This document shows, one piece after another, positions 1 through 64,000 of a stretch of 64,000 bases of DNA. The notes under the pieces were generated by a model, which saw only the letters and a list, made by a program, of their open reading frames with translations, had not been told where the DNA came from and did no database searches. Where the stretch lies: the NCBI RefSeq assembly GCF_019634845.1, contig NZ_JAHCAQ010000004.1:174005-238004 (forward strand), given 5' to 3'. The position numbers and the translations under genes were made by a program. Source of the stretch: Dokdonella sp. GTDB lineage: Bacteria > Pseudomonadota > Gammaproteobacteria > Xanthomonadales > Rhodanobacteraceae. Numbering within the stretch: the first letter of the stretch is position 1; the number at the start of each line of letters is the position of its first letter.

Positions 1-2767
1 CCAGCCGATCGTGGTCATGGATCGCGCGGCCATCGAGAAGCAGGGCTTCAACTCGGTCGCCGACATCCTGCAGAACATGCCGGAAGCCGGCACCCCGCCG
101 ATCAGCCGCTCCGAGGTTCTGGCCTCCGGCGAGAACGTCGGTGGCTACTACATTGATCTGCGCAACCTCGGTGCCAACCGCACCCTCGTGCTGATCAACG
201 GCAAGCGCCTGGGTACCACCACCGATGGCCTGCAGGATCTGTCGCAGATCCCGATGGCGGCGATCGACCGCATCGAAGTCCTCAAGGACGGTGCCTCGGC
301 GATCTATGGTTCGGACGCGATCGCGGGCGTGGTCAACATCATCACCCGTCGCAACTTCGATGGTGCCGAGGCCAGCGGTTTCGTCGGCCAGTACGATCAG
401 GACGACGGCGTCAAGCAGAACTACAGCATGGTGCTCGGTGCACACAGCGATCGTGGTTCGGTGACGATGACGGCCGAGTACACCAAGGAAGAGCCGGTGT
501 GGGCCAAGGACCGCTGGTTCAGCGCGTTCCCCGACACCACGCGTCATCCCAATGCCGGCTGGTCGATCGTGTCGCAGTACGGCAACTTCTTCATGCCGCC
601 GGGCTACTGCTCATCGGGCCTGTGCGCGCTCAACCCGGGCGGCAATCCGGGCAATCCGGCCGACTGGCACAACACGGGTGCTGGCGGCGCGCCGAACGAC
701 CGCTCCAACCCGAACTACCAGATGATGCTCAACACCGGTGTCGAGCGCCACTCGCTGTTCACGAGCGGCAACTACGACATCACCGACCATGTCCGCTTCA
801 CGGGCGACTTCCTGTACAACAAGCGTCGCGCCACGCAGCAGGTGGCCGGCTATCCGTTCCAGCCCGCCTTCACGATTCCGGGTGACACCGCCGCGCATCC
901 GTACATCGGTCTGTCGCCGGACAGCTACTTCAACCCGACGGGTGAGCAGATCTACTTCTACCGTCGTGGCTGGGAGATGCCGCGCACGACCGTCAGCGAT
1001 CTGCAGACCTATCGAGTCTCGGGTACGCTCGAAGGTGATTTCCAGATCGGCGACCACACTTGGAACTGGGATGTTGGCGCCTACGTCAACAACAACGACC
1101 TGCTCAAGACCGGTCGCGGCGACTTCGCCCTGCTGGCGACGCGCAATGCGCTGGGTCCGTCGTTCTACGATCCGGCCACTGGTCGCGTGACCTGCGGTAC
1201 GGCGAGTGCGCCGATTCCGTACGGCACCGCGCCGGGCTCGTGCGTGCCGTGGAACCCGTTCCTGACGCCAAGCCAGGGCGGCGCCTACTCGCTGTCGGAT
1301 CCGGCAGTGCAGTCCTACCTGTTCCCGTTCTCGCACGACACGGGCAATACACGCACGGTCGACTACAGCGCCAACATCACGGGCAGCATCTTCACGCTGC
1401 CGGCCGGCGATCTCGCGCTGGCAGGTGGCTACGAGCATCGCAACGAGTCGGGTAGTTTCATTCCCGACGCGATGAAGCAGTCGGCGATGAGTACCGATCT
1501 GGCCAGCGGTCCGACCGGCGGCAAGTACAAGGTCGACGAGTACTACCTCGAAGTGGACGTGCCGGTTCTGCGCGACATGTTCCTCGCGCGTGAGCTGTCG
1601 TTCAACGTTGCGGGTCGCTACTCGAAGTACAGCTCGTTCGGTGACACCACCAACGGCAAGTTCAGCCTGACCTGGCGCCCGATCGACGACCTGCTCGTGC
1701 GTGCCAACTACGCGCAGGGTTTCCGCGCGCCGACCATCGGCGACCTGTACGGCGGCATCAGCGGCACGTTCGACTACTACACCGATCCGTGCGACGTCAC
1801 GCTCGGTGCGGCGGCGAGCAACTCCGCGGTCATGCAGCGCTGCGTCAGCGGTTTTGGTGGTCAGCCTGGCGTGGGCGCCAACTTCCATCAGCCGGGTCAG
1901 GGTGGTACGCCTTGCGCGACCGTACCCTGCCAGACGGGCGTGCAGTTCTTCTCGGGCAGCAACCCGTTCCTGCAGCCGGAAACGGCAACGAGCAAGACGG
2001 CCGGCCTCGTCTACAGCCCGCACTGGGTCGATGGCCTTGACGTCGCCGTCGACTGGTTCCGCGTGCGCATCAACAATGCGATTGGCGGCGACTCGGTGTC
2101 CGGCATGCTGGATGACTGCTATGTGCTCGGCGTGGCATCGCGTTGCTCGAACCTGCTGTTCCAGCGCAGCCCGACCAACGGCATGGTTGTCTACGCACTC
2201 CGCGGCGGTCTGAACTCCGGTTGGGTCGAGACGGAAGGTTGGGATTTCGGCGTCAACTACCGTCTGCCCGAGTTCTCGTTTGGCCGCTTCATGGTGCGCT
2301 GGAACACGACCTACATGTCCAAGCAGGACGGCAAGGCCGACGACGCCCCGACGACTCCGGTCACGCACGCCAACGGCTACGGCTCGAACTTCCGCACGCG
2401 TTCGGTCGGCAGTGTCGACTGGAGCTGGGGTGATTTCGGCGCGACGTTCACCTCGCGCTACTTCTCCTCGATCCGCGAGAAGTGCTCGTACGACGTCAAT
2501 GGCGGCCAGGGTGGCCCTGAGTGCAACATGCCCGGTCACTGGGCCAATGGCACCAAGGGCAACTGGAACCGTACCGGTGCCAACACCTTCCACGACCTCC
2601 AGGTCCGCTGGAATGCGCCGTGGAATGGCACGATCTCGGTCGGTGCGAACAACGTGTTCGACCACGAAGGTCCGGTGCTGTATTCGGATCCGAACTCGCA
2701 GTACGACTACTACGGCGGCTTCGATATCGGTCGTTTCTACTACGTCCGTTATCAGCAGAAGTTCTAA
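1..2767 (+). CDS. TonB-dependent receptor, 3' part (5' end outside window)
   Basis: Outer-membrane beta-barrel receptor that imports a ligand with energy from TonB-ExbB-ExbD. The reading frame is open from base 2, so the signal peptide, TonB box and first plug residues lie upstream. The visible part opens with plug-domain sequence ([13 protein letters not shown], then [16 protein letters not shown] and [20 protein letters not shown]), typical of the large xanthomonad receptors. The rest is aromatic-rich beta-strand sequence, and the chain ends RYQQKF, with the terminal phenylalanine used for outer-membrane insertion. Several Cys pairs (for example CSSGLC) sit in probable extracellular loops. 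The ligand cannot be told from sequence. A strong terminator follows directly. Confidence 0.95.
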
Positions 2768-2792
2768 GCCGAACGAGTCTGTCTGTTTTTGT

Positions 2793-2822
2793 AACGGCCC
2801 CGGAAACGGGGCCGTTTTTTTT
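2793..2822 (+). terminator. Rho-independent terminator of the TonB-dependent receptor
   Basis: A GC-rich stem (AACGGCCCCG / CGGGGCCGTT) with a GAAA loop is followed by a run of eight T, 25 bases after the receptor stop codon. It is a textbook intrinsic terminator and isolates the receptor from the convergent gene on the minus strand. Confidence 0.92.
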
Positions 2823-2871
2823 GCTTGCGCAGGTCGACAGGCGGCGCGTCGCGCCAACGATGCGCGCGCTT

Positions 2872-3567
2872 TCAGCCGGTCGTGCCCGCCGTGGCCAGCG
2901 ACAGGGCGCAGCGCACCGCATGCGGCGCCTCCGCGAGCCGTCTATCCTGTCGCAGCGGCAGCGCGTACGCGAACAGCGGGCCGTCGTGCACGCAGGTGTG
3001 GAACTCGCCGCGCTCCCCGCACGGATCGCAGCTCGCCGGCAGGTCGGCGAGCAGGTGCGCATCGTAGGCGCGACCGCAGTAGTGTGCAGCGAGCTGACTC
3101 GTGTCGACGCGACACAGCACGGCGCGATGGCCGCCAGCGATGAACTCATGCGCGAGCGCTTGCGGCGCCGTGCCCCACAGCGGAAACACACCGCTCCAGG
3201 CCAATGGCTGCAGCACGCCTTCGCGCCAGGCCCGCACATCGGCCAGGTGGAGGTCACCGTAGGCAATATGCCGCAACGCGCGCTCGTGCGCGGCGCGCGC
3301 CGCGGCGAGACTCTCGGCCAGCGCCGCTACGTAGCAGGCATTGTCTGGCATCGATGGCAAGCGCATGACCTGCAGCGGCAGGCCGAGCGCGGCCGCCTGG
3401 GCCTCGACAATCGCCAGTGGAATGCCTTGCGCCTGCACGCAGGCGTCCGGTCCGACCACGCTCGTCAGCAGGCCGACGACGCGCCAGGCCGGATCGCTGC
3501 GCAGGCGCGCCAGGGCCAGCGCGGCATCCTTGCCGCCGCTCCACGAAACCAGCACCGGCGTGGCCAT
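2872..3567 (-). CDS. DUF71 / diphthine-ammonia-ligase-like PP-loop ATPase
   Basis: The 231-residue protein begins with a PP-loop nucleotide-binding motif (SGGKDA, residues 10-15). It carries the YGDL motif (103-106) and the CDPCGERGEFHT motif (180-191) that mark the DUF71/MJ0570 family of adenine-nucleotide alpha hydrolases. The eukaryotic member is the amidase step of diphthamide synthesis. Bacteria lack diphthamide, so the substrate here is unknown; an ATP-dependent amide-forming reaction is the best inference. GGAG lies about 8 bases before the ATG. It is a single gene, convergent with the receptor and divergent from the SpmA-SpmB fusion. Confidence 0.85.
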   Translation of the reverse strand: MATPVLVSWSGGKDAALALARLRSDPAWRVVGLLTSVVGPDACVQAQGIPLAIVEAQAAALGLPLQVMRLPSMPDNACYVAALAESLAAARAAHERALRHIAYGDLHLADVRAWREGVLQPLAWSGVFPLWGTAPQALAHEFIAGGHRAVLCRVDTSQLAAHYCGRAYDAHLLADLPASCDPCGERGEFHTCVHDGPLFAYALPLRQDRRLAEAPHAVRCALSLATAGTTG

Positions 3568-3691
3568 TGCACGCTCCGTTTGACCCGGTCGGCCACCTTG
3601 ACGTCATGTCGCGCCCGGCGCAAGGCCAATGCCGCGACGCAGGCAGCCCGTGACGGTAGGCAGCCCGACCGCGATCCGCGATCATGCGCCC

Positions 3692-4921
3692 ATGCTCAAC
3701 CGGCTCTGGCTCGGCTTCTTCGTGGTTGCGACGCTCGCGGCGCTCGCGCGCTGGGTCGGTGCGGGCGATGCGGGCGTGTTTGCGGCGATGATCGCGGCGC
3801 TGTTCGACATGGCGCGATTGTCGGTCGAGGTCATGATCCTGCTGTTCGGCACGCTCACGCTGTGGCTCGGCTTCCTGCGCATCGCCGAGCGTGCCGGCCT
3901 GGTCGAGTGGCTGGCGCGCGCGCTCGGCCCGCTGTTTGCGCGCGTCATGCCCGAGGTGCCACGCGATCATCCCGCGATCGGTCTCATCACGCTCAACTTC
4001 GCCGCCAATGCGCTGGGCCTGGACAACGCCGCCACGCCGATCGGACTGCGCGCGATGCGTGAACTGCAGACACTCAATCCGAGTACGGACACGGCCAGCA
4101 ACGCCCAGATCCTGTTTCTCGTGCTCAATGCGTCGTCGCTTACGCTGCTGCCGGTATCGATCTTCATGTACCGCGTGCAGCAGGGCGCACCTGACCCGGC
4201 GCTCGTGTTCGTGCCGATCCTGCTCGCCACCAGCGCGTCGACGCTGGCCGGCTTCCTCGCGGTCGCGCTGGTGCAGCGGATCCGCCTGCGCGATCCGCTG
4301 CTGCTGGTTGCGCTGCTGGCGGCGGCCACCCTGCTCAGCGCATTCATCACCGTCCTGCTGCGCCTGCCTGCGACCTCGCTCGCCTCGTTGTCGTCGTTGC
4401 TCGGCAACCTCACGCTGTTCGGCATCATCCTGGCTTTCCTCGCGGTCGGCGCATGGCGCAAGGTGCCGGTCTACGACAGCTTCGTCGACGGCGCCCGGCA
4501 GGGTTTCGAGGTGGCGCGCGACCTGCTGCCGTATCTGGTGGCGATGCTGTGTGCAATCGGCGTGTTGCGCGCCTCGGGCGCCCTCGAGTTCGCGCTTGAC
4601 GGCGTGCGCTGGCTCGCGCAGACGCTGCATCTCGATACACGCTTCATCGACGCGTTGCCGACCGCGCTGGTCAAGCCGTTCTCGGGCAGTGCCGCGCGCG
4701 CGATGCTCATCGACACCATGCAGGCGCATGGCGTGGACAGCTTCCAGGCCTTGCTGGCGGCAACGATCCAGGGCAGCACCGAAACGACGTTCTATGTCGT
4801 CGCGGTGTACTTCGGCGCAGTCGGCATCCGCCGCGTGCGCCACGCGGTCGGCTGCGCCCTGTTCGCCGACCTGGCCGGCGTGCTCGCGGCGATTGCGGTG
4901 TGCTACTGGTTCTTCGGCTGA
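3692..4921 (+). CDS. SpmA-SpmB fusion, nucleoside-recognition (GATE) domain membrane protein
   Basis: This 409-residue polytopic membrane protein carries two GATE (nucleoside-recognition) domains. The first half resembles SpmA (ITLNFAANALGLDNAATP, then a long TM stretch). The second half resembles SpmB (LVKPFSGSAARAMLIDTM and IQGSTETTFYVVAVYFG). In Bacillus spmA and spmB are separate spore-maturation genes affecting core dehydration. Fused homologs occur in non-sporulating Gram-negatives, where the role is unknown and solute transport is a guess. I start at the ATG for MLNRLWLGFF; the in-frame sequence upstream is Arg/Pro-rich and does not look coding. The next gene is convergent, 25 bases away. 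Confidence 0.85.
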   Translation: MLNRLWLGFFVVATLAALARWVGAGDAGVFAAMIAALFDMARLSVEVMILLFGTLTLWLGFLRIAERAGLVEWLARALGPLFARVMPEVPRDHPAIGLITLNFAANALGLDNAATPIGLRAMRELQTLNPSTDTASNAQILFLVLNASSLTLLPVSIFMYRVQQGAPDPALVFVPILLATSASTLAGFLAVALVQRIRLRDPLLLVALLAAATLLSAFITVLLRLPATSLASLSSLLGNLTLFGIILAFLAVGAWRKVPVYDSFVDGARQGFEVARDLLPYLVAMLCAIGVLRASGALEFALDGVRWLAQTLHLDTRFIDALPTALVKPFSGSAARAMLIDTMQAHGVDSFQALLAATIQGSTETTFYVVAVYFGAVGIRRVRHAVGCALFADLAGVLAAIAVCYWFFG

Positions 4922-4946
4922 GCGCAACGACGCGCGGCCGGTCTGC

Positions 4947-5147
4947 TCAGCCGCGCGGACGACCGCGCAGGACCCGCGCCGGCAGCAGGATCACGCCGCG
5001 CACGAGTTCGAGCACACCTTCCACCGCGATGCCGAGCAGGCGGAACGGCAGCAGGATGAGCCAGACCAGCGGATACAGCAGCAGCGCCAGCAGGGCCAGC
5101 GGCCAGCACAGCACGAGCAGCAGCAGCCAGAGCAGGAAGGTCAGCAT
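4947..5147 (-). CDS. small hydrophobic membrane protein, 66 aa
   Basis: The protein begins MLTFLLWLLLLVLCW and is almost entirely hydrophobic for about 45 residues (one long or two short TM helices), with an Arg-rich end (LRGRPRG) that should stay in the cytoplasm. GAGGAG about 8 bases before this ATG favours it over the longer frame starting at 5234. It lies 83 bases downstream of the MFS transporter on the same strand, so it may share that transcript. I do not recognise a named family. Confidence 0.6.
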   Translation of the reverse strand: MLTFLLWLLLLVLCWPLALLALLLYPLVWLILLPFRLLGIAVEGVLELVRGVILLPARVLRGRPRG

Positions 5148-5230
5148 GGTCGGGTCTCCTCGGTCACGCGGCGATGGTGCGCTGCGTACAGCAGATGGGG
5201 CAGCCAATCGATGATTGCAACGGGCCGTGT

Positions 5231-6502
5231 TCAAGCCTGTTCGGGCACGCCGCTCGGCGCGGCGGCATGGATGTGGCGCGGCTGGCCCGCGGTGACGCGC
5301 CAGGCGACGAACCAGCCGAACACGAGCAGGGCCGTGGCCAGAAGGTACGGCGCGCCGGGCAGCACGGACGGCGCGCGGGCGCCGATGAACAACGCGAACA
5401 CCTGCGTGAACAAGGCGGGTCCGAAGATGCCGGCGACGCTGCTGAGGCTGCTGACGGCGCCCTGCACACGACCCTGCTCGTGCTCATCGACCCGGTGCGT
5501 GATCAGCGCCTGCGTGGCCGGTCCGGCCAGACCCCACAGCGCCAGCAGCGGGATCGCGGCGAGGAAGGTCGCGCCGTTCGGCGCCAGTCCCATCACCGCG
5601 AAACCGCTGGCGCCGAACAGCACGCCGGCAAGCAACGTGCGGCGCTCGCCGAGCACGGGCACGAGCCGGCGCACGAGCCCGGCCTGCACGATCGCGTTGC
5701 ACAGGCCGACCAGCGCGAGCGTATAACCGACCTTCTGTTCGCCCCAACCATACCGATAGTCGGCGTACAGCACGAACACGCTCTGCAACGCATAGTGGGC
5801 GAGGTTGGCCACGAACACCACGCCGGCCAGTCCCAGCACCGACTGATAGCGCTTGAGCAGCATGATCGATCCCAGCGGGTTGGCGTGCGACCAGTCGAAG
5901 CGCGCGCTGCGCCGTTCGCGCGGCAACGACTCGGGCAGGATGAACCAGCCGTAGCAGAAGTTGGTGAGCGCGAGCAGCGCCGCGGCGTAGAACGGCCAGC
6001 GCAGGTCGTGGTGGCCGAGGAAGCCGCCCAGCGCCGGGCCGATGATGAAGCCGATGCCGAAGGCCGAACCGAGCAGACCATAGCTCGCGGCGCGCTTGGC
6101 GGGTGGCGTCACGTCGGCGATGTAGGCGTTGGCCGTGGTGAAGCTGGCGGCGAACATGCCCGACACGAAGCGACCCACCAGCAGCATCGGCACACTGTTG
6201 ACGAGCGCCATGAACAGGAAGTCGACGCCGATGCCGAGGTTGGACAGCAGGATCACGCTGCGCCGCCCGAAACGATCCGACAGCGCGCCCTGAATCGGTG
6301 CGCAGATGAACTGGATCGTCGCGAACAGCGTACCGAATATGCCCACCCACATCGCGGCGCGGGCAATGCCGCCGCCGCCGAGGCGTTCGATCAGATGCGG
6401 CAGCACCGGGATGATGATGCCGAACGACAGGATGTCGATCAGCACCGTCACGAAGATGAAGATCACCGCGGCGCGGCGCGGCGTGTCAGGCGTGGTGTTC
6501 AA
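5231..6502 (-). CDS. MFS transporter, TCR/Tet-like family
   Basis: This 423-residue, 12-TM major facilitator is of the DHA1/Tet type. The N-terminus has the family signature (VLIDILSFGIIIPVLPHL), and the loop 2-3 motif reads GALSDRFGRRSVILL, the canonical G-x-L-a-D-r-x-G-r-k. Such proteins are proton-driven exporters in the inner membrane; the substrate cannot be inferred, and resemblance to TetA does not show tetracycline export. The start used here is TTG with no clear ribosome site, so the true start may lie slightly upstream in the same frame. The gene follows folE by 93 bases on the same strand. Confidence 0.88.
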   Translation of the reverse strand: MNTTPDTPRRAAVIFIFVTVLIDILSFGIIIPVLPHLIERLGGGGIARAAMWVGIFGTLFATIQFICAPIQGALSDRFGRRSVILLSNLGIGVDFLFMALVNSVPMLLVGRFVSGMFAASFTTANAYIADVTPPAKRAASYGLLGSAFGIGFIIGPALGGFLGHHDLRWPFYAAALLALTNFCYGWFILPESLPRERRSARFDWSHANPLGSIMLLKRYQSVLGLAGVVFVANLAHYALQSVFVLYADYRYGWGEQKVGYTLALVGLCNAIVQAGLVRRLVPVLGERRTLLAGVLFGASGFAVMGLAPNGATFLAAIPLLALWGLAGPATQALITHRVDEHEQGRVQGAVSSLSSVAGIFGPALFTQVFALFIGARAPSVLPGAPYLLATALLVFGWFVAWRVTAGQPRHIHAAAPSGVPEQA

Positions 6503-6595
6503 ACGGATGTCCGGCTTGCGGTTGGCCCGGGTGACGATGGCGACGAGCAGCCCGGGCAGGTGGATGTGCGGCGGCGCGCGGCGCCGCCGCGTGCG

Positions 6596-7198
6596 TCATT
6601 GGTGGGCGTGACTGTCGATGTCGATGAAGCGCAGGAACTCGGCGCGCGTGCGCGCGTCGTCGCGGAATGCGCCGAGCATCTGGCTGGTCACCATCGACAC
6701 CCCGCGCTTGTGCACCCCGCGCGTGGTCATGCACTGGTGCGAGGCATCGATCACCACGCCGACGCCACGTGGCTTGAGCACGCGGTCGATGCAGTGGGCA
6801 ATCTGCGCCGTGAGCTTTTCCTGCACCTGGAAGCGCCGCGCGTACGCGTCGACCACGCGGGCGAGCTTGGAGATGCCCACCACCTTGTCGGCGGGCAGGT
6901 AGCCCACATGGGCGCGACCGATGATCGGCGCCATGTGATGCTCGCAGAACGATTCGAAACGGATGTCGCGCAGCACCACCAGCTCGTCGTAGCCATCGAC
7001 CTCTTCGAACGTGCGTTCGAGGTACTCCGCCGGATCGACCGCGTAGCCCGAAAACCAGTCGCGGTAGGCGTCGACCACGCGGCGCGGCGTGTCGAGCAGG
7101 CCCTCGCGGGAAGGATCGTCGCCGGCCCAGCGCAGCAGGGTGCGCACGGCCGCCTCGGCCTGCTCGCGGCTGATGTTCGTCTCGGGTCCGTCGTTCAT
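6596..7198 (-). CDS. folE: GTP cyclohydrolase I
   Basis: Converts GTP to dihydroneopterin triphosphate, the first step of tetrahydrofolate and pterin synthesis. The 200-residue chain has the catalytic/zinc residues of the family: Cys85 and His88 in [12 protein letters not shown], and Cys156 in [11 protein letters not shown]. Length and order match the bacterial type IA enzyme. I prefer the ATG of MNDGPETN (7198) because GGAG lies 9 bases upstream; an in-frame start seven codons earlier is less likely. The pterin-dependent phhA lies about 6 kb away on the other strand; E. coli-type folE does not itself supply BH4, so that link is only suggestive. Confidence 0.96.
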
Positions 7199-7272
7199 CG
7201 CATGCTCCGGCCTGCACAAGCCGACAGTTTAGCCCGCGTTGGCCGGCATCGGCGCGTCGCGGTCGATGGCGT

Positions 7273-7881
7273 TCAGCGCGGCGTGCGGCGCGCGCGACGC
7301 GGCTTGGCGGCCGTTTCGGGCGCCAGCTGCAATGGTGCCAGCACCCACGACAAGGCCACCAGGCGCCCGCTGCGCTTGCCCTGCGAGCGATGCAACAGCG
7401 CACCCAGTCGCGCCAGCAGCGCGTTGATCTCGGCCAGTTCCGCGCGGTTGACCCAGCCGGTGACGCGGCCGGCCCACAGCTCGCGCCGGGGCCCCTCGAC
7501 CACACAGTCCGGATCGGCGAGGGCGGCGCTGAAGTCGCGTTGCGCGACCCGCAACAGGCTCGCCACCGCGCGCGCCACGGCGTCGGCGTTGGCCGTCGCG
7601 CCCGGTTGGTAGCCGATGCGCAGGCGCTTGCCGCGCGGCGTGGCGGCGCGATAGCTGCGCCCGGCCGCAGCGCGCTGTTCCACCACCAGCCCGGCCGCCA
7701 CGAGCTGGCGCAGGTGGTAATACAGACCGTCGGCCGGCCGGCCGAGCTGGGTGGCCAGCGCGGCGACGCTCATCGCGGCGCGGGCTGCCTCCAGCGCATC
7801 GATGATCTCCATCCGCGCCGGCGATGCCAGCAGGTCGATCCGTGCCACGTCGGCGACGACGTGGCCATTGCACCGTGCCAT
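7273..7881 (-). CDS. winged-helix (ArsR-like) transcriptional regulator
   Basis: The N-terminal half is an ArsR-type winged helix: RIDLLASPARMEIIDAL, then MSVAALATQLGRPADGLYYH as the recognition region, then the wing (AAGRSYRAATPRGKRL). The C-terminal 100 residues are helical and unrecognised, ending in a basic tail. No metal-binding Cys cluster is visible, so a metal sensor is unlikely. The gene is divergent from the periplasmic aspartyl protease, and an inverted repeat lies between them (see 7897-7924). The start is uncertain: ATG 7881 keeps the repeat outside the gene, while ATG 7911 or TTG 7914 would overlap it. Confidence 0.75.
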   Translation of the reverse strand: MARCNGHVVADVARIDLLASPARMEIIDALEAARAAMSVAALATQLGRPADGLYYHLRQLVAAGLVVEQRAAAGRSYRAATPRGKRLRIGYQPGATANADAVARAVASLLRVAQRDFSAALADPDCVVEGPRRELWAGRVTGWVNRAELAEINALLARLGALLHRSQGKRSGRLVALSWVLAPLQLAPETAAKPRRARRTPR

Positions 7882-7896
7882 TGGTTGGCTTGTTTG

Positions 7897-7924
7897 GTTT
7901 GAAATTATCATCAATTATTCAAAC
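7897..7924. promoter_or_regulatory. inverted repeat, candidate operator in divergent promoter
   Basis: GTTTGAA and TTCAAAC form a perfect 7-base inverted repeat around a 14-base AT-rich spacer, in a conspicuously AT-rich stretch of GC-rich DNA. It lies between the divergent HTH regulator and aspartyl protease genes, where an autoregulatory operator would be expected. That the regulator binds here is inference from position and symmetry. Confidence 0.5.
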
Positions 7925-7969
7925 AACGGCCGCCCATCGCAAGCGCCGCCTGCAACGAGGAGAACCGCC

Positions 7970-9868
7970 ATGTGCCGCCATCTGCTGCTCGCGCTGCTGG
8001 GTCTGTTGGCGTGGTCGCCCGCACCCGCCCATGCGATCGATGTCGACGCCGTGCTGCAGGCCGACAAGGATGCCAGCGGCGGCGCGCGCTGGGACGCGGT
8101 GCGAAGTCTCGCGCTCGAAGGCGAACTCCACGCCGGTGGCCTGCACGGCAGCTTCCGCACGCTGCTGGATCTGTCCGCCGCACGCAGCGTGACCCACTAT
8201 CGGCTGGGGCCGATCGAGGGGGCCGATGGCTACGATGGCGAGCATGGCTGGTCGCGTGATCCAGGCGGCGAAGTGGCCAGGCTCGATGCGTCCGCGGCCA
8301 GGCGTCGCGCGCGCAGCCAGGCCTGGGTCGACGCCCATGGCTACTGGTATCGGCAACGCATGCCGGCGAGCTTTGGCGCGCTGCGCACGCAGACCCTCGA
8401 TGGCCATGCCTACGCCGTGGTCGAAGCCACGCCTGCCGCTGGCGAGCCGGTCACGCTGTACTTCGATATGGCCAGCCATCGCCTGACCCGCATCGTGCAG
8501 GCACAGGGGCAGGACATCGCCACCACGCTGCTGGCGGACTGGCGCGAGCAGGATGGCCTGGAACTGCCGCGCCACAGCGTGACCGAGCTCACCGACGCTG
8601 CCGGACGCACCGACCCGCGGCGCCGCACCGAGCTGCGCATCGAGCGCGTGGCCGTCAACGTGGCGGTCACCGATGCCGACTTCGCGGTGCCGGAGATGAC
8701 CGCCACGGCGCGCATCGACAACGCCGCGGGCGTCACCCGCATCCCGTTCGAGCTCGTCAACAACCACATCTACGTCGATGGCGCGATCGACGGCAAGCCG
8801 GCCCGCTTCCTCGTCGATACCGGTGGCGTGAATCTGCTGACGCCCGCCGCGGCGCGCAAGTTCGGCCTGTCGGCACAGGGCAAGCTCGCCGCGCGCGGCG
8901 TGGGCGAGCAGGAGGTTGATCTCAGCCTCGCCCATGCGCGGCAGGTGCGCGTGGGCGAGGCGGTGCTGGAGCAGCCCGTGTTCTACGTCGTCGATCTGGG
9001 CGACCTCGATGCGGTCGAGGGCGTGGTGGCCGATGGCCTGGTCGGGTACGAGATGTTTCGCCGCTTCGGCGTGACGATCGACTATGCGGGCGGCGTACTG
9101 AGCCTGGCCGCGCCGGAACGGTTCGTGCCACCGGCCGGCGCCCATCGGCTCGCCTTCGAACAGGGCGAACGCATGCCGATCGTGAGCGGCATGCTCGACG
9201 GGCTGCCGATCCGCGCCAGCATCGACACCGGCTCGCGAGCATCGCTGACCCTGCATTCGCCGTTCGTGCGCGAGCATGGCCTCGTGGCGAAATACCACGC
9301 CGATACCGAAGCCGTGGTCGGCTGGGGTGTCGGTGGCCCCAATCGCGGCCGCCCCGCGCGACTGGGTCGCCTGCAGTTGGCCGGTCTCGACATCGACGGC
9401 ATCGCCGGTGACCTCTACACCGGTGACAAGGGTTCGTTCGCCAGTCCCGACGTCGCGGCCAACCTCGGCGGCGGCGTGTTCAAGCGCTTCACGCTTGCGA
9501 TCGACTACGCCACGCGCGCGCTGTACCTGGCGCCCAATGCCGCGTTCGAGCAAGCCGATCCATTCGATCGCAGTGGCCTGTGGCTGCTCGGTGAAGGCGC
9601 CAGCTTGCGCGTGGCCGATGTCGCGTCCGGCAGCGCCGCCGCCCGCGCCGGGTTCAAGCCCGGCGATCGGATCCGGGCCATCGGCGGCGAGGCGGTCACC
9701 ACGCGCTCACTGGGCGACTGGCGCCGGCGCCTGCGCGAGCTGCCGGTCGGCACGCGGCTGGCAATCGCCTATGAGCGGGCCGGGCAGGCCGCCACCGCGC
9801 GGCTCGTGCTGGCCGACCGCATCGCCGCGCGCTGGCTGCCGTCGCGTTCCGCGCCCGCGGCGCGCTGA
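7970..9868 (+). CDS. periplasmic retropepsin-like aspartyl protease with PDZ domain
   Basis: The 632-residue protein starts with a signal peptide (MCRHLLLALLGLLAW, cleavage near APAHA). Residues 23-240 form an N-terminal region of unknown fold. Two retroviral-type aspartyl protease repeats follow, with active-site triads around Asp283 (FLVDTGG) and Asp419 (ASIDTGS), so one chain could form the pseudo-dimeric active site. A PDZ domain (about 540-615, with PGDRIRAIGGEAV) ends the protein and would bind substrate C-termini. It should act in the periplasm on unfolded or exported proteins. GAGGAG precedes the ATG. It is divergent from an HTH regulator that may control it. Confidence 0.87.
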   Translation: MCRHLLLALLGLLAWSPAPAHAIDVDAVLQADKDASGGARWDAVRSLALEGELHAGGLHGSFRTLLDLSAARSVTHYRLGPIEGADGYDGEHGWSRDPGGEVARLDASAARRRARSQAWVDAHGYWYRQRMPASFGALRTQTLDGHAYAVVEATPAAGEPVTLYFDMASHRLTRIVQAQGQDIATTLLADWREQDGLELPRHSVTELTDAAGRTDPRRRTELRIERVAVNVAVTDADFAVPEMTATARIDNAAGVTRIPFELVNNHIYVDGAIDGKPARFLVDTGGVNLLTPAAARKFGLSAQGKLAARGVGEQEVDLSLAHARQVRVGEAVLEQPVFYVVDLGDLDAVEGVVADGLVGYEMFRRFGVTIDYAGGVLSLAAPERFVPPAGAHRLAFEQGERMPIVSGMLDGLPIRASIDTGSRASLTLHSPFVREHGLVAKYHADTEAVVGWGVGGPNRGRPARLGRLQLAGLDIDGIAGDLYTGDKGSFASPDVAANLGGGVFKRFTLAIDYATRALYLAPNAAFEQADPFDRSGLWLLGEGASLRVADVASGSAAARAGFKPGDRIRAIGGEAVTTRSLGDWRRRLRELPVGTRLAIAYERAGQAATARLVLADRIAARWLPSRSAPAAR

Positions 9869-9875
9869 GCCGGGC

Positions 9876-11051
9876 CTAGTCGACGCGGCAGAATGCGGCC
9901 TTGAGATAGCGCGACTCGGGCACGTGGGCGAGCCAGGGATGGTCCGCCCCGGCGCCGCTGACCTTGAGCACCTGCACGCTGCGGCCGGCATAGAACGCCG
10001 CGCGGCGCAGCATGTCGAGGAACTGTTCCTCGCTGACGAGGCCGGTGCACGAGCAGCTCAGCAACAGTCCGCCCGGCTTGACCGCGCCGAGCGCGAGCTT
10101 GTTCATGTCGAGGTATTTCTTCAGCGCTGGGATGACCTGTTCGCGGTCGCGCGTCATCTTGGCCGGGTCGAGGATCACGACGTCGTAGGCGTCCTGCTGG
10201 CGATCGCGCAGCCAGTGGAAGATGTCGGCCTGCACGAAACGCACGCGCACCTTGTTGAGGCGCGCATTGCGCTCGGCGACGGCGAGGATGTCTTCGTCCA
10301 GGTCGACGCCGGTGACTTCGGTCGCGCCGCCGATCGTGCTGGCGTAGATGCCGAAACCACCTGAATTGCAGCACAGATCGAGCACGCGCTTGCCTGCGCA
10401 CAGGCTCGCCAGGAACTGGCGATTGTCGCGCTGGTCGGCGAAGAAGCCGGTCTTGTGCTTGCTGCCGGGCGCAGCGTGGAACTGCACCCCGTGCTCGTGG
10501 ATCACTTCCGGTTCGGGTGCCGGTGGCGTCGCGCAGTCGAAGCTCTCCTGCTTCTGCACGTGCTCCTCGGCGAAGCGGTACAGCCTGGCGCCCGGAAAAT
10601 GCTCGAGCAGGCAGTGCTGGATCAGTTCGCGCTGGCGGAACATGCCGGCCGAGAAGTACTCGACGACGAGCAGGTCGGCGAAGCGATCGACCACGAGTCC
10701 CGACAGCCCGTCGCCTTCGGAATGGATCACGCGGTAGGCGTTGGTGACGGCATCGAGCTTGAGCACATCGCGGCGCAAGGCCACGGCCGCGGCAATGCGG
10801 CGCGCGAAGAAGGCTTCGTCGATCGCCTCGGCGGGGTCGGTGCTGAGCACGCGCAACGAGATGCGCGAGTGACCGTTGTAGAAGCCGCGCCCGGCGAACT
10901 GACCCTCGCGGTCGACGATTTCGACGATGCTGCCGGGCTTGGGCTTGACCGCCGGTTTCTCCACCATCTTCTGGAAGATCCACGGATGGTTGGAGCGGCG
11001 TTCGGTCTTGAGCTGGATGACGGGCAGGCCGTCGCTGGCTGGGGCATTCAT
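9876..11051 (-). CDS. rlmI: RlmI-like 23S rRNA (cytosine-C5) methyltransferase
   Basis: This SAM-dependent methyltransferase has an N-terminal PUA domain (residues 1-80), as in RlmI/RlmK, which modify 23S rRNA. The central SAM motif reads VLDLCCNSGGFGIYAS, the acidic motif VTGVDLDEDIL, and the NPPF-equivalent motif VVILDPAKMT. LLSCSCTG near the C-terminus supplies the cysteine of m5C methyltransferases. Length (391 aa) matches RlmI. The start is the ATG of MNAPASDGLP; the in-frame extension upstream is Arg/Gly-rich and unlikely to be coding. The exact target base is inferred from the family. The gene is convergent with the aspartyl protease (7 bases apart). Confidence 0.85.
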   Translation of the reverse strand: MNAPASDGLPVIQLKTERRSNHPWIFQKMVEKPAVKPKPGSIVEIVDREGQFAGRGFYNGHSRISLRVLSTDPAEAIDEAFFARRIAAAVALRRDVLKLDAVTNAYRVIHSEGDGLSGLVVDRFADLLVVEYFSAGMFRQRELIQHCLLEHFPGARLYRFAEEHVQKQESFDCATPPAPEPEVIHEHGVQFHAAPGSKHKTGFFADQRDNRQFLASLCAGKRVLDLCCNSGGFGIYASTIGGATEVTGVDLDEDILAVAERNARLNKVRVRFVQADIFHWLRDRQQDAYDVVILDPAKMTRDREQVIPALKKYLDMNKLALGAVKPGGLLLSCSCTGLVSEEQFLDMLRRAAFYAGRSVQVLKVSGAGADHPWLAHVPESRYLKAAFCRVD

Positions 11052-11159
11052 CGGCCGATTATAGATGGCCGCCGGCGACGGTCCGTCGCGGCCGCGACCG
11101 AGACGAAATGTCACGCCGCTTGCCCTTGCGCGCCCGCGCGAGCCACGCTAGGGTAGCCG

Positions 11160-11290
11160 CCAGCAGAAGGGGAGTAGCTCTCCCGTCGCCCTGATCGTCA
11201 GCACGAACCGCAAGGTTCCGGTCGGGCGGGCGGCAACCGGTCCGGTTGCCGCGAGCGAGACCTTCGCCGTCGACGGCGAAGGTGTGTCCG
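11160..11290 (+). promoter_or_regulatory. yybP-ykoY manganese riboswitch in TerC-family leader
   Basis: The leader carries the two conserved internal-loop sequences of this Mn2+ riboswitch: AAGGGGAGTAGCTC at 11167-11180 and GCGAGACCTT near 11255. Between them is a GC-rich arm, and after them a strong hairpin (CCTTCGCCG, TCGA loop, CGGCGAAGG; 11261-11282). It directly precedes a TerC/Alx-family gene, the classic regulon member (alx in E. coli). Binding of Mn2+ would be expected to turn the downstream gene on. There is no U-run, so control is more likely at translation initiation or through Rho than by intrinsic termination. Boundaries are approximate. Confidence 0.85.
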
Positions 11291-11346
11291 CAACAAGCGC
11301 ATCCCACGCGATCGACCCGTGAAGTCCCGCTTTCGCGAGGTTGTGC

Positions 11347-12300
11347 ATGCATACGATGGGTACACCGGGTCTGTGGATCGCTTTCATCGCGATCGTCTGC
11401 GTGGCGCTGGTCGTTGATTTCTGGGTGCTGGGTCGGCATGGGGCGCATCGCGTGTCGCTGCGCGAAGCGGCGTGGTGGAGCCTGGCCTGGATCGCGCTGG
11501 CGTTGGCCTTCAATGCGGCACTGTGGTGGTGGACCGACGGCCATGGCGGCCGCGCCGCCGCCAACGAGGTCGGTCTCGAGTTCCTTACCGGCTACCTGCT
11601 CGAAAAGGCCTTGTCGGTCGACAACATCTTCGTGTTCCTGCTCGTGCTCAACACGTTCGCGGTGCCTGCCGAGCTGCGCCAGCGCGCGCTCATGCTCGGC
11701 GTGCTCGGCGCGATCGCGCTGCGCGCGCTGATGATCCTGGTCGGTGCGGCGCTGATCGCGCGCTTCCACTGGATCCTGTACCTGTTCGGCGTGTTCCTCG
11801 TGGTGACCGGCGCCAAGATGCTGCTGACGCCGCCCAGCGAACCCGATCTGGACCACAACCCGGTGCTGCGCTGGATGCGTGGTCATCTGCGCATCACGCG
11901 CGGCTTCCACGGCCAGCAACTGCGCGTGGTCGAGGATGGCCGCACGGCGTTCACGCCGCTGTTCCTCGTGCTCGTGCTGCTGGCCGTGGTCGACGTGGTG
12001 TTCGCGGTGGATTCCATTCCGGCCATCTTTGCGGTGACGCTCGATCCGTTCGTGGTGCTGACCTCGAACGTGTTCGCGGTACTGGGTTTGCGCGCGCTGT
12101 TCTTCCTGCTCGCGGGCATGGCCGATCGATTCCATCTGCTCGGCTATGGCCTGGCGGCCGTTCTCGTGTTCATCGGCGCCAAGATGCTGGTCGCGCCCTG
12201 GTACAAGATGCCGATCGGCCTGGCGCTGGGCGTGGTCGCCGCGCTCATCGTCGCATCGATGCTCGCCAGTCTCGTCGTGGCGCCGCGGCGCAGCGGCTGA
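11347..12300 (+). CDS. TerC/Alx-family membrane protein, probable Mn2+ exporter
   Basis: This 317-residue polytopic inner-membrane protein of the TerC family has the signature acidic motifs: EFLTGYLLEKALSVDNIFVF in TM2-3 and VVDVVFAVDSIPAIFAVT in TM6-7. The two Asp-containing helices are thought to bind the metal. E. coli Alx, controlled by the same riboswitch class, exports manganese, so Mn2+ export is the likely role. The ATG at 11347 has GAGG six bases upstream and is preferred over ATG 11356. It is a single gene behind the riboswitch. Confidence 0.92.
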   Translation: MHTMGTPGLWIAFIAIVCVALVVDFWVLGRHGAHRVSLREAAWWSLAWIALALAFNAALWWWTDGHGGRAAANEVGLEFLTGYLLEKALSVDNIFVFLLVLNTFAVPAELRQRALMLGVLGAIALRALMILVGAALIARFHWILYLFGVFLVVTGAKMLLTPPSEPDLDHNPVLRWMRGHLRITRGFHGQQLRVVEDGRTAFTPLFLVLVLLAVVDVVFAVDSIPAIFAVTLDPFVVLTSNVFAVLGLRALFFLLAGMADRFHLLGYGLAAVLVFIGAKMLVAPWYKMPIGLALGVVAALIVASMLASLVVAPRRSG

Positions 12301-12379
12301 GGCGGTCGGCGGCGTGGTGGCGTGGCATCGGGCGCGGCGCGCGCCTTGACGCCGCCGCGCGCGCCCCCATCCTTGGCCC

Positions 12380-13159
12380 ATGGACATCCGCCCACTGCCC
12401 GATCCGACCGCGCTCAGCGTCGTGCGCGATCGCCAGCGCATTCGCTACGCGGCGCTCGGCGCGCTGGCGCTGACGTCGGGCCTGTGGCTGCTGTGGTTGG
12501 CCACCTGGCTGCTCGGTTGGCCGCTCGACGACCTCGGCATCCGGCCGCGCCAGCTCGGCGGCCTCAGCGGCATCCTCACCGCGCCGCTCGCACATGCCTC
12601 GTTCGCGCACCTGATGTCCAACACGCTGCCGATCACGCTGTTGACGACGCTGACCCTGTATTCCTATCCGCGCGCCACGCGGCTGGCCCTGCCGATGATC
12701 TGGCTGCTGTCGGGTTTGGGCGTGTGGCTGTTCGCGCGCGATTCGGTGCACGTGGGCGCCAGTGGCGTCGCCAACGGCCTGATGATGTTCCTGTTCCTTG
12801 CCGGGCTGCTGCGCCGCGATCGGCTTGCGGTGGTGATCTCGCTGGTGGTGTTCTTCATGTACGGAAGCATGCTCGCGTCGGTGATGCCGACCGAGCAGCA
12901 CGTCAGTTTCGAGTATCACCTGGCGGGTGCGATTGCCGGGTCGCTGGCGGCCGTACTGTTCTTCCGCCGTGATCCACTGCCTCCGCGCAAGCACTACAGC
13001 TGGGAAGACGAGGTGGAAGAACCGGCGCCCGATGCGGAACTGGAGTTGCCGCGTGCGCAGCAGGTACCGGTGTTGTGGCAGCGCCAGGCGCCGCCGCAGG
13101 GGGCGCAGATCATCGTGTTCCGGCAGCGCCCGCCGGCGCCACCGCAACAACCCTCCTGA
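12380..13159 (+). CDS. rhomboid-family intramembrane serine protease
   Basis: The 259-residue protein has six TM helices and the rhomboid catalytic pair: the serine in VHVGASGVANG (GxSG) and the histidine in FEYHLAGAIAG. The L1-loop/TM2 region HASFAHLMSN, with its conserved His and Asn, is also present. It should cleave TM segments of client membrane proteins. A proline/acidic cytoplasmic tail of about 70 residues follows the last TM helix; such tails are variable. The gene starts 79 bases after the TerC-family gene on the same strand and may be read with it. Confidence 0.88.
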   Translation: MDIRPLPDPTALSVVRDRQRIRYAALGALALTSGLWLLWLATWLLGWPLDDLGIRPRQLGGLSGILTAPLAHASFAHLMSNTLPITLLTTLTLYSYPRATRLALPMIWLLSGLGVWLFARDSVHVGASGVANGLMMFLFLAGLLRRDRLAVVISLVVFFMYGSMLASVMPTEQHVSFEYHLAGAIAGSLAAVLFFRRDPLPPRKHYSWEDEVEEPAPDAELELPRAQQVPVLWQRQAPPQGAQIIVFRQRPPAPPQQPS

Positions 13160-13321
13160 GCGGTTGCGGCCGGGCCGATCGGCGCCAGTCGTCTCGCCGC
13201 GCCGTGGTCGGCGATCGGCACCGCGCCGACCGCGCGCCGCATCGGTTCGGAACGCAGCGCCGCATGCAGCCGTGCAGCGCAGGCGCTAAAGTGGCGGTCT
13301 CGCTTCCCCAAGGGCAGTGCC

Positions 13322-14212
13322 ATGTCACCGCAAGCGCGCCGCGTCGAAAGCCTGCACACCGACAAGGGGTATGTCCCGGTCTACACGACCGCCGTCGTCG
13401 AGCAGCCCTGGGCCGAATACACGCCGGTCGAGCACGCCACCTGGGCGCGGCTGTTCGAGCGCCAGCGCGAGGTGCTGCAGGGGCGCTCGTGCAGCGAGTT
13501 CGTCGCCAACCAGCAGCGTTTCGGCATGAGCGCCGATGCGATTCCGCGCTTCGACGACATCAACGAGGTGCTGGCCCGCAGCACGGGCTGGCAGATCGTC
13601 GGCGTCGAGGGGCTGCTGCCGGAACTCACGTTCTTCGAGCACTTGGCCAACCGGCGTTTTCCGGTCACTTGGTGGATCCGCAAACCCGAGCAGATCGACT
13701 ACATCGCCGAGCCCGATTTGTTCCACGACCTGTATGGCCACGTGCCGCTGCTGCTCGATCCGGCGTTCGCCGACTACATGCAGGCCTATGGTCGTGGCGG
13801 CGTGAAGGCGCATGGCATCGGCGCCGATGCGCTCATGTATCTGACGCGCCTGTACTGGTACACGGTCGAGTTCGGCTTGATCCGGCAACCTGACGGCTTG
13901 CGCATCTATGGCGCGGGCATCCTCAGCTCGAAGGGCGAGTCGATCCACTGCCTGGAATCGGCCGCACCCAACCGCATCGGCTTCGACCTCATGCGCATCA
14001 TGCGCACGCGCTACCGCATCGACAGCTACCAGAAGACCTACTTCGTCATCGACAGCTTCGAGCAGCTCATGCATGCAACGCAGCCTGACTTCACGCCGTA
14101 CTACCGCGAGCTGGCGAGCCTGCCGACGATCGCTGCGGGTGACGTGCTTGCCGGCGACGCGGTGTTCAACCGCGGCAGCGGTGAAGGCTGGAGCGCCGAC
14201 GGCGACGTGTGA
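13322..14212 (+). CDS. phhA: phenylalanine 4-monooxygenase
   Basis: Hydroxylates phenylalanine to tyrosine with O2 and a tetrahydropterin. The 296-residue chain has the iron ligands of aromatic amino acid hydroxylases: His135 and His140 in LFHDLYGHVPLL, and Glu183 in YWYTVEFGLI. The pterin-binding region and the motif IYGAGILSSKGE are intact. It lacks the N-terminal ACT domain, as bacterial enzymes do. A pterin-recycling dehydratase (phhB) would be expected elsewhere; none is adjacent. Start is the ATG of MSPQARRVES. Confidence 0.95.
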   Translation: MSPQARRVESLHTDKGYVPVYTTAVVEQPWAEYTPVEHATWARLFERQREVLQGRSCSEFVANQQRFGMSADAIPRFDDINEVLARSTGWQIVGVEGLLPELTFFEHLANRRFPVTWWIRKPEQIDYIAEPDLFHDLYGHVPLLLDPAFADYMQAYGRGGVKAHGIGADALMYLTRLYWYTVEFGLIRQPDGLRIYGAGILSSKGESIHCLESAAPNRIGFDLMRIMRTRYRIDSYQKTYFVIDSFEQLMHATQPDFTPYYRELASLPTIAAGDVLAGDAVFNRGSGEGWSADGDV

Positions 14213-14368
14213 TGCCTTGAAGAATCGCTTCCGCGTGTGGAGGCGTGTCGTCGTGGCAGGCACGAACGGCTTGATGTGAAATGCGTGGCGCAGCTCCACC
14301 GCGACCGCTGCCATGCAATGGCAGCTCGTTGTCCGGCTTTGCCAGCTGTTCCGCAGCGCCCGCACGGT

Positions 14369-15049
14369 TCAGGCACGCTGGACTGCCGTCACCTCCAGCA
14401 CAGCCGCGATGCGTCGACCATCCCAACGGTAGATGAGGTGTTGCACCTGCACGCACGGCGCGGCGAGGTCCGGGTAGAACAGTGCGACGCACTCGCCGCC
14501 GGCATGGCGCACGCTGTCGTAGACGAGGCCGTTCGAACCCTGCGCGCGCAGTGCGCGCGCGAGCGTCTGGCTCGCGACATAGCTGTCTCGCGCGTGCTCG
14601 GCCTTCCAGTCGCCGCGCAGGTCGTGCAGGCGCCCTTGCACGGCGCTGCGATAGCAACGCATCTCGAGATCCAGCGGTGCCTCGTTCGTCGCGCGCAGGA
14701 AACGCTCGCGATGCCAGACCGTTTCCTCGATCGCGGTCGCGACCGCATGCGCGGCGTAGAACACGCCCCAGCTGCCGTCTGAGAAGCGGCTGCCTTCCGG
14801 GTTCAGGTGCGTGAAGGCAGCCATGACCGGCGTCGTGCCGGGGCCGCTGATACGGCGCTCCTTGGGCACCATCGCGAGGCTGCCGACATCCTCGCGCAGG
14901 CGCGGGTTCGTCAATGCCTCGATCTCGTACAGCGCGTCGAGGTCGGCCGGGTCGGCGATGCGGTCGAACACGCCGACCGGCGGGAAGCGGCTCGGCACGA
15001 TGCGGTAGGCGCGCGTCCAGCGGATGCGCTTCAACGGCGGCACGGCCAC
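14369..15049 (-). CDS. RES-domain toxin (ParT-like)
   Basis: This 226-residue protein is the toxin of a ParS-RES module. RES toxins are ADP-ribosyltransferase-fold proteins; characterised members degrade NAD+ (MbcT) or ADP-ribosylate Prs (ParT). The RES core is visible: TRAYRIVPSRF near the start, RFSDGSWGVFYAAH, TAIEETVWHRERFL, then RAQGSNGLVYDSVRHAGGEC. The Arg, Glu and Ser of the family motif are thus present. No ATG opens the frame; a GTG at 15049 lies one base past the antitoxin stop, so translation is probably coupled. The antitoxin is upstream in the same transcript. Confidence 0.85.
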   Translation of the reverse strand: MAVPPLKRIRWTRAYRIVPSRFPPVGVFDRIADPADLDALYEIEALTNPRLREDVGSLAMVPKERRISGPGTTPVMAAFTHLNPEGSRFSDGSWGVFYAAHAVATAIEETVWHRERFLRATNEAPLDLEMRCYRSAVQGRLHDLRGDWKAEHARDSYVASQTLARALRAQGSNGLVYDSVRHAGGECVALFYPDLAAPCVQVQHLIYRWDGRRIAAVLEVTAVQRA

Positions 15050-15050
15050 G

Positions 15051-15449
15051 TCAGCCCCAGCCGCGCTGCGCGTCGAGGTACTGGCGCACGACGTAGAGGT
15101 CGGCGACGTTGCCCGACAGCATGCGCTCGAGCGCGGAGCGGCCGCCGAAGGTTGGCGCCGCGTTCGGCGCGCGCACCCAGGCATCCGCGCGCGCCGGCTC
15201 CGGGAACAGGATCGCGAGGTCCTTGAAGATGCCGAGCACGTAGCTGATGCGTTCGAGCACGTCGCGCGACAACGCGCCGTCGCGCTCGCGCTTCCACTTG
15301 TAGAAGGTCGATTCCGGCGGGTCGCCGAGCAGGCGGCGCTGCTCGGCCACGCGCAGGCCCCAACGCTCGGCGATCGCGAAGAACGCGCGCAGGCCGGCAC
15401 CTCCGAGCCTCGCCTGCGGGCCGCTGCGCGACGATGCGGCGGTTTCCAT
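15051..15449 (-). CDS. ParS/MbcA/Xre antitoxin (DUF2384)
   Basis: This 132-residue antitoxin pairs with the RES toxin. The N-terminal half is a Xre-like HTH (FFAIAERWGLRVAEQRRLLG, then STFYKWKR). The C-terminal DUF2384 toxin-binding half contains RISYVLGIFKDLAILFPEP, WVRAPNAAPTFGGRSALERM and VVRQYLDAQRGWG, the segment that plugs the RES active site in known complexes. GGAG sits 8 bases before the ATG. As the first gene of the pair it probably represses its own promoter (see 15466-15480). Confidence 0.9.
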   Translation of the reverse strand: METAASSRSGPQARLGGAGLRAFFAIAERWGLRVAEQRRLLGDPPESTFYKWKRERDGALSRDVLERISYVLGIFKDLAILFPEPARADAWVRAPNAAPTFGGRSALERMLSGNVADLYVVRQYLDAQRGWG

Positions 15450-15465
15450 GGCGTTTCTCCATTGA

Positions 15466-15480
15466 TGTAGTTTAGTTACA
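15466..15480. promoter_or_regulatory. inverted repeat upstream of the antitoxin, candidate autoregulatory site
   Basis: TGTA-N7-TACA lies 16 bases upstream of the antitoxin ATG within a short AT-rich tract (15461-15490). ParS-type antitoxins repress their own operons by binding such repeats. The assignment rests on position and symmetry only. Confidence 0.4.
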
Positions 15481-15583
15481 TATTACTTCGTACGTGAAGT
15501 TCTCGCCAGACAGCGGCGCTTCGCGGAAACTATCGCTGCGGCCGCGCGTTCGAAGAAGGCCGCATGGATTCCAGGAGCGTCCG

Positions 15584-16285
15584 ATGAAACTGCTGCGTGC
15601 CGGCGCCTGTCTCGCCCTCGCCCTGCCGGCCACATCCGTGCTGGCCGAGGTACGGCAGGCTGCGCCCGACGGCTTCTTCCTCGCATTCACGCAGTCGACG
15701 ACGGTATCGCCCGCGCGCGCCTATGCCGCGGTGGCCGCACTGCCGCGGTGGTGGAGCGACGAACACACCTGGTCCGGCAAGGCGGCCAATCTCAGCCTCA
15801 AGGCCGAGGCCGGCGGTTGCTTCTGCGAGCGCTGGGCCGACGGCAGCGCCGAGCACGGCCGCGTGCTCATGGCCATCCCGGGCAAGTTGCTGCGACTCGA
15901 GACCGCACTCGGCCCGCTGCAGGAATTCGCGCTGACCGGCGTGCTGACGTTCTGGGTCCGCTACAACGAGGACGGCACCGCGCGCATCGACGTTGAATAC
16001 CGCGTCAACGGCAGCTCGGCGAGCGCGCTCGATCAGTGGGCGCCGCAGGTCGATGACATGCTTGGCGCACAGTTCGCGCGCCTCGTGCGCTACATCGGCA
16101 CGGGCGATCCCGAGGACCACGCCAAGTCAGGCGCGGCCGACGGCGATACGCCTCGCGGCGCTGCCGCGCGGGCCGCGGTCCTCGAGGAATGGAAGCAGCA
16201 GATCGAGCGCGACGCGGCCGCGCGCAAGGCGACCGCGCCCGCGTCGCCGGCTGCGGCCCACCCGGCAGCGGGCGGCAAACCCTGA
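15584..16285 (+). CDS. secreted SRPBCC (START-like) protein
   Basis: A signal peptide (MKLLRAGACLALALPATSVLA) is followed by a single SRPBCC/polyketide-cyclase-like domain (residues 30-190): TTVSPARAYAAVA, RWWSDEHTWSG, and a helical end (LDQWAPQVDDMLGAQFARLVRYI). Such domains have a hydrophobic ligand pocket; the ligand is unknown. Export of this fold is somewhat unusual. The tail is Ala/Lys-rich and low complexity. AGGAG lies before the ATG. It is divergent from the toxin-antitoxin pair and convergent with the DUF885 gene, with a perfect hairpin between. Confidence 0.75.
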   Translation: MKLLRAGACLALALPATSVLAEVRQAAPDGFFLAFTQSTTVSPARAYAAVAALPRWWSDEHTWSGKAANLSLKAEAGGCFCERWADGSAEHGRVLMAIPGKLLRLETALGPLQEFALTGVLTFWVRYNEDGTARIDVEYRVNGSSASALDQWAPQVDDMLGAQFARLVRYIGTGDPEDHAKSGAADGDTPRGAAARAAVLEEWKQQIERDAAARKATAPASPAAAHPAAGGKP

Positions 16286-16291
16286 GCCTGG

Positions 16292-16320
16292 CACCCGCGC
16301 CACGACCCGTGGCGCGGGTG
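16292..16320. terminator. hairpin between convergent genes, candidate bidirectional terminator
   Basis: A 13-base perfect stem (CACCCGCGCCACG / CGTGGCGCGGGTG) with a 3-base loop sits midway between the convergent SRPBCC and DUF885 genes. There is no T-run on either side, so efficiency as an intrinsic terminator is uncertain. Confidence 0.55.
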
Positions 16321-16327
16321 GCTGCAG

Positions 16328-18085
16328 TCAGGCCTTGGGGGCGCCCGCTGCGGGCGCGTTCTTCACGTTCGCGATCCATGCATCGATCTGCTGCTCGAGC
16401 ACCGGCAGCGGCACCGAGCCGAGCGCGAGCACGCGATCGTGGAATGCGCGCAGATCGAACTTCGCTCCCAGTGCCTGTTCGGCGCGCGCGCGCAGCTCGA
16501 CGAGCTTGATCTCGCCGAGCTTGTAGCTGAGCGCCTGCGCCGGCCAGGAAATGTAGCGGTCGACTTCGGTCTCGACCTCATGCAGCGACAAGGCCGTGTG
16601 CGAGGCGAGGTAGTCGATGGCCTGCTGCCGCGTCCAGCCCTTGTGGTGGATGCCGGTGTCTATGACCAGCCGTGCGGCGCGCCACATCTCGTAGGTCTGG
16701 CGGCCGAACTCCTCGTAGGGCGTGTGGTAGATGCCCATCTCCTGGCCCAGCTTCTCGCAGTAGAGCGCCCAGCCTTCGCCATAGGCCGAGATGTAGCTGT
16801 TGCTGCGGAAGGCCGGGTAGCCGGTCTGCTCCTCGGCCAGCTCGCCCTGCAAGGCATGGCCGGGCGCGGACTCGTGCAGCGTCAGTGCCGGCAGGTTGTA
16901 CAACGGCCGTGACGGCAGGTCGTAGGTATTGACCCAGTAGGTGTGCGCGCTGCCGCGCCCGGCGGTCCAGAACGGCGCGATCGCGGCAGGTACCGGCTCG
17001 ATGCCGAAGCGGCCGCGCGGCAGCAGACCGAAATAGCGCGACAGCTTGGCGTCGACCTGCTTGGCGATCCAGGCCGCGCGCATCAGCAGTTCCTCGGGGG
17101 TCTTGGCATAGAACTGCGGGTCGCTGCGCAGGAAGGCGAGAAACGCCGGGAAGTCGCCCTTGAAGCCGGTCTCCCGCATCGTCGCCTGCATCTGCGCATC
17201 GATGCGCGCGACTTCGCGCAGACCGATCTGGTGGATCGCCTCCGGGTCGAGATCGAGCGTGGTGTATTCGCGGATCTGCTGCCGATACCAGGCCTTGCCG
17301 TTGGGCATCGCCTCGGCGGCGAGCGTCTTGCGCGCGTGCGGCACGTAGTCATCGCGGAAGAACTTGAGGAGCTTGGCGTAGGCCGGGATCACGCGCTCGC
17401 GGATCGCTCGCTGGGCGTCGCTGCGCAGGCGGGCCTGCAGCTCTGGTGACATCGAGGTCGGCAGGTCCCTGAGCGGCTGGTAGAACTCGCTGTCCTCGGC
17501 CGACTTGACCTCGGCGTAGCTGGCAATCGACACGTCGCGTCCGTCGAGTACCGCGCGCGGGACCGAGAAGCCACGCTTGAGGCCGGCGCGCATGTTGGCG
17601 ATCTGCTCGTCGAAGTAGCGCGGCACGTCGTCGAGCTTGCCGATGTAGGCGCGCGCGGCCGCTTCGTCGCGCAATGGGCGCCGCGTCATGAAGCCAAGGT
17701 TGGACCAGAACTGCGAGTCGCTGTTGAACGGCATTTCGTAATCGCGGAAGCGGATCGCCGCTGCCAGGTTCTCGATCTGCGGCCGGTACACCGCGTAGTT
17801 GACCTGGTTGTCGGCCGACAGATCCTTGACCGCGATGGCGTCGAGCTGCGCCAGCACGTCGTTCCAGTAGGCCAGCCGGGCGGCCTGCGCCTTGGCGCCG
17901 ACTTCGGGCAGGTGCGCGGCCTGGGGACTCGATGCGCTGTCCTCGTCCTCATAGCCGCCCAATTGCTGCTGGCGCCAGGTCCATTCCTTGCCGTAGATGG
18001 CCTGGAATTGGTCGTCGGCCGGGCTGGCGTGGGCCAGTGGCGTCAGTGCCAGGCACAACAGCAGGGCAAGGCAGGCATGCTTCAT
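16328..18085 (-). CDS. secreted DUF885 family protein, probable metallopeptidase
   Basis: The 585-residue protein starts with a signal peptide (MKHACLALLLCLALTPLAHA). It contains the zinc-binding-like motif LTLHESAPGHALQGEL (HExxxGH) near residue 405, and a downstream YISAYGEGWALYCEKL helix with the third-ligand Glu, as in DUF885 proteins related to M32-like gluzincins. It is predicted periplasmic. Xanthomonads carry several paralogs; the substrates are not established. Start is the ATG directly before the signal peptide; open frame further upstream overlaps the divergent fbp and is not coding. Confidence 0.87.
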   Translation of the reverse strand: MKHACLALLLCLALTPLAHASPADDQFQAIYGKEWTWRQQQLGGYEDEDSASSPQAAHLPEVGAKAQAARLAYWNDVLAQLDAIAVKDLSADNQVNYAVYRPQIENLAAAIRFRDYEMPFNSDSQFWSNLGFMTRRPLRDEAAARAYIGKLDDVPRYFDEQIANMRAGLKRGFSVPRAVLDGRDVSIASYAEVKSAEDSEFYQPLRDLPTSMSPELQARLRSDAQRAIRERVIPAYAKLLKFFRDDYVPHARKTLAAEAMPNGKAWYRQQIREYTTLDLDPEAIHQIGLREVARIDAQMQATMRETGFKGDFPAFLAFLRSDPQFYAKTPEELLMRAAWIAKQVDAKLSRYFGLLPRGRFGIEPVPAAIAPFWTAGRGSAHTYWVNTYDLPSRPLYNLPALTLHESAPGHALQGELAEEQTGYPAFRSNSYISAYGEGWALYCEKLGQEMGIYHTPYEEFGRQTYEMWRAARLVIDTGIHHKGWTRQQAIDYLASHTALSLHEVETEVDRYISWPAQALSYKLGEIKLVELRARAEQALGAKFDLRAFHDRVLALGSVPLPVLEQQIDAWIANVKNAPAAGAPKA

Positions 18086-18232
18086 GGCATTTCTCCCAGG
18101 GCAAAGCACGCATGATGGCACCGCACCGGCGCCGGTCCAGTGCCGGAGGATGGGGTCGGCACGCGGCGGGCGGTGGCTTCCCCGCGCCTGCGCCGCGACA
18201 ATAGGCCGATTCCTGTCGCGGAAGCCCTGCCC

Positions 18233-19252
18233 ATGTCGTCCCCGTCCAAGGTGTCCCTGTCGCGTTTCCTGATCGAGCAGCAGCGCCAGCATGGCCATAT
18301 CAATGCCGACCTGCGCCTGCTGATCGAAGTCGTCGCGCGCGCGTGCAAGCGCATCTCGATCGCCGTCGGCAAGGGCGCGCTCGGTGGCGTGCTCGGTAGT
18401 GCCGGCACCGAGAACGTGCAGGGCGAGACCCAGAAGAAGCTCGACGTGCTGTCCAACGAGATCCTGCTCGAAGCCAACGAGTGGGGCGGCCATCTGGCCG
18501 CGCTCGCCTCGGAGGAGATGGACGACCCGCATCCGATCCCCAACCGCTACCCGAAGGGCGAATACCTGCTCGTGTTCGATCCGCTCGACGGTTCGTCCAA
18601 CATCGATGTCAACATCTCGGTGGGCACGATCTTTTCGGTGCTGCGCTGCCCCGACGGCGTCAAGGATCCCGGCGAGACCGCCTTCCTGCAACGCGGTACG
18701 CGCCAGGTCGCGGCCGGCTACGCCGTGTACGGGTCGAGCACGGTGCTCGTGCTCACGCTTGGCGACGGCGTGCACAGCTTCACGCTCGACCGTGAGCAGG
18801 GCAGTTTCATCCTGACCGGCTCGAACCTGCAGATCCCGGCCGACACCGGCGAGTTCGCGATCAACATGTCGAACCTGCGCCACTGGGAAGCGCCGATGAG
18901 GCGCTACATCGAGGAGCTGCTGGCCGGCAAGACCGGCCCGCGTGGGCGTGACTTCAACATGCGCTGGGTGGCCTCGATGGTGGCCGACGTGCATCGCATC
19001 CTCACCCGCGGCGGCATCTTCATCTACCCGCGCGACCTCAAGGACCCAGCCAAGCCAGGCAAGTTGCGTCTCATGTACGAAGCCAACCCGATGGCCTTCA
19101 TCGTCGAACAGGCTGGCGGGGCGGCGACCACCGGGCGCGAACGCATCCTCGACCTGCAACCGACGACGCTGCACCAGCGCGTGCCGGTGTTCCTCGGCTC
19201 GCGCAACGAGGTCGAGCGCGTCACCGCGTATCACCGCGAGGCCGATGCTTGA
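18233..19252 (+). CDS. fbp: fructose-1,6-bisphosphatase, class 1
   Basis: Hydrolyses fructose-1,6-bisphosphate to fructose-6-phosphate in gluconeogenesis. The 339-residue protein carries the metal-binding signature [13 protein letters not shown] (residues 115-127; Asp116 and Asp119), the preceding Glu94-Glu95 of ASEEMDDP, and the substrate loop [13 protein letters not shown]. Length fits the class 1 family. The ATG of [10 protein letters not shown] is chosen. The stop codon overlaps the TTG start of the next gene. Confidence 0.96.
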
Positions 19253-19818
19253 GGGCGGGCCACGCATTCGCGCGCGGCATCTCGATCGTCGGCCACCCGC
19301 TGCTGGTGTTGCCGCTGGCGGCAATGCTCGGCGCGCTGTCGCGCGGTGCCGACGTCGCGGCTGTGCGCAACCTTGGCCTGGGGCTCGGCGCGCTGTCGCT
19401 GTCGGTGCTCGGCTACAGCCTGTGGCGGGTTCGCAGTGGCCGCTGGTCGCATCTCGATGCGAGCGCGCGCGGCGAACGGCGCGACCTCAATCGGCTGCTG
19501 CTGATCGTGTTGGCAGTGGCCGCCGCCGGTTGCGGATGGCTGCAGGGGCCGACCCTGCTCACACGTGCGCTCGCACTGTCGGCCGCCCTCGTCGGCGTGG
19601 CCATGCTGCTGGCGCATCGATTCAAGTTGTCGCTGCACGCGGCATTCACCACGCTCGCCGCATTCCTGCCAGTGTGGCTGCCGGCGATCGCCGCCCTGCT
19701 GGTGCTCGCGCTGGCGGTGGCCTGGTCACGGCTCGTGCTCGAGCGGCATCGACCGGTCGAGGTGGTGGCGGGTGTGCTGGCCGGCATCGCTGCTGGCGGC
19801 GTGCTGCAGATCGCGTAG
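19249..19818 (+). CDS. PAP2-like membrane phosphatase-related protein
   Basis: This 189-residue protein has about six TM helices. It resembles type 2 phosphatidic acid phosphatases: [15 protein letters not shown] is in the place of the PSGH motif and [16 protein letters not shown] in the place of SRx5Hx3D. Two positions deviate (the PSGH glycine is Leu, and the final Asp is Glu), so catalysis is not assured. The start is TTG overlapping the fbp stop (TTGA), which implies translational coupling. The substrate is unknown; a lipid phosphate is likely if it is active. Confidence 0.65.
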
Positions 19819-19848
19819 CATCGCCGCCATCGACCTGAGGACCGCATC

Positions 19849-20556
19849 GTGGACGATTTCATCGAGATTTACCCCAGCGCACTGCAGGCCGAGACCTGCC
19901 GCCAGATCATCGCGGCGTTCGAAGACAGCGGCAAGGCGACACGCGGCGCCACCGCCGGCGGCGTCAACACCCAGCTCAAGGACAGTTGGGACCTGTCGAT
20001 CAACAAGCACGCGGAGTGGCGCGAGGTGGTGGGATTGTTCAACGCCACCATGTTGCAGTGCCTGATGCAGTACGTGCGCAAGTACACCTATCTCGCGCTG
20101 GCACCGACAGCGCTGTACCGCAAGGCCCCCGATGGCCGCATGACCCAGCTCGGCGCCGACGACATCCGCGGCATGGATGACGCCGGCCTGCGGCGCCTGA
20201 TCACCCACGTATTCCGTCCCGGCGACATCAACGTGCAGCGCTACTTCGCCAACGAAGGTGGCTACCCGTACTGGCACAGCGAGACATCGCCCAAGCTGGG
20301 TGACATGGACAACCTGCACCGCGTGCTGCTGTGGACCTGCTACCTCAACGATGATTTCGACGAGGGCGAAACCGAATTCATGTACCAGCAGCGCAAGGTG
20401 ACGCCCAAGGTCGGTTCGCTGTTGATCGCGCCGGCCGGCTTCACCCACACGCATCGCGGCAATCAGCCCAAGCGCGGCAACAAGTACATCGCCACTTCGT
20501 GGATCCTGTTCCAGCCTGCCGAGCAGCTCTACGCGGCGCCGGGCGCACCGTCCTGA
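19849..20556 (+). CDS. 2-oxoglutarate/Fe(II)-dependent oxygenase family protein
   Basis: The 235-residue protein has a prolyl-4-hydroxylase-like jelly-roll. The iron-site motif HSE (His143, Glu145 in YWHSETS) is in the place of HxD, and the distal histidine lies in [11 protein letters not shown] (about residue 200), followed by basic residues that could bind 2-oxoglutarate. [18 protein letters not shown] and [12 protein letters not shown] resemble the P4H core. Using Glu instead of Asp in the facial triad is rare but known. The substrate is unknown. The start is GTG with GAGG nine bases upstream, 30 bases after the PAP2-like gene. Confidence 0.8.
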
Positions 20557-20605
20557 ACGGCCGGCCGCCACCCACTTCCCCAGTCACTGCACGAGTCTAC
20601 CCTGC

Positions 20606-21244
20606 ATGCGTCCAGGCAATTCCCCGATCCCCAATCTTGCGCCGATGCCGGCACTGATCTTCTCGGCGCGCTGGCTGCAGTTGCCGCTGTATCTGGGCCT
20701 GATCCTGGCCCAGGGCGTCTACGTGTTCCTGTTCCTCAAGGAGCTGTGGCATCTGCTGCACGATGCATTCAAGCTCAGCGAACAGTCGATCATGCTGATC
20801 GTGCTCGGCCTGATCGACGTGGTGATGATTTCCAACCTGCTCATCATGGTCATCGTCGGCGGTTACGAGACCTTCGTCTCGCGCCTGCGCCTGGAGCAAC
20901 ATCCCGATCAGCCCGAATGGCTCAGCCACGTCAACGCCTCGGTGCTCAAGGTCAAGTTGGCGATGGCGATCATCGGCATCAGCTCGATCCACCTGCTCAA
21001 GACCTTCATCGAGGTTGGCGCGCTCGGCGGCCTGCCGTTCTGTGAGCCCGCACTGCTCGCCCAGTTGGCCAACGAGGCCGCCGTCGGCACCGGCAAGCAG
21101 TGCACCACCCTGACCACGCAAGGCGTGATGTGGCAGACGATCATCCACTGCGTATTCATTCTGTCCGCGGCCGGCATTGCCTGGACCGATCGGCTCATGT
21201 CGGGGTTGGCGGCGCGCCATCAGCAGACGGCCGAGGCGCACTGA
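20606..21244 (+). CDS. YqhA family (UPF0114) inner-membrane protein
   Basis: This 212-residue protein has about four TM helices. It aligns with the YqhA/TIGR00645 family: [20 protein letters not shown], then [21 protein letters not shown] and [14 protein letters not shown]. The family has no established function. Compared with E. coli YqhA it has an extra soluble stretch (about residues 135-165, with two Cys). Two starts are possible (20606 or ATG 20645); neither has a strong ribosome site. Confidence 0.85.
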
Positions 21245-21263
21245 AGCGCGGCGCCACCTGCTG

Positions 21264-21293
21264 CGCACACGGGCGCTGATGCGCCCGTGTGCG
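21264..21293. terminator. hairpin between convergent yqhA and PilT/PilU paralog
   Basis: A 13-base perfect stem (CGCACACGGGCGC / GCGCCCGTGTGCG) with a TGAT loop lies in the 94-base gap between convergent genes. There is no T-run, so it is a candidate bidirectional terminator. Confidence 0.5.
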
Positions 21294-21338
21294 TGTCGCG
21301 ATCGAGATCCGGGCGGCGTGGCCGCCGACCGTCGTGGA

Positions 21339-22442
21339 TCAGAAGTTGTTCATGTCGAAGGTCTCGGCCATCGGCGATTCGCCGCCCTCGGCCAGACGCA
21401 CCTTGAGCGCGAGGCCATCGCGCGAGTCGGCGTGATTGAGCGCTTCCTCGAGCTCGATCTTGCCTTCCTTGTACAGCGCATACAGCGACTGGTCGAAGGT
21501 CTGCATGCCTTCCTGCAGGCTGCGGTCCATCGCCTCCTTGACCTCGTGGACCTGGCCGCGACGCAGCAGGTCGCGGATGTGCGGCGTGTTGAGCAGCACC
21601 TCGACCGCCGGCAGGCGATGGCCGTCCTTGCCCATGACCAGGCGCTGGCTGATGACCGCACGCAGGTTGAGCGCGACGTTCATCAGGATGTTCTTGTGCG
21701 CCGACTCGGGGAAGAAGTTGAGGATGCGCTCGATGGTCTGGTCGGCGTTGTTGGAGTGCAGCGTGGCCAGACACAGATGGCCGGTCTCCGAGAACGTGAT
21801 CGCGGCTTCCATCGTGGTCGCGTCGCGGATCTCGCCGATGAGGATCACGTCGGGCGCTTCGCGCATCGCATTCTTGAGCGCTTCGTGGAAGCTGTGGGTG
21901 TCGAGGCCCACTTCGCGCTGGTTGACCACCGACTTCTTGTGCCGGTACAGGTATTCGATCGGGTCCTCGATGGTGAGGATGTGACCCGACGTGTTGGAGT
22001 TGCGGTGGTCGATCATCGAGGCGAGCGTGGTCGACTTGCCCGAGCCGGTGGCGCCGACCAGCAGCACGAGCCCGCGCGGCTCCATGATGATGTTCTTGAA
22101 CAGCTGCGGCAGGCGCAGTTGCTCGATGCTCGGGATTTCGCTCTTGATCGCGCGGATCACCATGCCCACTTCGCCGCGCTGCTTGAACACGTTGACGCGA
22201 AAGCGTCCCGCGTCCTTGACCGCGATCGCCATGTTGAGCTCGAGGTTCTTCTCGAACTGTGGCACTTGGCCTTCGTCCATGAGCGAATAGGCGATCTTCT
22301 TGACCATGCCGTTGGGCAGGCCCGTGTTGCCGAGCGGGTACAGCTTGCCCTCGACCTTGATGTTGACCGGCGCGCCGGTGGTCAAGAACATGTCCGAGGC
22401 GCCCTTCTCGGTCATCAATTTCAGGAAGTAGCCGATATCCAT
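21339..22442 (-). CDS. PilT/PilU-family type IV pilus ATPase (third paralog)
   Basis: This 367-residue hexameric secretion-type ATPase has Walker A (GATGSGKST), the Asp box (HILTIEDPIEYLY), Walker B (DVILIGEIRDATTMEAA) and the His box (TGHLCLATLHSNNADQTIERI). Its His box is nearer PilU, but the N-terminal domain (MDIGYFLKLMTEKGASDMFL) differs from both PilT and PilU. It probably adjusts pilus retraction. It is monocistronic and far from the pilU gene at 55922. The ATG of MDIGYF is used; the in-frame stretch upstream is not conserved-looking. Confidence 0.9.
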   Translation of the reverse strand: MDIGYFLKLMTEKGASDMFLTTGAPVNIKVEGKLYPLGNTGLPNGMVKKIAYSLMDEGQVPQFEKNLELNMAIAVKDAGRFRVNVFKQRGEVGMVIRAIKSEIPSIEQLRLPQLFKNIIMEPRGLVLLVGATGSGKSTTLASMIDHRNSNTSGHILTIEDPIEYLYRHKKSVVNQREVGLDTHSFHEALKNAMREAPDVILIGEIRDATTMEAAITFSETGHLCLATLHSNNADQTIERILNFFPESAHKNILMNVALNLRAVISQRLVMGKDGHRLPAVEVLLNTPHIRDLLRRGQVHEVKEAMDRSLQEGMQTFDQSLYALYKEGKIELEEALNHADSRDGLALKVRLAEGGESPMAETFDMNNF

Positions 22443-22558
22443 TGCGGTTCTCGCGAACGTGGTGGGGTCGGAGGCCGTCGTGGGCCAGGGTGGCGATTGC
22501 CAAACCTCGGCAAGCCTTCCCACAATAGCCATCCGTCTTTCAAGCGAGCGGCTACGTT

Positions 22559-22963
22559 ATGACACCAGATCGCGGAAAAATCCATGCGTCATTCGTCGTT
22601 CTGGCGATGATGACGCTGTTTGCACTGGGCGCCTGCGAGCCGACCCGGCCTCCGCTCGACCAGCTCAACGCCGCCGCCCATGGTCTGGAGAACGCGCGAG
22701 CGCTCGGCGCAGGCGAGTTTGCCAGCGCCGATCTCGACGCGGCGGCGCGTGAATACGAAGCCGCGCAAGCGGCGCGGGCGCAGGGCGATTTCGACGCGGC
22801 TGCCGCGCTCGCGTTGCAATCACAGGCCGACAGCGAACTGGCGGCCGCGCGCGCGCGCCGCGCCCAGGCGCAACACGCGGTCGACAAGCTCGAGCGCGGC
22901 AATGCTGCGTTGCAAGAAGAACTGTCGCGCCAACCTGCCGACGCTGCGGAGGCCCAGCCATGA
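22559..22963 (+). CDS. DUF4398-like coiled-coil lipoprotein
   Basis: The 134-residue protein has a lipoprotein signal peptide with lipobox LGAC (Cys26). An Ala/Glu/Arg-rich helical coiled coil follows, with the pattern of DUF4398 (ARALGAGEFASADLDAAARE and AAARARRAQAQ). It should be anchored to a membrane facing the periplasm. The stop overlaps the ATG of the next gene (ATGA), so the two are co-translated and probably work together. The function is unknown; similar proteins often accompany OmpA-like proteins in xanthomonads. Confidence 0.75.
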   Translation: MTPDRGKIHASFVVLAMMTLFALGACEPTRPPLDQLNAAAHGLENARALGAGEFASADLDAAAREYEAAQAARAQGDFDAAAALALQSQADSELAAARARRAQAQHAVDKLERGNAALQEELSRQPADAAEAQP

Positions 22964-23643
22964 AGTCACCCGTGAACAAGCTGGCCCGACTGGGTCTCGT
23001 GGTACTGGCGGGTTTCGCCACGACCGCACTGGCGCGCAACGACGAATACCAGCGTCTGCTCGATCGCTTCAACGCCGTCGCCACCGATGCGCGGTTGGCC
23101 AATCATGCGCCGGTGGCGATGGATCGCGCCCGCGAGTCGCTGGCCGCACTCAAGGAGGCGCGGCGCAGCGAGCGTGAACTGTGGGCCTACATCGCCGAGC
23201 GGCGCATCGATGCGGCGCAGGCCGCCGCCGAGGCCGAATTGCTCGAAGGGCAACGCACCCAACTGCAGCGCGAAAACGATCGCCTGCAGGTGGCCGTGGC
23301 GCGACGCGATGCCGAGCAGGCGCGCGCCGAGCTGGAACGCGCACGCCTGCAGGCACAGATCCGCGCCGAAGAGGCCGAGCGCGCCCAGCGTGAGGCCGAG
23401 GCCGCGCGCGCCGAGGGCGAGCAGGCCCAGCAAGCCGCCGAAGCGGCGCGCGCCGAGGCCAACCAGGCCAAGCGCATGGCCGCCGCGCAGGCCAAGGCAG
23501 CTGCCCTGGCCAAGAAGGAAGCCGAGCTCGAGGCGGCCCTCAGCGACAAACCCGCCAAGGCCGCTCCGACCCAGTCGGCCCCTGCCAAGCCGCAGGCCAA
23601 GCCAGCCGCCAAGAAGAAAAGCCAGCCACCGGCCACGCGCTGA
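22960..23643 (+). CDS. periplasmic coiled-coil protein with Lys/Ala/Pro tail (DUF4398-like)
   Basis: This 227-residue protein has a signal peptide (ending ATTALA). A short DUF4398-like region follows (VAMDRARESLAALKEARRSE), then about 110 residues of uninterrupted Ala/Glu/Arg/Gln heptads forming a long coiled coil, and a low-complexity Lys/Ala/Pro tail. Composition and layout suggest a periplasmic structural or peptidoglycan-associated protein. There is no OmpA domain. It is translationally coupled to the upstream lipoprotein. Confidence 0.7.
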   Translation: MKSPVNKLARLGLVVLAGFATTALARNDEYQRLLDRFNAVATDARLANHAPVAMDRARESLAALKEARRSERELWAYIAERRIDAAQAAAEAELLEGQRTQLQRENDRLQVAVARRDAEQARAELERARLQAQIRAEEAERAQREAEAARAEGEQAQQAAEAARAEANQAKRMAAAQAKAAALAKKEAELEAALSDKPAKAAPTQSAPAKPQAKPAAKKKSQPPATR

Positions 23644-24198
23644 ACCGCTGCATGCCCGTAGCGCGCGCTGCGATGGGTGGCCGGCCCGCCGCCCGGCGCC
23701 GTGTCATTCGGGTGTCGTCGCAGACCCGCCCCGGGCGCGGCCGGAGCCGCCGTCGCGCTGCACGCCGCATCGCGCGCTGTTTTATTATCTATTTGATTAC
23801 AAACCAATTTAACGCAATAGAAACGGATCGCCGCGAGCCCGCTCATGCCGCCATCGGCGGTTGCCAAGCTCGTGGTGAGGGAGTAGGGTCTAGCTCCCAA
23901 GTGCACCGGGCTTCCGGCACCCACTTGGGCAAACAGCTTGGCCCATGAGTGCAACGATCGCGACAGAGGATTCTTCAACCTCAGCCCCACGATTCACGGG
24001 GCCCGCGTTCCGGTGTTTCTTGGCAGTGGCACCGGGCGCGAAGTCCCCACGCTTCGTGTGCGATCGCACCGCATCCCTGGGTCAGGCCGGCTCATCACGA
24101 GCCGTATCGCAAACTGGTGTCACTCGTCGCGCAACGCGGCGGCACGTCATGGTCGGCGTGCCGTCGCGTTTGCTTTTCCAATCCGAGGAGGCTGTCTG
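23644..24198. other. 555-base intergenic region with AT-rich patch and several hairpins
   Basis: No convincing gene lies here. From 23779 to 23825 the DNA turns sharply AT-rich (TTTATTATCT, TTGATTAC, CAATTTAACG) within GC-rich surroundings, which fits a promoter or H-NS site; hexamers cannot be assigned with confidence. Downstream come a branched-RNA candidate (23863-23942) and further hairpins: CCGGTG...CACCGG near 24012-24037 and GGCTC-ATCAC-GAGCC near 24090-24104. The region may be a long leader of the DUF465 gene or a separate small RNA gene. Confidence 0.5.
23863..23942 (+). ncRNA. candidate branched structured RNA, family unknown
   Basis: GCCAAGCT (23863-23870) and AGCTTGGC (23935-23942) form a perfect 8-base closing stem. 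Inside, GGGAG/CTCCC (23879-23883 with 23894-23898) and CCCAAGTG/CACTTGGG (23896-23903 with 23922-23929) can each form; they share bases 23896-23898, so they compete and could be alternative states. The second arm encloses CCGG-GCTT-CCGG. It lies about 40 bases after an AT-rich promoter-like patch. I do not recognise an Rfam family. Confidence 0.4.
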
Positions 24199-24423
24199 AT
24201 GTTCGAACAGAGCCAGAAAGAAGAAGTCGAGGCATTGATGCAGGCAAACCCTGAATTCCGCAGCCTGTATTACCGACACCAGGAGCTGGACAGCAAGGTG
24301 CGCGACGCGGAAATCGGCGTATTGCCGGTCGACGATGTGACCCTGCACAAGATGAAAAAGGAAAAGCTGCAGGCCAAGGACAAGCTCACCACGATGTGGG
24401 GGCAGCTGACCGCGACCTCCTGA
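24199..24423 (+). CDS. DUF465 (YdcH/SlyX-like) small protein
   Basis: The 74-residue, largely helical protein matches the DUF465/YdcH pattern: PEFRSLYYRHQELDSKVRDA, then DDVTLHKMKKEKLQAKDKL. Such proteins form short antiparallel coiled coils; their function is unknown. GAGGAGG lies 9 bases before the ATG. The upstream open frame has no ribosome site and does not look coding. The gene follows the structured intergenic region. Confidence 0.85.
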   Translation: MFEQSQKEEVEALMQANPEFRSLYYRHQELDSKVRDAEIGVLPVDDVTLHKMKKEKLQAKDKLTTMWGQLTATS

Positions 24424-24566
24424 TTCCACGCCCGTCCGGCACGCGCGCAGACGCGCGATGTGCCGGATGGGTACCGCGCTCCGCTATCATTCGGCGACGG
24501 CCTCCCGACGGGGGCATTTTCCGATCCGCGGCGCCCTCCGGTCGCCGCCCGTCTCGCGGAGACCGC

Positions 24567-25937
24567 ATGACCATCCACCAGAGCATTCTCCAGCTCATCG
24601 GCAACACGCCGATGGTCAAGGCACAGCGCCTCGACACCGGCGTCTGCGAACTGTTCTTCAAGCTCGAAAGCGCCAATCCGGGCGGCTCGATCAAGGACCG
24701 CATCGGGCTGTCGATGATCGAAGGCGCCGAGCAGGCCGGCAAGCTCAAGCCTGGCGCCACCATCGTCGAAGGCACGGCCGGCAACACGGGCCTGGGCCTG
24801 GCCCTCGTCGCGCAGGCCAAGGGCTACAAGCTCATCCTTGTCGTGCCCGACAAGATGAGCCGCGAGAAGATCTTCAACCTCAAGGCGATGGGGGCCGAGG
24901 TCGTGCTGACGCGCTCGGACGTGGCCAAGGGCCATCCCGAGTACTACCAGGACCTGGCCGCCCGCATCGCGCAGGAAACGCCCGGCGCGTACTTCATCAA
25001 CCAGTTCGGCAACCCCGACAATCCGCTGGCCCACGAGCAGGCCACTGGGCCCGAGATCCTCGCCCAGATGGACGGTCGCCTCGACGCCATCGTGTTCGGC
25101 TGTGGCTCCTCGGGCACGATGACGGGCCTGTCGCGTTACCTTGCGCAGGCCTCGCCGCAGACCGAGCTCGTGCTGGCCGATCCGGTCGGCTCGATCCTCA
25201 CCCAGTACATCAACGAAGGCACGCTTGCGACCAAGTCGGGCAGTTGGCTTGTCGAAGGCATCGGCGAGGACTTCCTGCCGTCGATCAGTGACTTCTCGCG
25301 TGTGAAGAAGGCCTACGCGATCAGCGACCGCGAGAGTTTCCTCGCCGCGCGCGAACTGCTGGCCAAGGAAGGCGTGTTCGGTGGTTCCTCGACCGGTACG
25401 TTGCTGGCCGCCGCGCTCAAGTACTGCCGCGAACAGACCACGCCCAAGCGGGTGGTCACGCTGGTCTGCGACACCGGCAACAAATACCTGTCGAAGATGT
25501 ACAACGACTACTGGATGCTCGACAACGGCTTCCTCGAGCGCCAGCCGACCGGTGACCTGCGTGACCTCATCCTGCGCCCGTATGCGCAGCGCGACACCGT
25601 GGTGGTCGGCCCCAACGAGATGCTCATCACCGCCTACAACCGCATGAAGCTGTACGACGTCTCGCAGTTGCCGGTGATGGACGGCGAGAAGATCGTCGGC
25701 ATCCTCGACGAGTCGGACCTGCTGCTGCACGTGCACGCCGACGAGACGAAGTTCCGCGACACGGTGTCGACGGCGATGGTCGAGAAACTCCACGTGCTCG
25801 ACGTGAAGGCGCCGATCGAGGCGTTGATGCCGGTGTTCGAAGTCGGTCACGTCGCGATCGTGATGGACGGCGCGAAGTTCGTCGGCCTCATCACGCGGAT
25901 CGACCTGTTGAACTACCTGCGTCGCAGGGCGGGTTGA
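24567..25937 (+). CDS. cystathionine beta-synthase
   Basis: This PLP enzyme condenses serine and homocysteine to cystathionine (reverse transsulfuration). Residues 1-320 form the fold-type II catalytic domain, with Lys43 in GGSIKDRIGL as the PLP lysine and GTAGNTGLGLA binding the cofactor phosphate. Residues 335-455 carry two CBS domains (VDQ-type repeats ending in GLITRIDLLNYL) that may sense an adenosyl ligand. Length (456 aa) matches full bacterial CBS without a heme region. The nearby cystathionine gamma-lyase supplies the next step, giving cysteine. Confidence 0.92.
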   Translation: MTIHQSILQLIGNTPMVKAQRLDTGVCELFFKLESANPGGSIKDRIGLSMIEGAEQAGKLKPGATIVEGTAGNTGLGLALVAQAKGYKLILVVPDKMSREKIFNLKAMGAEVVLTRSDVAKGHPEYYQDLAARIAQETPGAYFINQFGNPDNPLAHEQATGPEILAQMDGRLDAIVFGCGSSGTMTGLSRYLAQASPQTELVLADPVGSILTQYINEGTLATKSGSWLVEGIGEDFLPSISDFSRVKKAYAISDRESFLAARELLAKEGVFGGSSTGTLLAAALKYCREQTTPKRVVTLVCDTGNKYLSKMYNDYWMLDNGFLERQPTGDLRDLILRPYAQRDTVVVGPNEMLITAYNRMKLYDVSQLPVMDGEKIVGILDESDLLLHVHADETKFRDTVSTAMVEKLHVLDVKAPIEALMPVFEVGHVAIVMDGAKFVGLITRIDLLNYLRRRAG

Positions 25938-26051
25938 GCGTCCGATGCATGGGACTCAGGACACGGCTGGTTGCATTCCGAGTCACCGTGCATGACGGTC
26001 GCAAGTGCGCTCGCGTGCTCGTACCACCTCAACCAGGGAGCCATTCGATCC

Positions 26052-27035
26052 ATGCGGAGTATGCAAGGTAATCCGGATTCCGTTACGGCCGAGGACATCC
26101 GTCACGCCTACCGGCTCCTGCTCGGCAGGGAGCCGGATCCGGCAGGCTACGCCAATCACACGAAGGCGGCTATTGGGCGACTGCGCCCGACGGACTTCGC
26201 ACGTTCGATCATGGCGTCCGACGAGTATCGTTCGAAGCATGCTCATTCGGAAATGCTGCCTGTCGACCTGGGCGACTATTCGCTGTATGTGAGCGCGCAC
26301 GACAACGATGTCAGCGCTGAAATCAGTCAACGACGCGCTTACGAGCCGTATGTGGAGAAGATGCTGCGCAGCGTGACGAGGAAGGGTGATACTTTCGTCG
26401 ACATCGGCGCCAATATCGGATATTTCACTGCTTTGGCAGCGCATCTGGTAGGGGCCGACGGTCGAGTGATCGCGTGGGAGCCGCTCGACAAGAATGTGCA
26501 ACTCATCTATGCAACGGTTTGGGAAAACGGATTCGGCAACGTGACGGTGTATCCGTTCGCTGCCTCATCTGAGGTGCGTCTGGTGCCGATGATCTCCAGC
26601 CCGCTGTCGTCGAATGCCGGCATCCGGCGTGGTGAAATCGGCAGTCAACGAACCCGCGTCATCGCGCAATCGCAGCGCCTCGACGACCAGCTCGCGCACC
26701 TCGATCGACTCGACGTTATCAAGTTCGATATCGAAGGTCACGAAATCCATGCGTGGCGTGGCGCCGAGCGCTTGCTGTCTAGGCACCGGCCTCACGTCCT
26801 GACGGAATTCCACCCGCGCTGCATCCGCTCGAACACTGATATCGAACCCGTCGACTACCTGCGCGTGTTGTTCGACTACGCGCCTCGCGTCGAAGTCCTG
26901 CACCGCAACCGCAACAACGTCGTCTGCGCCACGCCCGACGAAATCATGCGTGAGTGGCAGTGCGCCGACGAGGAATTTGCAATGGACGGCGGTATGCACA
27001 TCGACTTGTACATCAACCCCGGCAGCAGAACATGA
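26052..27035 (+). CDS. DUF4214-FkbM family methyltransferase (copy 1)
   Basis: The N-terminal DUF4214-like segment (IRHAYRLLLGREPDPAGYAN, then DEYRSKH) is followed by an FkbM-type SAM methyltransferase: FVDIGANIGYFTALAAH as motif I, VIAWEPLDKNVQ as motif II, and LDVIKFDIEGHEIHAWRGAE as the FkbM signature. FkbM enzymes usually O-methylate sugars or polyketides. DUF4214 often occurs with glycosyltransferases or surface-layer proteins, so a surface glycan is a plausible substrate. Base composition looks less GC-rich than its neighbours. The stop overlaps the cystathionine gamma-lyase ATG (ATGA). The start is uncertain; ATG 26052 has GGGAG about 12 bases upstream. Confidence 0.85.
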   Translation: MRSMQGNPDSVTAEDIRHAYRLLLGREPDPAGYANHTKAAIGRLRPTDFARSIMASDEYRSKHAHSEMLPVDLGDYSLYVSAHDNDVSAEISQRRAYEPYVEKMLRSVTRKGDTFVDIGANIGYFTALAAHLVGADGRVIAWEPLDKNVQLIYATVWENGFGNVTVYPFAASSEVRLVPMISSPLSSNAGIRRGEIGSQRTRVIAQSQRLDDQLAHLDRLDVIKFDIEGHEIHAWRGAERLLSRHRPHVLTEFHPRCIRSNTDIEPVDYLRVLFDYAPRVEVLHRNRNNVVCATPDEIMREWQCADEEFAMDGGMHIDLYINPGSRT

Positions 27036-28195
27036 CCAATAGGACATCGAACCACGGTCTCGGTACGAGAGCCATCCACGCCGGCCAGCATCCCGATCCG
27101 GCCACCGGCGCAATCATGACGCCAATCTACGCGACCTCGACCTACGTCCAGAAGAGCCCCGGTGTGCACCAGGGCTACGAGTACTCGCGCACGCAGAATC
27201 CAACGCGCATGGCCTACGAGCGCTGCGTCGCCGACCTCGAAGGGGGCCGTCAGGGTTATGCGTTCGCGTCCGGCTTGGCCGCCGCGGGCACCGTGCTCGA
27301 ACTGCTCGACTCGGGCAGCCACGTGATCGCGATGGACGATCTCTACGGCGGTACGTATCGCTTGTTCGAGCGCGTGCGCCGACGCAGTGCGGGGCTCGAC
27401 TTCAGCTTTGTCGACCTCAACGACGCGGCAGCGCTCAAGGCCGCGCTCAAGCCCACTACGCGCATGATCTGGGCCGAGACGCCGACCAATCCGATGCTCA
27501 AGCTGGTCGATCTGGCCAAGGTTGGCGCATTCGCGAAGAAGCATGGCCTCATGTTCGTGGTCGACAACACGTTCTCGTCGCCGATGCTGCAGCGGCCGAT
27601 CGAACATGGCGCCGACATCGTCGTGCATTCAGCCACCAAGTACATCAATGGCCATTCGGACATGGTCGGCGGGATCGCGGTCGTTGGCAGCAGTGCGCGG
27701 CTGGCCGAAGAAATGGCCTTCCTGCACAACTCGGTCGGCTCGGTCGCGGGCCCATTCGATGCCTTCCTCGCCATGCGCGGACTCAAGACGCTGCACCTGC
27801 GCATGCGCGCCCATTGCGCCCATGCGCTGGAACTTGCGCAGTGGCTGGAGAAGCATCCGGCCATCGAGCGCGTGATCTATCCGGGCCTGAAGTCGCACCC
27901 GCAGCATGCGCTGGCCAAGCGCCAGATGGACGGCTTCGGTGGCATCGTCACCATCGAAGTGAAGGGCGGTCTGCGCAAGGCGCGGCGCACGCTCGAGCGC
28001 TGCCGGCTGTTCTCGCTGGCCGAATCGCTCGGTGGCGTGGAAAGCCTCATCGAGCATCCGGCGATCATGACCCACGCCTCGATTCCGCCGGCGCAACGCA
28101 AGCGCCTTGGCATCAGCGATGGACTGATCCGGCTGTCGGTCGGTGTCGAGGACATTGCGGATCTGCGCAGCGAACTCGCCGGCGCGTTGACATGA
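27032..28195 (+). CDS. cystathionine gamma-lyase/synthase family PLP enzyme
   Basis: This 387-residue Cys/Met-metabolism PLP enzyme has its PLP lysine, Lys203, in VVHSATKYINGHSD; the YSRTQNPTR and PTNPMLKLVD motifs are intact. With CBS just upstream, cystathionine gamma-lyase (cysteine plus 2-oxobutyrate) is the likely activity. Cystathionine gamma-synthase cannot be excluded, because the two are hard to separate by sequence. Translation is coupled to the upstream FkbM gene, which places two FkbM genes and the transsulfuration pair in one probable transcript. Confidence 0.9.
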   Translation: MTNRTSNHGLGTRAIHAGQHPDPATGAIMTPIYATSTYVQKSPGVHQGYEYSRTQNPTRMAYERCVADLEGGRQGYAFASGLAAAGTVLELLDSGSHVIAMDDLYGGTYRLFERVRRRSAGLDFSFVDLNDAAALKAALKPTTRMIWAETPTNPMLKLVDLAKVGAFAKKHGLMFVVDNTFSSPMLQRPIEHGADIVVHSATKYINGHSDMVGGIAVVGSSARLAEEMAFLHNSVGSVAGPFDAFLAMRGLKTLHLRMRAHCAHALELAQWLEKHPAIERVIYPGLKSHPQHALAKRQMDGFGGIVTIEVKGGLRKARRTLERCRLFSLAESLGGVESLIEHPAIMTHASIPPAQRKRLGISDGLIRLSVGVEDIADLRSELAGALT

Positions 28196-28211
28196 GCGGA
28201 GGACATCGAGC

Positions 28212-29177
28212 ATGAACATGAAGGCCACCGAAGCGGACATCCGACACGCATACCGCCTGCTGCTCGGTCGCGAACCTGACCCGTCAGGGCTCGCGTGTTA
28301 CACCCGGCTGCTCGTCGAGCAGCGGCTATCGGCACTCGATATTGCCGCGATCATCGAGTCGTCCGATGAATACAAGGCGCGTCGTACCGCGGAGCCTGCA
28401 TTGATCGAGATCGACTTCCATGGGCTGCGACTGTTCCCATGGCGGGGCGATTCGTTGATCGGAGACCACGTGCGGGCCAGCGGAGAGTACGAGCCGCACG
28501 TGCTGCCGGCGTTCGTCGAGAGGATTCCCAGTGGTGGAACCGTGCTCGACGTCGGGGCGAACATCGGCACGTTCACGCTGTCGGCGGCGAGGAAAGTTGG
28601 CCCGTCGGGTTCGGTTCACGCGATCGAACCGATCGCGCGCAATGTGCAGTCGCTGTGCGCTGGCGTCTGGCACAACGGCTTCCGCAACGTGAGCGTGTTG
28701 CCGGTGGCCGCCTCATCGACGGTCGGCGTGGTGCCGATGCTCAGGAACGCAAACTCATCCAACGGCATCGTCGACGTGCATGTGGTAGCCGCCATGGCCG
28801 ATGCTTTCGTGCCGTGCCAGCCGCTGCACGTCCTGCTGAGTCACCTTGAACGGCTGGATGTCGTCAAGATCGACATCGAGGGGCATGAGCCGGTCGCGTG
28901 GCCGAGCCTGTCGGAGCTCGTTCGCAAGCACCGGCCGGCGATTTTCACCGAATTCAATCCAGTGGCGATCCGCAACCATTCGCGTGTCGAACCCGAGATC
29001 TACCTGTCGGCGCTGTTTGATGTCACCCGCCAGATCGAAACGATCGAGTTCGATGGCGTCCGCCGACGCTGCTCAAGCGTCGCCGAGGTGATGGATCGAT
29101 GGAAGGCGTGCAATGTGCGCGCGGGGACCGATGGCACGTGCCATCTCGATCTCTATTGTGAGACCGGGCCGGCCTGA
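28212..29177 (+). CDS. DUF4214-FkbM family methyltransferase (copy 2)
   Basis: This 321-residue paralog of the gene at 26052 has the same domain order: DUF4214-like IRHAYRLLLGREPDPSGLAC, then FkbM with VLDVGANIGTFTLSAARK, VHAIEPIARNVQSL and LDVVKIDIEGHEPVAWPS. The two share long near-identical stretches, so one probably arose by duplication around the gamma-lyase gene. GGAGGA lies about 9 bases before the ATG. The substrate is unknown; a surface glycan is a guess. Confidence 0.85.
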   Translation: MNMKATEADIRHAYRLLLGREPDPSGLACYTRLLVEQRLSALDIAAIIESSDEYKARRTAEPALIEIDFHGLRLFPWRGDSLIGDHVRASGEYEPHVLPAFVERIPSGGTVLDVGANIGTFTLSAARKVGPSGSVHAIEPIARNVQSLCAGVWHNGFRNVSVLPVAASSTVGVVPMLRNANSSNGIVDVHVVAAMADAFVPCQPLHVLLSHLERLDVVKIDIEGHEPVAWPSLSELVRKHRPAIFTEFNPVAIRNHSRVEPEIYLSALFDVTRQIETIEFDGVRRRCSSVAEVMDRWKACNVRAGTDGTCHLDLYCETGPA

Positions 29178-29292
29178 GCGGCGCGCCACCAGGTCGATGG
29201 ACAGCGCTGCGCGAGCAGCCGCTCTTGGCGACATGGTCGATGCAACGCGCCATAATCGCGCCGTTCAAGCCGGATGCCAGAGGGGGGCGGGG

Positions 29293-30906
29293 ATGAACAG
29301 AATCGGGTGGTTTGCGGCGCTATCGCTTGCTATTTCGTCGACTCCCGTGCTGGCGGCGTCGTTCGCCTGCATGCCCAACAACAATCCGCCGTGCATGGCG
29401 CCATTCCCGATCGAGTTCTCGGGCAGCGGCATTCCCTCGGACATCGGATTCGTCCTGTTTTCCAGTCCCGCCGTCGCTCGACTGGGCCTGATCGCCGACA
29501 ACGTCAAGGACATCGTGGTCGGCACCACCACCGGATACGTCGTTGCGTATCACGGCGATGGCACGTTCCTGTGGGCCCGCAAGACCGGTGCGGTTGGAAT
29601 CAGCGGCAAACCGGCGATTGCCGACATTGACGGTGATGGCATCCCGGAGATCGTCGTCGGCACCACCGATCTGGCCCACAGTGGCGGCGGCGTACATGTC
29701 CTGCGCCGCGACGGGACCATCAAGTGCTCGTTCACGGCACTCGATGAACCGGCGCCCGGAGCTCCCAACGGGATATTCAGCTCGCCGGCTCTCGGGCGAC
29801 TCGATGCGACGCGTCCGAACGAGAGGCAGATCGTGTTCGGCGGTTGGGACCACAAGATCCGTGCGCTGCGCGCCGATTGCTCACTGTGGTGGAGCAAGGG
29901 GGCGGCCGAGGACGTCATCGATACGGTCTGGTCGTCGCCCGCGCTGTACGACCTCGATCGCGACGGGCAGGTCGACGTCATCATCGGGCAGGACAGCGGG
30001 CAGGGCACGTTGCCGAACGGTCGCCAGGTCGGCGGGCAGGTCCGTGCATTCAGGGGCCACGGCGTGGGCGAACTGCCCGGTTTTCCGATCAAGCTCGACG
30101 ACGTCGTCTATTCGTCGCCCGCCATCGGCGACATCGCCGGCAATGGCGGCATGTCGATCGTGACGGGGTTCGGACGCTGCTGGGACATGCCGAGCTGTGC
30201 GCCGGATGGCGTCGCGCATCAGGTATCGACGTTTGTGTACGGCTGGAAGGCGAATGGGTCGAGCATGTCGGGTTGGCCGTATGCGGTGAGCAACCAGTCG
30301 GCGCGGCAGATTTCTCCGGCCCTCGCCGACCTCGATGGCGACGGCAAGCTGGAGACGATCACATCGAACCTGATCAAGACCAGCGGCACGGACCAGGACG
30401 GAGTCGTGCATGTGATACGCAGCAATGGCACGCCGTATCCGGGCTGGCCAAAGACGGCCGTGACTGCCGCCACGTGCACCACCAACAACAACTGGCTCGA
30501 TTCGCACGCCTCCCCGATCGTCGTTGACCTGAATGGCGACGGCGCGCCCGAGATCATCGAGCCATCCGCCAATTACCTGCTGGTGTGGGACCGCAACGGC
30601 AATCAGATTTCGCGTGTGGCCCCGGCTGTTTGCAGCGGAGCGAATCCCACCCAGTACCAGATGCAGGGCCAGTCGGCCTTCTTCTCGACGCCAACTGCGG
30701 CGGATCTGCATGGTGACGGGAAGATCGTGCTCGTGGTCGCAGGCGCATCGTCGAACGGCATCGGCGCGCTGTACGCGTGGAAATTCCCGAACAGCGTGGC
30801 GACGCCGGCGAACATGCCATGGCCGCAATTCCGCCATGATGCGATGAATACGGGTGTGTACCTCGGCGATGTGATCTTCCGCAACGGATTCGAGGCGACA
30901 CCCTAG
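29293..30906 (+). CDS. secreted FG-GAP/VCBS-repeat beta-propeller protein with F-x-x-G-F-E tail
   Basis: The 537-residue protein has a signal peptide (MNRIGWFAALSLAISSTPVLA). Repeated FG-GAP/VCBS units follow, each with a calcium-binding-like DxDGDGxxE motif (DIDGDGIPEIVVGT, DLDRDGQVDVIIGQ, DLDGDGKLETITS, DLNGDGAPEIIEP), which fold as an integrin-like propeller. Several paired Cys suggest an oxidising location. It ends IFRNGFEATP, a tail shared with the beta-helix protein at 43241. It is probably extracellular or on the cell surface. GGGGG precedes the ATG. Confidence 0.8.
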   Translation: MNRIGWFAALSLAISSTPVLAASFACMPNNNPPCMAPFPIEFSGSGIPSDIGFVLFSSPAVARLGLIADNVKDIVVGTTTGYVVAYHGDGTFLWARKTGAVGISGKPAIADIDGDGIPEIVVGTTDLAHSGGGVHVLRRDGTIKCSFTALDEPAPGAPNGIFSSPALGRLDATRPNERQIVFGGWDHKIRALRADCSLWWSKGAAEDVIDTVWSSPALYDLDRDGQVDVIIGQDSGQGTLPNGRQVGGQVRAFRGHGVGELPGFPIKLDDVVYSSPAIGDIAGNGGMSIVTGFGRCWDMPSCAPDGVAHQVSTFVYGWKANGSSMSGWPYAVSNQSARQISPALADLDGDGKLETITSNLIKTSGTDQDGVVHVIRSNGTPYPGWPKTAVTAATCTTNNNWLDSHASPIVVDLNGDGAPEIIEPSANYLLVWDRNGNQISRVAPAVCSGANPTQYQMQGQSAFFSTPTAADLHGDGKIVLVVAGASSNGIGALYAWKFPNSVATPANMPWPQFRHDAMNTGVYLGDVIFRNGFEATP

Positions 30907-30939
30907 CGGCGGTGCGGGCGGCGTCGTCGGCGGCGCCGC

Positions 30940-32895
<1,956 letters not shown>

Positions 32896-32992
32896 GAGTG
32901 GGTCGGTGGCGGCGGGAGGGCGGCACGCAGGCGTACCGTGGCTCGATTATCCCGCAGCGCGGCACGTCCGCCAAACCGGGCCGGCGGCAACG

Positions 32993-33017
32993 AAAAACGC
33001 CGGCACGGGGCCGGCGT
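32993..33017 (-). terminator. intrinsic terminator of the H-NS gene
   Basis: On the minus strand ACGCCGGC and GCCGGCGT form an 8-base stem followed by five T (AAAAA at 32993-32997 on the plus strand). It lies 29 bases after the H-NS stop codon. Confidence 0.75.
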
Positions 33018-33045
33018 CGTTCGCAGCATCAGGCGTATCGCCCGC

Positions 33046-33369
33046 TCAGCCGATGAGGAAGTCCTTTTCCTTCTTGCCGGCGGCCAGCGCCGCGGCGAAC
33101 CAGCGCGGCCGCTTGCCGCGACCGCTCCAGGTTTCGCCGGTGGTGGGATTGCGGAACTTCGGCTTGACCTTGCTGCGCGCCTTGCCGCCACGGCCGGCGC
33201 GGGCACCGAACACGTCATCCAGCGCGACGCCTTCGGCCTTGACCAGCGCCTGGATCTTGTCGCGCAGCTTGGACACGCGCTCCTTCGCCAGTTCGTGCTG
33301 ACGCGCCTTGGCGCGTGCAATGAGGTCGGTGAGCTGGTTGTGGTTCAGTGACTTCAAATCGATGGCCAT
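33046..33369 (-). CDS. H-NS family nucleoid-associated protein
   Basis: The 107-residue protein has an N-terminal oligomerisation helix (LTDLIARAKARQHELAKERV). The C-terminal DNA-binding motif is the H-NS type: FRNPTTGETWSGRGKRPRW (about residues 74-92), which inserts into the AT-rich minor groove. It should bridge DNA and silence AT-rich, acquired or virulence genes, as XrvA-type proteins do in xanthomonads. GGAG lies about 9 bases before the ATG. The 248-base upstream gap has AT-rich stretches that could support autoregulation. Confidence 0.92.
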   Translation of the reverse strand: MAIDLKSLNHNQLTDLIARAKARQHELAKERVSKLRDKIQALVKAEGVALDDVFGARAGRGGKARSKVKPKFRNPTTGETWSGRGKRPRWFAAALAAGKKEKDFLIG

Positions 33370-33617
33370 TCTGCTGTCTCCGCAATTTTGATTGCCTGTC
33401 CGGCGGGATGATTCGGTACTGCATCGCGTCGGCAGTTGCGCCATGCAGGCATCATTTCAATCATCCGATGAAAATGCGTCGGCATGGCTGCGGCATACCA
33501 AAATAATGGCGCCGTTCCATACAACGTCCGAGTCCTGGCCGGCGATTATACCGGCAGCCGGTGAAAATGACAGTGAAAAACCAGCGACCGGCAATTCCGA
33601 TGCCAGCCGCTCGTATT

Positions 33618-35315
33618 TCAGGCCAATCGTTCCAGCAGCGCTTCGCGTGACAATGCGAGGTTTTCGCTGTCGCCGCGCCGGCGATATTCGAACGTGCCTG
33701 CGGCCAAGCCGCGTTCGCTGACGACGATGCGATGCGGAATGCCGATCAGCTCGATGTCGGCAAACATCGGACCGGGGCGTAGGCCGCGATCGTCGAGCAA
33801 CACGTCGATGCCGCGAGCCTGCAGTTCGCCATACAACTGCTCGGCTTGTTCGCGCACCTGGGCGTTCTGCGCGGCGTTGATCGGGCAGATCACCGCGCGC
33901 CACGGCGCCATCGGTTCCGGCCAGATGATGCCCGCGGCGTCGTGATTCTGCTCGATCGCGGCGGCCACGATGCGGCTGACGCCGATGCCGTAGCAGCCCA
34001 TTTGCAGCACCTGCGACTTGCCTGCGTCGTCGAGCACGCTGGCGCCCAGTGCCGCCGCATACTTGTCACCGAGCTGGAATACGTGACCGACCTCGATGCC
34101 GCGCGCGATCTGCAGCGTGCCGTGGCCGTCGGGCGAGGGGTCGCCCTCGACCACGTTGCGGATATCGGCAACCCGGCTGATGCGTGCGTCACGCTCCCAG
34201 TTGGCGCCACGATAGTGACTGCCGTCGGCATTGCCGCCGCAGACGAAGTCGGCCAGGACCGCGGCGTCGCGGTCGACGATCACGGGAATCGTGTCGGGCA
34301 ATCCGGCCGGGCCGATGAAGCCGGGTGTGGTGCCGGTGGCAGCGATGATCTGCGCCTCGTCGGCCAGTGCGAGCGCGCCGGGCAGTTCGGCCAGCTTGGC
34401 GGCCTTGGTCTCGTTGATCTCGTGATCGCCGCGTACGCACAGTGCCACCAGGCCGTCGTTGCCGCGCACGACGAGGGTCTTCACGCACTGCTGCGGCGCT
34501 ACCGCGAGGAATGCGCTGACTTCGTCGATCGTCTTCTGCGTGGGCGTGGCGACGCGTTCGAGCGACTGGCGCGGCGCCGGCCGGGACGTGTCGGGGGCGC
34601 GCGCCTGCGCCATCTCCACATTGGCCGCATAGTCCGACCCGGTCGAAAACGCGATCGCATCCTCGCCCGAATCGGCCAGCACCTGGAACTCGTGACTGGC
34701 ATTGCCGCCAATCGCGCCGGTGTCGGCCTGCACGGCGCGGAACCGCAACCCCAGCCGCGTGAAGATGCGGGTGTAGGTGTCGTACATGTTGCGGTATTCG
34801 CTTGCCAGGCAATCGGCGGTCAGGTGGAACGAATAGGCATCCTTCATGAGGAATTCGCGCGCGCGCATCACGCCGAAACGCGGCCGGATCTCATCACGGA
34901 ACTTGGTCTGGATCTGATAGAAATTGATCGGCAACTGTCTGTAGCTGCGCAGTTCGTGACGTGCGTAATCGGTAATCACTTCCTCGTGGGTCGGGCCGTA
35001 GCAGTAATCGGCCTCCTTGCGGTCGCGAATCTTGAGCAGCTGGCCGCCGAATTTCTCCCAGCGCCCGGTTTCCTCCCACAACTCGCGGGGCTGCACCGAC
35101 GGCATCAGCAGTTCGAGTGCGCCGGCGCGATTCATTTCCTCGCGCACCACGTGTTCGACGCGCGACAGCACGCGCAGGCCCAGCGGCGACCAGGTGTAGA
35201 TGCCGGCCGCGAGCTTGCGGATCATGCCGGTACGCAGCATCAGCCGATGACTGGCGATTTCGGCGTCGGCCGGCACTTCCTTGACGGTGGACAGGTGAAA
35301 GCGGGACAGGCGCAT
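33618..35315 (-). CDS. proS: prolyl-tRNA synthetase
   Basis: This class II synthetase has 565 residues and the bacterial-type layout. The catalytic core carries motif 2 ([19 protein letters not shown]) and motif 3 ([17 protein letters not shown]). An editing (INS) domain of about 170 residues is inserted between them (around residues 230-395), which clears misacylated Ala-tRNA. The C-terminal anticodon-binding domain includes [20 protein letters not shown]. Start is the ATG of [10 protein letters not shown]. It is a single gene. Confidence 0.97.
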
Positions 35316-35516
35316 GGACGGTCACCACAGCAATGGAACCGCCGATTTTAGCAGTCTGCCCCGCCGCGCGTGCGCACGCTCAGGCAGCAGCGCTGCGCGG
35401 TGGACGAGGTGGGTCGTGATGCAGCGCTGCGCCGTGCGCAACGACGCGCGCGCACACGCCGCGGCGCCTGCATCGGGCGCGCGTCGAGCGTTGCGGACGG
35501 CGAGCGGCTGGAGCGC

Positions 35517-35936
35517 CTACTGCGAGGTGCAGAACAGCTTGATCTGCTGGTTGGCCTTGTCGATCTGGCCCTGGCGATGCTTGGCCGCATCGAGATCGAC
35601 CGGGTAACCCTCGGCATCGACGGCAGGCTTCTGCGCCTCGAGCGTGGCGAGGTTCTGCCTGGCCATGGCGCAGTTGCGCTTGATGTCCTCTTCCGAGTAA
35701 CCGGCCGCCGCCGCCATCGCCGGACCGGCCGCCTTCTTGGCATCGGCCTCTTCGTCCTCGGCCGGGGTGCTGGTGGTCACGCCGCCGCGCACATGCAGCT
35801 TCTCGGCCTTGACCGACTTGGGCGGTGGCGAGTCGGAGAAGTGCTTGACACCGTTGGCGTCGGTCCAGGAATACATCTCGCCGGCGGCAACGGGGGCGGC
35901 GACGAGCAGGAGCAGGGCAATCCAGATGGCTTTCAT
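35517..35936 (-). CDS. secreted DUF4124 protein
   Basis: A signal peptide (MKAIWIALLLLVAAPVAAG) is followed by a DUF4124 domain (MYSWTDANGVKHFSDSPPP), a small WW-like beta module common in gammaproteobacterial envelope proteins. A linker and a helical C-terminus (ARQNLATLEAQKP) ending in a Cys complete the 139 residues. The function is unknown. It lies 201 bases after proS on the opposite side of an unannotated gap in which I see no gene. Confidence 0.8.
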   Translation of the reverse strand: MKAIWIALLLLVAAPVAAGEMYSWTDANGVKHFSDSPPPKSVKAEKLHVRGGVTTSTPAEDEEADAKKAAGPAMAAAAGYSEEDIKRNCAMARQNLATLEAQKPAVDAEGYPVDLDAAKHRQGQIDKANQQIKLFCTSQ

Positions 35937-36082
35937 GGTCGGTTCTTTGGGTCGGCCGGATGTTCAGGGCGTCATCGGTGCGCACTGCATAGCATTGTTG
36001 CGCCCACGAGACAAGAAGAGCCGCCCGATTTTGTCGATCAGGGTACACTCCGGGCCTGGTTTCCCGGGGGCTGGAATCGAAC

Positions 36083-36883
36083 ATGGAAGCGCCAACGGCC
36101 GGTGCGCGCAAGCCGCCACGCGGCATCTACCTGCTGCCCAACCTGTTCACCACGGCGGCGATGTTCGCGGGCTTCTACGCGATCGTGGCCAGCATCGGCG
36201 GGCGTTATGTCGACGCCGCCATCGCGGTATTCGTGGCCGCGATCCTCGATGGCCTCGACGGGCGCGTGGCGCGCCTGACCGGCACGCAGAGCGAGTTCGG
36301 CGTGCAATACGATTCGTTGTCGGATCTGGTCAGTTTCGGCATCGCGCCTTCGCTCGTGCTCTACAACTGGTCGCTGGTGCACCTGCAGGCCTACGGTCCG
36401 GGTTGGGGCAAGGTCGGCTGGTCCGCGGCGTTCATCTACGCGGCCTGCGCGGCGTTGCGCCTGGCCCGCTTCAACACCCAGGTCGGGGTGGCCGACAAAC
36501 GCTATTTCCAGGGTCTGGCCAGTCCAGCGGCGGCGGGCCTGTGCATGTCCTTCGTGTGGGCGATCGAAAATGGCAACCTGTACGGCCTGTCGGTCAACGA
36601 AATGGACTTTGCCACGCCGATCGTCGCCGTGGTCGCCGGCCTGCTGATGGTCAGTCGCGTCCGCTACTACAGCTTCAAGGCCTGGCCGCTGTCCGACCGC
36701 GTGCCGTTCATCGCCATCCCGGTGGCGATGCTGGTCCTGGTCGCGCTGACCATCGACACCGCGCGCGTGCTGTTGGCGATCACTGGCCTGTACCTGCTGT
36801 CGGGACCCGCGCTGACGCTGTGGGGGCTGCGCCGCAAGCGCAGCGAGCGCGCCCAGCGTGGCGCCGGCAAAGGCGCCTCATGA
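36083..36883 (+). CDS. pssA: CDP-diacylglycerol-serine O-phosphatidyltransferase
   Basis: Makes phosphatidylserine, the precursor of phosphatidylethanolamine, from CDP-diacylglycerol and serine. The CDP-alcohol phosphotransferase signature is intact in DGLDGRVARLTGTQ followed by YDSLSDLVSFG (D-G-x2-A-R-x8-G-x3-D-x3-D pattern). The 266-residue protein has about eight TM helices, so it is the membrane (type II) enzyme, not the soluble E. coli type. The stop overlaps the next start (ATGA), which ties phospholipid synthesis to the regulatory and Mla genes downstream. Confidence 0.94.
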   Translation: MEAPTAGARKPPRGIYLLPNLFTTAAMFAGFYAIVASIGGRYVDAAIAVFVAAILDGLDGRVARLTGTQSEFGVQYDSLSDLVSFGIAPSLVLYNWSLVHLQAYGPGWGKVGWSAAFIYAACAALRLARFNTQVGVADKRYFQGLASPAAAGLCMSFVWAIENGNLYGLSVNEMDFATPIVAVVAGLLMVSRVRYYSFKAWPLSDRVPFIAIPVAMLVLVALTIDTARVLLAITGLYLLSGPALTLWGLRRKRSERAQRGAGKGAS

Positions 36884-38598
36884 CCGCGGCGCAGCCGGCA
36901 GTCGTCGCCGGCGCCGCGGCCACGCCGCGGCTGCGCGACACCGGCGCGCTCGTGTTCCTGGCCGAGCTGTCACGCGCACTGGCCGTTTCGCTCGACCTGC
37001 ACCAGACCCTCACCCAGGCAATCACGCGCGTGCGCGACTTCCTCGAAGTCGAAGGCATCGCGCTGTTCCTGCTCGACGCGGCCAGCCAGGTGCTCGAGTG
37101 TCGCGTCAGCGCCGGCCCGATCGACGTCACCGGCATGCGACTCGCGGTCGGCCAGGGCGTCGTTGGCCAGACGCTGGCGCAGGACTGCACCCAGATCGTG
37201 GCTCAGGCACAGGACGATCCGCGCCTGTGGCGCGGTTCGGACGAGGCCAGCGGCTTCATCACCCGCAGCCTCGTCTGCGCGCCGCTGCGCACGGCGGCGG
37301 GGCCGATCGGCGTGATCGAAATCGTCAACCGCCGCGACGGCGTGCCGTTCAGTGCCGCCGATGCCGAACTGCTCGAACTGGTCGCGGCTCCGGCCGCACT
37401 GGCGATCAACAACGCGCGCCTGGCCGGCGAGCTGCTCGAGCAGCAGCGGCTCAAGCGCGAACTCGACCTGGCGCGCCACCTGCAGAAATCGCTGCTGCCG
37501 CGGCGCCGCCGCGACGGTTTTCCGGTGCTGGGCGTGAATCGTCCCGCGCACGAGATGTCGGGCGACTTCTACGACTATTTCGAACTGCCCGGCGGCGACA
37601 TCGGCTTCGTGATCGGCGACATCGCCGGCAAGGGACTCGATGCGGCACTGCTGATGATGCGGGCGGCAAGCCTGCTGCGCTGGATCGGCAAGGAGCATCC
37701 GGCGCCGGCGCTGTGGCTGGCGCGCGCCAACGAAGAGCTGTGCGAATCGGCGCGCGAAGGACGCTTCGTCTGCGCGGTGGTCGGCTACTGCGACCGCGCC
37801 GCCACCCGCGTGCGCTTTGCCAACGCGGGGTTCCCGCCCGTGCTCGTGCTGCACGGCGGCCAGTACCGCCAGTATCTCGCCGACGGCCCGCCACTCGGGA
37901 TCGTGCGTGAGGTCGGCTTCGACGAACACGAGGTCGCGCTCGATGGCGGCGCGCTGTACGCATTTTCCGATGGCGCCACCGATGTGCGCGGCAGCGACGG
38001 CCGGCCGATCGGCCTGGCCGGCCTGCGCGCGCTGATCGAGCGTCACGCCCAGGCCACGCCCAAGGCGCGCCTGCGCAGCCTGCTCGGCGAGCTGCGCCGC
38101 CTGCATCTGGTCGACGACACCACCTTCCTGCTGATCGAGGCGGCGCAGGCCGAACGGCCCGAGCTGCTGTTCACGCGCAGCCTGCCGGCGCGCGCCGAGT
38201 CGATGCGCGGTCTGCGCGCCGAGCTGCGCGCGGTGTTCGACCAGCAGGCGATCGAACCGCGGTTGCGCGACGAACTCGTGCTGGCGGTGGACGAAGCCTG
38301 CACCAACGTGATCCGCCATGGTTATGGCCCGGACTGCGAGGGTCCGCTGACGGTGCGCGCCACGCGCTGCGCGGCCACGCTGACGCTCGAGATCGTCGAC
38401 GAGGCGCCGGCGGTGGACCCGGCCTCGCTCCGGCCGGGCACGCTGGGGGAATGCCGCTGCGGCGGCCTCGGTATCGCCTTGATCGACCGGATCATGGACG
38501 ATTGGCGCATCGAGCCGGCCGCCGACGGGCGCGGCAACCGGCTCGTCCTGCACAAGCACATCGACAGCTGGGCCGGCGAGGAGGCGGCGGACGCATGA
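36880..38598 (+). CDS. GAF - PP2C (SpoIIE-type) phosphatase - HATPase kinase fusion, RsbU/RsbW-like
   Basis: The 572-residue chain has three regulatory domains. A GAF domain spans about residues 25-185. A helical linker follows, then an SpoIIE-type PP2C phosphatase (about 210-420) with metal ligands in GDFYD (228-232), GDIAGKG (246-252), SDG (363-365) and DDTT (412-415). A GHKL ATPase of the RsbW/SpoIIAB type (about 430-562) has the N-box EACTN (472-476), DEAPAVDP and GGLG (528-531). All catalytic residues look intact, so one protein could both phosphorylate and dephosphorylate a STAS partner. The next gene encodes such a STAS protein and overlaps it (ATGA). Confidence 0.9.
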   Translation: MTAAQPAVVAGAAATPRLRDTGALVFLAELSRALAVSLDLHQTLTQAITRVRDFLEVEGIALFLLDAASQVLECRVSAGPIDVTGMRLAVGQGVVGQTLAQDCTQIVAQAQDDPRLWRGSDEASGFITRSLVCAPLRTAAGPIGVIEIVNRRDGVPFSAADAELLELVAAPAALAINNARLAGELLEQQRLKRELDLARHLQKSLLPRRRRDGFPVLGVNRPAHEMSGDFYDYFELPGGDIGFVIGDIAGKGLDAALLMMRAASLLRWIGKEHPAPALWLARANEELCESAREGRFVCAVVGYCDRAATRVRFANAGFPPVLVLHGGQYRQYLADGPPLGIVREVGFDEHEVALDGGALYAFSDGATDVRGSDGRPIGLAGLRALIERHAQATPKARLRSLLGELRRLHLVDDTTFLLIEAAQAERPELLFTRSLPARAESMRGLRAELRAVFDQQAIEPRLRDELVLAVDEACTNVIRHGYGPDCEGPLTVRATRCAATLTLEIVDEAPAVDPASLRPGTLGECRCGGLGIALIDRIMDDWRIEPAADGRGNRLVLHKHIDSWAGEEAADA

Positions 38599-38939
38599 GT
38601 GCGATGGCCAATGCGGTAACGCGCGAACGCAGCGACGGCGCCATCCTCGTGCGCCTGCGCGGCGAGGTGGACCTGTCGTGGTCACAGCAGGTGCGCCGCG
38701 CCGTGCTCGACGCCTTCGATGCGGGCCTCGCGGTCGGCATCGACCTTGCCGACGTGGCCTACATCGACTCGTCCGGCATCGCGGCCCTGGTCGAGGGCCT
38801 GCAGCAGGGCCGCGCGCGCGGGCAGCGCTTCGCGCTGGTGGCGCCCAGCGCCGCCGTGCGCGCGGTGCTCGAGTTGGCACGGCTCGACCGCGTGTTCGAC
38901 ATCGTCGACACGCCGGCTGCGCTCGGTGGCACGGGGTGA
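38595..38939 (+). CDS. STAS-domain protein, anti-sigma-antagonist/MlaB-like
   Basis: This 114-residue single STAS domain has the phospho-acceptor motif VAYIDSSGIAALVEG; the first Ser of DSSG is the residue phosphorylated by RsbW-type kinases in SpoIIAA/RsbV. E. coli MlaB, a STAS protein that binds MlaF, is encoded in the mla operon. This protein is therefore either an MlaB or an anti-sigma antagonist, and perhaps both. It overlaps the kinase-phosphatase gene upstream (ATGA) and the mlaE GTG downstream (GTGA). Confidence 0.88.
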   Translation: MSAMANAVTRERSDGAILVRLRGEVDLSWSQQVRRAVLDAFDAGLAVGIDLADVAYIDSSGIAALVEGLQQGRARGQRFALVAPSAAVRAVLELARLDRVFDIVDTPAALGGTG

Positions 38940-39733
38940 ACGCGCTGCAACGTCCGCTGCACGAGGTCGGCCGGACCGCGCTCGGCGCGATTGCCGGCGT
39001 CGGTTACGCGGCGATCGTGCTCGTCGAATCGCTCTACTTCCTCGTTGCCGGACGCCGCGTCGGCCAGCGCGTGCGGCTTGGCGCGATCGCGCAGCAGATG
39101 CGCGAGATCGGCGTCGACGCGTTGCCGATCGTGGCCCTGCTCGGGTTCACGGTCGGCCTCATGCTCGGCATCCAGTTCGTCGCCTCGCTGGCCGAGTTCG
39201 GCGCGCAATCGCAGGTGGTGGTGGCGGTGGCCAAGTCGGTCACCCGCGAGTTCGGCGCGCTCATCACGGCGATCCTCGTTGCCGGACGCTCGGGCTCGGC
39301 GCTGGCCGCGCGCATCGGCTCGATGAGCGTGTCGCAGGAAGTCGATGCACTGGCGGTGATGGGCATCGAACCGGTCCGCTATCTGGTGGCGCCCGCGCTG
39401 GTGGCCATGCTCGTCATGCTGCCGACGCTCACGATCTTCGCCAATGCGATCGCGATCTTCGGCGCGGCGCTGTACAGCGCGCCGGCGCTCAACGTCACCC
39501 CGCTCGCGTACCTGTCGCAGACCCTGGCGCTGCTGTCGCCGGGCGATGTCTGGCAGGGCCTGTCCAAGAGTGTGGTGTTCGCGGTGCTGATCACACTGAT
39601 CGGCGTCAGCACCGGGTTTTCCGTCACCGGTGGCGCCGAGGGCGTCGGTCGCGCCACCACGCGCGCCGTGGTGCTGTCGATCTGCTGGATCATCGTGGTG
39701 GACATGGTGTTTTCGTACTTCATCAACCGCTGA
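38936..39733 (+). CDS. mlaE: MlaE-family ABC permease
   Basis: Inner-membrane permease of the Mla system, which moves phospholipids between the inner and outer membranes. The 265-residue protein has the MlaE domain: VALLGFTVGLMLGIQFV, then TREFGALITAILVAGRSGSALAARIGSM, and DALAVMGIEPVRYLVAPA. The GTG start overlaps the STAS stop, and GGGG lies immediately upstream. The overlap implies coupled translation and matched stoichiometry. Confidence 0.93.
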   Translation: MNALQRPLHEVGRTALGAIAGVGYAAIVLVESLYFLVAGRRVGQRVRLGAIAQQMREIGVDALPIVALLGFTVGLMLGIQFVASLAEFGAQSQVVVAVAKSVTREFGALITAILVAGRSGSALAARIGSMSVSQEVDALAVMGIEPVRYLVAPALVAMLVMLPTLTIFANAIAIFGAALYSAPALNVTPLAYLSQTLALLSPGDVWQGLSKSVVFAVLITLIGVSTGFSVTGGAEGVGRATTRAVVLSICWIIVVDMVFSYFINR

Positions 39734-39734
39734 C

Positions 39735-40535
39735 ATGGACACGCCTGCACCGCTCATCGAAGTCGCCGGTCTCGATGCCTGGTACGGTCGCCGGCAGGTG
39801 CTGTTCGGCGTCGATTTCACGGTCAGGCCCGGCGAGATCCGCGTCATCATGGGCGGCTCGGGCTCGGGCAAGTCGACGCTGTTGCGCCACCTGCTCGGGC
39901 TGCAACGGCCGGTCGCCGGCAGCGTGCGCCTGTTCGGCGTCGATCTGGGCCGGGCCGACGAACGGGAGTTGCTGGCGGTGCGCAAGCGCATCGGCGTGTC
40001 GTTCCAGGGCGGCGCCCTGCTGACCTCGCTCAGCGTCGGCGACAACGTGGCGCTGCCGCTGCGCGAGCACACCGATCTCGACGAAGCGACGATCCGCATC
40101 ATGAGTCGCATCAAGCTCGAGGTGGTCAACCTCGGTGGCTTCCAGGACCTCATGCCGAGTCAGCTGTCGGGCGGCATGGTCAAGCGCGCCGCGCTCGCGC
40201 GCGCGCTGGTCATGGACCCACGCCTGCTGTTTTTCGATGAGCCCTCGGCTGGACTCGATCCGGTCGTATCGGCCGAACTCGATGAGCTCATCCTGCGCCT
40301 GCGCGACGCGCTGCGCATGACGATCGTGGTGGTCACCCACGAGCTGGAAAGCGCGTTCAAGATCGCCGACACGATCACCGTGCTCGATCAGGGGCGCGTG
40401 CTCATGACCGATACCGTCGCGGCCGTGCGCGGCGCCGACAACGAACGCATCCAGGACCTGCTCAACCGCCGCCCGCGCGAGGTGGCGATCGACGCCGAGG
40501 CCTATCTGCGGCGTCTCACCGAGGAGCGCGCATGA
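39735..40535 (+). CDS. mlaF: MlaF-family ABC ATPase
   Basis: ATPase of the Mla phospholipid transporter, 266 residues. Walker A is GGSGSGKST, the Q-loop is in GVSFQGGALLTSLSV, the signature is LSGGMVKRAALARAL, Walker B is LLFFDEPSAGLDPV, and the switch His is in VVVTHELES. The QGGALLTSLSV and SGGMVKR sequences are characteristic of the Mla/MCE branch. In E. coli a STAS protein (MlaB) docks on MlaF; the STAS gene here is two genes upstream. Confidence 0.94.
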   Translation: MDTPAPLIEVAGLDAWYGRRQVLFGVDFTVRPGEIRVIMGGSGSGKSTLLRHLLGLQRPVAGSVRLFGVDLGRADERELLAVRKRIGVSFQGGALLTSLSVGDNVALPLREHTDLDEATIRIMSRIKLEVVNLGGFQDLMPSQLSGGMVKRAALARALVMDPRLLFFDEPSAGLDPVVSAELDELILRLRDALRMTIVVVTHELESAFKIADTITVLDQGRVLMTDTVAAVRGADNERIQDLLNRRPREVAIDAEAYLRRLTEERA

Positions 40536-40587
40536 GTCTTGCTAAAGTGTCGGCCGATGCGACGCGCGCAGGCGCAGGGGAGGCCGC

Positions 40588-41514
40588 GTGAAACGCGACA
40601 CCGTCAATTACACGCTGGTCGGCGCGGTGGTGCTGGCAGGTGCCGCGCTGCTGCTCGTGGCGCTGGCGCTGATCACCGGGCGCTCGCTGGCCAGCAACGA
40701 CTATCTCGTGCGCTATCGCAACGTGACCGGCCTGCGCCATGGCGCGCCCGTGTTCTACGAGGGCTACCGCGTCGGCCAGGTCGGCGCGGTCACGCCCGAG
40801 CGCAGCGCCCAGGGCACGCGCTACAAGGTCGAGCTCAAGATCCGCCGCGACTGGTCGATCCCGGCCGACAGTGTCGCGCAGCTGCAATCGAGCGGGCTGT
40901 TGGCCGACGTCTCGATCGGCATCCGTGAAGGCGGCAGTCCGGTTCCGCTCAAGGCGGGCGGCGAGATGCAGGGCGAAGAAGGCGGCAACGTGTTCATGGC
41001 GATGAACGACCTCGCCACCGAGATCAACGCGCTCACGCGCAGCCAGATCGAGCCGCTCATCAGGTCGCTGTCGCAGCGCGTGGATTCGATCGGCGGCACG
41101 CTCGATTCGCGCGCGCCCGCCATCCTCGACCAGGCCCAACGCCTGCTCGAACGCCTCAACGACACCTCGCTCGCGCTCGGCGACGTGCTCAAGCCCGAGA
41201 ATCGCAAGGCGGTGGCGACGATCCTCGCTCAGGCGCGCGACCTCACCGGCGAGCTGCGCCAGACGCGGGTCACGCTCGACCAGGCGCTGGCCGACCTGGC
41301 TGGCATCGCCCACGACAACCGCGCCGACATCCGCGACTCGGTCGAGGATCTCACGGCCATGCTGCAGGCGCTGTCCAGCCGCATGGACGTGATCAGCCAT
41401 CACCTGGATTCCACCAGCCGCAACATGGACGCGTTCAGCCGCGAGATCCGCATGCACCCCAACCGCCTGATCGTGGCCCCCAAGGCCGATCGGCCCGACG
41501 GAGAACCGCAATGA
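40588..41514 (+). CDS. mlaD: MlaD-like MCE-domain protein
   Basis: The 308-residue substrate-binding component has one N-terminal TM helix (YTLVGAVVLAGAALLLVALALI) and an MCE domain (YLVRYRNVTGLRHGAPVFYEG...IREGG), then a long helical C-terminal region (residues 130-300) that is much longer than in E. coli MlaD. The tail resembles other xanthomonad MCE proteins and may form a tunnel or reach toward the outer membrane. The start is GTG with GGGGAGG just upstream. It lies 52 bases after mlaF. Confidence 0.9.
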   Translation: MKRDTVNYTLVGAVVLAGAALLLVALALITGRSLASNDYLVRYRNVTGLRHGAPVFYEGYRVGQVGAVTPERSAQGTRYKVELKIRRDWSIPADSVAQLQSSGLLADVSIGIREGGSPVPLKAGGEMQGEEGGNVFMAMNDLATEINALTRSQIEPLIRSLSQRVDSIGGTLDSRAPAILDQAQRLLERLNDTSLALGDVLKPENRKAVATILAQARDLTGELRQTRVTLDQALADLAGIAHDNRADIRDSVEDLTAMLQALSSRMDVISHHLDSTSRNMDAFSREIRMHPNRLIVAPKADRPDGEPQ

Positions 41515-42122
41515 AGGCGCGTCTGGCCGCGTTCGTCGCCGTCGTCGCGCTCGGTGCCTGCTCGGCACCGACCGTGCCCGATTTCACCTGGTACCGGCTG
41601 CCGCGGCCACAGCCGCCACCGGCGCTGACGCAGCCCTGGGCCGGCTCGGTCGTGGTCGAGGACTTTGCCGCCGATGGCCTGTATGCCGACCAGGCTCTCG
41701 TGTACGCACTCGACGCCGATGCACAGCAGCTGCGCCAGTACCACTACCAGATGTGGGCCGATCCACCGACCCGCATGCTACAGCGGCGACTGGCCGTGAC
41801 GCTGCGTGGCGCCGGTCTGGCACGCACGGTCAGTGATGAACTGCCGGCCAGTCGTGATGCGATGCGCATCCGCGGCAACCTGCTGCGGATGGATCGCGTG
41901 CCCACCAGCGCAGGCGGCTGGGAGGTCGTCGTGGTGCTCAAGCTGCGCGCGGTCGCGCCGGGCGACCGCGTGCTGGTCGACGACATCTACCGCGACGGCG
42001 AGCCTGCCGGCGGCAGCGAGCTCAAGGCCAGCGTCGACGCCTACGGCGCTGCGATCGATCGCATCTACGCACGCTTCCTCGCCGATCTGCAGCAGCACCA
42101 TGGAGACGGCGATGCTCGATGA
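41511..42122 (+). CDS. ABC-type transport auxiliary lipoprotein (PqiC-like)
   Basis: The 203-residue protein has a signal peptide with lipobox LGAC. The body resembles the ABC-type transport auxiliary lipoprotein/PqiC family: PDFTWYRLPRPQPPP, then VVVEDFAADGLYADQALVYA and YHYQMWADPPTRMLQRRL. PqiC partners PqiB and is thought to sit on the outer membrane as an acceptor for MCE lipid transporters. It overlaps mlaD (ATGA) and the holD-like gene by 11 bases. Confidence 0.85.
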   Translation: MKARLAAFVAVVALGACSAPTVPDFTWYRLPRPQPPPALTQPWAGSVVVEDFAADGLYADQALVYALDADAQQLRQYHYQMWADPPTRMLQRRLAVTLRGAGLARTVSDELPASRDAMRIRGNLLRMDRVPTSAGGWEVVVVLKLRAVAPGDRVLVDDIYRDGEPAGGSELKASVDAYGAAIDRIYARFLADLQQHHGDGDAR

Positions 42123-42537
42123 AGCCGCCCTGCGGCGGCTGGCCGAGATGGGCATCGACGTCTACCGGCCGCGCGCACAGTCAGCGCCTGCTGGTGCCGG
42201 GTCCGCCGCGCCGGATAGCGGCGCGGCAACGGTATACCTGCTCGCCGAACAGGCCGACCACCCGCTGCTGCAGGCACTGTCGTGCACGTTCACCCTGGCG
42301 GGAGTCGGTGCCGTGGTGGCGCGTGCGCAGGCCGGCACCGACCTCGCTGGCGCGCGCGCGCTGGTGGCTTTCGGCGCGGCCCAGGCGCGTGCGGTCGGTG
42401 GCCTGCTCAGCGCCCGGCAGCAGGCCGCGATCGGTTGGGTGGCCACCGGCGAGCTGGCGCAGTTGCGCGGCGATGCGCTGGCCAAGCGCGCACTGTGGGG
42501 CGAACTCAAACGCCTGCTGCGTCAACTGCGCGACTGA
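42112..42537 (+). CDS. holD: probable DNA polymerase III psi subunit (divergent HolD)
   Basis: The N-terminus (LRRLAEMGIDVYRPR) resembles the chi-binding and clamp-loader-binding segment of E. coli HolD (QLQQLGITQWSLRRP), and the end (AKRALWGELKRLLRQL) resembles ARAALWQQI of HolD. The 141 residues match the usual size. It precedes rimI, the same order as holD-rimI in E. coli. holC (chi) is also in this window. Evidence is therefore motif plus synteny; similarity is low between the termini. The start is ATG 42112 with GGAG six bases upstream, overlapping the lipoprotein gene. Confidence 0.65.
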   Translation: MLDEAALRRLAEMGIDVYRPRAQSAPAGAGSAAPDSGAATVYLLAEQADHPLLQALSCTFTLAGVGAVVARAQAGTDLAGARALVAFGAAQARAVGGLLSARQQAAIGWVATGELAQLRGDALAKRALWGELKRLLRQLRD

Positions 42538-42683
42538 ATCGGGCGCGCAGCGCCGAGCTCCGACGGGTGGCTGCTTCGCGCCGCCGGGCGGCCATGCGCG
42601 CGCTGGCCAAGTCGGCGTTTCGTGGCAAGATCGGCGCCGGGCCGCGCCGATCGCGGCATTGCCAGCCAGGACCCACGCACGCT

Positions 42684-43160
42684 GTGGTTGCGATCCTCAA
42701 ACCCGGGCCTGCCGAATTCCGTCGCATGCGCGCCGAGGATCTCGATGCGGTGGCCGCGCTCGAAGTCGCAGCCTACGAGTTTCCATGGACGCGCGCGATC
42801 TTCGCCGACTGCCTGCGCGCCGGCTATGACTGCATCGTGCTTGGCGATGGCCACACGATCGTCGGCTATGGCGTGCTGTCGGCGGCGGCCGGTGAGGCGC
42901 ACATCCTCAATGTGTGCGTGGCGCCGATGCTGCATGGCAACGGCAATGGCCGCCGCATCGTCCGGCGCCTCATCGACATCGCGCGCTGGCAGCGCGTCGA
43001 GCGGGTCTACCTCGAAGTGCGGCCGTCCAACCCGCGCGCGATCGGTTTGTACGAGTCGATCGGCTTCAACGAGTTCGGCCGTCGGCCCAACTACTATCCG
43101 GCGAAGAAGGGCCGTGAGGACGCGATCGTGATGGCGATGGAGCTGCTGCATGAGCCATGA
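42684..43160 (+). CDS. rimI: ribosomal protein S18 alanine N-acetyltransferase
   Basis: This GNAT-family acetyltransferase modifies the N-terminal alanine of S18. Visible features are FRRMRAEDLDAVAALEVAAYEFPWTRAIF at its usual place (given in two parts: FRRMRAEDLDAVAALE and VAAYEFPWTRAIF), the acetyl-CoA loop VAPMLHGNGNGRRIVRRL (G-x-G-x-G/R), and LEVRPSNPRAIGLYESIGFN. Length is 158 residues from the GTG at 42684, which leaves 14 residues before the conserved MRAEDLD, as in other RimI. An ATG at 42594 would add 30 Arg-rich residues and is less likely. It closes the operon that starts at pssA. Confidence 0.9.
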   Translation: MVAILKPGPAEFRRMRAEDLDAVAALEVAAYEFPWTRAIFADCLRAGYDCIVLGDGHTIVGYGVLSAAAGEAHILNVCVAPMLHGNGNGRRIVRRLIDIARWQRVERVYLEVRPSNPRAIGLYESIGFNEFGRRPNYYPAKKGREDAIVMAMELLHEP

Positions 43161-43240
43161 GCTGACACCAGGCGCCGCCGCGTTGTAAGGTGATCCGCGA
43201 CTGCACGGCTTTTCGCGCAGCATCGTTTCAGGGGGCAATG

Positions 43241-44545
43241 ATGAGACGCTGGGGATATGCGCCGGGTCTGGCGCTGCTTGGCTGCGCCGCATTGGCGCAG
43301 GCGGATGTGTGCCGCGTCACGCCGACGGGCGCTGGCGTCGGTACGTGGAACGACACCTCGACCCTGCAGGCAGCACTCGGCAATGCCCAGTGCACGGAAA
43401 TCTGGCTCGCCGCCGGCGTCTACCGGCCTTCCGCCAGCGACCGCGCCGTCAGCTTCGTGATCAAGCCGGGAGTTGCCGTGTATGGCGGTTTTGCCGGCAC
43501 CGAGACCGTGCGCGCGCAGCGCGCGCCGGCGCTCCATCGCGCGGTGCTGTCGGGCGACATCGACGCGGACGACATCGACGTCGACGGCAATGCCATCGCC
43601 GAGTCGACGGCCGACATCCAGGGCAGCAACAGCTACCAGGTGGTGGTGATGGATGGCACCACCGGTACGCCGTTGCTGGCCGATACCACGCTCGATGGCG
43701 TCACGATCACGGCCGGCAACGCCGACGGCAACCCGCCGCTCAACTCCGGCGGCGGTGTGTATTGCAATGGCGTGGGCGCAGGCAGCGTCTGCAGCCCGAC
43801 CGTGCGCAACGTCGTGTTCAGCGGCAACGCGGGCAAGTTCGGCGCCGGCATGTCCAACCATGCCAAGGTCGGGATCGCCAGCCCGACCGTCCGCGATGTC
43901 ACGTTCACCGGCAATGCGGCCAGCTTCGAAGGCGGTGCGATGATCAACTACGCGACGTCGGGAGGCACCAGCAGTCCAAGCCTGGTCAATGTCAGTTTCA
44001 GCGCCAACCAGGCGCTCTTCAAGGGCGGTGCGATGCGCAACGACGCGGCGACCAGCGACAGTGTCTGCAGCCCGCTGATGACCAATCTCACCTTCGCCGG
44101 CAACAGCGCCACCAACGGTGGCGCCATCGTCAACCAGGGTGTGGCGACCGTGCAGATGCGCAATGTGATCCTGTGGGGCAACAGTGCGACCCAGGCCGGC
44201 AACCAGATCCACAACACCGGGTCCGCCGCGGCGACCATCGACCACAGCCTCGTGCAGGGCTCAGGCGGCAGCGGCAACTGGGATGCGGCGCTGGGCATCG
44301 ATGGGGGCGGCAATCTCGATGCGGATCCGCTGCTGGGCCCCTTGGGCGATCACGGCGGCCTCACCCCGACACGATTGCCGGGCATGCCCGGGGCCGCGAT
44401 CGATGCCGGCACCTGTGCGGGCGCACCATCGCACGATCAGCGCGGCGTGGCTCGTCCGCAAGGCGCTGCGTGCGACATCGGCGCGGTCGAACTCGTGCTC
44501 GACCGCATCTTCGCCGATGGCTTCGATGCCGCACCGATTCCCTGA
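43241..44545 (+). CDS. secreted right-handed beta-helix protein with F-x-x-G-F-D tail
   Basis: The 434-residue protein has a signal peptide (LALLGCAALAQA). Beta-helix (choice-of-anchor Q/PbH1-type) coils follow, with regular repeats of the form SPTVRNVVFSGNAG, SPTVRDVTFTGNAA, SPSLVNVSFSANQA and SPLMTNLTFAGNSA. The end LVLDRIFADGFDAAPIP carries the same F-x-x-G-F-(D/E) tail as the protein at 29293. It is probably extracellular; an adhesin or glycan-degrading role is conjecture. GGGGG lies five bases before ATG 43241. Confidence 0.82.
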   Translation: MRRWGYAPGLALLGCAALAQADVCRVTPTGAGVGTWNDTSTLQAALGNAQCTEIWLAAGVYRPSASDRAVSFVIKPGVAVYGGFAGTETVRAQRAPALHRAVLSGDIDADDIDVDGNAIAESTADIQGSNSYQVVVMDGTTGTPLLADTTLDGVTITAGNADGNPPLNSGGGVYCNGVGAGSVCSPTVRNVVFSGNAGKFGAGMSNHAKVGIASPTVRDVTFTGNAASFEGGAMINYATSGGTSSPSLVNVSFSANQALFKGGAMRNDAATSDSVCSPLMTNLTFAGNSATNGGAIVNQGVATVQMRNVILWGNSATQAGNQIHNTGSAAATIDHSLVQGSGGSGNWDAALGIDGGGNLDADPLLGPLGDHGGLTPTRLPGMPGAAIDAGTCAGAPSHDQRGVARPQGAACDIGAVELVLDRIFADGFDAAPIP

Positions 44546-44589
44546 GCGGGCCGGCGGCCGATCGCCGGCACGTTGTGCAGGTCTGGCGT

Positions 44590-47439
44590 TCAGGCCGCCG
44601 CGAGCCTTTGCGCCTGCTCGCGCAGGCCGGCGATCGTGGCGCCGAACTCGGCGATGCGCTGGCGTTCCTGTTCCACGACGTGGTCGGGCGTGCGCTCGCC
44701 AAAGTTGGCGAGTTTGGCGCTGGCCTTCGCCAGCTCGCCCTCGAGGCGCTGGATTTCACGCGCCAGGCGCGCTTTCTCGGCATCGAGGTCGATCAGGCCG
44801 GCCAGCGGAATGAGGAGCTTGAGCTCGCCGACGATCGCGGCCGCGGCGGCGGGTTCGGCGGCGCCGGCGGCAAGCCAACGCGGCGACTGCGCCTTGGCCA
44901 GAAAGCCGATCTGCGCCGCCAGCCGGTCCGCGCGCGCGCGATCCTCGGCGCTGCCGTGGGCGTACAGCAGCGGTATCTCCTTGCCCGGCGCGATGTTCAT
45001 CTCGCTGCGGATGCGGCGGATCTGCGTCAGCACGGCGCGCAACCATTCGATGTCGGCGCTCGCGGCCGCGTCGTCGCAGGCGAAATCCGCTGCGCGCGGA
45101 TAGGGCCGCTGCAGCACGCTGGCTGGCGTCAAACCCAATCGCGGCGCGACCGTCTGGTAGATCTCCTCGGTGATGTACGGGGTGATCGGGTGCAGCGCGC
45201 GCAACGCGGCTTCCAGCACCCGCAGCAGCGTGTGGCGCGTGGAGGCGGCCGCCTGCGCGTCGCTGCCTTGCAGCGCGGGCTTGGCGAGTTCGACGAACCA
45301 ATCGCAGTATTCGTTCCAGACGAATTCGTACAGCGCCTGCGCCACGAGGTCGAAGCGATAGACGCGCATCTGCGCTTCGACCTCGGCGAGCGTCGCGCGC
45401 AGGCGGGCCAGGATCCACTGCTCCGCCGCCGTGCACGGCGCGTGCCGATCGGCGGAGTGGATCGTGCCTGCGGCGGCGCCGGTGTCGGTGTTCATGAGCA
45501 CGAAGCGCGCCGCATTCCATAACTTGTTGCAGAACGCCTTGTAGCCTTCGGCGCGCTTGAGGTCGAAGTTGATCGTGCGGCCGTAGGTCGCCAGTGCGGC
45601 GAAGGTGAAGCGCAGCGCGTCGGTGCCGACCGCGGCGATGCCGTTCGGGTAATCCTTGCGGATGCGCTTTTCGACCTTCTCGCGCACCTGCGGGATCAGC
45701 AGCGAGGCCGTCGACTTGCGCGCGAGATCCTCCAGCGAGATGCCGTCGATGAGGTCGAGCGGGTCGATCGTGTTGCCCTTCGACTTGGACATCTTCTGGC
45801 CTTCGGCGTCGCGCACGATGGCGTTGATGTAGACCTCGCGGAACGGCACCTTGCCGGTGAAGTACTGCGTCGCCATGACCATGCGCGCGACCCAGAAGAA
45901 AATGATGTCGAAGCCGGTGACGAGCACGGCGCTGGGCAGGAAGGCCTGGTCGGTCGTCCAGTTGGCGACGACGTGGCCGGCCTCGCGCGTGTCGCCCGGG
46001 TTGGGCCAGCCCAGTGTCGAGAACGGCCACAGTGCCGACGAGAACCAGGTGTCGAGCACGTCCTCGTCCTGCCTCAGTGCGCCGACCGGCGGCGTGCCCG
46101 CGTGCGCGATCGCATCGGCGGCATCCTCGCCGACGAAGATGTTGCCGGCCTCGTCGTACCAGGCCGGGATCTGGTGGCCCCACCACAACTGGCGGCTGAC
46201 GCACCAGTCCTGGATGTTTTCCAGCCACTGGTTGTAGGTCGTGGACCAGTTCTCGGGCACGAACCTGATGGCGCCATCGCGCACCGCCGCGAGCGCGGGT
46301 TCGGTGATCGCCTTGCGCCCGCCCGGGCCCGGCTTGCCATCGACGCGCGTGTCGCTGGTGAGGTCGAGGAACCACTGGTCGGTCAGCATCGGCTCGATGA
46401 TCGCCTCGCTGCGCTGGCTGACCGGCACCTGCAGCTTGTGCTTTTTCGTTTCGACGAGCAGACCTTGCGCTTCGAGATCGGCGAGCACGGCCTTGCGCGC
46501 GGCGAAGCGGTCCATGCCGCGATACTTTTCCGGGGCTTCGTCATTGATCTTGGCGTCGAGCGTGAGCACCGTGATCGGCGCCAGGCCATGGCGCAGGCCG
46601 ATCTGCCAGTCGTTGAAGTCGTGCGCCGGCGTGATCTTGACGCAACCGGTGCCGAATTCGCGCTCGACGTAGGCGTCGGCGATCACCGGGATCTGGCGCC
46701 CGGTCAGCGGCAACGTCAAGGTCTTGCCGACCAGATGTGCATAGCGTTCGTCCTCGGGATGCACTGCCACCGCCACGTCGCCGAGCATCGTCTCGGGGCG
46801 TGTGGTGGCGACCACGAGGCTCGTGCTGCCGTCGCTGGCCGGATAGCGGATCGACCACAACGAGCCGTCCTTCTCCTGGTTGTCGACCTCGAGGTCGGAC
46901 ACCGCAGTCATCAATACCGGGTCCCAGTTGACGAGCCTGCGCCCGCGGTAGAGCAGGCCATCGCGGTACCACTGCACGAACACGCGCCGGACCGCGGCCG
47001 AGAGCCCTTCGTCCATCGTGAAGCGCTCGCGCGACCAATCGATCGACGCGCCCAGCCGCCGCATCTGGCGCGTGATGGTCGAGCCCGATTCCTGCTTCCA
47101 TTCCCACACGCGCTCGACGAAGGCCGTGCGGCCGAGGTCATGGCGCGACTGGCCATTGGCCGCGAGCTGGTTCTCGACGATCTTCTGGGTCGCGATGCCG
47201 GCATGGTCGGTGCCGCCCTGCCACAACGTGCGGCAGCCGCGCATGCGGTGGTAGCGGATCAGCAGGTCCATGATCGTCTGCTGGAACGCATGGCCCATGT
47301 GCAAGGTGCCGGTCACGTTGGGCGGCGGCAGCAGGATGCAGTAGGGCTCACCATCGCCGTGTGGCGCAAAGTCGCCGGCGGCCTCCCAGGCGGCATACCA
47401 CTTGGATTCGATCGCGGTCGGTTCGAAACTCTTGTCCAT
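44590..47439 (-). CDS. valS: valyl-tRNA synthetase
   Basis: This class I synthetase has 949 residues. The HIGH motif is in [14 protein letters not shown] and the KMSKS motif in [15 protein letters not shown]. The CP1 editing domain lies between ([19 protein letters not shown]-like sequence), and the C-terminal coiled coil is present ([22 protein letters not shown]), which distinguishes ValRS from IleRS. Start is the ATG of [10 protein letters not shown], divergent from upp. In E. coli valS follows holC; here two genes on the other strand separate them. Confidence 0.97.
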
Positions 47440-47539
47440 GGGGGTTGGCCGCGTGCGGCCTCGGCAGGAACGGGAAACCGCGTATTCTAGCGGCGCGCGC
47501 CACAGCGCCCCAACCCTGCCCGTTGCCGGAGACCTGCCC

Positions 47540-48175
47540 ATGCCCGCGGCCGTCCACCTCATCGATCACCCGCTGGTCCAGCACAAGCTGACCCTGCTGC
47601 GCCGCAAGGAGACGAGCACGGCCGAGTTCCGCCGCCTGCTCGGCGAGCTGTCGATGCTGATGGCCTATGACGTGACGCGCCATCTGCCGCTGCGCGAGGT
47701 CGACATCCAGACTCCGGTGGCACCGTTGCGCGGACGCCTCATCGAGGGCAAGAAGCTCGTTTTCGTGCCCGTGCTGCGCGCGGGCCTGGGCCTGCTCGAC
47801 GGCATGCTCGCGGTGATGCCCAATGCACGCGTCGGCCACATCGGCCTGTATCGGGACGAGGTCACGCTCAAGCCCGTGCAGTACTACCTGCGACTGCCCG
47901 AGGCCATGCCCGAGCGCGATGCGATCGTCGTCGATCCGATGCTCGCGACCGGCAATTCGGCGGTGGCGGCGCTCGACCTGGTCAAGGCGGCCGGGCCGCG
48001 CTCGCTGCGCTTCGTCTGTCTCGTGAGCTGTCCCGAGGGCCTGGCCAACCTGCAGGCGCACCATCCCGAGGTGCCGATCCACACGGCTGCGATCGACGCG
48101 CGTCTGGACCAGCGCAGCTACATCGTGCCGGGCCTGGGCGATGCGGGTGATCGCTACTTTGGCACCAAGGCCTGA
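47540..48175 (+). CDS. upp: uracil phosphoribosyltransferase
   Basis: Salvages uracil to UMP with PRPP. The 211-residue protein has the PRPP-binding motif [17 protein letters not shown] (residues 131-147) and the C-terminal uracil-binding loop [17 protein letters not shown]. The flexible loop [12 protein letters not shown] is also present. Length is normal (208-212 aa). It is divergent from valS by 100 bases and followed after 22 bases by the NYN-domain gene. Confidence 0.96.
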
Positions 48176-48197
48176 ACCCACCTGCCGGGAGCACGCG

Positions 48198-48980
48198 ATG
48201 GCAACCCCGTCGACCAAGCTGGCCGTACTGATCGATGCCGACAACGCGCAGCCGGGCGTGGTCGAAGGTCTGCTGGCCGAGGTGGCCAAATACGGCACCG
48301 CGACCGTCAAGCGCATTTACGGCGACTGGACCGGCCCGCAGCTCAAGGGCTGGAAGGACGTGCTGCTCAGCTACGCGATCCAGCCGATCCAGCAGTTCCG
48401 CTACACCACCGGCAAGAACGCGACCGATTCGGCGCTCATCATCGACGCGATGGACCTGCTCTATGCTGCCCGGCTCGGCGGCTTCTGCATCGTGTCCAGC
48501 GACAGCGATTTCACGCGTCTGGCCGCGCGCGTGCGCGAGGCCGGCCTCGTCGTCTACGGCTTTGGTGAACGCAAGACCCCGTCCGCGTTCGTCGCCGCCT
48601 GCGACAAGTTCATCTACACCGAAATCCTGCGCGCCAAGGATGACGTCGAAGCGCCGGCGCCGCAGCCGCGCAGTGCGGCCCAGCTCAAGCAGGACACGCG
48701 CCTGGTCAACCTGTTGCGCGGCGCGGTCGAGGCCGCCTCCGACGACTCGGGCTGGGCCAACCTCGGCCTCGTCGGCAGCGTGATGGCCAAGCAGGCGCCC
48801 GAATTCGATTCGCGCAACTACGGCTACGCCAAGCTCAGCGAGCTGATCGCCGCCAGCGCGCTGTTCGAGGTCGAGAAGCGCAAGATGGGCGAGGGCACGG
48901 CCGCGTTCGTGCGCGATCGCCGCGTGGCGCCGAGCAGCGCGGCAGCGGGCAAGGCGCCGCGCCAGTCGGGCGCTGCCTGA
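48198..48980 (+). CDS. NYN-domain (PIN-like) RNase with C-terminal OST-HTH/LOTUS domain
   Basis: The 260-residue protein has an N-terminal NYN nuclease domain with metal-binding Asp residues: LIDADNAQ (about 10-17), DSALIIDAMDLLY, and SSDSDFTRLAARVRE. A linker leads to an OST-HTH/LOTUS domain (about 165-240: LVNLLRGAVEAASDDSGWANL, then YGYAKLSELIAAS), which binds RNA in eukaryotic homologs. Together they suggest an endoribonuclease directed to particular RNAs. GGGAG precedes the ATG, and it is probably co-transcribed with upp. The target RNA is unknown. Confidence 0.88.
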   Translation: MATPSTKLAVLIDADNAQPGVVEGLLAEVAKYGTATVKRIYGDWTGPQLKGWKDVLLSYAIQPIQQFRYTTGKNATDSALIIDAMDLLYAARLGGFCIVSSDSDFTRLAARVREAGLVVYGFGERKTPSAFVAACDKFIYTEILRAKDDVEAPAPQPRSAAQLKQDTRLVNLLRGAVEAASDDSGWANLGLVGSVMAKQAPEFDSRNYGYAKLSELIAASALFEVEKRKMGEGTAAFVRDRRVAPSSAAAGKAPRQSGAA

Positions 48981-48999
48981 CTGCCGGGGCGGTGCGTGC

Positions 49000-49422
49000 T
49001 CACATGTCGTGCTTGGCCAGCTCGAATCCCGCGGCCTTGTAGGTCTTCCAGCGCGTGCGCGAGCCGTCGCGCGCGGCGGCGTCGGCCGGCACGACTTCGA
49101 GCACGCGTTCGAACAGGCCCGGCGCGCAGTCCTCGCGCAGGTTGATCACCAGCGGGCGGTCGGGCGTGGCGACGCCGGGCGGCACGATCAGCACGGGCGT
49201 GAGCGCGTCGTCCTCGTCGCCGGCGATCTGGTGCGGCACGAACGCGTCGGCGTCGAAGTCCCACAGTCGCGCGTCGAGCGCTTCGGCCTCGTCCTGCGAG
49301 CCGACGAGGATCAGGGTCGGCTGCTGGCGCGCCACGGCGCGCCTGGCCAGCTCGCACACGAGCAGCATGGGCTCGTCGCGGAAGCGCGGTTTGTCGATCA
49401 GGTAGAAGTCGGCGCGCGGCAT
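49000..49422 (-). CDS. holC: DNA polymerase III chi subunit
   Basis: Chi subunit of the clamp-loader complex, which links pol III to SSB through psi. The 140-residue protein matches HolC: ADFYLIDKPRF at the start, LARRAVARQQPTLILVGSQDEAEALDARLW, FVPHQIAGDE, and the end RWKTYKAAGFELAKHD (like YKAYRVAGFNLN in E. coli). The ATG overlaps the stop of the upstream membrane protein (ATGA), so pepA, that gene and holC form one unit. Confidence 0.93.
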   Translation of the reverse strand: MPRADFYLIDKPRFRDEPMLLVCELARRAVARQQPTLILVGSQDEAEALDARLWDFDADAFVPHQIAGDEDDALTPVLIVPPGVATPDRPLVINLREDCAPGLFERVLEVVPADAAARDGSRTRWKTYKAAGFELAKHDM

Positions 49423-49829
49423 CAGGTCGGTGGCGCAATGCCGGTCAGGCTGGCGGTCATGGCGGCACCGAATGCGGTCAGCACCATGCAGCCGAGAATG
49501 AGGCCGAAGAAGGCCAGGATCGCCGGCAGCCGGCGTGGCTGCGGCCGCGTCTTGTAGAGGTAGTAGGGCACGAAGATCGCGGCCAGCAGCACGATCGCCA
49601 GATCGAGCCACAGCGGACGGCGGATTTCGAGCTCGCGCGCATCGAGGATGAGCCAGCGGAAGCCGATCACGAGCAGGGCGACGTTGCCGAGCAGCATGAC
49701 GAACAGGCGCTCGGCTTCGGGCCGCGGCGGCAGGCCGAACAGCACGTCGACCATGCCGATGACGAACGATACGCCGCCCAGCGCGATCAGCGTGGCCCGC
49801 TTGTGGCGGGAAAGATCGGGGCCTGCCAC
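49422..49829 (-). CDS. membrane protein of the pepA-holC operon, unknown function
   Basis: The 135-residue protein has about three to four TM helices (ATLIALGGVSFVIGMVDVLFG, LFVMLLGNVALLVIGFRWLIL, then LWLDLAIVLLAAIFVPYYLYK and a last helix ending GIAPPT). It sits between pepA and holC with overlaps at both ends: holC starts at its stop, and its GTG (49829 or 49838) lies at the pepA stop. Similar small membrane proteins occur at this place in other xanthomonads. No named family was recognised. Confidence 0.7.
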   Translation of the reverse strand: MAGPDLSRHKRATLIALGGVSFVIGMVDVLFGLPPRPEAERLFVMLLGNVALLVIGFRWLILDARELEIRRPLWLDLAIVLLAAIFVPYYLYKTRPQPRRLPAILAFFGLILGCMVLTAFGAAMTASLTGIAPPT

Positions 49830-49830
49830 G

Positions 49831-51318
49831 TCAGCCACAGCGGTCGAGCAGGTACTGCACCAGCAGCGGCACGGGCCGGCCGGTGGCCGAACCCTTGCGA
49901 CCGTCGATCCAGGCCGTGCCGGCGATGTCCAGGTGCGCCCAGCGGCGCCCGTTGGTGAATCGCGACAGGAAACAGCCGGCGGTGATGGCGCCGCCGTACT
50001 TGCCGCCGATGTTGGCAAGGTCGGCGAATCCGGTCTCGAGCTGACTCTGGTAGTCGTCCCACAACGGCAGGCGCCAGGCTCGGTCGTGGGTGCGCTCGCC
50101 GGCAGCGAGCAATTGCGCGGCCAGCTCGTCGTCGCGTGTCATGAGGCCCGAGGCATGTTTGCCGAGCGCCACCACGCAGGCACCGGTCAGCGTGGCCGCG
50201 TCGATGATGACCTGCGGATCGAACTTCTGCACGTAGGTCAGCGCATCGCACAGGATCAGGCGGCCCTCGGCGTCGGTGTTGAGCACCTCGATGGTGAGGC
50301 CCGACATGCTGGTGAGGATGTCGCTGGGACGGTAGGAGTTGCCACCGGGCATGTTCTCGACCGCCGGCACCACGCACACCAGGTTGAGCGGCAGCTTGAG
50401 CTCGACCGCGGCGAGGAAGGCGCCGAGCACGCCGGCAGCGCCGCACATGTCGAACTTCATCTCCTCCATGCCCGCGCCGGGCTTGAGCGAGATGCCGCCG
50501 CTGTCGAAGGTGATGCCCTTGCCGACCAGCGCATAGGGCCGTGCATCGCCGCCGCCGCGCCATTGCAGCACGATGAGCTTGGGCGCGTTCGCCGAGCCCT
50601 GCGCCACGCCCAGCAGTGCGCCCATGCCGAGCTTGGCCATGTCCTCGCGCTCGAGCACCTCGACGTCGACGCCGGCATGCTGCTGGGCGATGCGCTGCGC
50701 CTGCGCCGCGACATGCGCGGGGTTGCAGATGTTGGGTGGCAGGTTGCCGAGCTCGCGCGCGAAGCGCACGCCTTCGGCGATCGCGCGGGCCTGCGTCAGC
50801 GCCGTGCGCGCGGTCGCATCGTCGGCGGCGGCCAGCGACAGCGTGGCCAGCTGGGCCGGCTCGGCCTCGCTCTTGGGCTTGAAGGTCGCGCGGTAGCGGT
50901 AGGCCTGCGCGTCGGTGGCCAGCGCGAGCGCGCGCAGCTTCCAAGCCAGGTCGTGGCCGGGGATCTCGGCCTCGGTCAATGTGGTGTGGGCACTGGCGAT
51001 CGGCATTGCCTTGAGCGCGCGACCGGCTTCGCCGGCGGCGCGCTGGAACGTGGCCACGTCGCACTTGGCGGCATCGCCGAGTCCGACCAGCAGCACGCGC
51101 GGGCTGGCGATGCCGGCCAGGCCGAACAGCACGGTGCTCGTGCCGGCCTTGCCGGTGGCGTCGCCACTGGCGGTCACGCGACTGATGGCGCCGCCGCTGG
51201 CCGCATCGAGCCGGGCGGCGGCCGGCGTGAGCTTGCCGCCCTGGTACAGGCCAACCACCACGCAGGGGCTGGCGATCGTGTCCGGATGTTCGGGGCTGAG
51301 CGCAAATTGCAGGGTCAT
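49831..51318 (-). CDS. pepA: leucyl aminopeptidase
   Basis: M17 zinc aminopeptidase, 495 residues; PepA also acts as a DNA-binding protein at cer in E. coli. The catalytic motifs are intact: ALVGKGITFDSGGISLKP, KFDMCGAAGVLG, and the family signature NTDAEGRLIL. The N-terminal macro-like domain occupies about residues 1-170. The ATG of MTLQFALSPEH is chosen; upstream in-frame sequence is Arg-rich and not coding. It is divergent from lptF across 229 bases, the same arrangement as in E. coli. Confidence 0.96.
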   Translation of the reverse strand: MTLQFALSPEHPDTIASPCVVVGLYQGGKLTPAAARLDAASGGAISRVTASGDATGKAGTSTVLFGLAGIASPRVLLVGLGDAAKCDVATFQRAAGEAGRALKAMPIASAHTTLTEAEIPGHDLAWKLRALALATDAQAYRYRATFKPKSEAEPAQLATLSLAAADDATARTALTQARAIAEGVRFARELGNLPPNICNPAHVAAQAQRIAQQHAGVDVEVLEREDMAKLGMGALLGVAQGSANAPKLIVLQWRGGGDARPYALVGKGITFDSGGISLKPGAGMEEMKFDMCGAAGVLGAFLAAVELKLPLNLVCVVPAVENMPGGNSYRPSDILTSMSGLTIEVLNTDAEGRLILCDALTYVQKFDPQVIIDAATLTGACVVALGKHASGLMTRDDELAAQLLAAGERTHDRAWRLPLWDDYQSQLETGFADLANIGGKYGGAITAGCFLSRFTNGRRWAHLDIAGTAWIDGRKGSATGRPVPLLVQYLLDRCG

Positions 51319-51547
51319 CGTGGGATTCCGGCCAGGTTGGGGGCTCATGGCGCCGACACGGTTACACTGGCGACCCGCCCGGACGACCGGTGCCGCCAAC
51401 CGGCGGCACCGCGGCGCCGCGGGCTGCGCGCTGCCGGCCACAGCTGGCCAGCGCAACGCCGTCTCCGAGTCTGCGCATGAAGCCCGCTAGTCTAGAACCT
51501 ATCCATCGATCGCGCATGAGTGGCGTGGCCCGGCCAGAGGCGCAGGC

Positions 51548-52684
51548 TTGAGACGGCGCCTGTTCCAGCTCGGCATCATCGACCGCTACCTGCTGCGCGA
51601 GCTGGCCGGCAGCTTCGCCGCGGTCACGCTGATCCTCCTGCTCGTGCTCGTCGGCGGTGCCGCCACCGAGCTGCTGGGCAAGATCGCGCGCGGCCGCATC
51701 CCGGCCGAATTGCTGCTGAGCCTGCTCGGTCTGCAGGCGGTGGGCACGCTGACGATCCTGGTGCCGCTGGCGGTGCTGCTGGGCGTACTGCTCGGCTACG
51801 GTCGACTGTGGCGCGACAGCGAAATGGCCGTGCTGCAGGCCTCGGGCCTCGATGCGCGCGGCCTGCTGCGGCCGCTGCTGTGGTTTGCGCTGCCGACCAT
51901 GCTGCTGCTGGCCATCGTCGCGTTCTGGGTGGCGCCGGCCGCCGATCGCAAGGCGCAGCAGCTCATCACGCGCGCCAGCCGTTCGCTGATCGTGGCCGGC
52001 CTCGAACCGGGCCGCTTCGTCGAGCTGCCCGGTCGCGATGGCGTCATCTACGTCGGCGAAATGTCGGGCGACGGAACGACGTTCAAGCGCATGTTCATCG
52101 AAAGCGAACGCGAGGACGCGAGCCTGGGCAAGACGCGCATCGACGTCGTCAGCGCGGCCTCGGGCTTCCTTTATCACGACGCCGATGGCGTGGGGCGCTA
52201 CATCGCGCTCGAAGATGGTTTCCGCGTCGAGGGCAAGCTCGGCGAGGACGACTACCGCCTCATGCGTTTCAAGCGCAACGACATCAAGCTGCCCGACGTG
52301 GTCACCGACGATGATGGCAGCGCGCGCAAGCGCGCCGCGCGCAGTTCGGTGCTGTGGCGCACGCCCGACGATCCGGTCATGCGCGCCGAGTTGCACTGGC
52401 GGCTGGCGGCGCCGCTGTCGGTGCTGGTGCTGGGATTGCTGGCGCTGCCGCTGGCTCGCGCCAGTCCGCGCGAGCCGCGTTACGCACGCCTGTTGCTCGC
52501 GCTGCTGGCCTGGCTCACCTACTACAACCTGCTGCTGCTCGGGCGCAGCTGGATCGCCACCGGCAAGCTCGCGGCCGGTTTCGGCCTGTGGTGGGTATAT
52601 GTGCCGGCGCTGGCGATCGCGTTCGCGTTGTGGTGGAGCAGCCAGCGCCTGCGCGCGCCGCGCCAACCGGGCGTCTCGCCATGA
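51548..52684 (+). CDS. lptF: LPS export permease LptF
   Basis: One of the two permeases of the LptB2FG complex that extracts lipopolysaccharide from the inner membrane. The 378 residues give three TM helices at each end and a periplasmic beta-jellyroll between. Typical features are IDRYLLRELAGSFAAVTLILLL at the start and MRAELHWRLAAPLSVLVLGLLALPLA after the jellyroll. The start is TTG. The gene overlaps lptG (ATGA). Part of the 229-base gap to pepA (51484-51504) has promoter-like TAGTCTAGAA. Confidence 0.93.
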   Translation: MRRRLFQLGIIDRYLLRELAGSFAAVTLILLLVLVGGAATELLGKIARGRIPAELLLSLLGLQAVGTLTILVPLAVLLGVLLGYGRLWRDSEMAVLQASGLDARGLLRPLLWFALPTMLLLAIVAFWVAPAADRKAQQLITRASRSLIVAGLEPGRFVELPGRDGVIYVGEMSGDGTTFKRMFIESEREDASLGKTRIDVVSAASGFLYHDADGVGRYIALEDGFRVEGKLGEDDYRLMRFKRNDIKLPDVVTDDDGSARKRAARSSVLWRTPDDPVMRAELHWRLAAPLSVLVLGLLALPLARASPREPRYARLLLALLAWLTYYNLLLLGRSWIATGKLAAGFGLWWVYVPALAIAFALWWSSQRLRAPRQPGVSP

Positions 52685-53796
52685 GTGGCGCCGCCCTGGC
52701 TTGGCTGCGGCGGCCGCTGCTCAAGCGCGTCGATCGGCTCGTCGCGCGCAGCGTGCTCGGCATGGTCGCGCTGGCCTGGGCCGTGATCGTGAGCCTCGAT
52801 GCGTTCCGCATCTTCATCGGCGAGATGGGCGATGTCGGCCAGGGTCACTACACGCTCGGCCGCGCCGCGTTGTACGTGCTGCTGACCGTGCCGCGCCGCT
52901 GCTACGAAATGTTCGGCTACGCCGCCCTGATCGGCGGCCTGCTCGGTCTGGGCGCGCTGGCCAACACCGGCGAACTGACCGCACTGCGTGCCGCCGGCTT
53001 GTCCCGGCTGCGCATCTGCGCCTCGGTGCTGTTTGGCATCGGCCTGCTCACGCTCGGCGTGGTCGTGCTCGGCGAGACACTCGGTCCGTACGGTGAGCGC
53101 AAGGCGCAGCAGGTGCAACTGGCCGCGCGTTCGAACGACGTGGCACTGGCCAAGGGCGTGTTGTGGGCGCGTGATGGCGAGAGCGTGATCGGCGCGCGCA
53201 GCGCCCGCGAGCACGGCGGCAGCGGCCGCGTCGAGCTCGATGGCGTGCGCGTGTTCGAGTTCGACGCCGATGGCCGCCTGAGTGCGCTGTCGGTCGCCGC
53301 ACACGCAAGCCACGACCACGACGGCTGGACGCTGAGTCAGGTGCGCCGCACCCGCTTTGGCGAGCACAGCGCGAGCAGCACGACGCTGCCCAGCGAGGCC
53401 TGGCACTCGCGGCTCGACCCGGCGCTGCTCGCGAGCGGCATCGTTCGGCCGCGCTACATGGGCCTGCGCGAACTCGACCGCAACATCGACGCACTGTCGC
53501 GCAACCAGCAGGACGCATCGGCGTTCCGCGCGGCGTGGTGGGCGCGCGTGTTCTATCCGCTGGGTGTGCTCGTGCTGGCATTCTGCGCGCTGCCATTCGC
53601 GTTCGGCGCATTGCGCAGCGGCGGCCTGTCCAAACGCCTGTTCCTCGGCATCATCATGGCGCTGGGCTTCTATCTTCTGCAGCGCGCCGTGATCAACATC
53701 GCCTCGGTTTACGGCGTGCATCCGGCATTGGCCAACCTGCTGCCGCCGCTGATCCTCGTCGCGCTGGCGGTCGGCTATTTCCGCCGGCGCGCGTAA
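52681..53796 (+). CDS. lptG: LPS export permease LptG
   Basis: Partner permease of LptF, 371 residues. [40 protein letters not shown] and EMFGYAALIGGLLGLGALANTGELTALRAAG mark the N-terminal TM bundle and the conserved LptB-coupling helix; the jellyroll and the last three TM helices follow. It is translationally coupled to lptF. The region after its stop is a decayed insertion sequence. Confidence 0.93.
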   Translation: MSGAALAWLRRPLLKRVDRLVARSVLGMVALAWAVIVSLDAFRIFIGEMGDVGQGHYTLGRAALYVLLTVPRRCYEMFGYAALIGGLLGLGALANTGELTALRAAGLSRLRICASVLFGIGLLTLGVVVLGETLGPYGERKAQQVQLAARSNDVALAKGVLWARDGESVIGARSAREHGGSGRVELDGVRVFEFDADGRLSALSVAAHASHDHDGWTLSQVRRTRFGEHSASSTTLPSEAWHSRLDPALLASGIVRPRYMGLRELDRNIDALSRNQQDASAFRAAWWARVFYPLGVLVLAFCALPFAFGALRSGGLSKRLFLGIIMALGFYLLQRAVINIASVYGVHPALANLLPPLILVALAVGYFRRRA

Positions 53797-54691
53797 GCGC
53801 CCACGGCTGGGCCGTCGGCTCGGGCGGGATTGCCCCGCGCGACGGTTTCGTGATCGAAGTCGCGGCGGACGTGATGGTGGGGTATTGGGGATAGTCGGAT
53901 CAACCGCCGCCAACCTGCCTCCCGCGTGCGTTTGGATCCTGCGCCGCTGAAAAAGCCCAGTTGCGGCGGACCCATGTCGCATCATGTGCGTCGCAGCGAG
54001 ACCATTCGGGTCACTGCGGACGCAGTAAGCGGGTGTCGATTGCAACCAGCGCTTGCGCGCCATCCACCGGTTGACCAGCGCAAACAGCGGCGTCACCTGC
54101 GCGGCGTTTTTTTGCCCGCCCCTGGTTGCGCCTTCACGTGGCCGATCGGGCGCTTGAGCGCGCGGAAGCGATGCTCCACCGCCGCGCGGATCGAGGCCTT
54201 GGCGTGCGCCAGCTGCTCGGTGATCTGGCGCAGCTGCGGATCGTCGAAGGCCTTCACTGCGCTGCGTTTGGCCGCGATCCAGAACGCCCGGCCACGCCTG
54301 GGCGCGCGCTTCTCCGCGCCGATGCAGCCGGCATCGGCGAAGCCCTGTTGCTCCTTGCCGTGCAGCAGGTTCGCCACTTCGACCACGTCGGCCACGTTCG
54401 CCGCCGTGCTCACCACGGTGCGCAGACCAGTCCCGCGATCGACGCGGGCGATCCAGCCCCGCCCTGGGCGCTCGAGCCCGAGCCCGAGCGGCGGGCGCGT
54501 CAAGCTCGGTGCCTTCGGCAACACTGCGCAGGCGAGCCGCAGACCGGGTGAGCCCCACTTCGGCGACGGCCTCGATTCGCCGGCGCGCGTGCTGGTGGCC
54601 GCGGCCGGCTGAGTGCACGGCGTGACCGATCCGGCGATTCGCCGCATGCAAGCCGGTATAGTCGCGCGCAGCCTTCCCGCCGCGAGCGCCC
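53797..54691. other. 895-base region without intact genes, holding an IS5-type remnant
   Basis: The stretch between lptG and the acyltransferase contains a minus-strand transposase fragment (54016-54518) and no intact gene. About 200 bases on each side of the fragment show no homologous reading frame; IS ends were not identified. The remnant probably marks an old insertion downstream of lptFG. Confidence 0.6.
54016..54518 (-). pseudogene. IS5-family transposase, C-terminal fragment with frameshift
   Basis: On the minus strand, from about 54518 to 54112, the frame encodes the C-terminal half of an IS5-type DDE transposase: GWIARVDRGTG, TTAANVADVVEVANLLHGKEQ-like sequence (here STAANVADVVEVANLLHGKE), FADAGCIGAEKRAPRRGRAFW, and EHRFRALKRPIGHVK with the final catalytic Glu. 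At the A7 run 54113-54107 the frame shifts; the next frame continues with AAQVTPLFALVNRWMARKRW to about 54016. The N-terminal half, with the first catalytic residues, is absent. It cannot be active. Confidence 0.85.
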
Positions 54692-55822
54692 ATGCGCAGT
54701 CCCAACCTCCGCTATCTGCCGGCTGTCGATCATGTGCGCGCGTATGCGGCGCTGCTGATCGTGTTCTATCACGGCCTGCACGTGTTCTCCTACGAGGCGC
54801 GTTTCGGCAAGACCTTCGGCATCGATCATTGGCTGCAGCCGGCCAATCCGCTGCTGGCGGCACTGGCCGAGGGGCATACGGCGGTGGCGCTGTTCATGGT
54901 GCTGTCGGGCTTCATCCTCACGCTGGCGGCGCTCGATGGCGGCGTGCGCTGGCTGGGCTTCATCCGCAACCGCCTGTTGCGGACCTATCCGCTGTTCGTG
55001 CTGCTGACCTTCGCCGGCATTGCGGCGGCGCCGCAGAACTTCAGCTTTGGGGCGGTCGTGCAGCAGCTCGTCGGCCTCGGCAACGAGCCGGGCACCTTCG
55101 TCTCGCCGCCGTTCACGAGCCTGCTGTGGACGATCGCGGTGGAGTGGCAGTTCTACCTGATCTTCCCGTTGCTGGTGGCCGTGCTGAGCCAGGGCTGGAC
55201 GCGACAGGTGGCCGGGTTCATTGCGATCCTGCTGCTGCTGCGTCTGGCGATCGTCATCGCCGGCGGCAACGCACGCGAAGTCAGCTACATGCAGATCGTC
55301 GGCCGTCTCGACCAGTTCCTGCTCGGCATGTGGGCGGCTTGGCGCTGGCGGCAACGGCCCCCGACGCCACGCGCGGGCGGGGTGCTGGCTGCGCTGGCGC
55401 TGCTGGCGGCGATCCTCGGCCTGTGGGGCTTCAACCTGCAGGGCGGCTGGCCGACCGAGCCGGGCTGGAAAATCCTCGTGCCGACCGTGGAGGGCGCGGT
55501 CTGGGCGGCCTTCGTGCTTGGCTATGTGGCCTGGGCCAACGATGCCGGTCGGGCGTGGTCGCGCGCGCTGGCGCGCATCGGCGAGATTTCCTATTCGATC
55601 TACCTGCTCCACTTCGTCGTGATCTGGTCGCTGCTGCGCAGCGGCCTCGTGCCGGTGTGGAGCGGCCGGTTCGTGGTCGACGCCCTGCTCAACACGCTGC
55701 TGCTGGCGCTGCCGTTGACGCTGGCGGTATCGGCGCTCAGCTACGCCTTCGTCGAGCGGCCGTTCCTGCGCCTGCGCGGCAACTACCACCGCGACCCGGC
55801 GGCGGCCGCAGGGGCGCCCTGA
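54692..55822 (+). CDS. acyltransferase 3 family membrane protein (OafA/YrhL-like)
   Basis: The 376-residue protein has about ten TM helices and the acyltransferase-3 hallmarks: YLPAVDHVRAYAALLIVFYH with the conserved His, RNRLLRTYPLF as the R-x-x-R motif, and WTIAVEWQFYLIFPL. It probably O-acylates a surface polysaccharide, LPS or a small molecule using a cytoplasmic acyl-CoA; the substrate is unknown. Start is the ATG of MRSPNLRYLP. It lies 99 bases before pilU and may be unrelated to it. Confidence 0.87.
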   Translation: MRSPNLRYLPAVDHVRAYAALLIVFYHGLHVFSYEARFGKTFGIDHWLQPANPLLAALAEGHTAVALFMVLSGFILTLAALDGGVRWLGFIRNRLLRTYPLFVLLTFAGIAAAPQNFSFGAVVQQLVGLGNEPGTFVSPPFTSLLWTIAVEWQFYLIFPLLVAVLSQGWTRQVAGFIAILLLLRLAIVIAGGNAREVSYMQIVGRLDQFLLGMWAAWRWRQRPPTPRAGGVLAALALLAAILGLWGFNLQGGWPTEPGWKILVPTVEGAVWAAFVLGYVAWANDAGRAWSRALARIGEISYSIYLLHFVVIWSLLRSGLVPVWSGRFVVDALLNTLLLALPLTLAVSALSYAFVERPFLRLRGNYHRDPAAAAGAP

Positions 55823-55921
55823 TCGGGCGGCGCAGTGTGCGCTGGCGCCGCGGCAAATGCCGGGCGTGGGTGTACACTCGGGCGCGACTGCCGGCGCGGA
55901 GGCCGGCGCGGGGATTGGGCC

Positions 55922-57049
55922 ATGAGCAGCGTCGATTTCACCTCGTACCTCAAGCTGATGACGCACAAGAAGGCGTCGGACCTGTTCATCACCGCCGGTG
56001 TGGCGCCGTCGATCAAGGTCAATGGCCGCATCGGACCGATCACGCAGGAGCCGCTGACGCCACAGCAGTCGCGCGACCTCGTGCTCAACGTGATGACGCC
56101 CTCGCAGCGCGAGGAGTTCGAAAAGACCCACGAATGCCAGTTCGCGATCGCGGTGACGGGCGTGGGCCGTTTCCGCGTGTCGTGCTTCTACCAGCGCAAC
56201 TGCGTCGGCATGGTGCTGCGCCGCATCGAGACCAAGATCCCGACCATCGAGGAACTGAGCCTGCCGCCGATCATCAAGTCGCTGGCGATGACCAAGCGCG
56301 GCATCATCATCTTCGTGGGCGCGACCGGCACCGGTAAGTCGACCTCGCTGGCGGCGATGATCGGCTACCGCAACCAGAACTCGACCGGGCACATCATCAC
56401 GATCGAGGACCCGATCGAATACGTGCACAAGCACGAAGGCTGCATCGTCACCCAGCGCGAACTCGGCATCGATACCGACAGTTGGGAGAACGCACTCAAG
56501 AACACGCTGCGCCAGGCCCCCGACGTGATCATGATCGGCGAGGTGCGCACGCGCGAGACGATGGAGCACGCGATCAACTTCTCCGAAACGGGCCACCTGT
56601 GCCTGTGCACGCTGCATGCCAACAACGCCAACCAGGCGATGGACCGCATCATCCACTTCTTCGCCGACGACCGCCGCGAGCAGTTGTTCATGGACCTGTC
56701 GCTCAACCTCAAGGGCGTGGTCGCGCAGCAGCTCATCCCCACGCCCGACGGCAAGGCGCGCCGCGTGGCGATGGAAATCCTGCTCGGCACGCCGCTGGTG
56801 CAGGACTACATCCGCCAAGGCGAGATCCACAAGATCAAGGATGTGATGAAGGAATCGACCAACCTCGGCATGAAGACCTTCGACCAGGCGCTGTTCGAGC
56901 TGTACCAGGCCGGCGAGATCAGCTACGAGGATGCGCTGCGCCATGCCGACTCGGCCAACGAGGTGCGCCTGAAGATCAAGCTGGCGCAGGGTGGCGATGC
57001 GCACACGCTGAGCCAGGGCATGGACGGCGTCGAGCTGGTCGAAACCTGA
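55922..57049 (+). CDS. pilU: type IV pilus retraction ATPase PilU
   Basis: This 375-residue protein is close to Pseudomonas PilU across its length: SSVDFTSYLKLMTHKKASDLF, then RFRVSCFYQRNCVGMVLRRIE, Walker A GATGTGKSTS, IITIEDPIEYVHKHEGCIV, DVIMIGEVRTRETMEHAINF and CLCTLHANNANQAMDRII. PilU assists PilT in forceful retraction. pilT is not adjacent, unlike in many relatives, where pilT-pilU are paired. Start is the ATG of MSSVDF. Confidence 0.92.
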   Translation: MSSVDFTSYLKLMTHKKASDLFITAGVAPSIKVNGRIGPITQEPLTPQQSRDLVLNVMTPSQREEFEKTHECQFAIAVTGVGRFRVSCFYQRNCVGMVLRRIETKIPTIEELSLPPIIKSLAMTKRGIIIFVGATGTGKSTSLAAMIGYRNQNSTGHIITIEDPIEYVHKHEGCIVTQRELGIDTDSWENALKNTLRQAPDVIMIGEVRTRETMEHAINFSETGHLCLCTLHANNANQAMDRIIHFFADDRREQLFMDLSLNLKGVVAQQLIPTPDGKARRVAMEILLGTPLVQDYIRQGEIHKIKDVMKESTNLGMKTFDQALFELYQAGEISYEDALRHADSANEVRLKIKLAQGGDAHTLSQGMDGVELVET

Positions 57050-57116
57050 GGGGCCGGTAGCACCAGCGGCGGACACCGCAGCGCGTTCGCCGCCTGCAGC
57101 CCGTATCATTGTGCGG

Positions 57117-57929
57117 ATGCCCGCGCCTTTCGATTCGCGCCGCCCGCCGGCCGCTTCCCGTCAACTCGACCGTCTGCGTGCCGTGTGGGAGCGGCTCGGC
57201 GCGGATGATCCGCTGTGGGCGGTGCTGTCCGATCCGGGCAAGCGTGGCGGGCGCTGGCTCGATGAGGAGTTCTTCGCCACCGGTGAAGCCGAGATCGCGA
57301 TGCAGCTGGCGATGGCCAGTGGCTGGAACCTGCCGCGCGGGCATGCCTTGGCGCTCGATTTCGGCTGCGGCGCGGGGCGCCTCACGCGCGCATTGGCGAG
57401 CCGGTTCGAGCGCGTGCTCGGCATCGATGTCTCGGCCAGCATGATCGCCACCGCGCGTGGCCTCAACGCCGCGCTCGGCAATGTCGAGTTCCGCGTCAAC
57501 ACCGCACCCGATCTCGCCGGCGTAGCCAGCCACAGCGTCGACTTCCTGTGTTCGCACATCACGCTGCAGCACATCCCGGCGCCACTGGCCGCCGACTACG
57601 TGGCGGAGTTCTTTCGCGTACTCGCGCCGGGTGGCGTGGCCGTATTCCAGTTCGTCGCCGCGAACGATGCGAGCCTGCGTGGCCGGTTGTATGGCGCGGC
57701 TTCCAATCGTTGGCTCAATCCGCTGCGCCGCATCGTCTGGCGCCGGCGCGACGTGTTCGAGATGCACACCCTGGCGGAAAGCGAGCTGGCGCGCCGTCTG
57801 CATCGCTGGCCGCAGTTGCGCCTGCTGTACAGCGGCGAAGATGGTGGCGCCGGCGCGGGCTGGCTCGGTCGACGATGGATCGTCGCCCATACGGGCTCCA
57901 TGGCGGCAGTGGAGCAGCCCGCGTGCTGA
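57117..57929 (+). CDS. class I SAM-dependent methyltransferase
   Basis: The 270-residue protein has a Methyltransf_11-like core: LALDFGCGAGRLTRALASRFE as motif I, VLGIDVSASMIATARGL, then SVDFLCSHITLQHIPAPL and FRVLAPGGVAVFQFV as motif IV/post-I. The N-terminal helical region (RAVWERLGADDPLWAVLSDP) is typical of methyltransferases acting near glycan or nucleotide-sugar clusters. The target is unknown. The stop overlaps the sulfotransferase gene by seven bases. ATG 57117 is preferred over GTG 57111. Confidence 0.82.
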   Translation: MPAPFDSRRPPAASRQLDRLRAVWERLGADDPLWAVLSDPGKRGGRWLDEEFFATGEAEIAMQLAMASGWNLPRGHALALDFGCGAGRLTRALASRFERVLGIDVSASMIATARGLNAALGNVEFRVNTAPDLAGVASHSVDFLCSHITLQHIPAPLAADYVAEFFRVLAPGGVAVFQFVAANDASLRGRLYGAASNRWLNPLRRIVWRRRDVFEMHTLAESELARRLHRWPQLRLLYSGEDGGAGAGWLGRRWIVAHTGSMAAVEQPAC

Positions 57930-58570
57930 TCTCGGTCCATATTCCCAAGGCCGCCGGCACGAGTTTCGGTCGGCAGCTGGAGCGGCATTTCGGCCCGCGC
58001 CTGCTGCTCGACTATGCCGACCGCCCGCTCGCACCGGGCCATCGCCTGCGGCGTCTGGCCGGCGCGTTGCGGGCGCGCGCGCAGCTGACCGACGTCGACT
58101 GCGTGCACGGGCACTTCTGCGCCGACAAGTACGCCTGGCTCGGCGCGCGAGCGCGCTGGATCGTCTGGCTGCGCGACCCGCTGCAGCGCCTGGCCAGCCA
58201 CTATCACTACTGGCAACGCGTACCTGACCTGCGCAATCCCGACTGCCGCGCCCTGCTGCAGCGCAGGCTCAGTCTCGAACAATTCGCCGCGCTGCCGCGC
58301 ATGCGCAACGTCGCCACGCGCTTTCTGGCGGGGCGGCCACTGGAGCAGTTCTTCTTCATCGGGCTGGTGGAGGACATGGCCGAATCGCAGCGACGCCTGC
58401 ACCAGCTCACGGCCATCGCCGCGCCGGATGAGGCTGTCAACGTCAACGCCGAGGCACCCGACGGCCATGTGCTGGCAGCGGCCGTGCAACGGCGGCTGGC
58501 CGCACTCAACCAGCACGACTGCCGACTCTACGACCAGGCGCGCGCGCTGTTCGAGCGCGCGCGGCCCTGA
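57923..58570 (+). CDS. sulfotransferase family 2-like protein
   Basis: The 215-residue protein has the PAPS-binding 5'-phosphosulfate loop at the start (SVHIPKAAGTSF) and the 3'-phosphate region WIVWLRDPLQRLASHYHY. Both match Sulfotransfer_2 carbohydrate sulfotransferases. It would move sulfate from PAPS to a glycan or small molecule. The GTG start overlaps the methyltransferase stop, so the two are probably made together and modify the same product. Confidence 0.82.
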   Translation: MLISVHIPKAAGTSFGRQLERHFGPRLLLDYADRPLAPGHRLRRLAGALRARAQLTDVDCVHGHFCADKYAWLGARARWIVWLRDPLQRLASHYHYWQRVPDLRNPDCRALLQRRLSLEQFAALPRMRNVATRFLAGRPLEQFFFIGLVEDMAESQRRLHQLTAIAAPDEAVNVNAEAPDGHVLAAAVQRRLAALNQHDCRLYDQARALFERARP

Positions 58571-58589
58571 CCGCGCGGGGCACATCGGC

Positions 58590-58626
58590 GGTCATCGCGC
58601 AGGCGTGGCCCTGCGCGGTGATGACC
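58590..58626. terminator. hairpin between convergent sulfotransferase and lipoprotein genes
   Basis: GGTCATC-GCGCAGG pairs with CCTGCGC-ggt-GATGACC, a 14-base stem with a three-base bulge, in the 69-base gap between convergent genes. No T-run is present. Confidence 0.5.
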
Positions 58627-58639
58627 GGGCTTGCCGGTC

Positions 58640-60346
58640 CTAGTCAGCGACCGACGGCGTGCCGCTGCCGGCTGGCAACATCTCGACCGATTCGCTGAAG
58701 TCGACACCTTCGGGCACGAAGGCCAGGCGCATCTCGATGCGCTTGAACCACTGCGCGTACAGCGCGTAGAGCCGGCGCTGGGCCTCCAGCGTCGCCTGCT
58801 GCTCGGCCGGCAGCACGGCCATGAGGCCCGGGTTGGCGAACAAATCGCCGAGCATGCCGTACAGGCGACCATTGATCGCCGTGCTCAGCACGACGCCGTC
58901 ACTGGCGGGGGCTTGCATGACCGCGCTCGACAGCCCGGCGATCGCCTGCGGCCCGATCGCGATGCCGAGCGCCTTGGGTCCCATCGCGGCTTGCACGTCG
59001 AACTTGGCGGCGGCGCTGCCAAGCGCGTCGGTGGGCAGCGCGACCGGCTTGCCGTCGGGATTGAGGCGCAGGTTCTGCAACGGCGGCGCGCTCATCTGGG
59101 CGAGACCGACGAGGAAGGCGGGGCTGTTGCTGCCGACCAGCAGGCTGCCGCTCAGGTCGGTCGGCAGTTCCGCCTTGAAATCGGTCGGCATCGTGAACTG
59201 GTCGAGCACGAGGCGCAGGCCCGTGAGGTCGGCGAACGGTGGCGGGATGGTCCGGTCGAGCGAGGTCTTGGCTTCGGCGAAACTTTCGTTGAGGCCGACC
59301 AGTTCCTTGCACTGGAACGGTGCCTTGGCCACTGCCTCGGCCTGGGCGACGAGAAAGTCGCGTGCCTTGAGTACAGGCACGGCGATGCCGAAGTCGAGCA
59401 GCGCGTCGGCCGCGGGCGCGCCGGGCATGCCGCTGCCGAGCGCGGCCAGGGCCTTGGCCAGCGTGGGCTCCAGTTCGAGCCGCATGTGCACATCCATGCG
59501 CGTCGCGTCGAGCCGTGTATAGCCGAGCGCGAGGCGCGGCAACTTGGCGGCGATCGCTTCGCGTTCGGCGTTGCAGGTGGCCTGCTCGGGGCTGAGCGTG
59601 CCGCCACCCTTGGGCATGTCGATCAAGGCGAGCAGACGCTTGCTGTCGAGCCAGCCGCTGCCGTAGGGCAGGTAACCTTTGCTGCGCTCGAACGCGGCCA
59701 GCGCATCGCTGTCGGCCAGCGACTGGTTGGGGCGCTCCAGCCCCAGCACGAGCTGCTTGACCATATCGTTGGCGTCGGCCGGCACGGCCGCGAGCACGAA
59801 GTGGTGGGGTTCGATCGCGAGCAGGATGATGGCGTCGCCGGCCGTGATCGTGCGCACCTCCTGGGTGCCCATCTGCGTGGTCGCGAGGGTGCTGCCGCTG
59901 GCTTTTTCGATGCGTTCGAAGGCCGCCTTGAAGGCCGCGGCGTCAGCCAGTTCCACACGCAGCACGGGCAGCGCGCCGACGCCGTAGAAGGCGCTGCGCA
60001 GCTTGCTGTCGAGGCCGATCTCGCGCCATTGTTCGGGCGTGGTGCGTTGGCGGACCTCGTCCAGTATCGCCTTGATCCACCGGCTCGCCTGCGGCGCTTC
60101 GCCGGCCAGTTGGGTCGCGGTCTGGTCGAAAATCGGCAGCAGCAATGGCCAGGCCTGCGCCATCTGCGCGCGCCAGCGCGCCATCGCGGCCTCGGGCAGC
60201 GGCTCGCGATTGGCGAACACATAAGGCGTGTCGGTCGGCACATAGGCCAACGGCGCAGCGTCGTCGAGCGCAGCCTTGCGGCTGCAGGCGGCGACGGCAA
60301 GTGCGCCGGCGATGACGGCGCAATACAACGATGCCTTGCGAAACAT
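58640..60346 (-). CDS. large conserved lipoprotein of unknown function
   Basis: The 568-residue protein has a lipoprotein signal peptide (lipobox VAAC, Cys21) and no recognised catalytic motif. The body shows repeated two-layer alpha/beta-like segments (FYGVGALPVLRVELADAAAF; LSGSLLVGSNSPAFLVGLAQ; ALGIAIGPQAIAGLSSAVM), which suggest two related domains of about 250 residues. Two Cys in the middle may form a disulfide. It should be anchored in the outer membrane facing the periplasm. GAGGAG precedes the ATG. It lies downstream of pyrB on the same strand, separated by 65 bases. Confidence 0.7.
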   Translation of the reverse strand: MFRKASLYCAVIAGALAVAACSRKAALDDAAPLAYVPTDTPYVFANREPLPEAAMARWRAQMAQAWPLLLPIFDQTATQLAGEAPQASRWIKAILDEVRQRTTPEQWREIGLDSKLRSAFYGVGALPVLRVELADAAAFKAAFERIEKASGSTLATTQMGTQEVRTITAGDAIILLAIEPHHFVLAAVPADANDMVKQLVLGLERPNQSLADSDALAAFERSKGYLPYGSGWLDSKRLLALIDMPKGGGTLSPEQATCNAEREAIAAKLPRLALGYTRLDATRMDVHMRLELEPTLAKALAALGSGMPGAPAADALLDFGIAVPVLKARDFLVAQAEAVAKAPFQCKELVGLNESFAEAKTSLDRTIPPPFADLTGLRLVLDQFTMPTDFKAELPTDLSGSLLVGSNSPAFLVGLAQMSAPPLQNLRLNPDGKPVALPTDALGSAAAKFDVQAAMGPKALGIAIGPQAIAGLSSAVMQAPASDGVVLSTAINGRLYGMLGDLFANPGLMAVLPAEQQATLEAQRRLYALYAQWFKRIEMRLAFVPEGVDFSESVEMLPAGSGTPSVAD

Positions 60347-60411
60347 GGCGGCTCCTCGGCAGGGGCGCGCATCTTAGCGGCAATTGCGCGGCAGCGCCGC
60401 GCGGCGCAGGG

Positions 60412-61356
60412 TCAGGGTGCGAGCAATTGCGCCAGCGCCGCCATGCGCACGAACACGCCGTTGGCAACCTGGTCGAGGATTGCCGACTGCGCGCCGTCGG
60501 CCACCGACGAGTCGATTTCGACGCCGCGGTTGATCGGGCCCGGGTGCATGACCAGTGCGTCATGGCCGGCGCGTGCCAGGCGCTGCCCGGTAAGGCCGAA
60601 ACGTGCGTGGTAGGCGGCGCCGTCCAGTTGCGTCGCGTGTTCGAGCCGCTCGCGCTGGATGCGCAGCATGATGATCACATCGGCGTCGGTCAGCGCGACA
60701 TCGAAGTCCTCGTCGATCACGCAGCCCGGGAACGCTGCGCCGGCCGGCAGCAGCGCCGTCGGACCGCACAGGTGGATCGCGGCGGCGCCGAGCGCCTGCA
60801 GGCCGTGCACGTCGGAACGCGCCACGCGCGAATGGCGGATGTCGCCGCAGATCACGACCTTGAGGCCATCGATGCGGCCCTTGCGATCGCGGATCGTGAG
60901 CAGGTCGAGCAGTCCCTGGGTCGGGTGGGCACGGTTGCCATCGCCCGCATTGAGGATCGCCGCCTGCCGGCAATGGCTGGCCAGCAACGCTGGCGTGTCG
61001 TTCTCGCGGTGGCGCACGACGAAGGCGTCGGCATCCATGGCTTCGAGCGTGGCCAGCGTGTCCTCGAGCGTTTCGCCCTTGCTGGTCGAGGAGCTGGCAA
61101 TGTCGAAGTTGATCACCAGCGCGCCGAGCCGCCGTGCCGCCAGGTCGAAGCTCGTGCGCGTGCGCGTGGAGGCCTCGAAGAACAGATTGACCACGCTGCG
61201 CCCGGCCAGCAGTGGCGGCAGCGCCCGTTGCGTGCGCCACTGCGCGCGCAGGCGCGCAGCGTCGTCGAGCAGGCTCTCGATGCGCGCACGTGGCAGGCCG
61301 TCGAGCGTGAGGAGGTGGCGCAGGCGCCCGTCGGCGGCCAGTTGCGGGTCGTGCAT
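60412..61356 (-). CDS. pyrB: aspartate carbamoyltransferase catalytic subunit
   Basis: Condenses carbamoyl phosphate and aspartate in pyrimidine synthesis. The 314-residue chain has the carbamoyl-phosphate signature FFEASTRTRTSFD, the HPTQGLLDLLTIRD region, and MHPGPINRGVEI near the end. No pyrI or pyrC is adjacent in this window. It follows yqgF by 43 bases, and the ATG of MHDPQLAADG is chosen. Confidence 0.96.
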   Translation of the reverse strand: MHDPQLAADGRLRHLLTLDGLPRARIESLLDDAARLRAQWRTQRALPPLLAGRSVVNLFFEASTRTRTSFDLAARRLGALVINFDIASSSTSKGETLEDTLATLEAMDADAFVVRHRENDTPALLASHCRQAAILNAGDGNRAHPTQGLLDLLTIRDRKGRIDGLKVVICGDIRHSRVARSDVHGLQALGAAAIHLCGPTALLPAGAAFPGCVIDEDFDVALTDADVIIMLRIQRERLEHATQLDGAAYHARFGLTGQRLARAGHDALVMHPGPINRGVEIDSSVADGAQSAILDQVANGVFVRMAALAQLLAP

Positions 61357-61399
61357 GGGCGGGATCCCCTTGGCGTGTGCCGTTACCGTCGCATGGGCT

Positions 61400-61828
61400 T
61401 CAGCGCCCCGCGCTGGAAAACCATTGGTCGAGGATGACGGCGGCGGCGAGCGAGTCGAGCTCGGCCGCGTGCTTGCGGCGCGCGCTGCCGGCGGCGCGCT
61501 GTTGCGCAAAGCGCCGCGCGGCTTCCTGCGAGCTGCCCCGTTCGTCGCTCAGGTGCACCGGTCGCGCATAGCGCTGGCCCAGTGTGTCGGCGAACGCGCG
61601 CGCGCGGCGCGTCATCGCTTGCTCGCCGCCGTCGAGGGTGAGCGGCAGGCCGACCACGAGTTGGGCCGGCTGCCAGTCGGCGACCAGCGCGTCGAGCGCG
61701 GGCCAGTCGTCGGCAGGCAGTGTCTTGAGAGCGCGCGCGCCGCCGCCGAGCGGGTGGCCGATCGCGACGCCGATCCAGCGCGTGCCCAGGTCGAAGGCGA
61801 GCGTGGGCGCGTCAGGCGTGGCCGGCAT
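61400..61828 (-). CDS. yqgF: Holliday junction resolvase-like YqgF/RuvX
   Basis: The 142-residue RNase H-fold protein has LAFDLGTRWIGVAIGHPLGG with the first Asp of the active site, VVGLPLTLDGGE, then LSDERGSSQEAARRF and ELDSLAAAVILDQWF with the other acidic residues. YqgF processes the 5' end of pre-16S rRNA in E. coli. The start overlaps the 3' end of yqgE by 17 bases. The PADDWP stretch is normal for the family. Confidence 0.93.
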   Translation of the reverse strand: MPATPDAPTLAFDLGTRWIGVAIGHPLGGGARALKTLPADDWPALDALVADWQPAQLVVGLPLTLDGGEQAMTRRARAFADTLGQRYARPVHLSDERGSSQEAARRFAQQRAAGSARRKHAAELDSLAAAVILDQWFSSAGR

Positions 61829-62375
61829 GGCTGGCCAGCCGCGACAGGTTGACGCCGACCAGATCCGCCGCCGCCTGCCAGCGTTCGTCCAGTGGCGTTT
61901 CGAACAGCAGCGCTTCGGTGGCCGGTGCGGTGAGCCAGTGGTTGTCGACCAGCTCCTGCTCGAGTTGGCCCGGGCTCCAGCCCGAATAGCCGAGCGCGAC
62001 GATGGCGTGACGCGGGCCGTTGCCCGCCGCCATCGCGACGAGAATGTCGCGCGAGGTGGTGACGCTGATCGTGCCCGAGATCGCAAACGATGACTCCCAG
62101 GCGCCAGCGGGCGTGTGCAGCACGAAGCCGCGTTCGGGCTGTACCGGGCCGCCGATCAGCACCGGCGCGTCGATGACTTCGGGCAACTCCGAGTGCAGGC
62201 TCATCTGCGCCAGTACGTCGCCGAGGCGGTACTCGGACAGGCGATTGATCATGATGCCCATCGCACCGTCCTCGCCGTGCTGGCACAGGAAGGTCACGCC
62301 GCGCGCGAAGTTGGGATCGCGCAGGCCCGGCATCGCGATCAGCAACTGGTTGGCGAGGGGCGAGGCGGCTGACAT
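61812..62375 (-). CDS. yqgE: YqgE/AlgH family protein (UPF0301)
   Basis: The 187-residue protein matches UPF0301: LANQLLIAMPGLRDPNFARG, TFLCQHGEDGAMGIMINR, and VLHTPAGAWESSFAISGTI. AlgH/YqgE proteins are thought to bind a small ligand, but their exact role is unsettled. The yqgE-yqgF order is near universal in gammaproteobacteria. ATG 62375 (MSAASPLANQ) is used. Confidence 0.93.
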   Translation of the reverse strand: MSAASPLANQLLIAMPGLRDPNFARGVTFLCQHGEDGAMGIMINRLSEYRLGDVLAQMSLHSELPEVIDAPVLIGGPVQPERGFVLHTPAGAWESSFAISGTISVTTSRDILVAMAAGNGPRHAIVALGYSGWSPGQLEQELVDNHWLTAPATEALLFETPLDERWQAAADLVGVNLSRLASHAGHA

Positions 62376-62440
62376 GGCCCGCATTGTACGCGAGCGCCAC
62401 GCCGTGGATCGGGTGGCGCGCGCGATCGTGCAGGTCGTCT

Positions 62441-63301
62441 TCAGCGATTGCGCAGGATGTCGCCGGGCAGGAATTGCCAGGTGCGCGAGATGTACAGCTC
62501 GTCGACCTTCTCGCGAGTATCGGGCAGCGGCGGGAACGGTGCGGCGAGATGGGTGATGCGGATGGCTGCATGGTCGAGCACCTTGTGGCCGCTGGACTGG
62601 ATCACGTCGATGCTCTTGACGCTGCCGTCGCGCTGGATGGCGACCGTCAGCACCAGTTGCCCGTGCAGTTGCCGGCGTCGCGCCTCGTCGGGGTAGTTGA
62701 GGTTGCCGATGCGCTCGATGCGCGCCACCCAGGCGCGCATGTAGGCCGCGAATTCATATTCCTCGGTGTTGGCCGAGATGTACTTGCGCTTGGGGCGCTT
62801 GGCGTACTGCTCGCTTTCGCGCTGGATCTCCTGGGCCAGGCGCGCCATTTCGAGCCGGCGTTGCTCGGTCTCGGCCGGGGCCACGTCGGGCCGCGGATCG
62901 GCCTGCGGCGCCTGGCGTTCATCGGGCACGCCGTAGCTGGAACTGCGCTGGGTGAGCAGGCGCGTGGGCGTGGCCGTGGACGGCCGCGGTGCGCCATCCT
63001 CGAGCGGCACCGGCGCGATGCCCGGGGTGGGCTTGGGCAGCGGGCTCGACAGCGGCTGCGTCGGGCGGTGGGCACGTTCGGCCTCGCCGCCGCCGCTGTT
63101 GCTGGCCTGGGCGATGAAGTCGGCGCGGTCGGGCTTTTCGCTGTTGGCCGACTGCACGAGGATCACGTCGAGCGCGGGCAGGCGCGGCGCCGCCTTCTCG
63201 AACTCGAACACGATGCCCAGCGCAACCACCGCGTGCACGATGATCGAGAACAGGAAGGTGACGCCGAGGCGGTCGCCACTGCCGACGCTGGCGTCGCTCA
63301 T
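62441..63301 (-). CDS. TonB-family protein (energy transducer-like)
   Basis: The 286-residue protein has an N-terminal TM helix (GVTFLFSIIVHAVVALGIVF), a proline-rich periplasmic spacer (LSSPLPKPTPGIAPVPLEDG), and a C-terminal TonB domain (NLNYPDEARRRQLHGQLVLT, then VIQSSGHKVLDHAAIRITH). No exbB/exbD is adjacent. In pseudomonads and xanthomonads a TonB-like gene sits between gshB and yqgE, as here, and TonB-dependent receptors such as the one at the window start are possible partners. It overlaps gshB (ATGA). Confidence 0.9.
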   Translation of the reverse strand: MSDASVGSGDRLGVTFLFSIIVHAVVALGIVFEFEKAAPRLPALDVILVQSANSEKPDRADFIAQASNSGGGEAERAHRPTQPLSSPLPKPTPGIAPVPLEDGAPRPSTATPTRLLTQRSSSYGVPDERQAPQADPRPDVAPAETEQRRLEMARLAQEIQRESEQYAKRPKRKYISANTEEYEFAAYMRAWVARIERIGNLNYPDEARRRQLHGQLVLTVAIQRDGSVKSIDVIQSSGHKVLDHAAIRITHLAAPFPPLPDTREKVDELYISRTWQFLPGDILRNR

Positions 63302-64000
63302 GGCGCGGCCACCGCCTTGCCTTCGAGCCGGTCGAACAGCAGGCCGGCGATGTTGAGCCCAAACTGCGCGTCGAGTTCGCGCGCGCAGGTCGGCGAGGTC
63401 ACGTTGACCTCGGTGAGCCAGTCGCCGATCACGTCCAGGCCGACGAAGCGCAGGCCGCGGCGCACCAGCTCAGGGCCGACCTGGGCGGCGATCCAACGGT
63501 CGCGTTCGGACAGCGCGACGCCGACACCCTTGCCGCCGGCGGCGAGGTTGCCGCGGAAATCGTCGCCTTGCGGGATGCGCGCCAGCGCATACGGCACCGG
63601 CTCGCCGTCGACCATGAGGATGCGCTTGTCGCCGGCGCTGATCTGCGGGATGAAACGCTGGGCGATGGCGAAGGCCTGGCCGTCGGCGGTCAGGGTTTCG
63701 AGGATCACGTTGAGATTGGGATCGCCTCGGCGCGAGCGGAAGATGCTGCGCCCGCCCATGCCGTCGAGCGGCTTGAGCACGACTTCGCCCTGCTCGGCGA
63801 CGAAGCGCCGCAGTTCCTGCGCATCGCGCGCAACGAGGGTCGGTGCGCAGCATTGCGGAAAACGCAGCGCGAACAGCTTTTCGTTGGCATCACGCAGGCC
63901 GCGCGGATCGTTGACGACGCGCACGCCGGCGGCCTGGGCCAGCTCCAGCACCATGGTGTCGTACACGAACTGGGCATCGACCGGCGGATCCTTGCGCGCG
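63298..64000 (-). CDS. gshB: glutathione synthetase, C-terminal part (5' end outside window)
   Basis: Joins gamma-glutamylcysteine and glycine with ATP. The frame stays open past the right window edge, so only about 230 C-terminal residues are visible. They carry the ATP-grasp motifs PLDGMGGRSIFRS, ILMVDGEPVPYALARIP, and VTSPTCARELDAQFGLNIA with its metal-binding Asn. The protein matches prokaryotic GshB. It is first in the gshB-tonB-yqgE-yqgF-pyrB block, and its stop overlaps the TonB-family gene. Confidence 0.93.
   Translation of the reverse strand, partial: ARKDPPVDAQFVYDTMVLELAQAAGVRVVNDPRGLRDANEKLFALRFPQCCAPTLVARDAQELRRFVAEQGEVVLKPLDGMGGRSIFRSRRGDPNLNVILETLTADGQAFAIAQRFIPQISAGDKRILMVDGEPVPYALARIPQGDDFRGNLAAGGKGVGVALSERDRWIAAQVGPELVRRGLRFVGLDVIGDWLTEVNVTSPTCARELDAQFGLNIAGLLFDRLEGKAVAAP

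What the first reader, a model, noticed from the sequence alone, without database searches (positions are those of the whole stretch)
36083..42122. Partner-switch phosphatase-kinase and STAS protein wired into a phospholipid (Mla) operon
pssA, a GAF-PP2C-HATPase fusion, a STAS protein with the DSSG phospho-acceptor motif, and mlaE run in overlapping frames (ATGA, ATGA, GTGA), followed by mlaF, mlaD and a PqiC-like lipoprotein. Seen directly: catalytic residues of both the SpoIIE-type phosphatase and the RsbW-type kinase are intact in one chain, and the STAS acceptor Ser is present. Known: in E. coli the STAS protein MlaB binds MlaF and is required for activity, whereas RsbU/RsbW-type enzymes control STAS proteins that regulate sigma factors. 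Inference: phosphorylation of this STAS protein, sensed through the GAF domain, could switch the lipid transporter on or off and link it to phosphatidylserine synthesis. I know of no described Mla system with such a module.
Basis: partly seen in the sequence, partly recalled or inferred. Interest (0 to 1): 0.75.

Follow-up and report, generated by a model that had tools for sequence, protein, structure and literature searches.

The report
Phospho-switch wired into lipid transporter
Many bacteria keep a paired protein kinase and phosphatase next to a small docking protein and a membrane-lipid pump, which suggests that cells switch this pump on and off by phosphorylating its docking protein, something so far only guessed at for this pump family.

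Summary
It is conserved: in 151 genomes of the order the enzyme and this MlaE type co-occur in 48, MlaE alone 3, enzyme alone 1, neither 99. Enzyme-STAS-mlaE without pssA recurs in magnetospirilla and other Rhodospirillales; L160 and L166 join it to mlaD-mlaA-mlaC. In 12 of 12 Marinicella-family genomes with the genes separated, the only standalone STAS found sits beside the only strong MlaE, and the only full-length RsbW-type domain is in this enzyme. MlaF keeps a C-terminal STAS-docking tail in 39 of 40 kinase-linked cases, 0 of 6 without a separate STAS. Best reading: partner switching with the transporter ATPase as partner. Corrections: it is an Mla-Pqi hybrid; a canonical mlaFEDC-MlaB cluster exists elsewhere; the pssA link is lineage-specific. 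Against: two genomes have kinase-STAS but no fitting transporter found. Phosphorylation and binding are untested.

The parts
36083..36883 (+).
   Evidence: PF01066 E 3.3e-18; adjacent in order-level relatives; no hit in the alphaproteobacterial loci
36880..38598 (+). GAF-SpoIIE(PP2C) phosphatase-HATPase_c_2 (RsbW-type) kinase fusion, 572 aa
   Evidence: Pfam; PDB relatives Rv1364c 3ke6 9.5e-20, RsbW 6m36 1.2e-13, SpoIIAB 1.7e-10 besides GAF phosphodiesterases; catalytic residues conserved
38595..38939 (+). standalone STAS protein, 114 aa, predicted phospho-acceptor S59 in DSSG
   Evidence: Pfam; profile hits anti-sigma antagonists 1.1e-21 and E. coli MlaB 0.0043; DSSG in 49 of 49 kinase-linked loci and 12 of 12 Marinicella-family loci
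38936..39733 (+). MlaE permease (GTG start)
   Evidence: PF02405 E 3.5e-70; tree
39735..40535 (+). MlaF ATPase with C-terminal docking tail AYLRRL (Y257, L261)
   Evidence: ABC_tran 9.2e-29; tail alignment
40588..41514 (+). MlaD/MCE protein, 308 aa (long C-terminal part)
   Evidence: PF02470 E 1.3e-13 at residues 37-114
41511..42122 (+). PqiC-like lipoprotein (ABC_trans_aux)
   Evidence: PF03886 E 2.7e-11

Best explanation
A partner-switching module controls an MCE lipid transporter. The STAS protein takes the place of MlaB: unphosphorylated, it docks on MlaF (helped by MlaF's C-terminal tail) and allows the MlaFED complex to assemble and hydrolyse ATP. The HATPase domain phosphorylates STAS Ser59 (and may hold the STAS protein), which removes it from MlaF and switches transport off; the SpoIIE-type domain, regulated by a GAF-sensed signal, removes the phosphate and switches transport on. 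Shown here: the genes, conserved active-site residues, conserved linkage, co-occurrence, the one-to-one census in Marinicella-family genomes, and co-conservation of MlaF's docking tail. Inferred: phosphorylation, STAS-MlaF binding, the direction of the switch (from the E. coli MlaB T52E result, PMC7367683), the GAF ligand (unknown) and the transported lipid.
For: (1) Order survey of 151 genomes: enzyme orthologue in 49 (E<=1e-80), MlaE orthologue in 51 (E<=1e-50), both in 48. (2) Of the 49 enzyme loci: 28 (27 fetched plus the window) with STAS and MlaE following, 20 Marinicella-family loci unlinked, 1 on a contig end. (3) Named collection, best 80 loci kept of a capped list: 17 of the 21 with at least 37% identity have STAS-MlaE following, against 2 of the other 59 holding any MlaE. 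(4) 12 of 12 Marinicella-family genomes examined: one strong MlaE, one standalone STAS, adjacent to it, and one full-length HATPase_c_2, which is this enzyme's. (5) STAS DSSG in 49 of 49 kinase-linked loci and 12 of 12 unlinked ones, against DTGG, DSAT, DSSV and DSAA in four MlaB-type proteins. (6) Kinase E472/N476 in 68 of 68 aligned kinase domains, from 69 loci. (7) MlaF tail Y-x(2-4)-L: 39 of 40 kinase-linked, 12 of 12 Marinicella-family, 4 of 4 MlaB clusters, 0 of 6 without a separate STAS; the one further MlaF with a tail but no adjacent STAS (L250) is in a genome with an unlinked kinase-STAS locus (L168). (8) Kinase-linked MlaE lie in four places of the tree, at least 3 label changes forced, gains or losses. 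(9) E. coli MlaB is needed for MlaF-MlaE assembly; T52 is central in the interface and T52E weakens MlaF binding (PMC5016091, PMC7367683, passages).
Against: No biochemical data. The STAS sequence resembles anti-sigma antagonists far more than MlaB, so another partner remains possible. E. coli T52A keeps binding but loses ATPase activity (PMC5016091), so the site is not a simple switch there. Three kinase-STAS loci have no mlaE after STAS (L162, L168, L231); in two of these genomes (L162's G539 and L231's G435) the MlaE loci found are of other clades, without a STAS match beside them and with MlaF lacking the tail. In 4 of the 27 fetched linked loci (L052-L055) no mlaF or mlaD match lies in the stretch held, and in 6 more mlaF is there but no mlaD. 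In the phylum sample 4 of 6 genomes with this MlaE have the linked module; G240 has an unlinked GAF-phosphatase with a STAS (DSSA), G198 none found. Of 16 phylum genomes matching the enzyme profile at E<=1e-60, only G000, G012 and G158 are linked; 12 are family-f49 GAF-phosphatases matching little beyond the phosphatase, one is G435. L102's MlaF lacks the tail. Structure prediction could not be run.
Confidence: 0.67

Rival explanations
1. The enzyme and STAS are an ordinary RsbU/RsbV/RsbW-type circuit acting on a transcription regulator or other protein; they share the operon with the transporter only for co-expression.
For: STAS profile best hits are anti-sigma antagonists (1.1e-21) rather than MlaB (0.0043); the genomes of L162 and L231 have kinase-STAS with no main-clade MlaE and no tail-bearing MlaF found; some distant phosphatase loci pair with STAS without MlaE.
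Against: Block order kept from gamma- to alphaproteobacteria; STAS stays with mlaE, not with the kinase, when the genes separate in Marinicella-family genomes; no other standalone STAS found there; MlaF docking tail co-conserved.
Confidence: 0.17
2. STAS is a constitutive MlaB-like structural subunit; the DSSG serine is needed for activity but its phosphorylation is not a physiological switch, and the kinase/phosphatase has another main substrate, for instance in phospholipid synthesis with the pssA-like enzyme.
For: E. coli MlaB works with no known kinase and T52A inactivates ATPase without loss of binding; in Marinicella-family genomes the enzyme stays with pssA while STAS-mlaEFD is elsewhere.
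Against: Alphaproteobacterial and other loci have the enzyme with STAS-mlaE and no pssA hit; DSSG is kept exactly in kinase-linked STAS while the four MlaB-type proteins differ; enzyme and this MlaE type are nearly always present or absent together.
Confidence: 0.13
3. Hitchhiking: conserved gene order without functional tie.
For: pssA linkage shows that a neighbour can be conserved within one lineage.
Against: Co-occurrence persists when genes are 52-57 kb apart or on different contigs; kinase-linked MlaE lie in four separate places of the tree, although rows were gathered through the enzyme.
Confidence: 0.03

Closest known systems
E. coli MlaFEDB with MlaB (PMC5016091, PMC7367683; passages read)
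   Same: MlaE/MlaF/MlaD with a small STAS protein; MlaF C-terminal tail; Ser/Thr at the SpoIIAA phospho-site; phosphoregulation proposed there
   Different: No kinase or phosphatase named for MlaB in the passages; MlaC in the operon; MlaB sequence far from this STAS
Brucella Mpc, chimeric Mla-Pqi system (PMC12436622; passages read)
   Same: MlaE/MlaF homologues, long MlaD, PqiC-like lipoprotein, no MlaC
   Different: STAS fused to the N-terminus of MpcE; four-gene operon with no kinase/phosphatase mentioned in the passages read
RsbU/RsbV/RsbW and SpoIIE/SpoIIAA/SpoIIAB partner switching (general knowledge; PDB relatives)
   Same: PP2C phosphatase, GHKL serine kinase, STAS with phospho-serine
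   Different: Neighbouring putative partner is an ABC transporter, not a sigma factor; kinase and phosphatase fused in one chain here, split in some relatives
SypE/SypA of Vibrio fischeri (PMC8256260; passages read)
   Same: One dual kinase/phosphatase acting on one single-domain STAS protein; target not known there
   Different: Controls biofilm formation; no transporter mentioned in the passages read
Rv1364c of M. tuberculosis (PDB 3ke6)
   Same: Best-scoring solved relative that covers the phosphatase and part of the kinase region
   Different: STAS fused in the same chain and sigma-factor context (recalled, not tested here)

Membership tests
Partner-switching (RsbU/V/W type) | SpoIIE-type phosphatase with metal-binding Asp residues | tested here: met
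   SpoIIE 1.3e-36; D229, D247, D364, D412/413 present and conserved
Partner-switching (RsbU/V/W type) | GHKL serine kinase with intact N-box Glu and Asn | tested here: met
   HATPase_c_2 1.3e-25; E472 and N476 in 68 of 68 aligned kinase domains
Partner-switching (RsbU/V/W type) | STAS protein with phospho-acceptor Ser/Thr | tested here: met
   DSSG in 49 of 49 kinase-linked loci and 12 of 12 Marinicella-family loci
Partner-switching (RsbU/V/W type) | Phosphorylation-dependent exchange of binding partners | not testable with these tools
   Needs biochemistry
Canonical Mla system | mlaE, mlaF, mlaD present | tested here: met
   Pfam
Canonical Mla system | MlaC in the operon | tested here: not met
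   No MlaC or MlaA match in window 33001-45000; a separate cluster with mlaC lies on C5
Canonical Mla system | MlaD with less than about 50 residues after the MCE domain (criterion of PMC7790496) | tested here: not met
   308 aa with the MCE domain at 37-114
Mpc (Mla-Pqi hybrid) | MlaE/F homologues, long MlaD, PqiC-like lipoprotein, no MlaC | tested here: met
   definition from PMC12436622
Mpc (Mla-Pqi hybrid) | STAS domain fused to MlaE | tested here: not met
   STAS is a separate 114-aa ORF
MlaB | Sequence relation to MlaB | tested here: inconclusive
   Profile E 0.0043 to E. coli MlaB
MlaB | Partner MlaF carries the C-terminal docking tail | tested here: met
   Y257...L261 in window MlaF; 39 of 40 kinase-linked MlaF; criterion set after seeing the alignment
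MlaB | Binds MlaF and is required for transporter assembly | not testable with these tools
   Needs pull-down and ATPase assays

The most novel reading that the evidence does not exclude
A widespread class of bacterial lipid transporters is switched by reversible serine phosphorylation of its STAS subunit through a dedicated kinase/phosphatase, with an ABC-transporter ATPase in the place of the sigma or anti-sigma partner. The presence of the module on separate MlaE lineages, including loci joined to mlaD-mlaA-mlaC, would suggest that MlaB-type subunits without a kinase could be relics of such switches.
Probability: 0.53. Interest if true: 0.85.

Novelty: new variant of a known kind. Interest (0 to 1): 0.77.

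Why it matters
Two Mla papers proposed that MlaB is phosphorylated and one calls its regulation an open question, with no enzyme in hand (PMC5016091, PMC7367683; passages). This finding names a likely enzyme, its substrate residue and many genomes, named non-pathogen relatives among them (Dokdonella, Marinicella, Paramagnetospirillum; harmlessness is general knowledge), in which the idea can be tested. It would add a fast, post-translational on/off control to lipid traffic in the bacterial envelope and a transporter to the outputs of partner switching.

Tried and rejected
Considered and rejected: (a) pssA as an essential part: no pssA hit in the alphaproteobacterial loci. (b) The separate mlaB as refutation: it belongs to a canonical cluster. 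(c) Family f49 as members: of 12 loci, 11 showed only the phosphatase and one (L233) a phosphatase with a STAS; none showed MlaE in the fetched stretch, though that genome (G240) has an MlaE of this type elsewhere.

Led nowhere: structure prediction of STAS and enzyme failed and was then switched off, so no fold comparison was made. Nine paper searches listed no paper that, from listing and abstract start, describes a SpoIIE/RsbW-type enzyme with Mla; only five papers were opened, by passages, and most subscription papers are not held.

Mistakes corrected: six minus-strand Marinicella-family STAS sequences were wrongly extracted and redone. A too narrow regular expression counted the MlaF tail in 28 of 40; the alignment-column count gives 39 of 40. 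The tail criterion was set after seeing the alignment, and the cut-offs 1e-80 and 37% identity after seeing the gaps; all are post hoc. Of the 49 kinase-linked loci 40 gave an MlaF for the tail count. Other repeats between collections were not searched for. 60 of 62 matches outside the window were fetched. Start codons in relatives were chosen mechanically, so some gene gaps are unreliable; the gap of 606 arises because the separate kinase ORF of L231 was not among the hits.
Full report
WHAT IS THERE. Pfam confirms every assignment: CDP-alcohol phosphatidyltransferase, GAF + SpoIIE + HATPase_c_2 in one 572-aa chain, STAS, MlaE, ABC ATPase, MlaD and an ABC_trans_aux lipoprotein.

OWN GENOME. 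The assembly (27 contigs, 3.26 Mb, 90% complete) has three MlaE loci, three SpoIIE matches, one of them partial, and four STAS matches. The C5 locus is a canonical mlaF-mlaE-mlaD-mlaC followed by an MlaB-like STAS with motif DSAT. C27 carries mlaE, mlaF and mlaD with no standalone STAS match in the stretch fetched. A second partner-switch set, not beside an MlaE match, lies at C22:130814-132078 with STAS motif ASSF. So the window operon is a paralogue: no MlaC or MlaA match lies in window 33001-45000, MlaD is long, and the lipoprotein is PqiC-like. This resembles the Mla-Pqi hybrid 'Mpc' of Brucella (PMC12436622, passages), where the STAS domain is fused to MlaE.

CONSERVATION IN THE ORDER. 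With the enzyme as query, 56 of 151 genomes match at E<=1e-30, and 49 at E<=1e-80 (the next match is at 4.6e-43). I fetched regions around 60 of the 62 matches outside the window. Of the 49 strong loci, 27 fetched plus the window have STAS and MlaE following, 20 (family f9) have pssA and the enzyme but no STAS or MlaE nearby, and one is on a contig end. Of the 27, 17 also show MlaF, MlaD and the PqiC-like gene; 6 show MlaF but no MlaD in the stretch held (two on short contigs), and L052-L055 show neither. With the window MlaE as query, 51 of 151 genomes match at E<=1e-50. Both occur in 48 genomes, MlaE alone in 3 (G123, G143, G148, all f9 draft assemblies), the enzyme alone in 1 (G073, cut contig), neither in 99, of which G104 carries the distant version L102. 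These counts share ancestry and are not independent, but in the window's own family, too, all five genomes with one have the other.

THE f9 TEST. I examined 12 f9 genomes. Each has exactly one strong MlaE match (a second, weak one in G098 only), and a STAS gene lies beside it in all 12. In the 9 with both on one contig, enzyme and STAS are 52-57 kb apart. With PF01740 and PF13466 the only standalone STAS ORF (102-133 aa) per genome is that one; the other matches lie in ORFs of 499-623 aa. Each genome has one full-length HATPase_c_2 match, inside this enzyme; other matches are weaker and partial, though some pass Pfam's cut-off. So when the genes separate, one such kinase and one standalone STAS remain, and the STAS stays with the transporter.

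BEYOND THE ORDER. Of the 21 with at least 37% identity, 17 have STAS and MlaE following; the exceptions are two Marinicella loci, L162 and L168. Of the other 59, two hold any MlaE match: L196 and, 8.6 kb away, L226. Members include a Rhodanobacteraceae MAG, Dokdonella and Lysobacterales MAGs with pssA, and Paramagnetospirillum, Phaeospirillum and other Rhodospirillales without a pssA hit. L160 and L166 have enzyme-STAS-mlaE-mlaD-mlaA-mlaC with mlaF on the other strand; in L160 Pfam confirms MlaA (1.8e-70) and MlaC (1.9e-46). L196, a record titled Akkermansia, has STAS-mlaE-mlaF-mlaD followed by a GAF-SpoIIE-HATPase_c_2 chain; L102 has FHA-GAF-SpoIIE, a separate HATPase_c_2 protein, STAS, mlaE, mlaF. 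The MlaE tree places kinase-linked members in four places with at least three label changes forced, which may be gains or losses; the places of L102 and L196 are unsure (long branches), and rows were gathered through the enzyme. An MlaE search of 398 genomes of the phylum, which does not use the enzyme, found 6 with this MlaE type at E<=1e-55: 4 have the linked kinase-STAS (G000, G012, G158, and G288, whose contig begins inside the kinase), G240 has an unlinked GAF-phosphatase with a STAS, and for G198 none was found. Conversely, of 16 phylum genomes matching the enzyme profile at E<=1e-60, three (G000, G012, G158) are linked, 12 belong to f49 and match little beyond GAF and phosphatase, and one is G435.

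EXCEPTIONS. L162, L168 and L231 have kinase-STAS with no mlaE after it. In L168's genome (G540) one MlaE cluster, L250, lacks an adjacent STAS but its MlaF has the docking tail, as the model would predict. In the genomes of L162 (G539) and L231 (G435) the MlaE loci found belong to other clades, have no STAS match beside them, and their MlaF lack the tail. There the STAS may serve something else.

RESIDUES. STAS keeps DSSG in 49 of 49 kinase-linked loci and 12 of 12 f9 loci; four MlaB-type proteins read DTGG (E. coli), DSAT (own C5), DSSV (L247) and DSAA (L249). The kinase Glu and Asn are invariant in 68 of 68 aligned kinase domains. By profile the STAS is much nearer to anti-sigma antagonists (TM1442 1.1e-21, SpoIIAA 7.6e-13, RsbV 2.6e-11) than to E. 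coli MlaB (0.0043). The enzyme profile finds Rv1364c, RsbW and SpoIIAB among solved structures, behind GAF phosphodiesterases. MlaF: in E. coli a C-terminal extension puts Y261, L265 and L266 into a groove between MlaB and MlaF (PMC7367683). The equivalent tail is in 39 of 40 kinase-linked MlaF (not L102), 12 of 12 f9, 4 of 4 MlaB clusters, and 0 of 6 MlaF with no separate STAS match beside them; the seventh such MlaF is L250. One of the six, L251, has a weak STAS_2 match fused to its MlaE. This is the best sequence evidence that the STAS docks on MlaF, though the criterion was set after seeing the alignment.

MECHANISM. In E. coli MlaB is needed for MlaF to associate with MlaE; T52A keeps assembly but abolishes ATPase activity; T52E reduces binding to MlaF; both groups raised phosphorylation, and none of the passages names a kinase (PMC5016091, PMC7367683). 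Put together, the likely circuit is: dephosphorylated STAS on MlaF, transporter on; kinase phosphorylates Ser59, STAS leaves MlaF, transporter off; GAF-controlled phosphatase resets it. The direction is inferred and could be reversed. The GAF ligand and the cargo are unknown.

NOVELTY. Components and logic are known; the combination with a transporter ATPase as putative partner was not found in nine paper searches. I class it as a new variant of partner switching.

Noticed in passing
G000:C22:130814-132078 (L013:5773-8429): Second partner-switch set in the same genome: STAS with ASSF, a HATPase-like match, and an oppositely oriented SpoIIE protein; no MlaE match in the 13 kb fetched.
   Followed up: partly
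L160:8929-14843, L166: Kinase/phosphatase-STAS joined to mlaE-mlaD-mlaA-mlaC with mlaF on the other strand: the closest tie of such an enzyme to canonical Mla parts.
   Followed up: partly
L196:6194-10602: In a record titled Akkermansia, STAS-mlaE-mlaF-mlaD is followed, not preceded, by a GAF-phosphatase-kinase; STAS again has DSSG.
   Followed up: partly
L102:6477-11665: FHA-GAF-phosphatase, separate kinase, STAS, mlaE, mlaF, mlaD; its MlaF lacks the C-terminal tail.
   Followed up: partly
L162:8872-10982 and L231:1372-3651: Kinase/phosphatase-STAS in genomes (M. molischianum; G435) where no MlaE of the main clade was found; what the STAS serves there is unknown.
   Followed up: partly
f9 genomes, e.g. 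G098:C22:24721-81766: pssA-enzyme and STAS-mlaEFD are 52-57 kb apart in 9 of 12 genomes (the other 3 have them on different contigs), as if split once by an insertion or rearrangement; G078, outside the 12, has them on different long contigs.
   Followed up: no
L052-L055 (family f12): STAS-mlaE follows the enzyme but no mlaF or mlaD match lies downstream in the stretch held; an acyl-CoA dehydrogenase-like ORF (by eye) follows in L053.
   Followed up: partly
L189, L190, L195, L199, L200, L203 (Pelagibacteraceae): Recurrent cluster of two phosphatase matches, and a kinase-like match and a STAS on the other strand, without an MlaE match.
   Followed up: no
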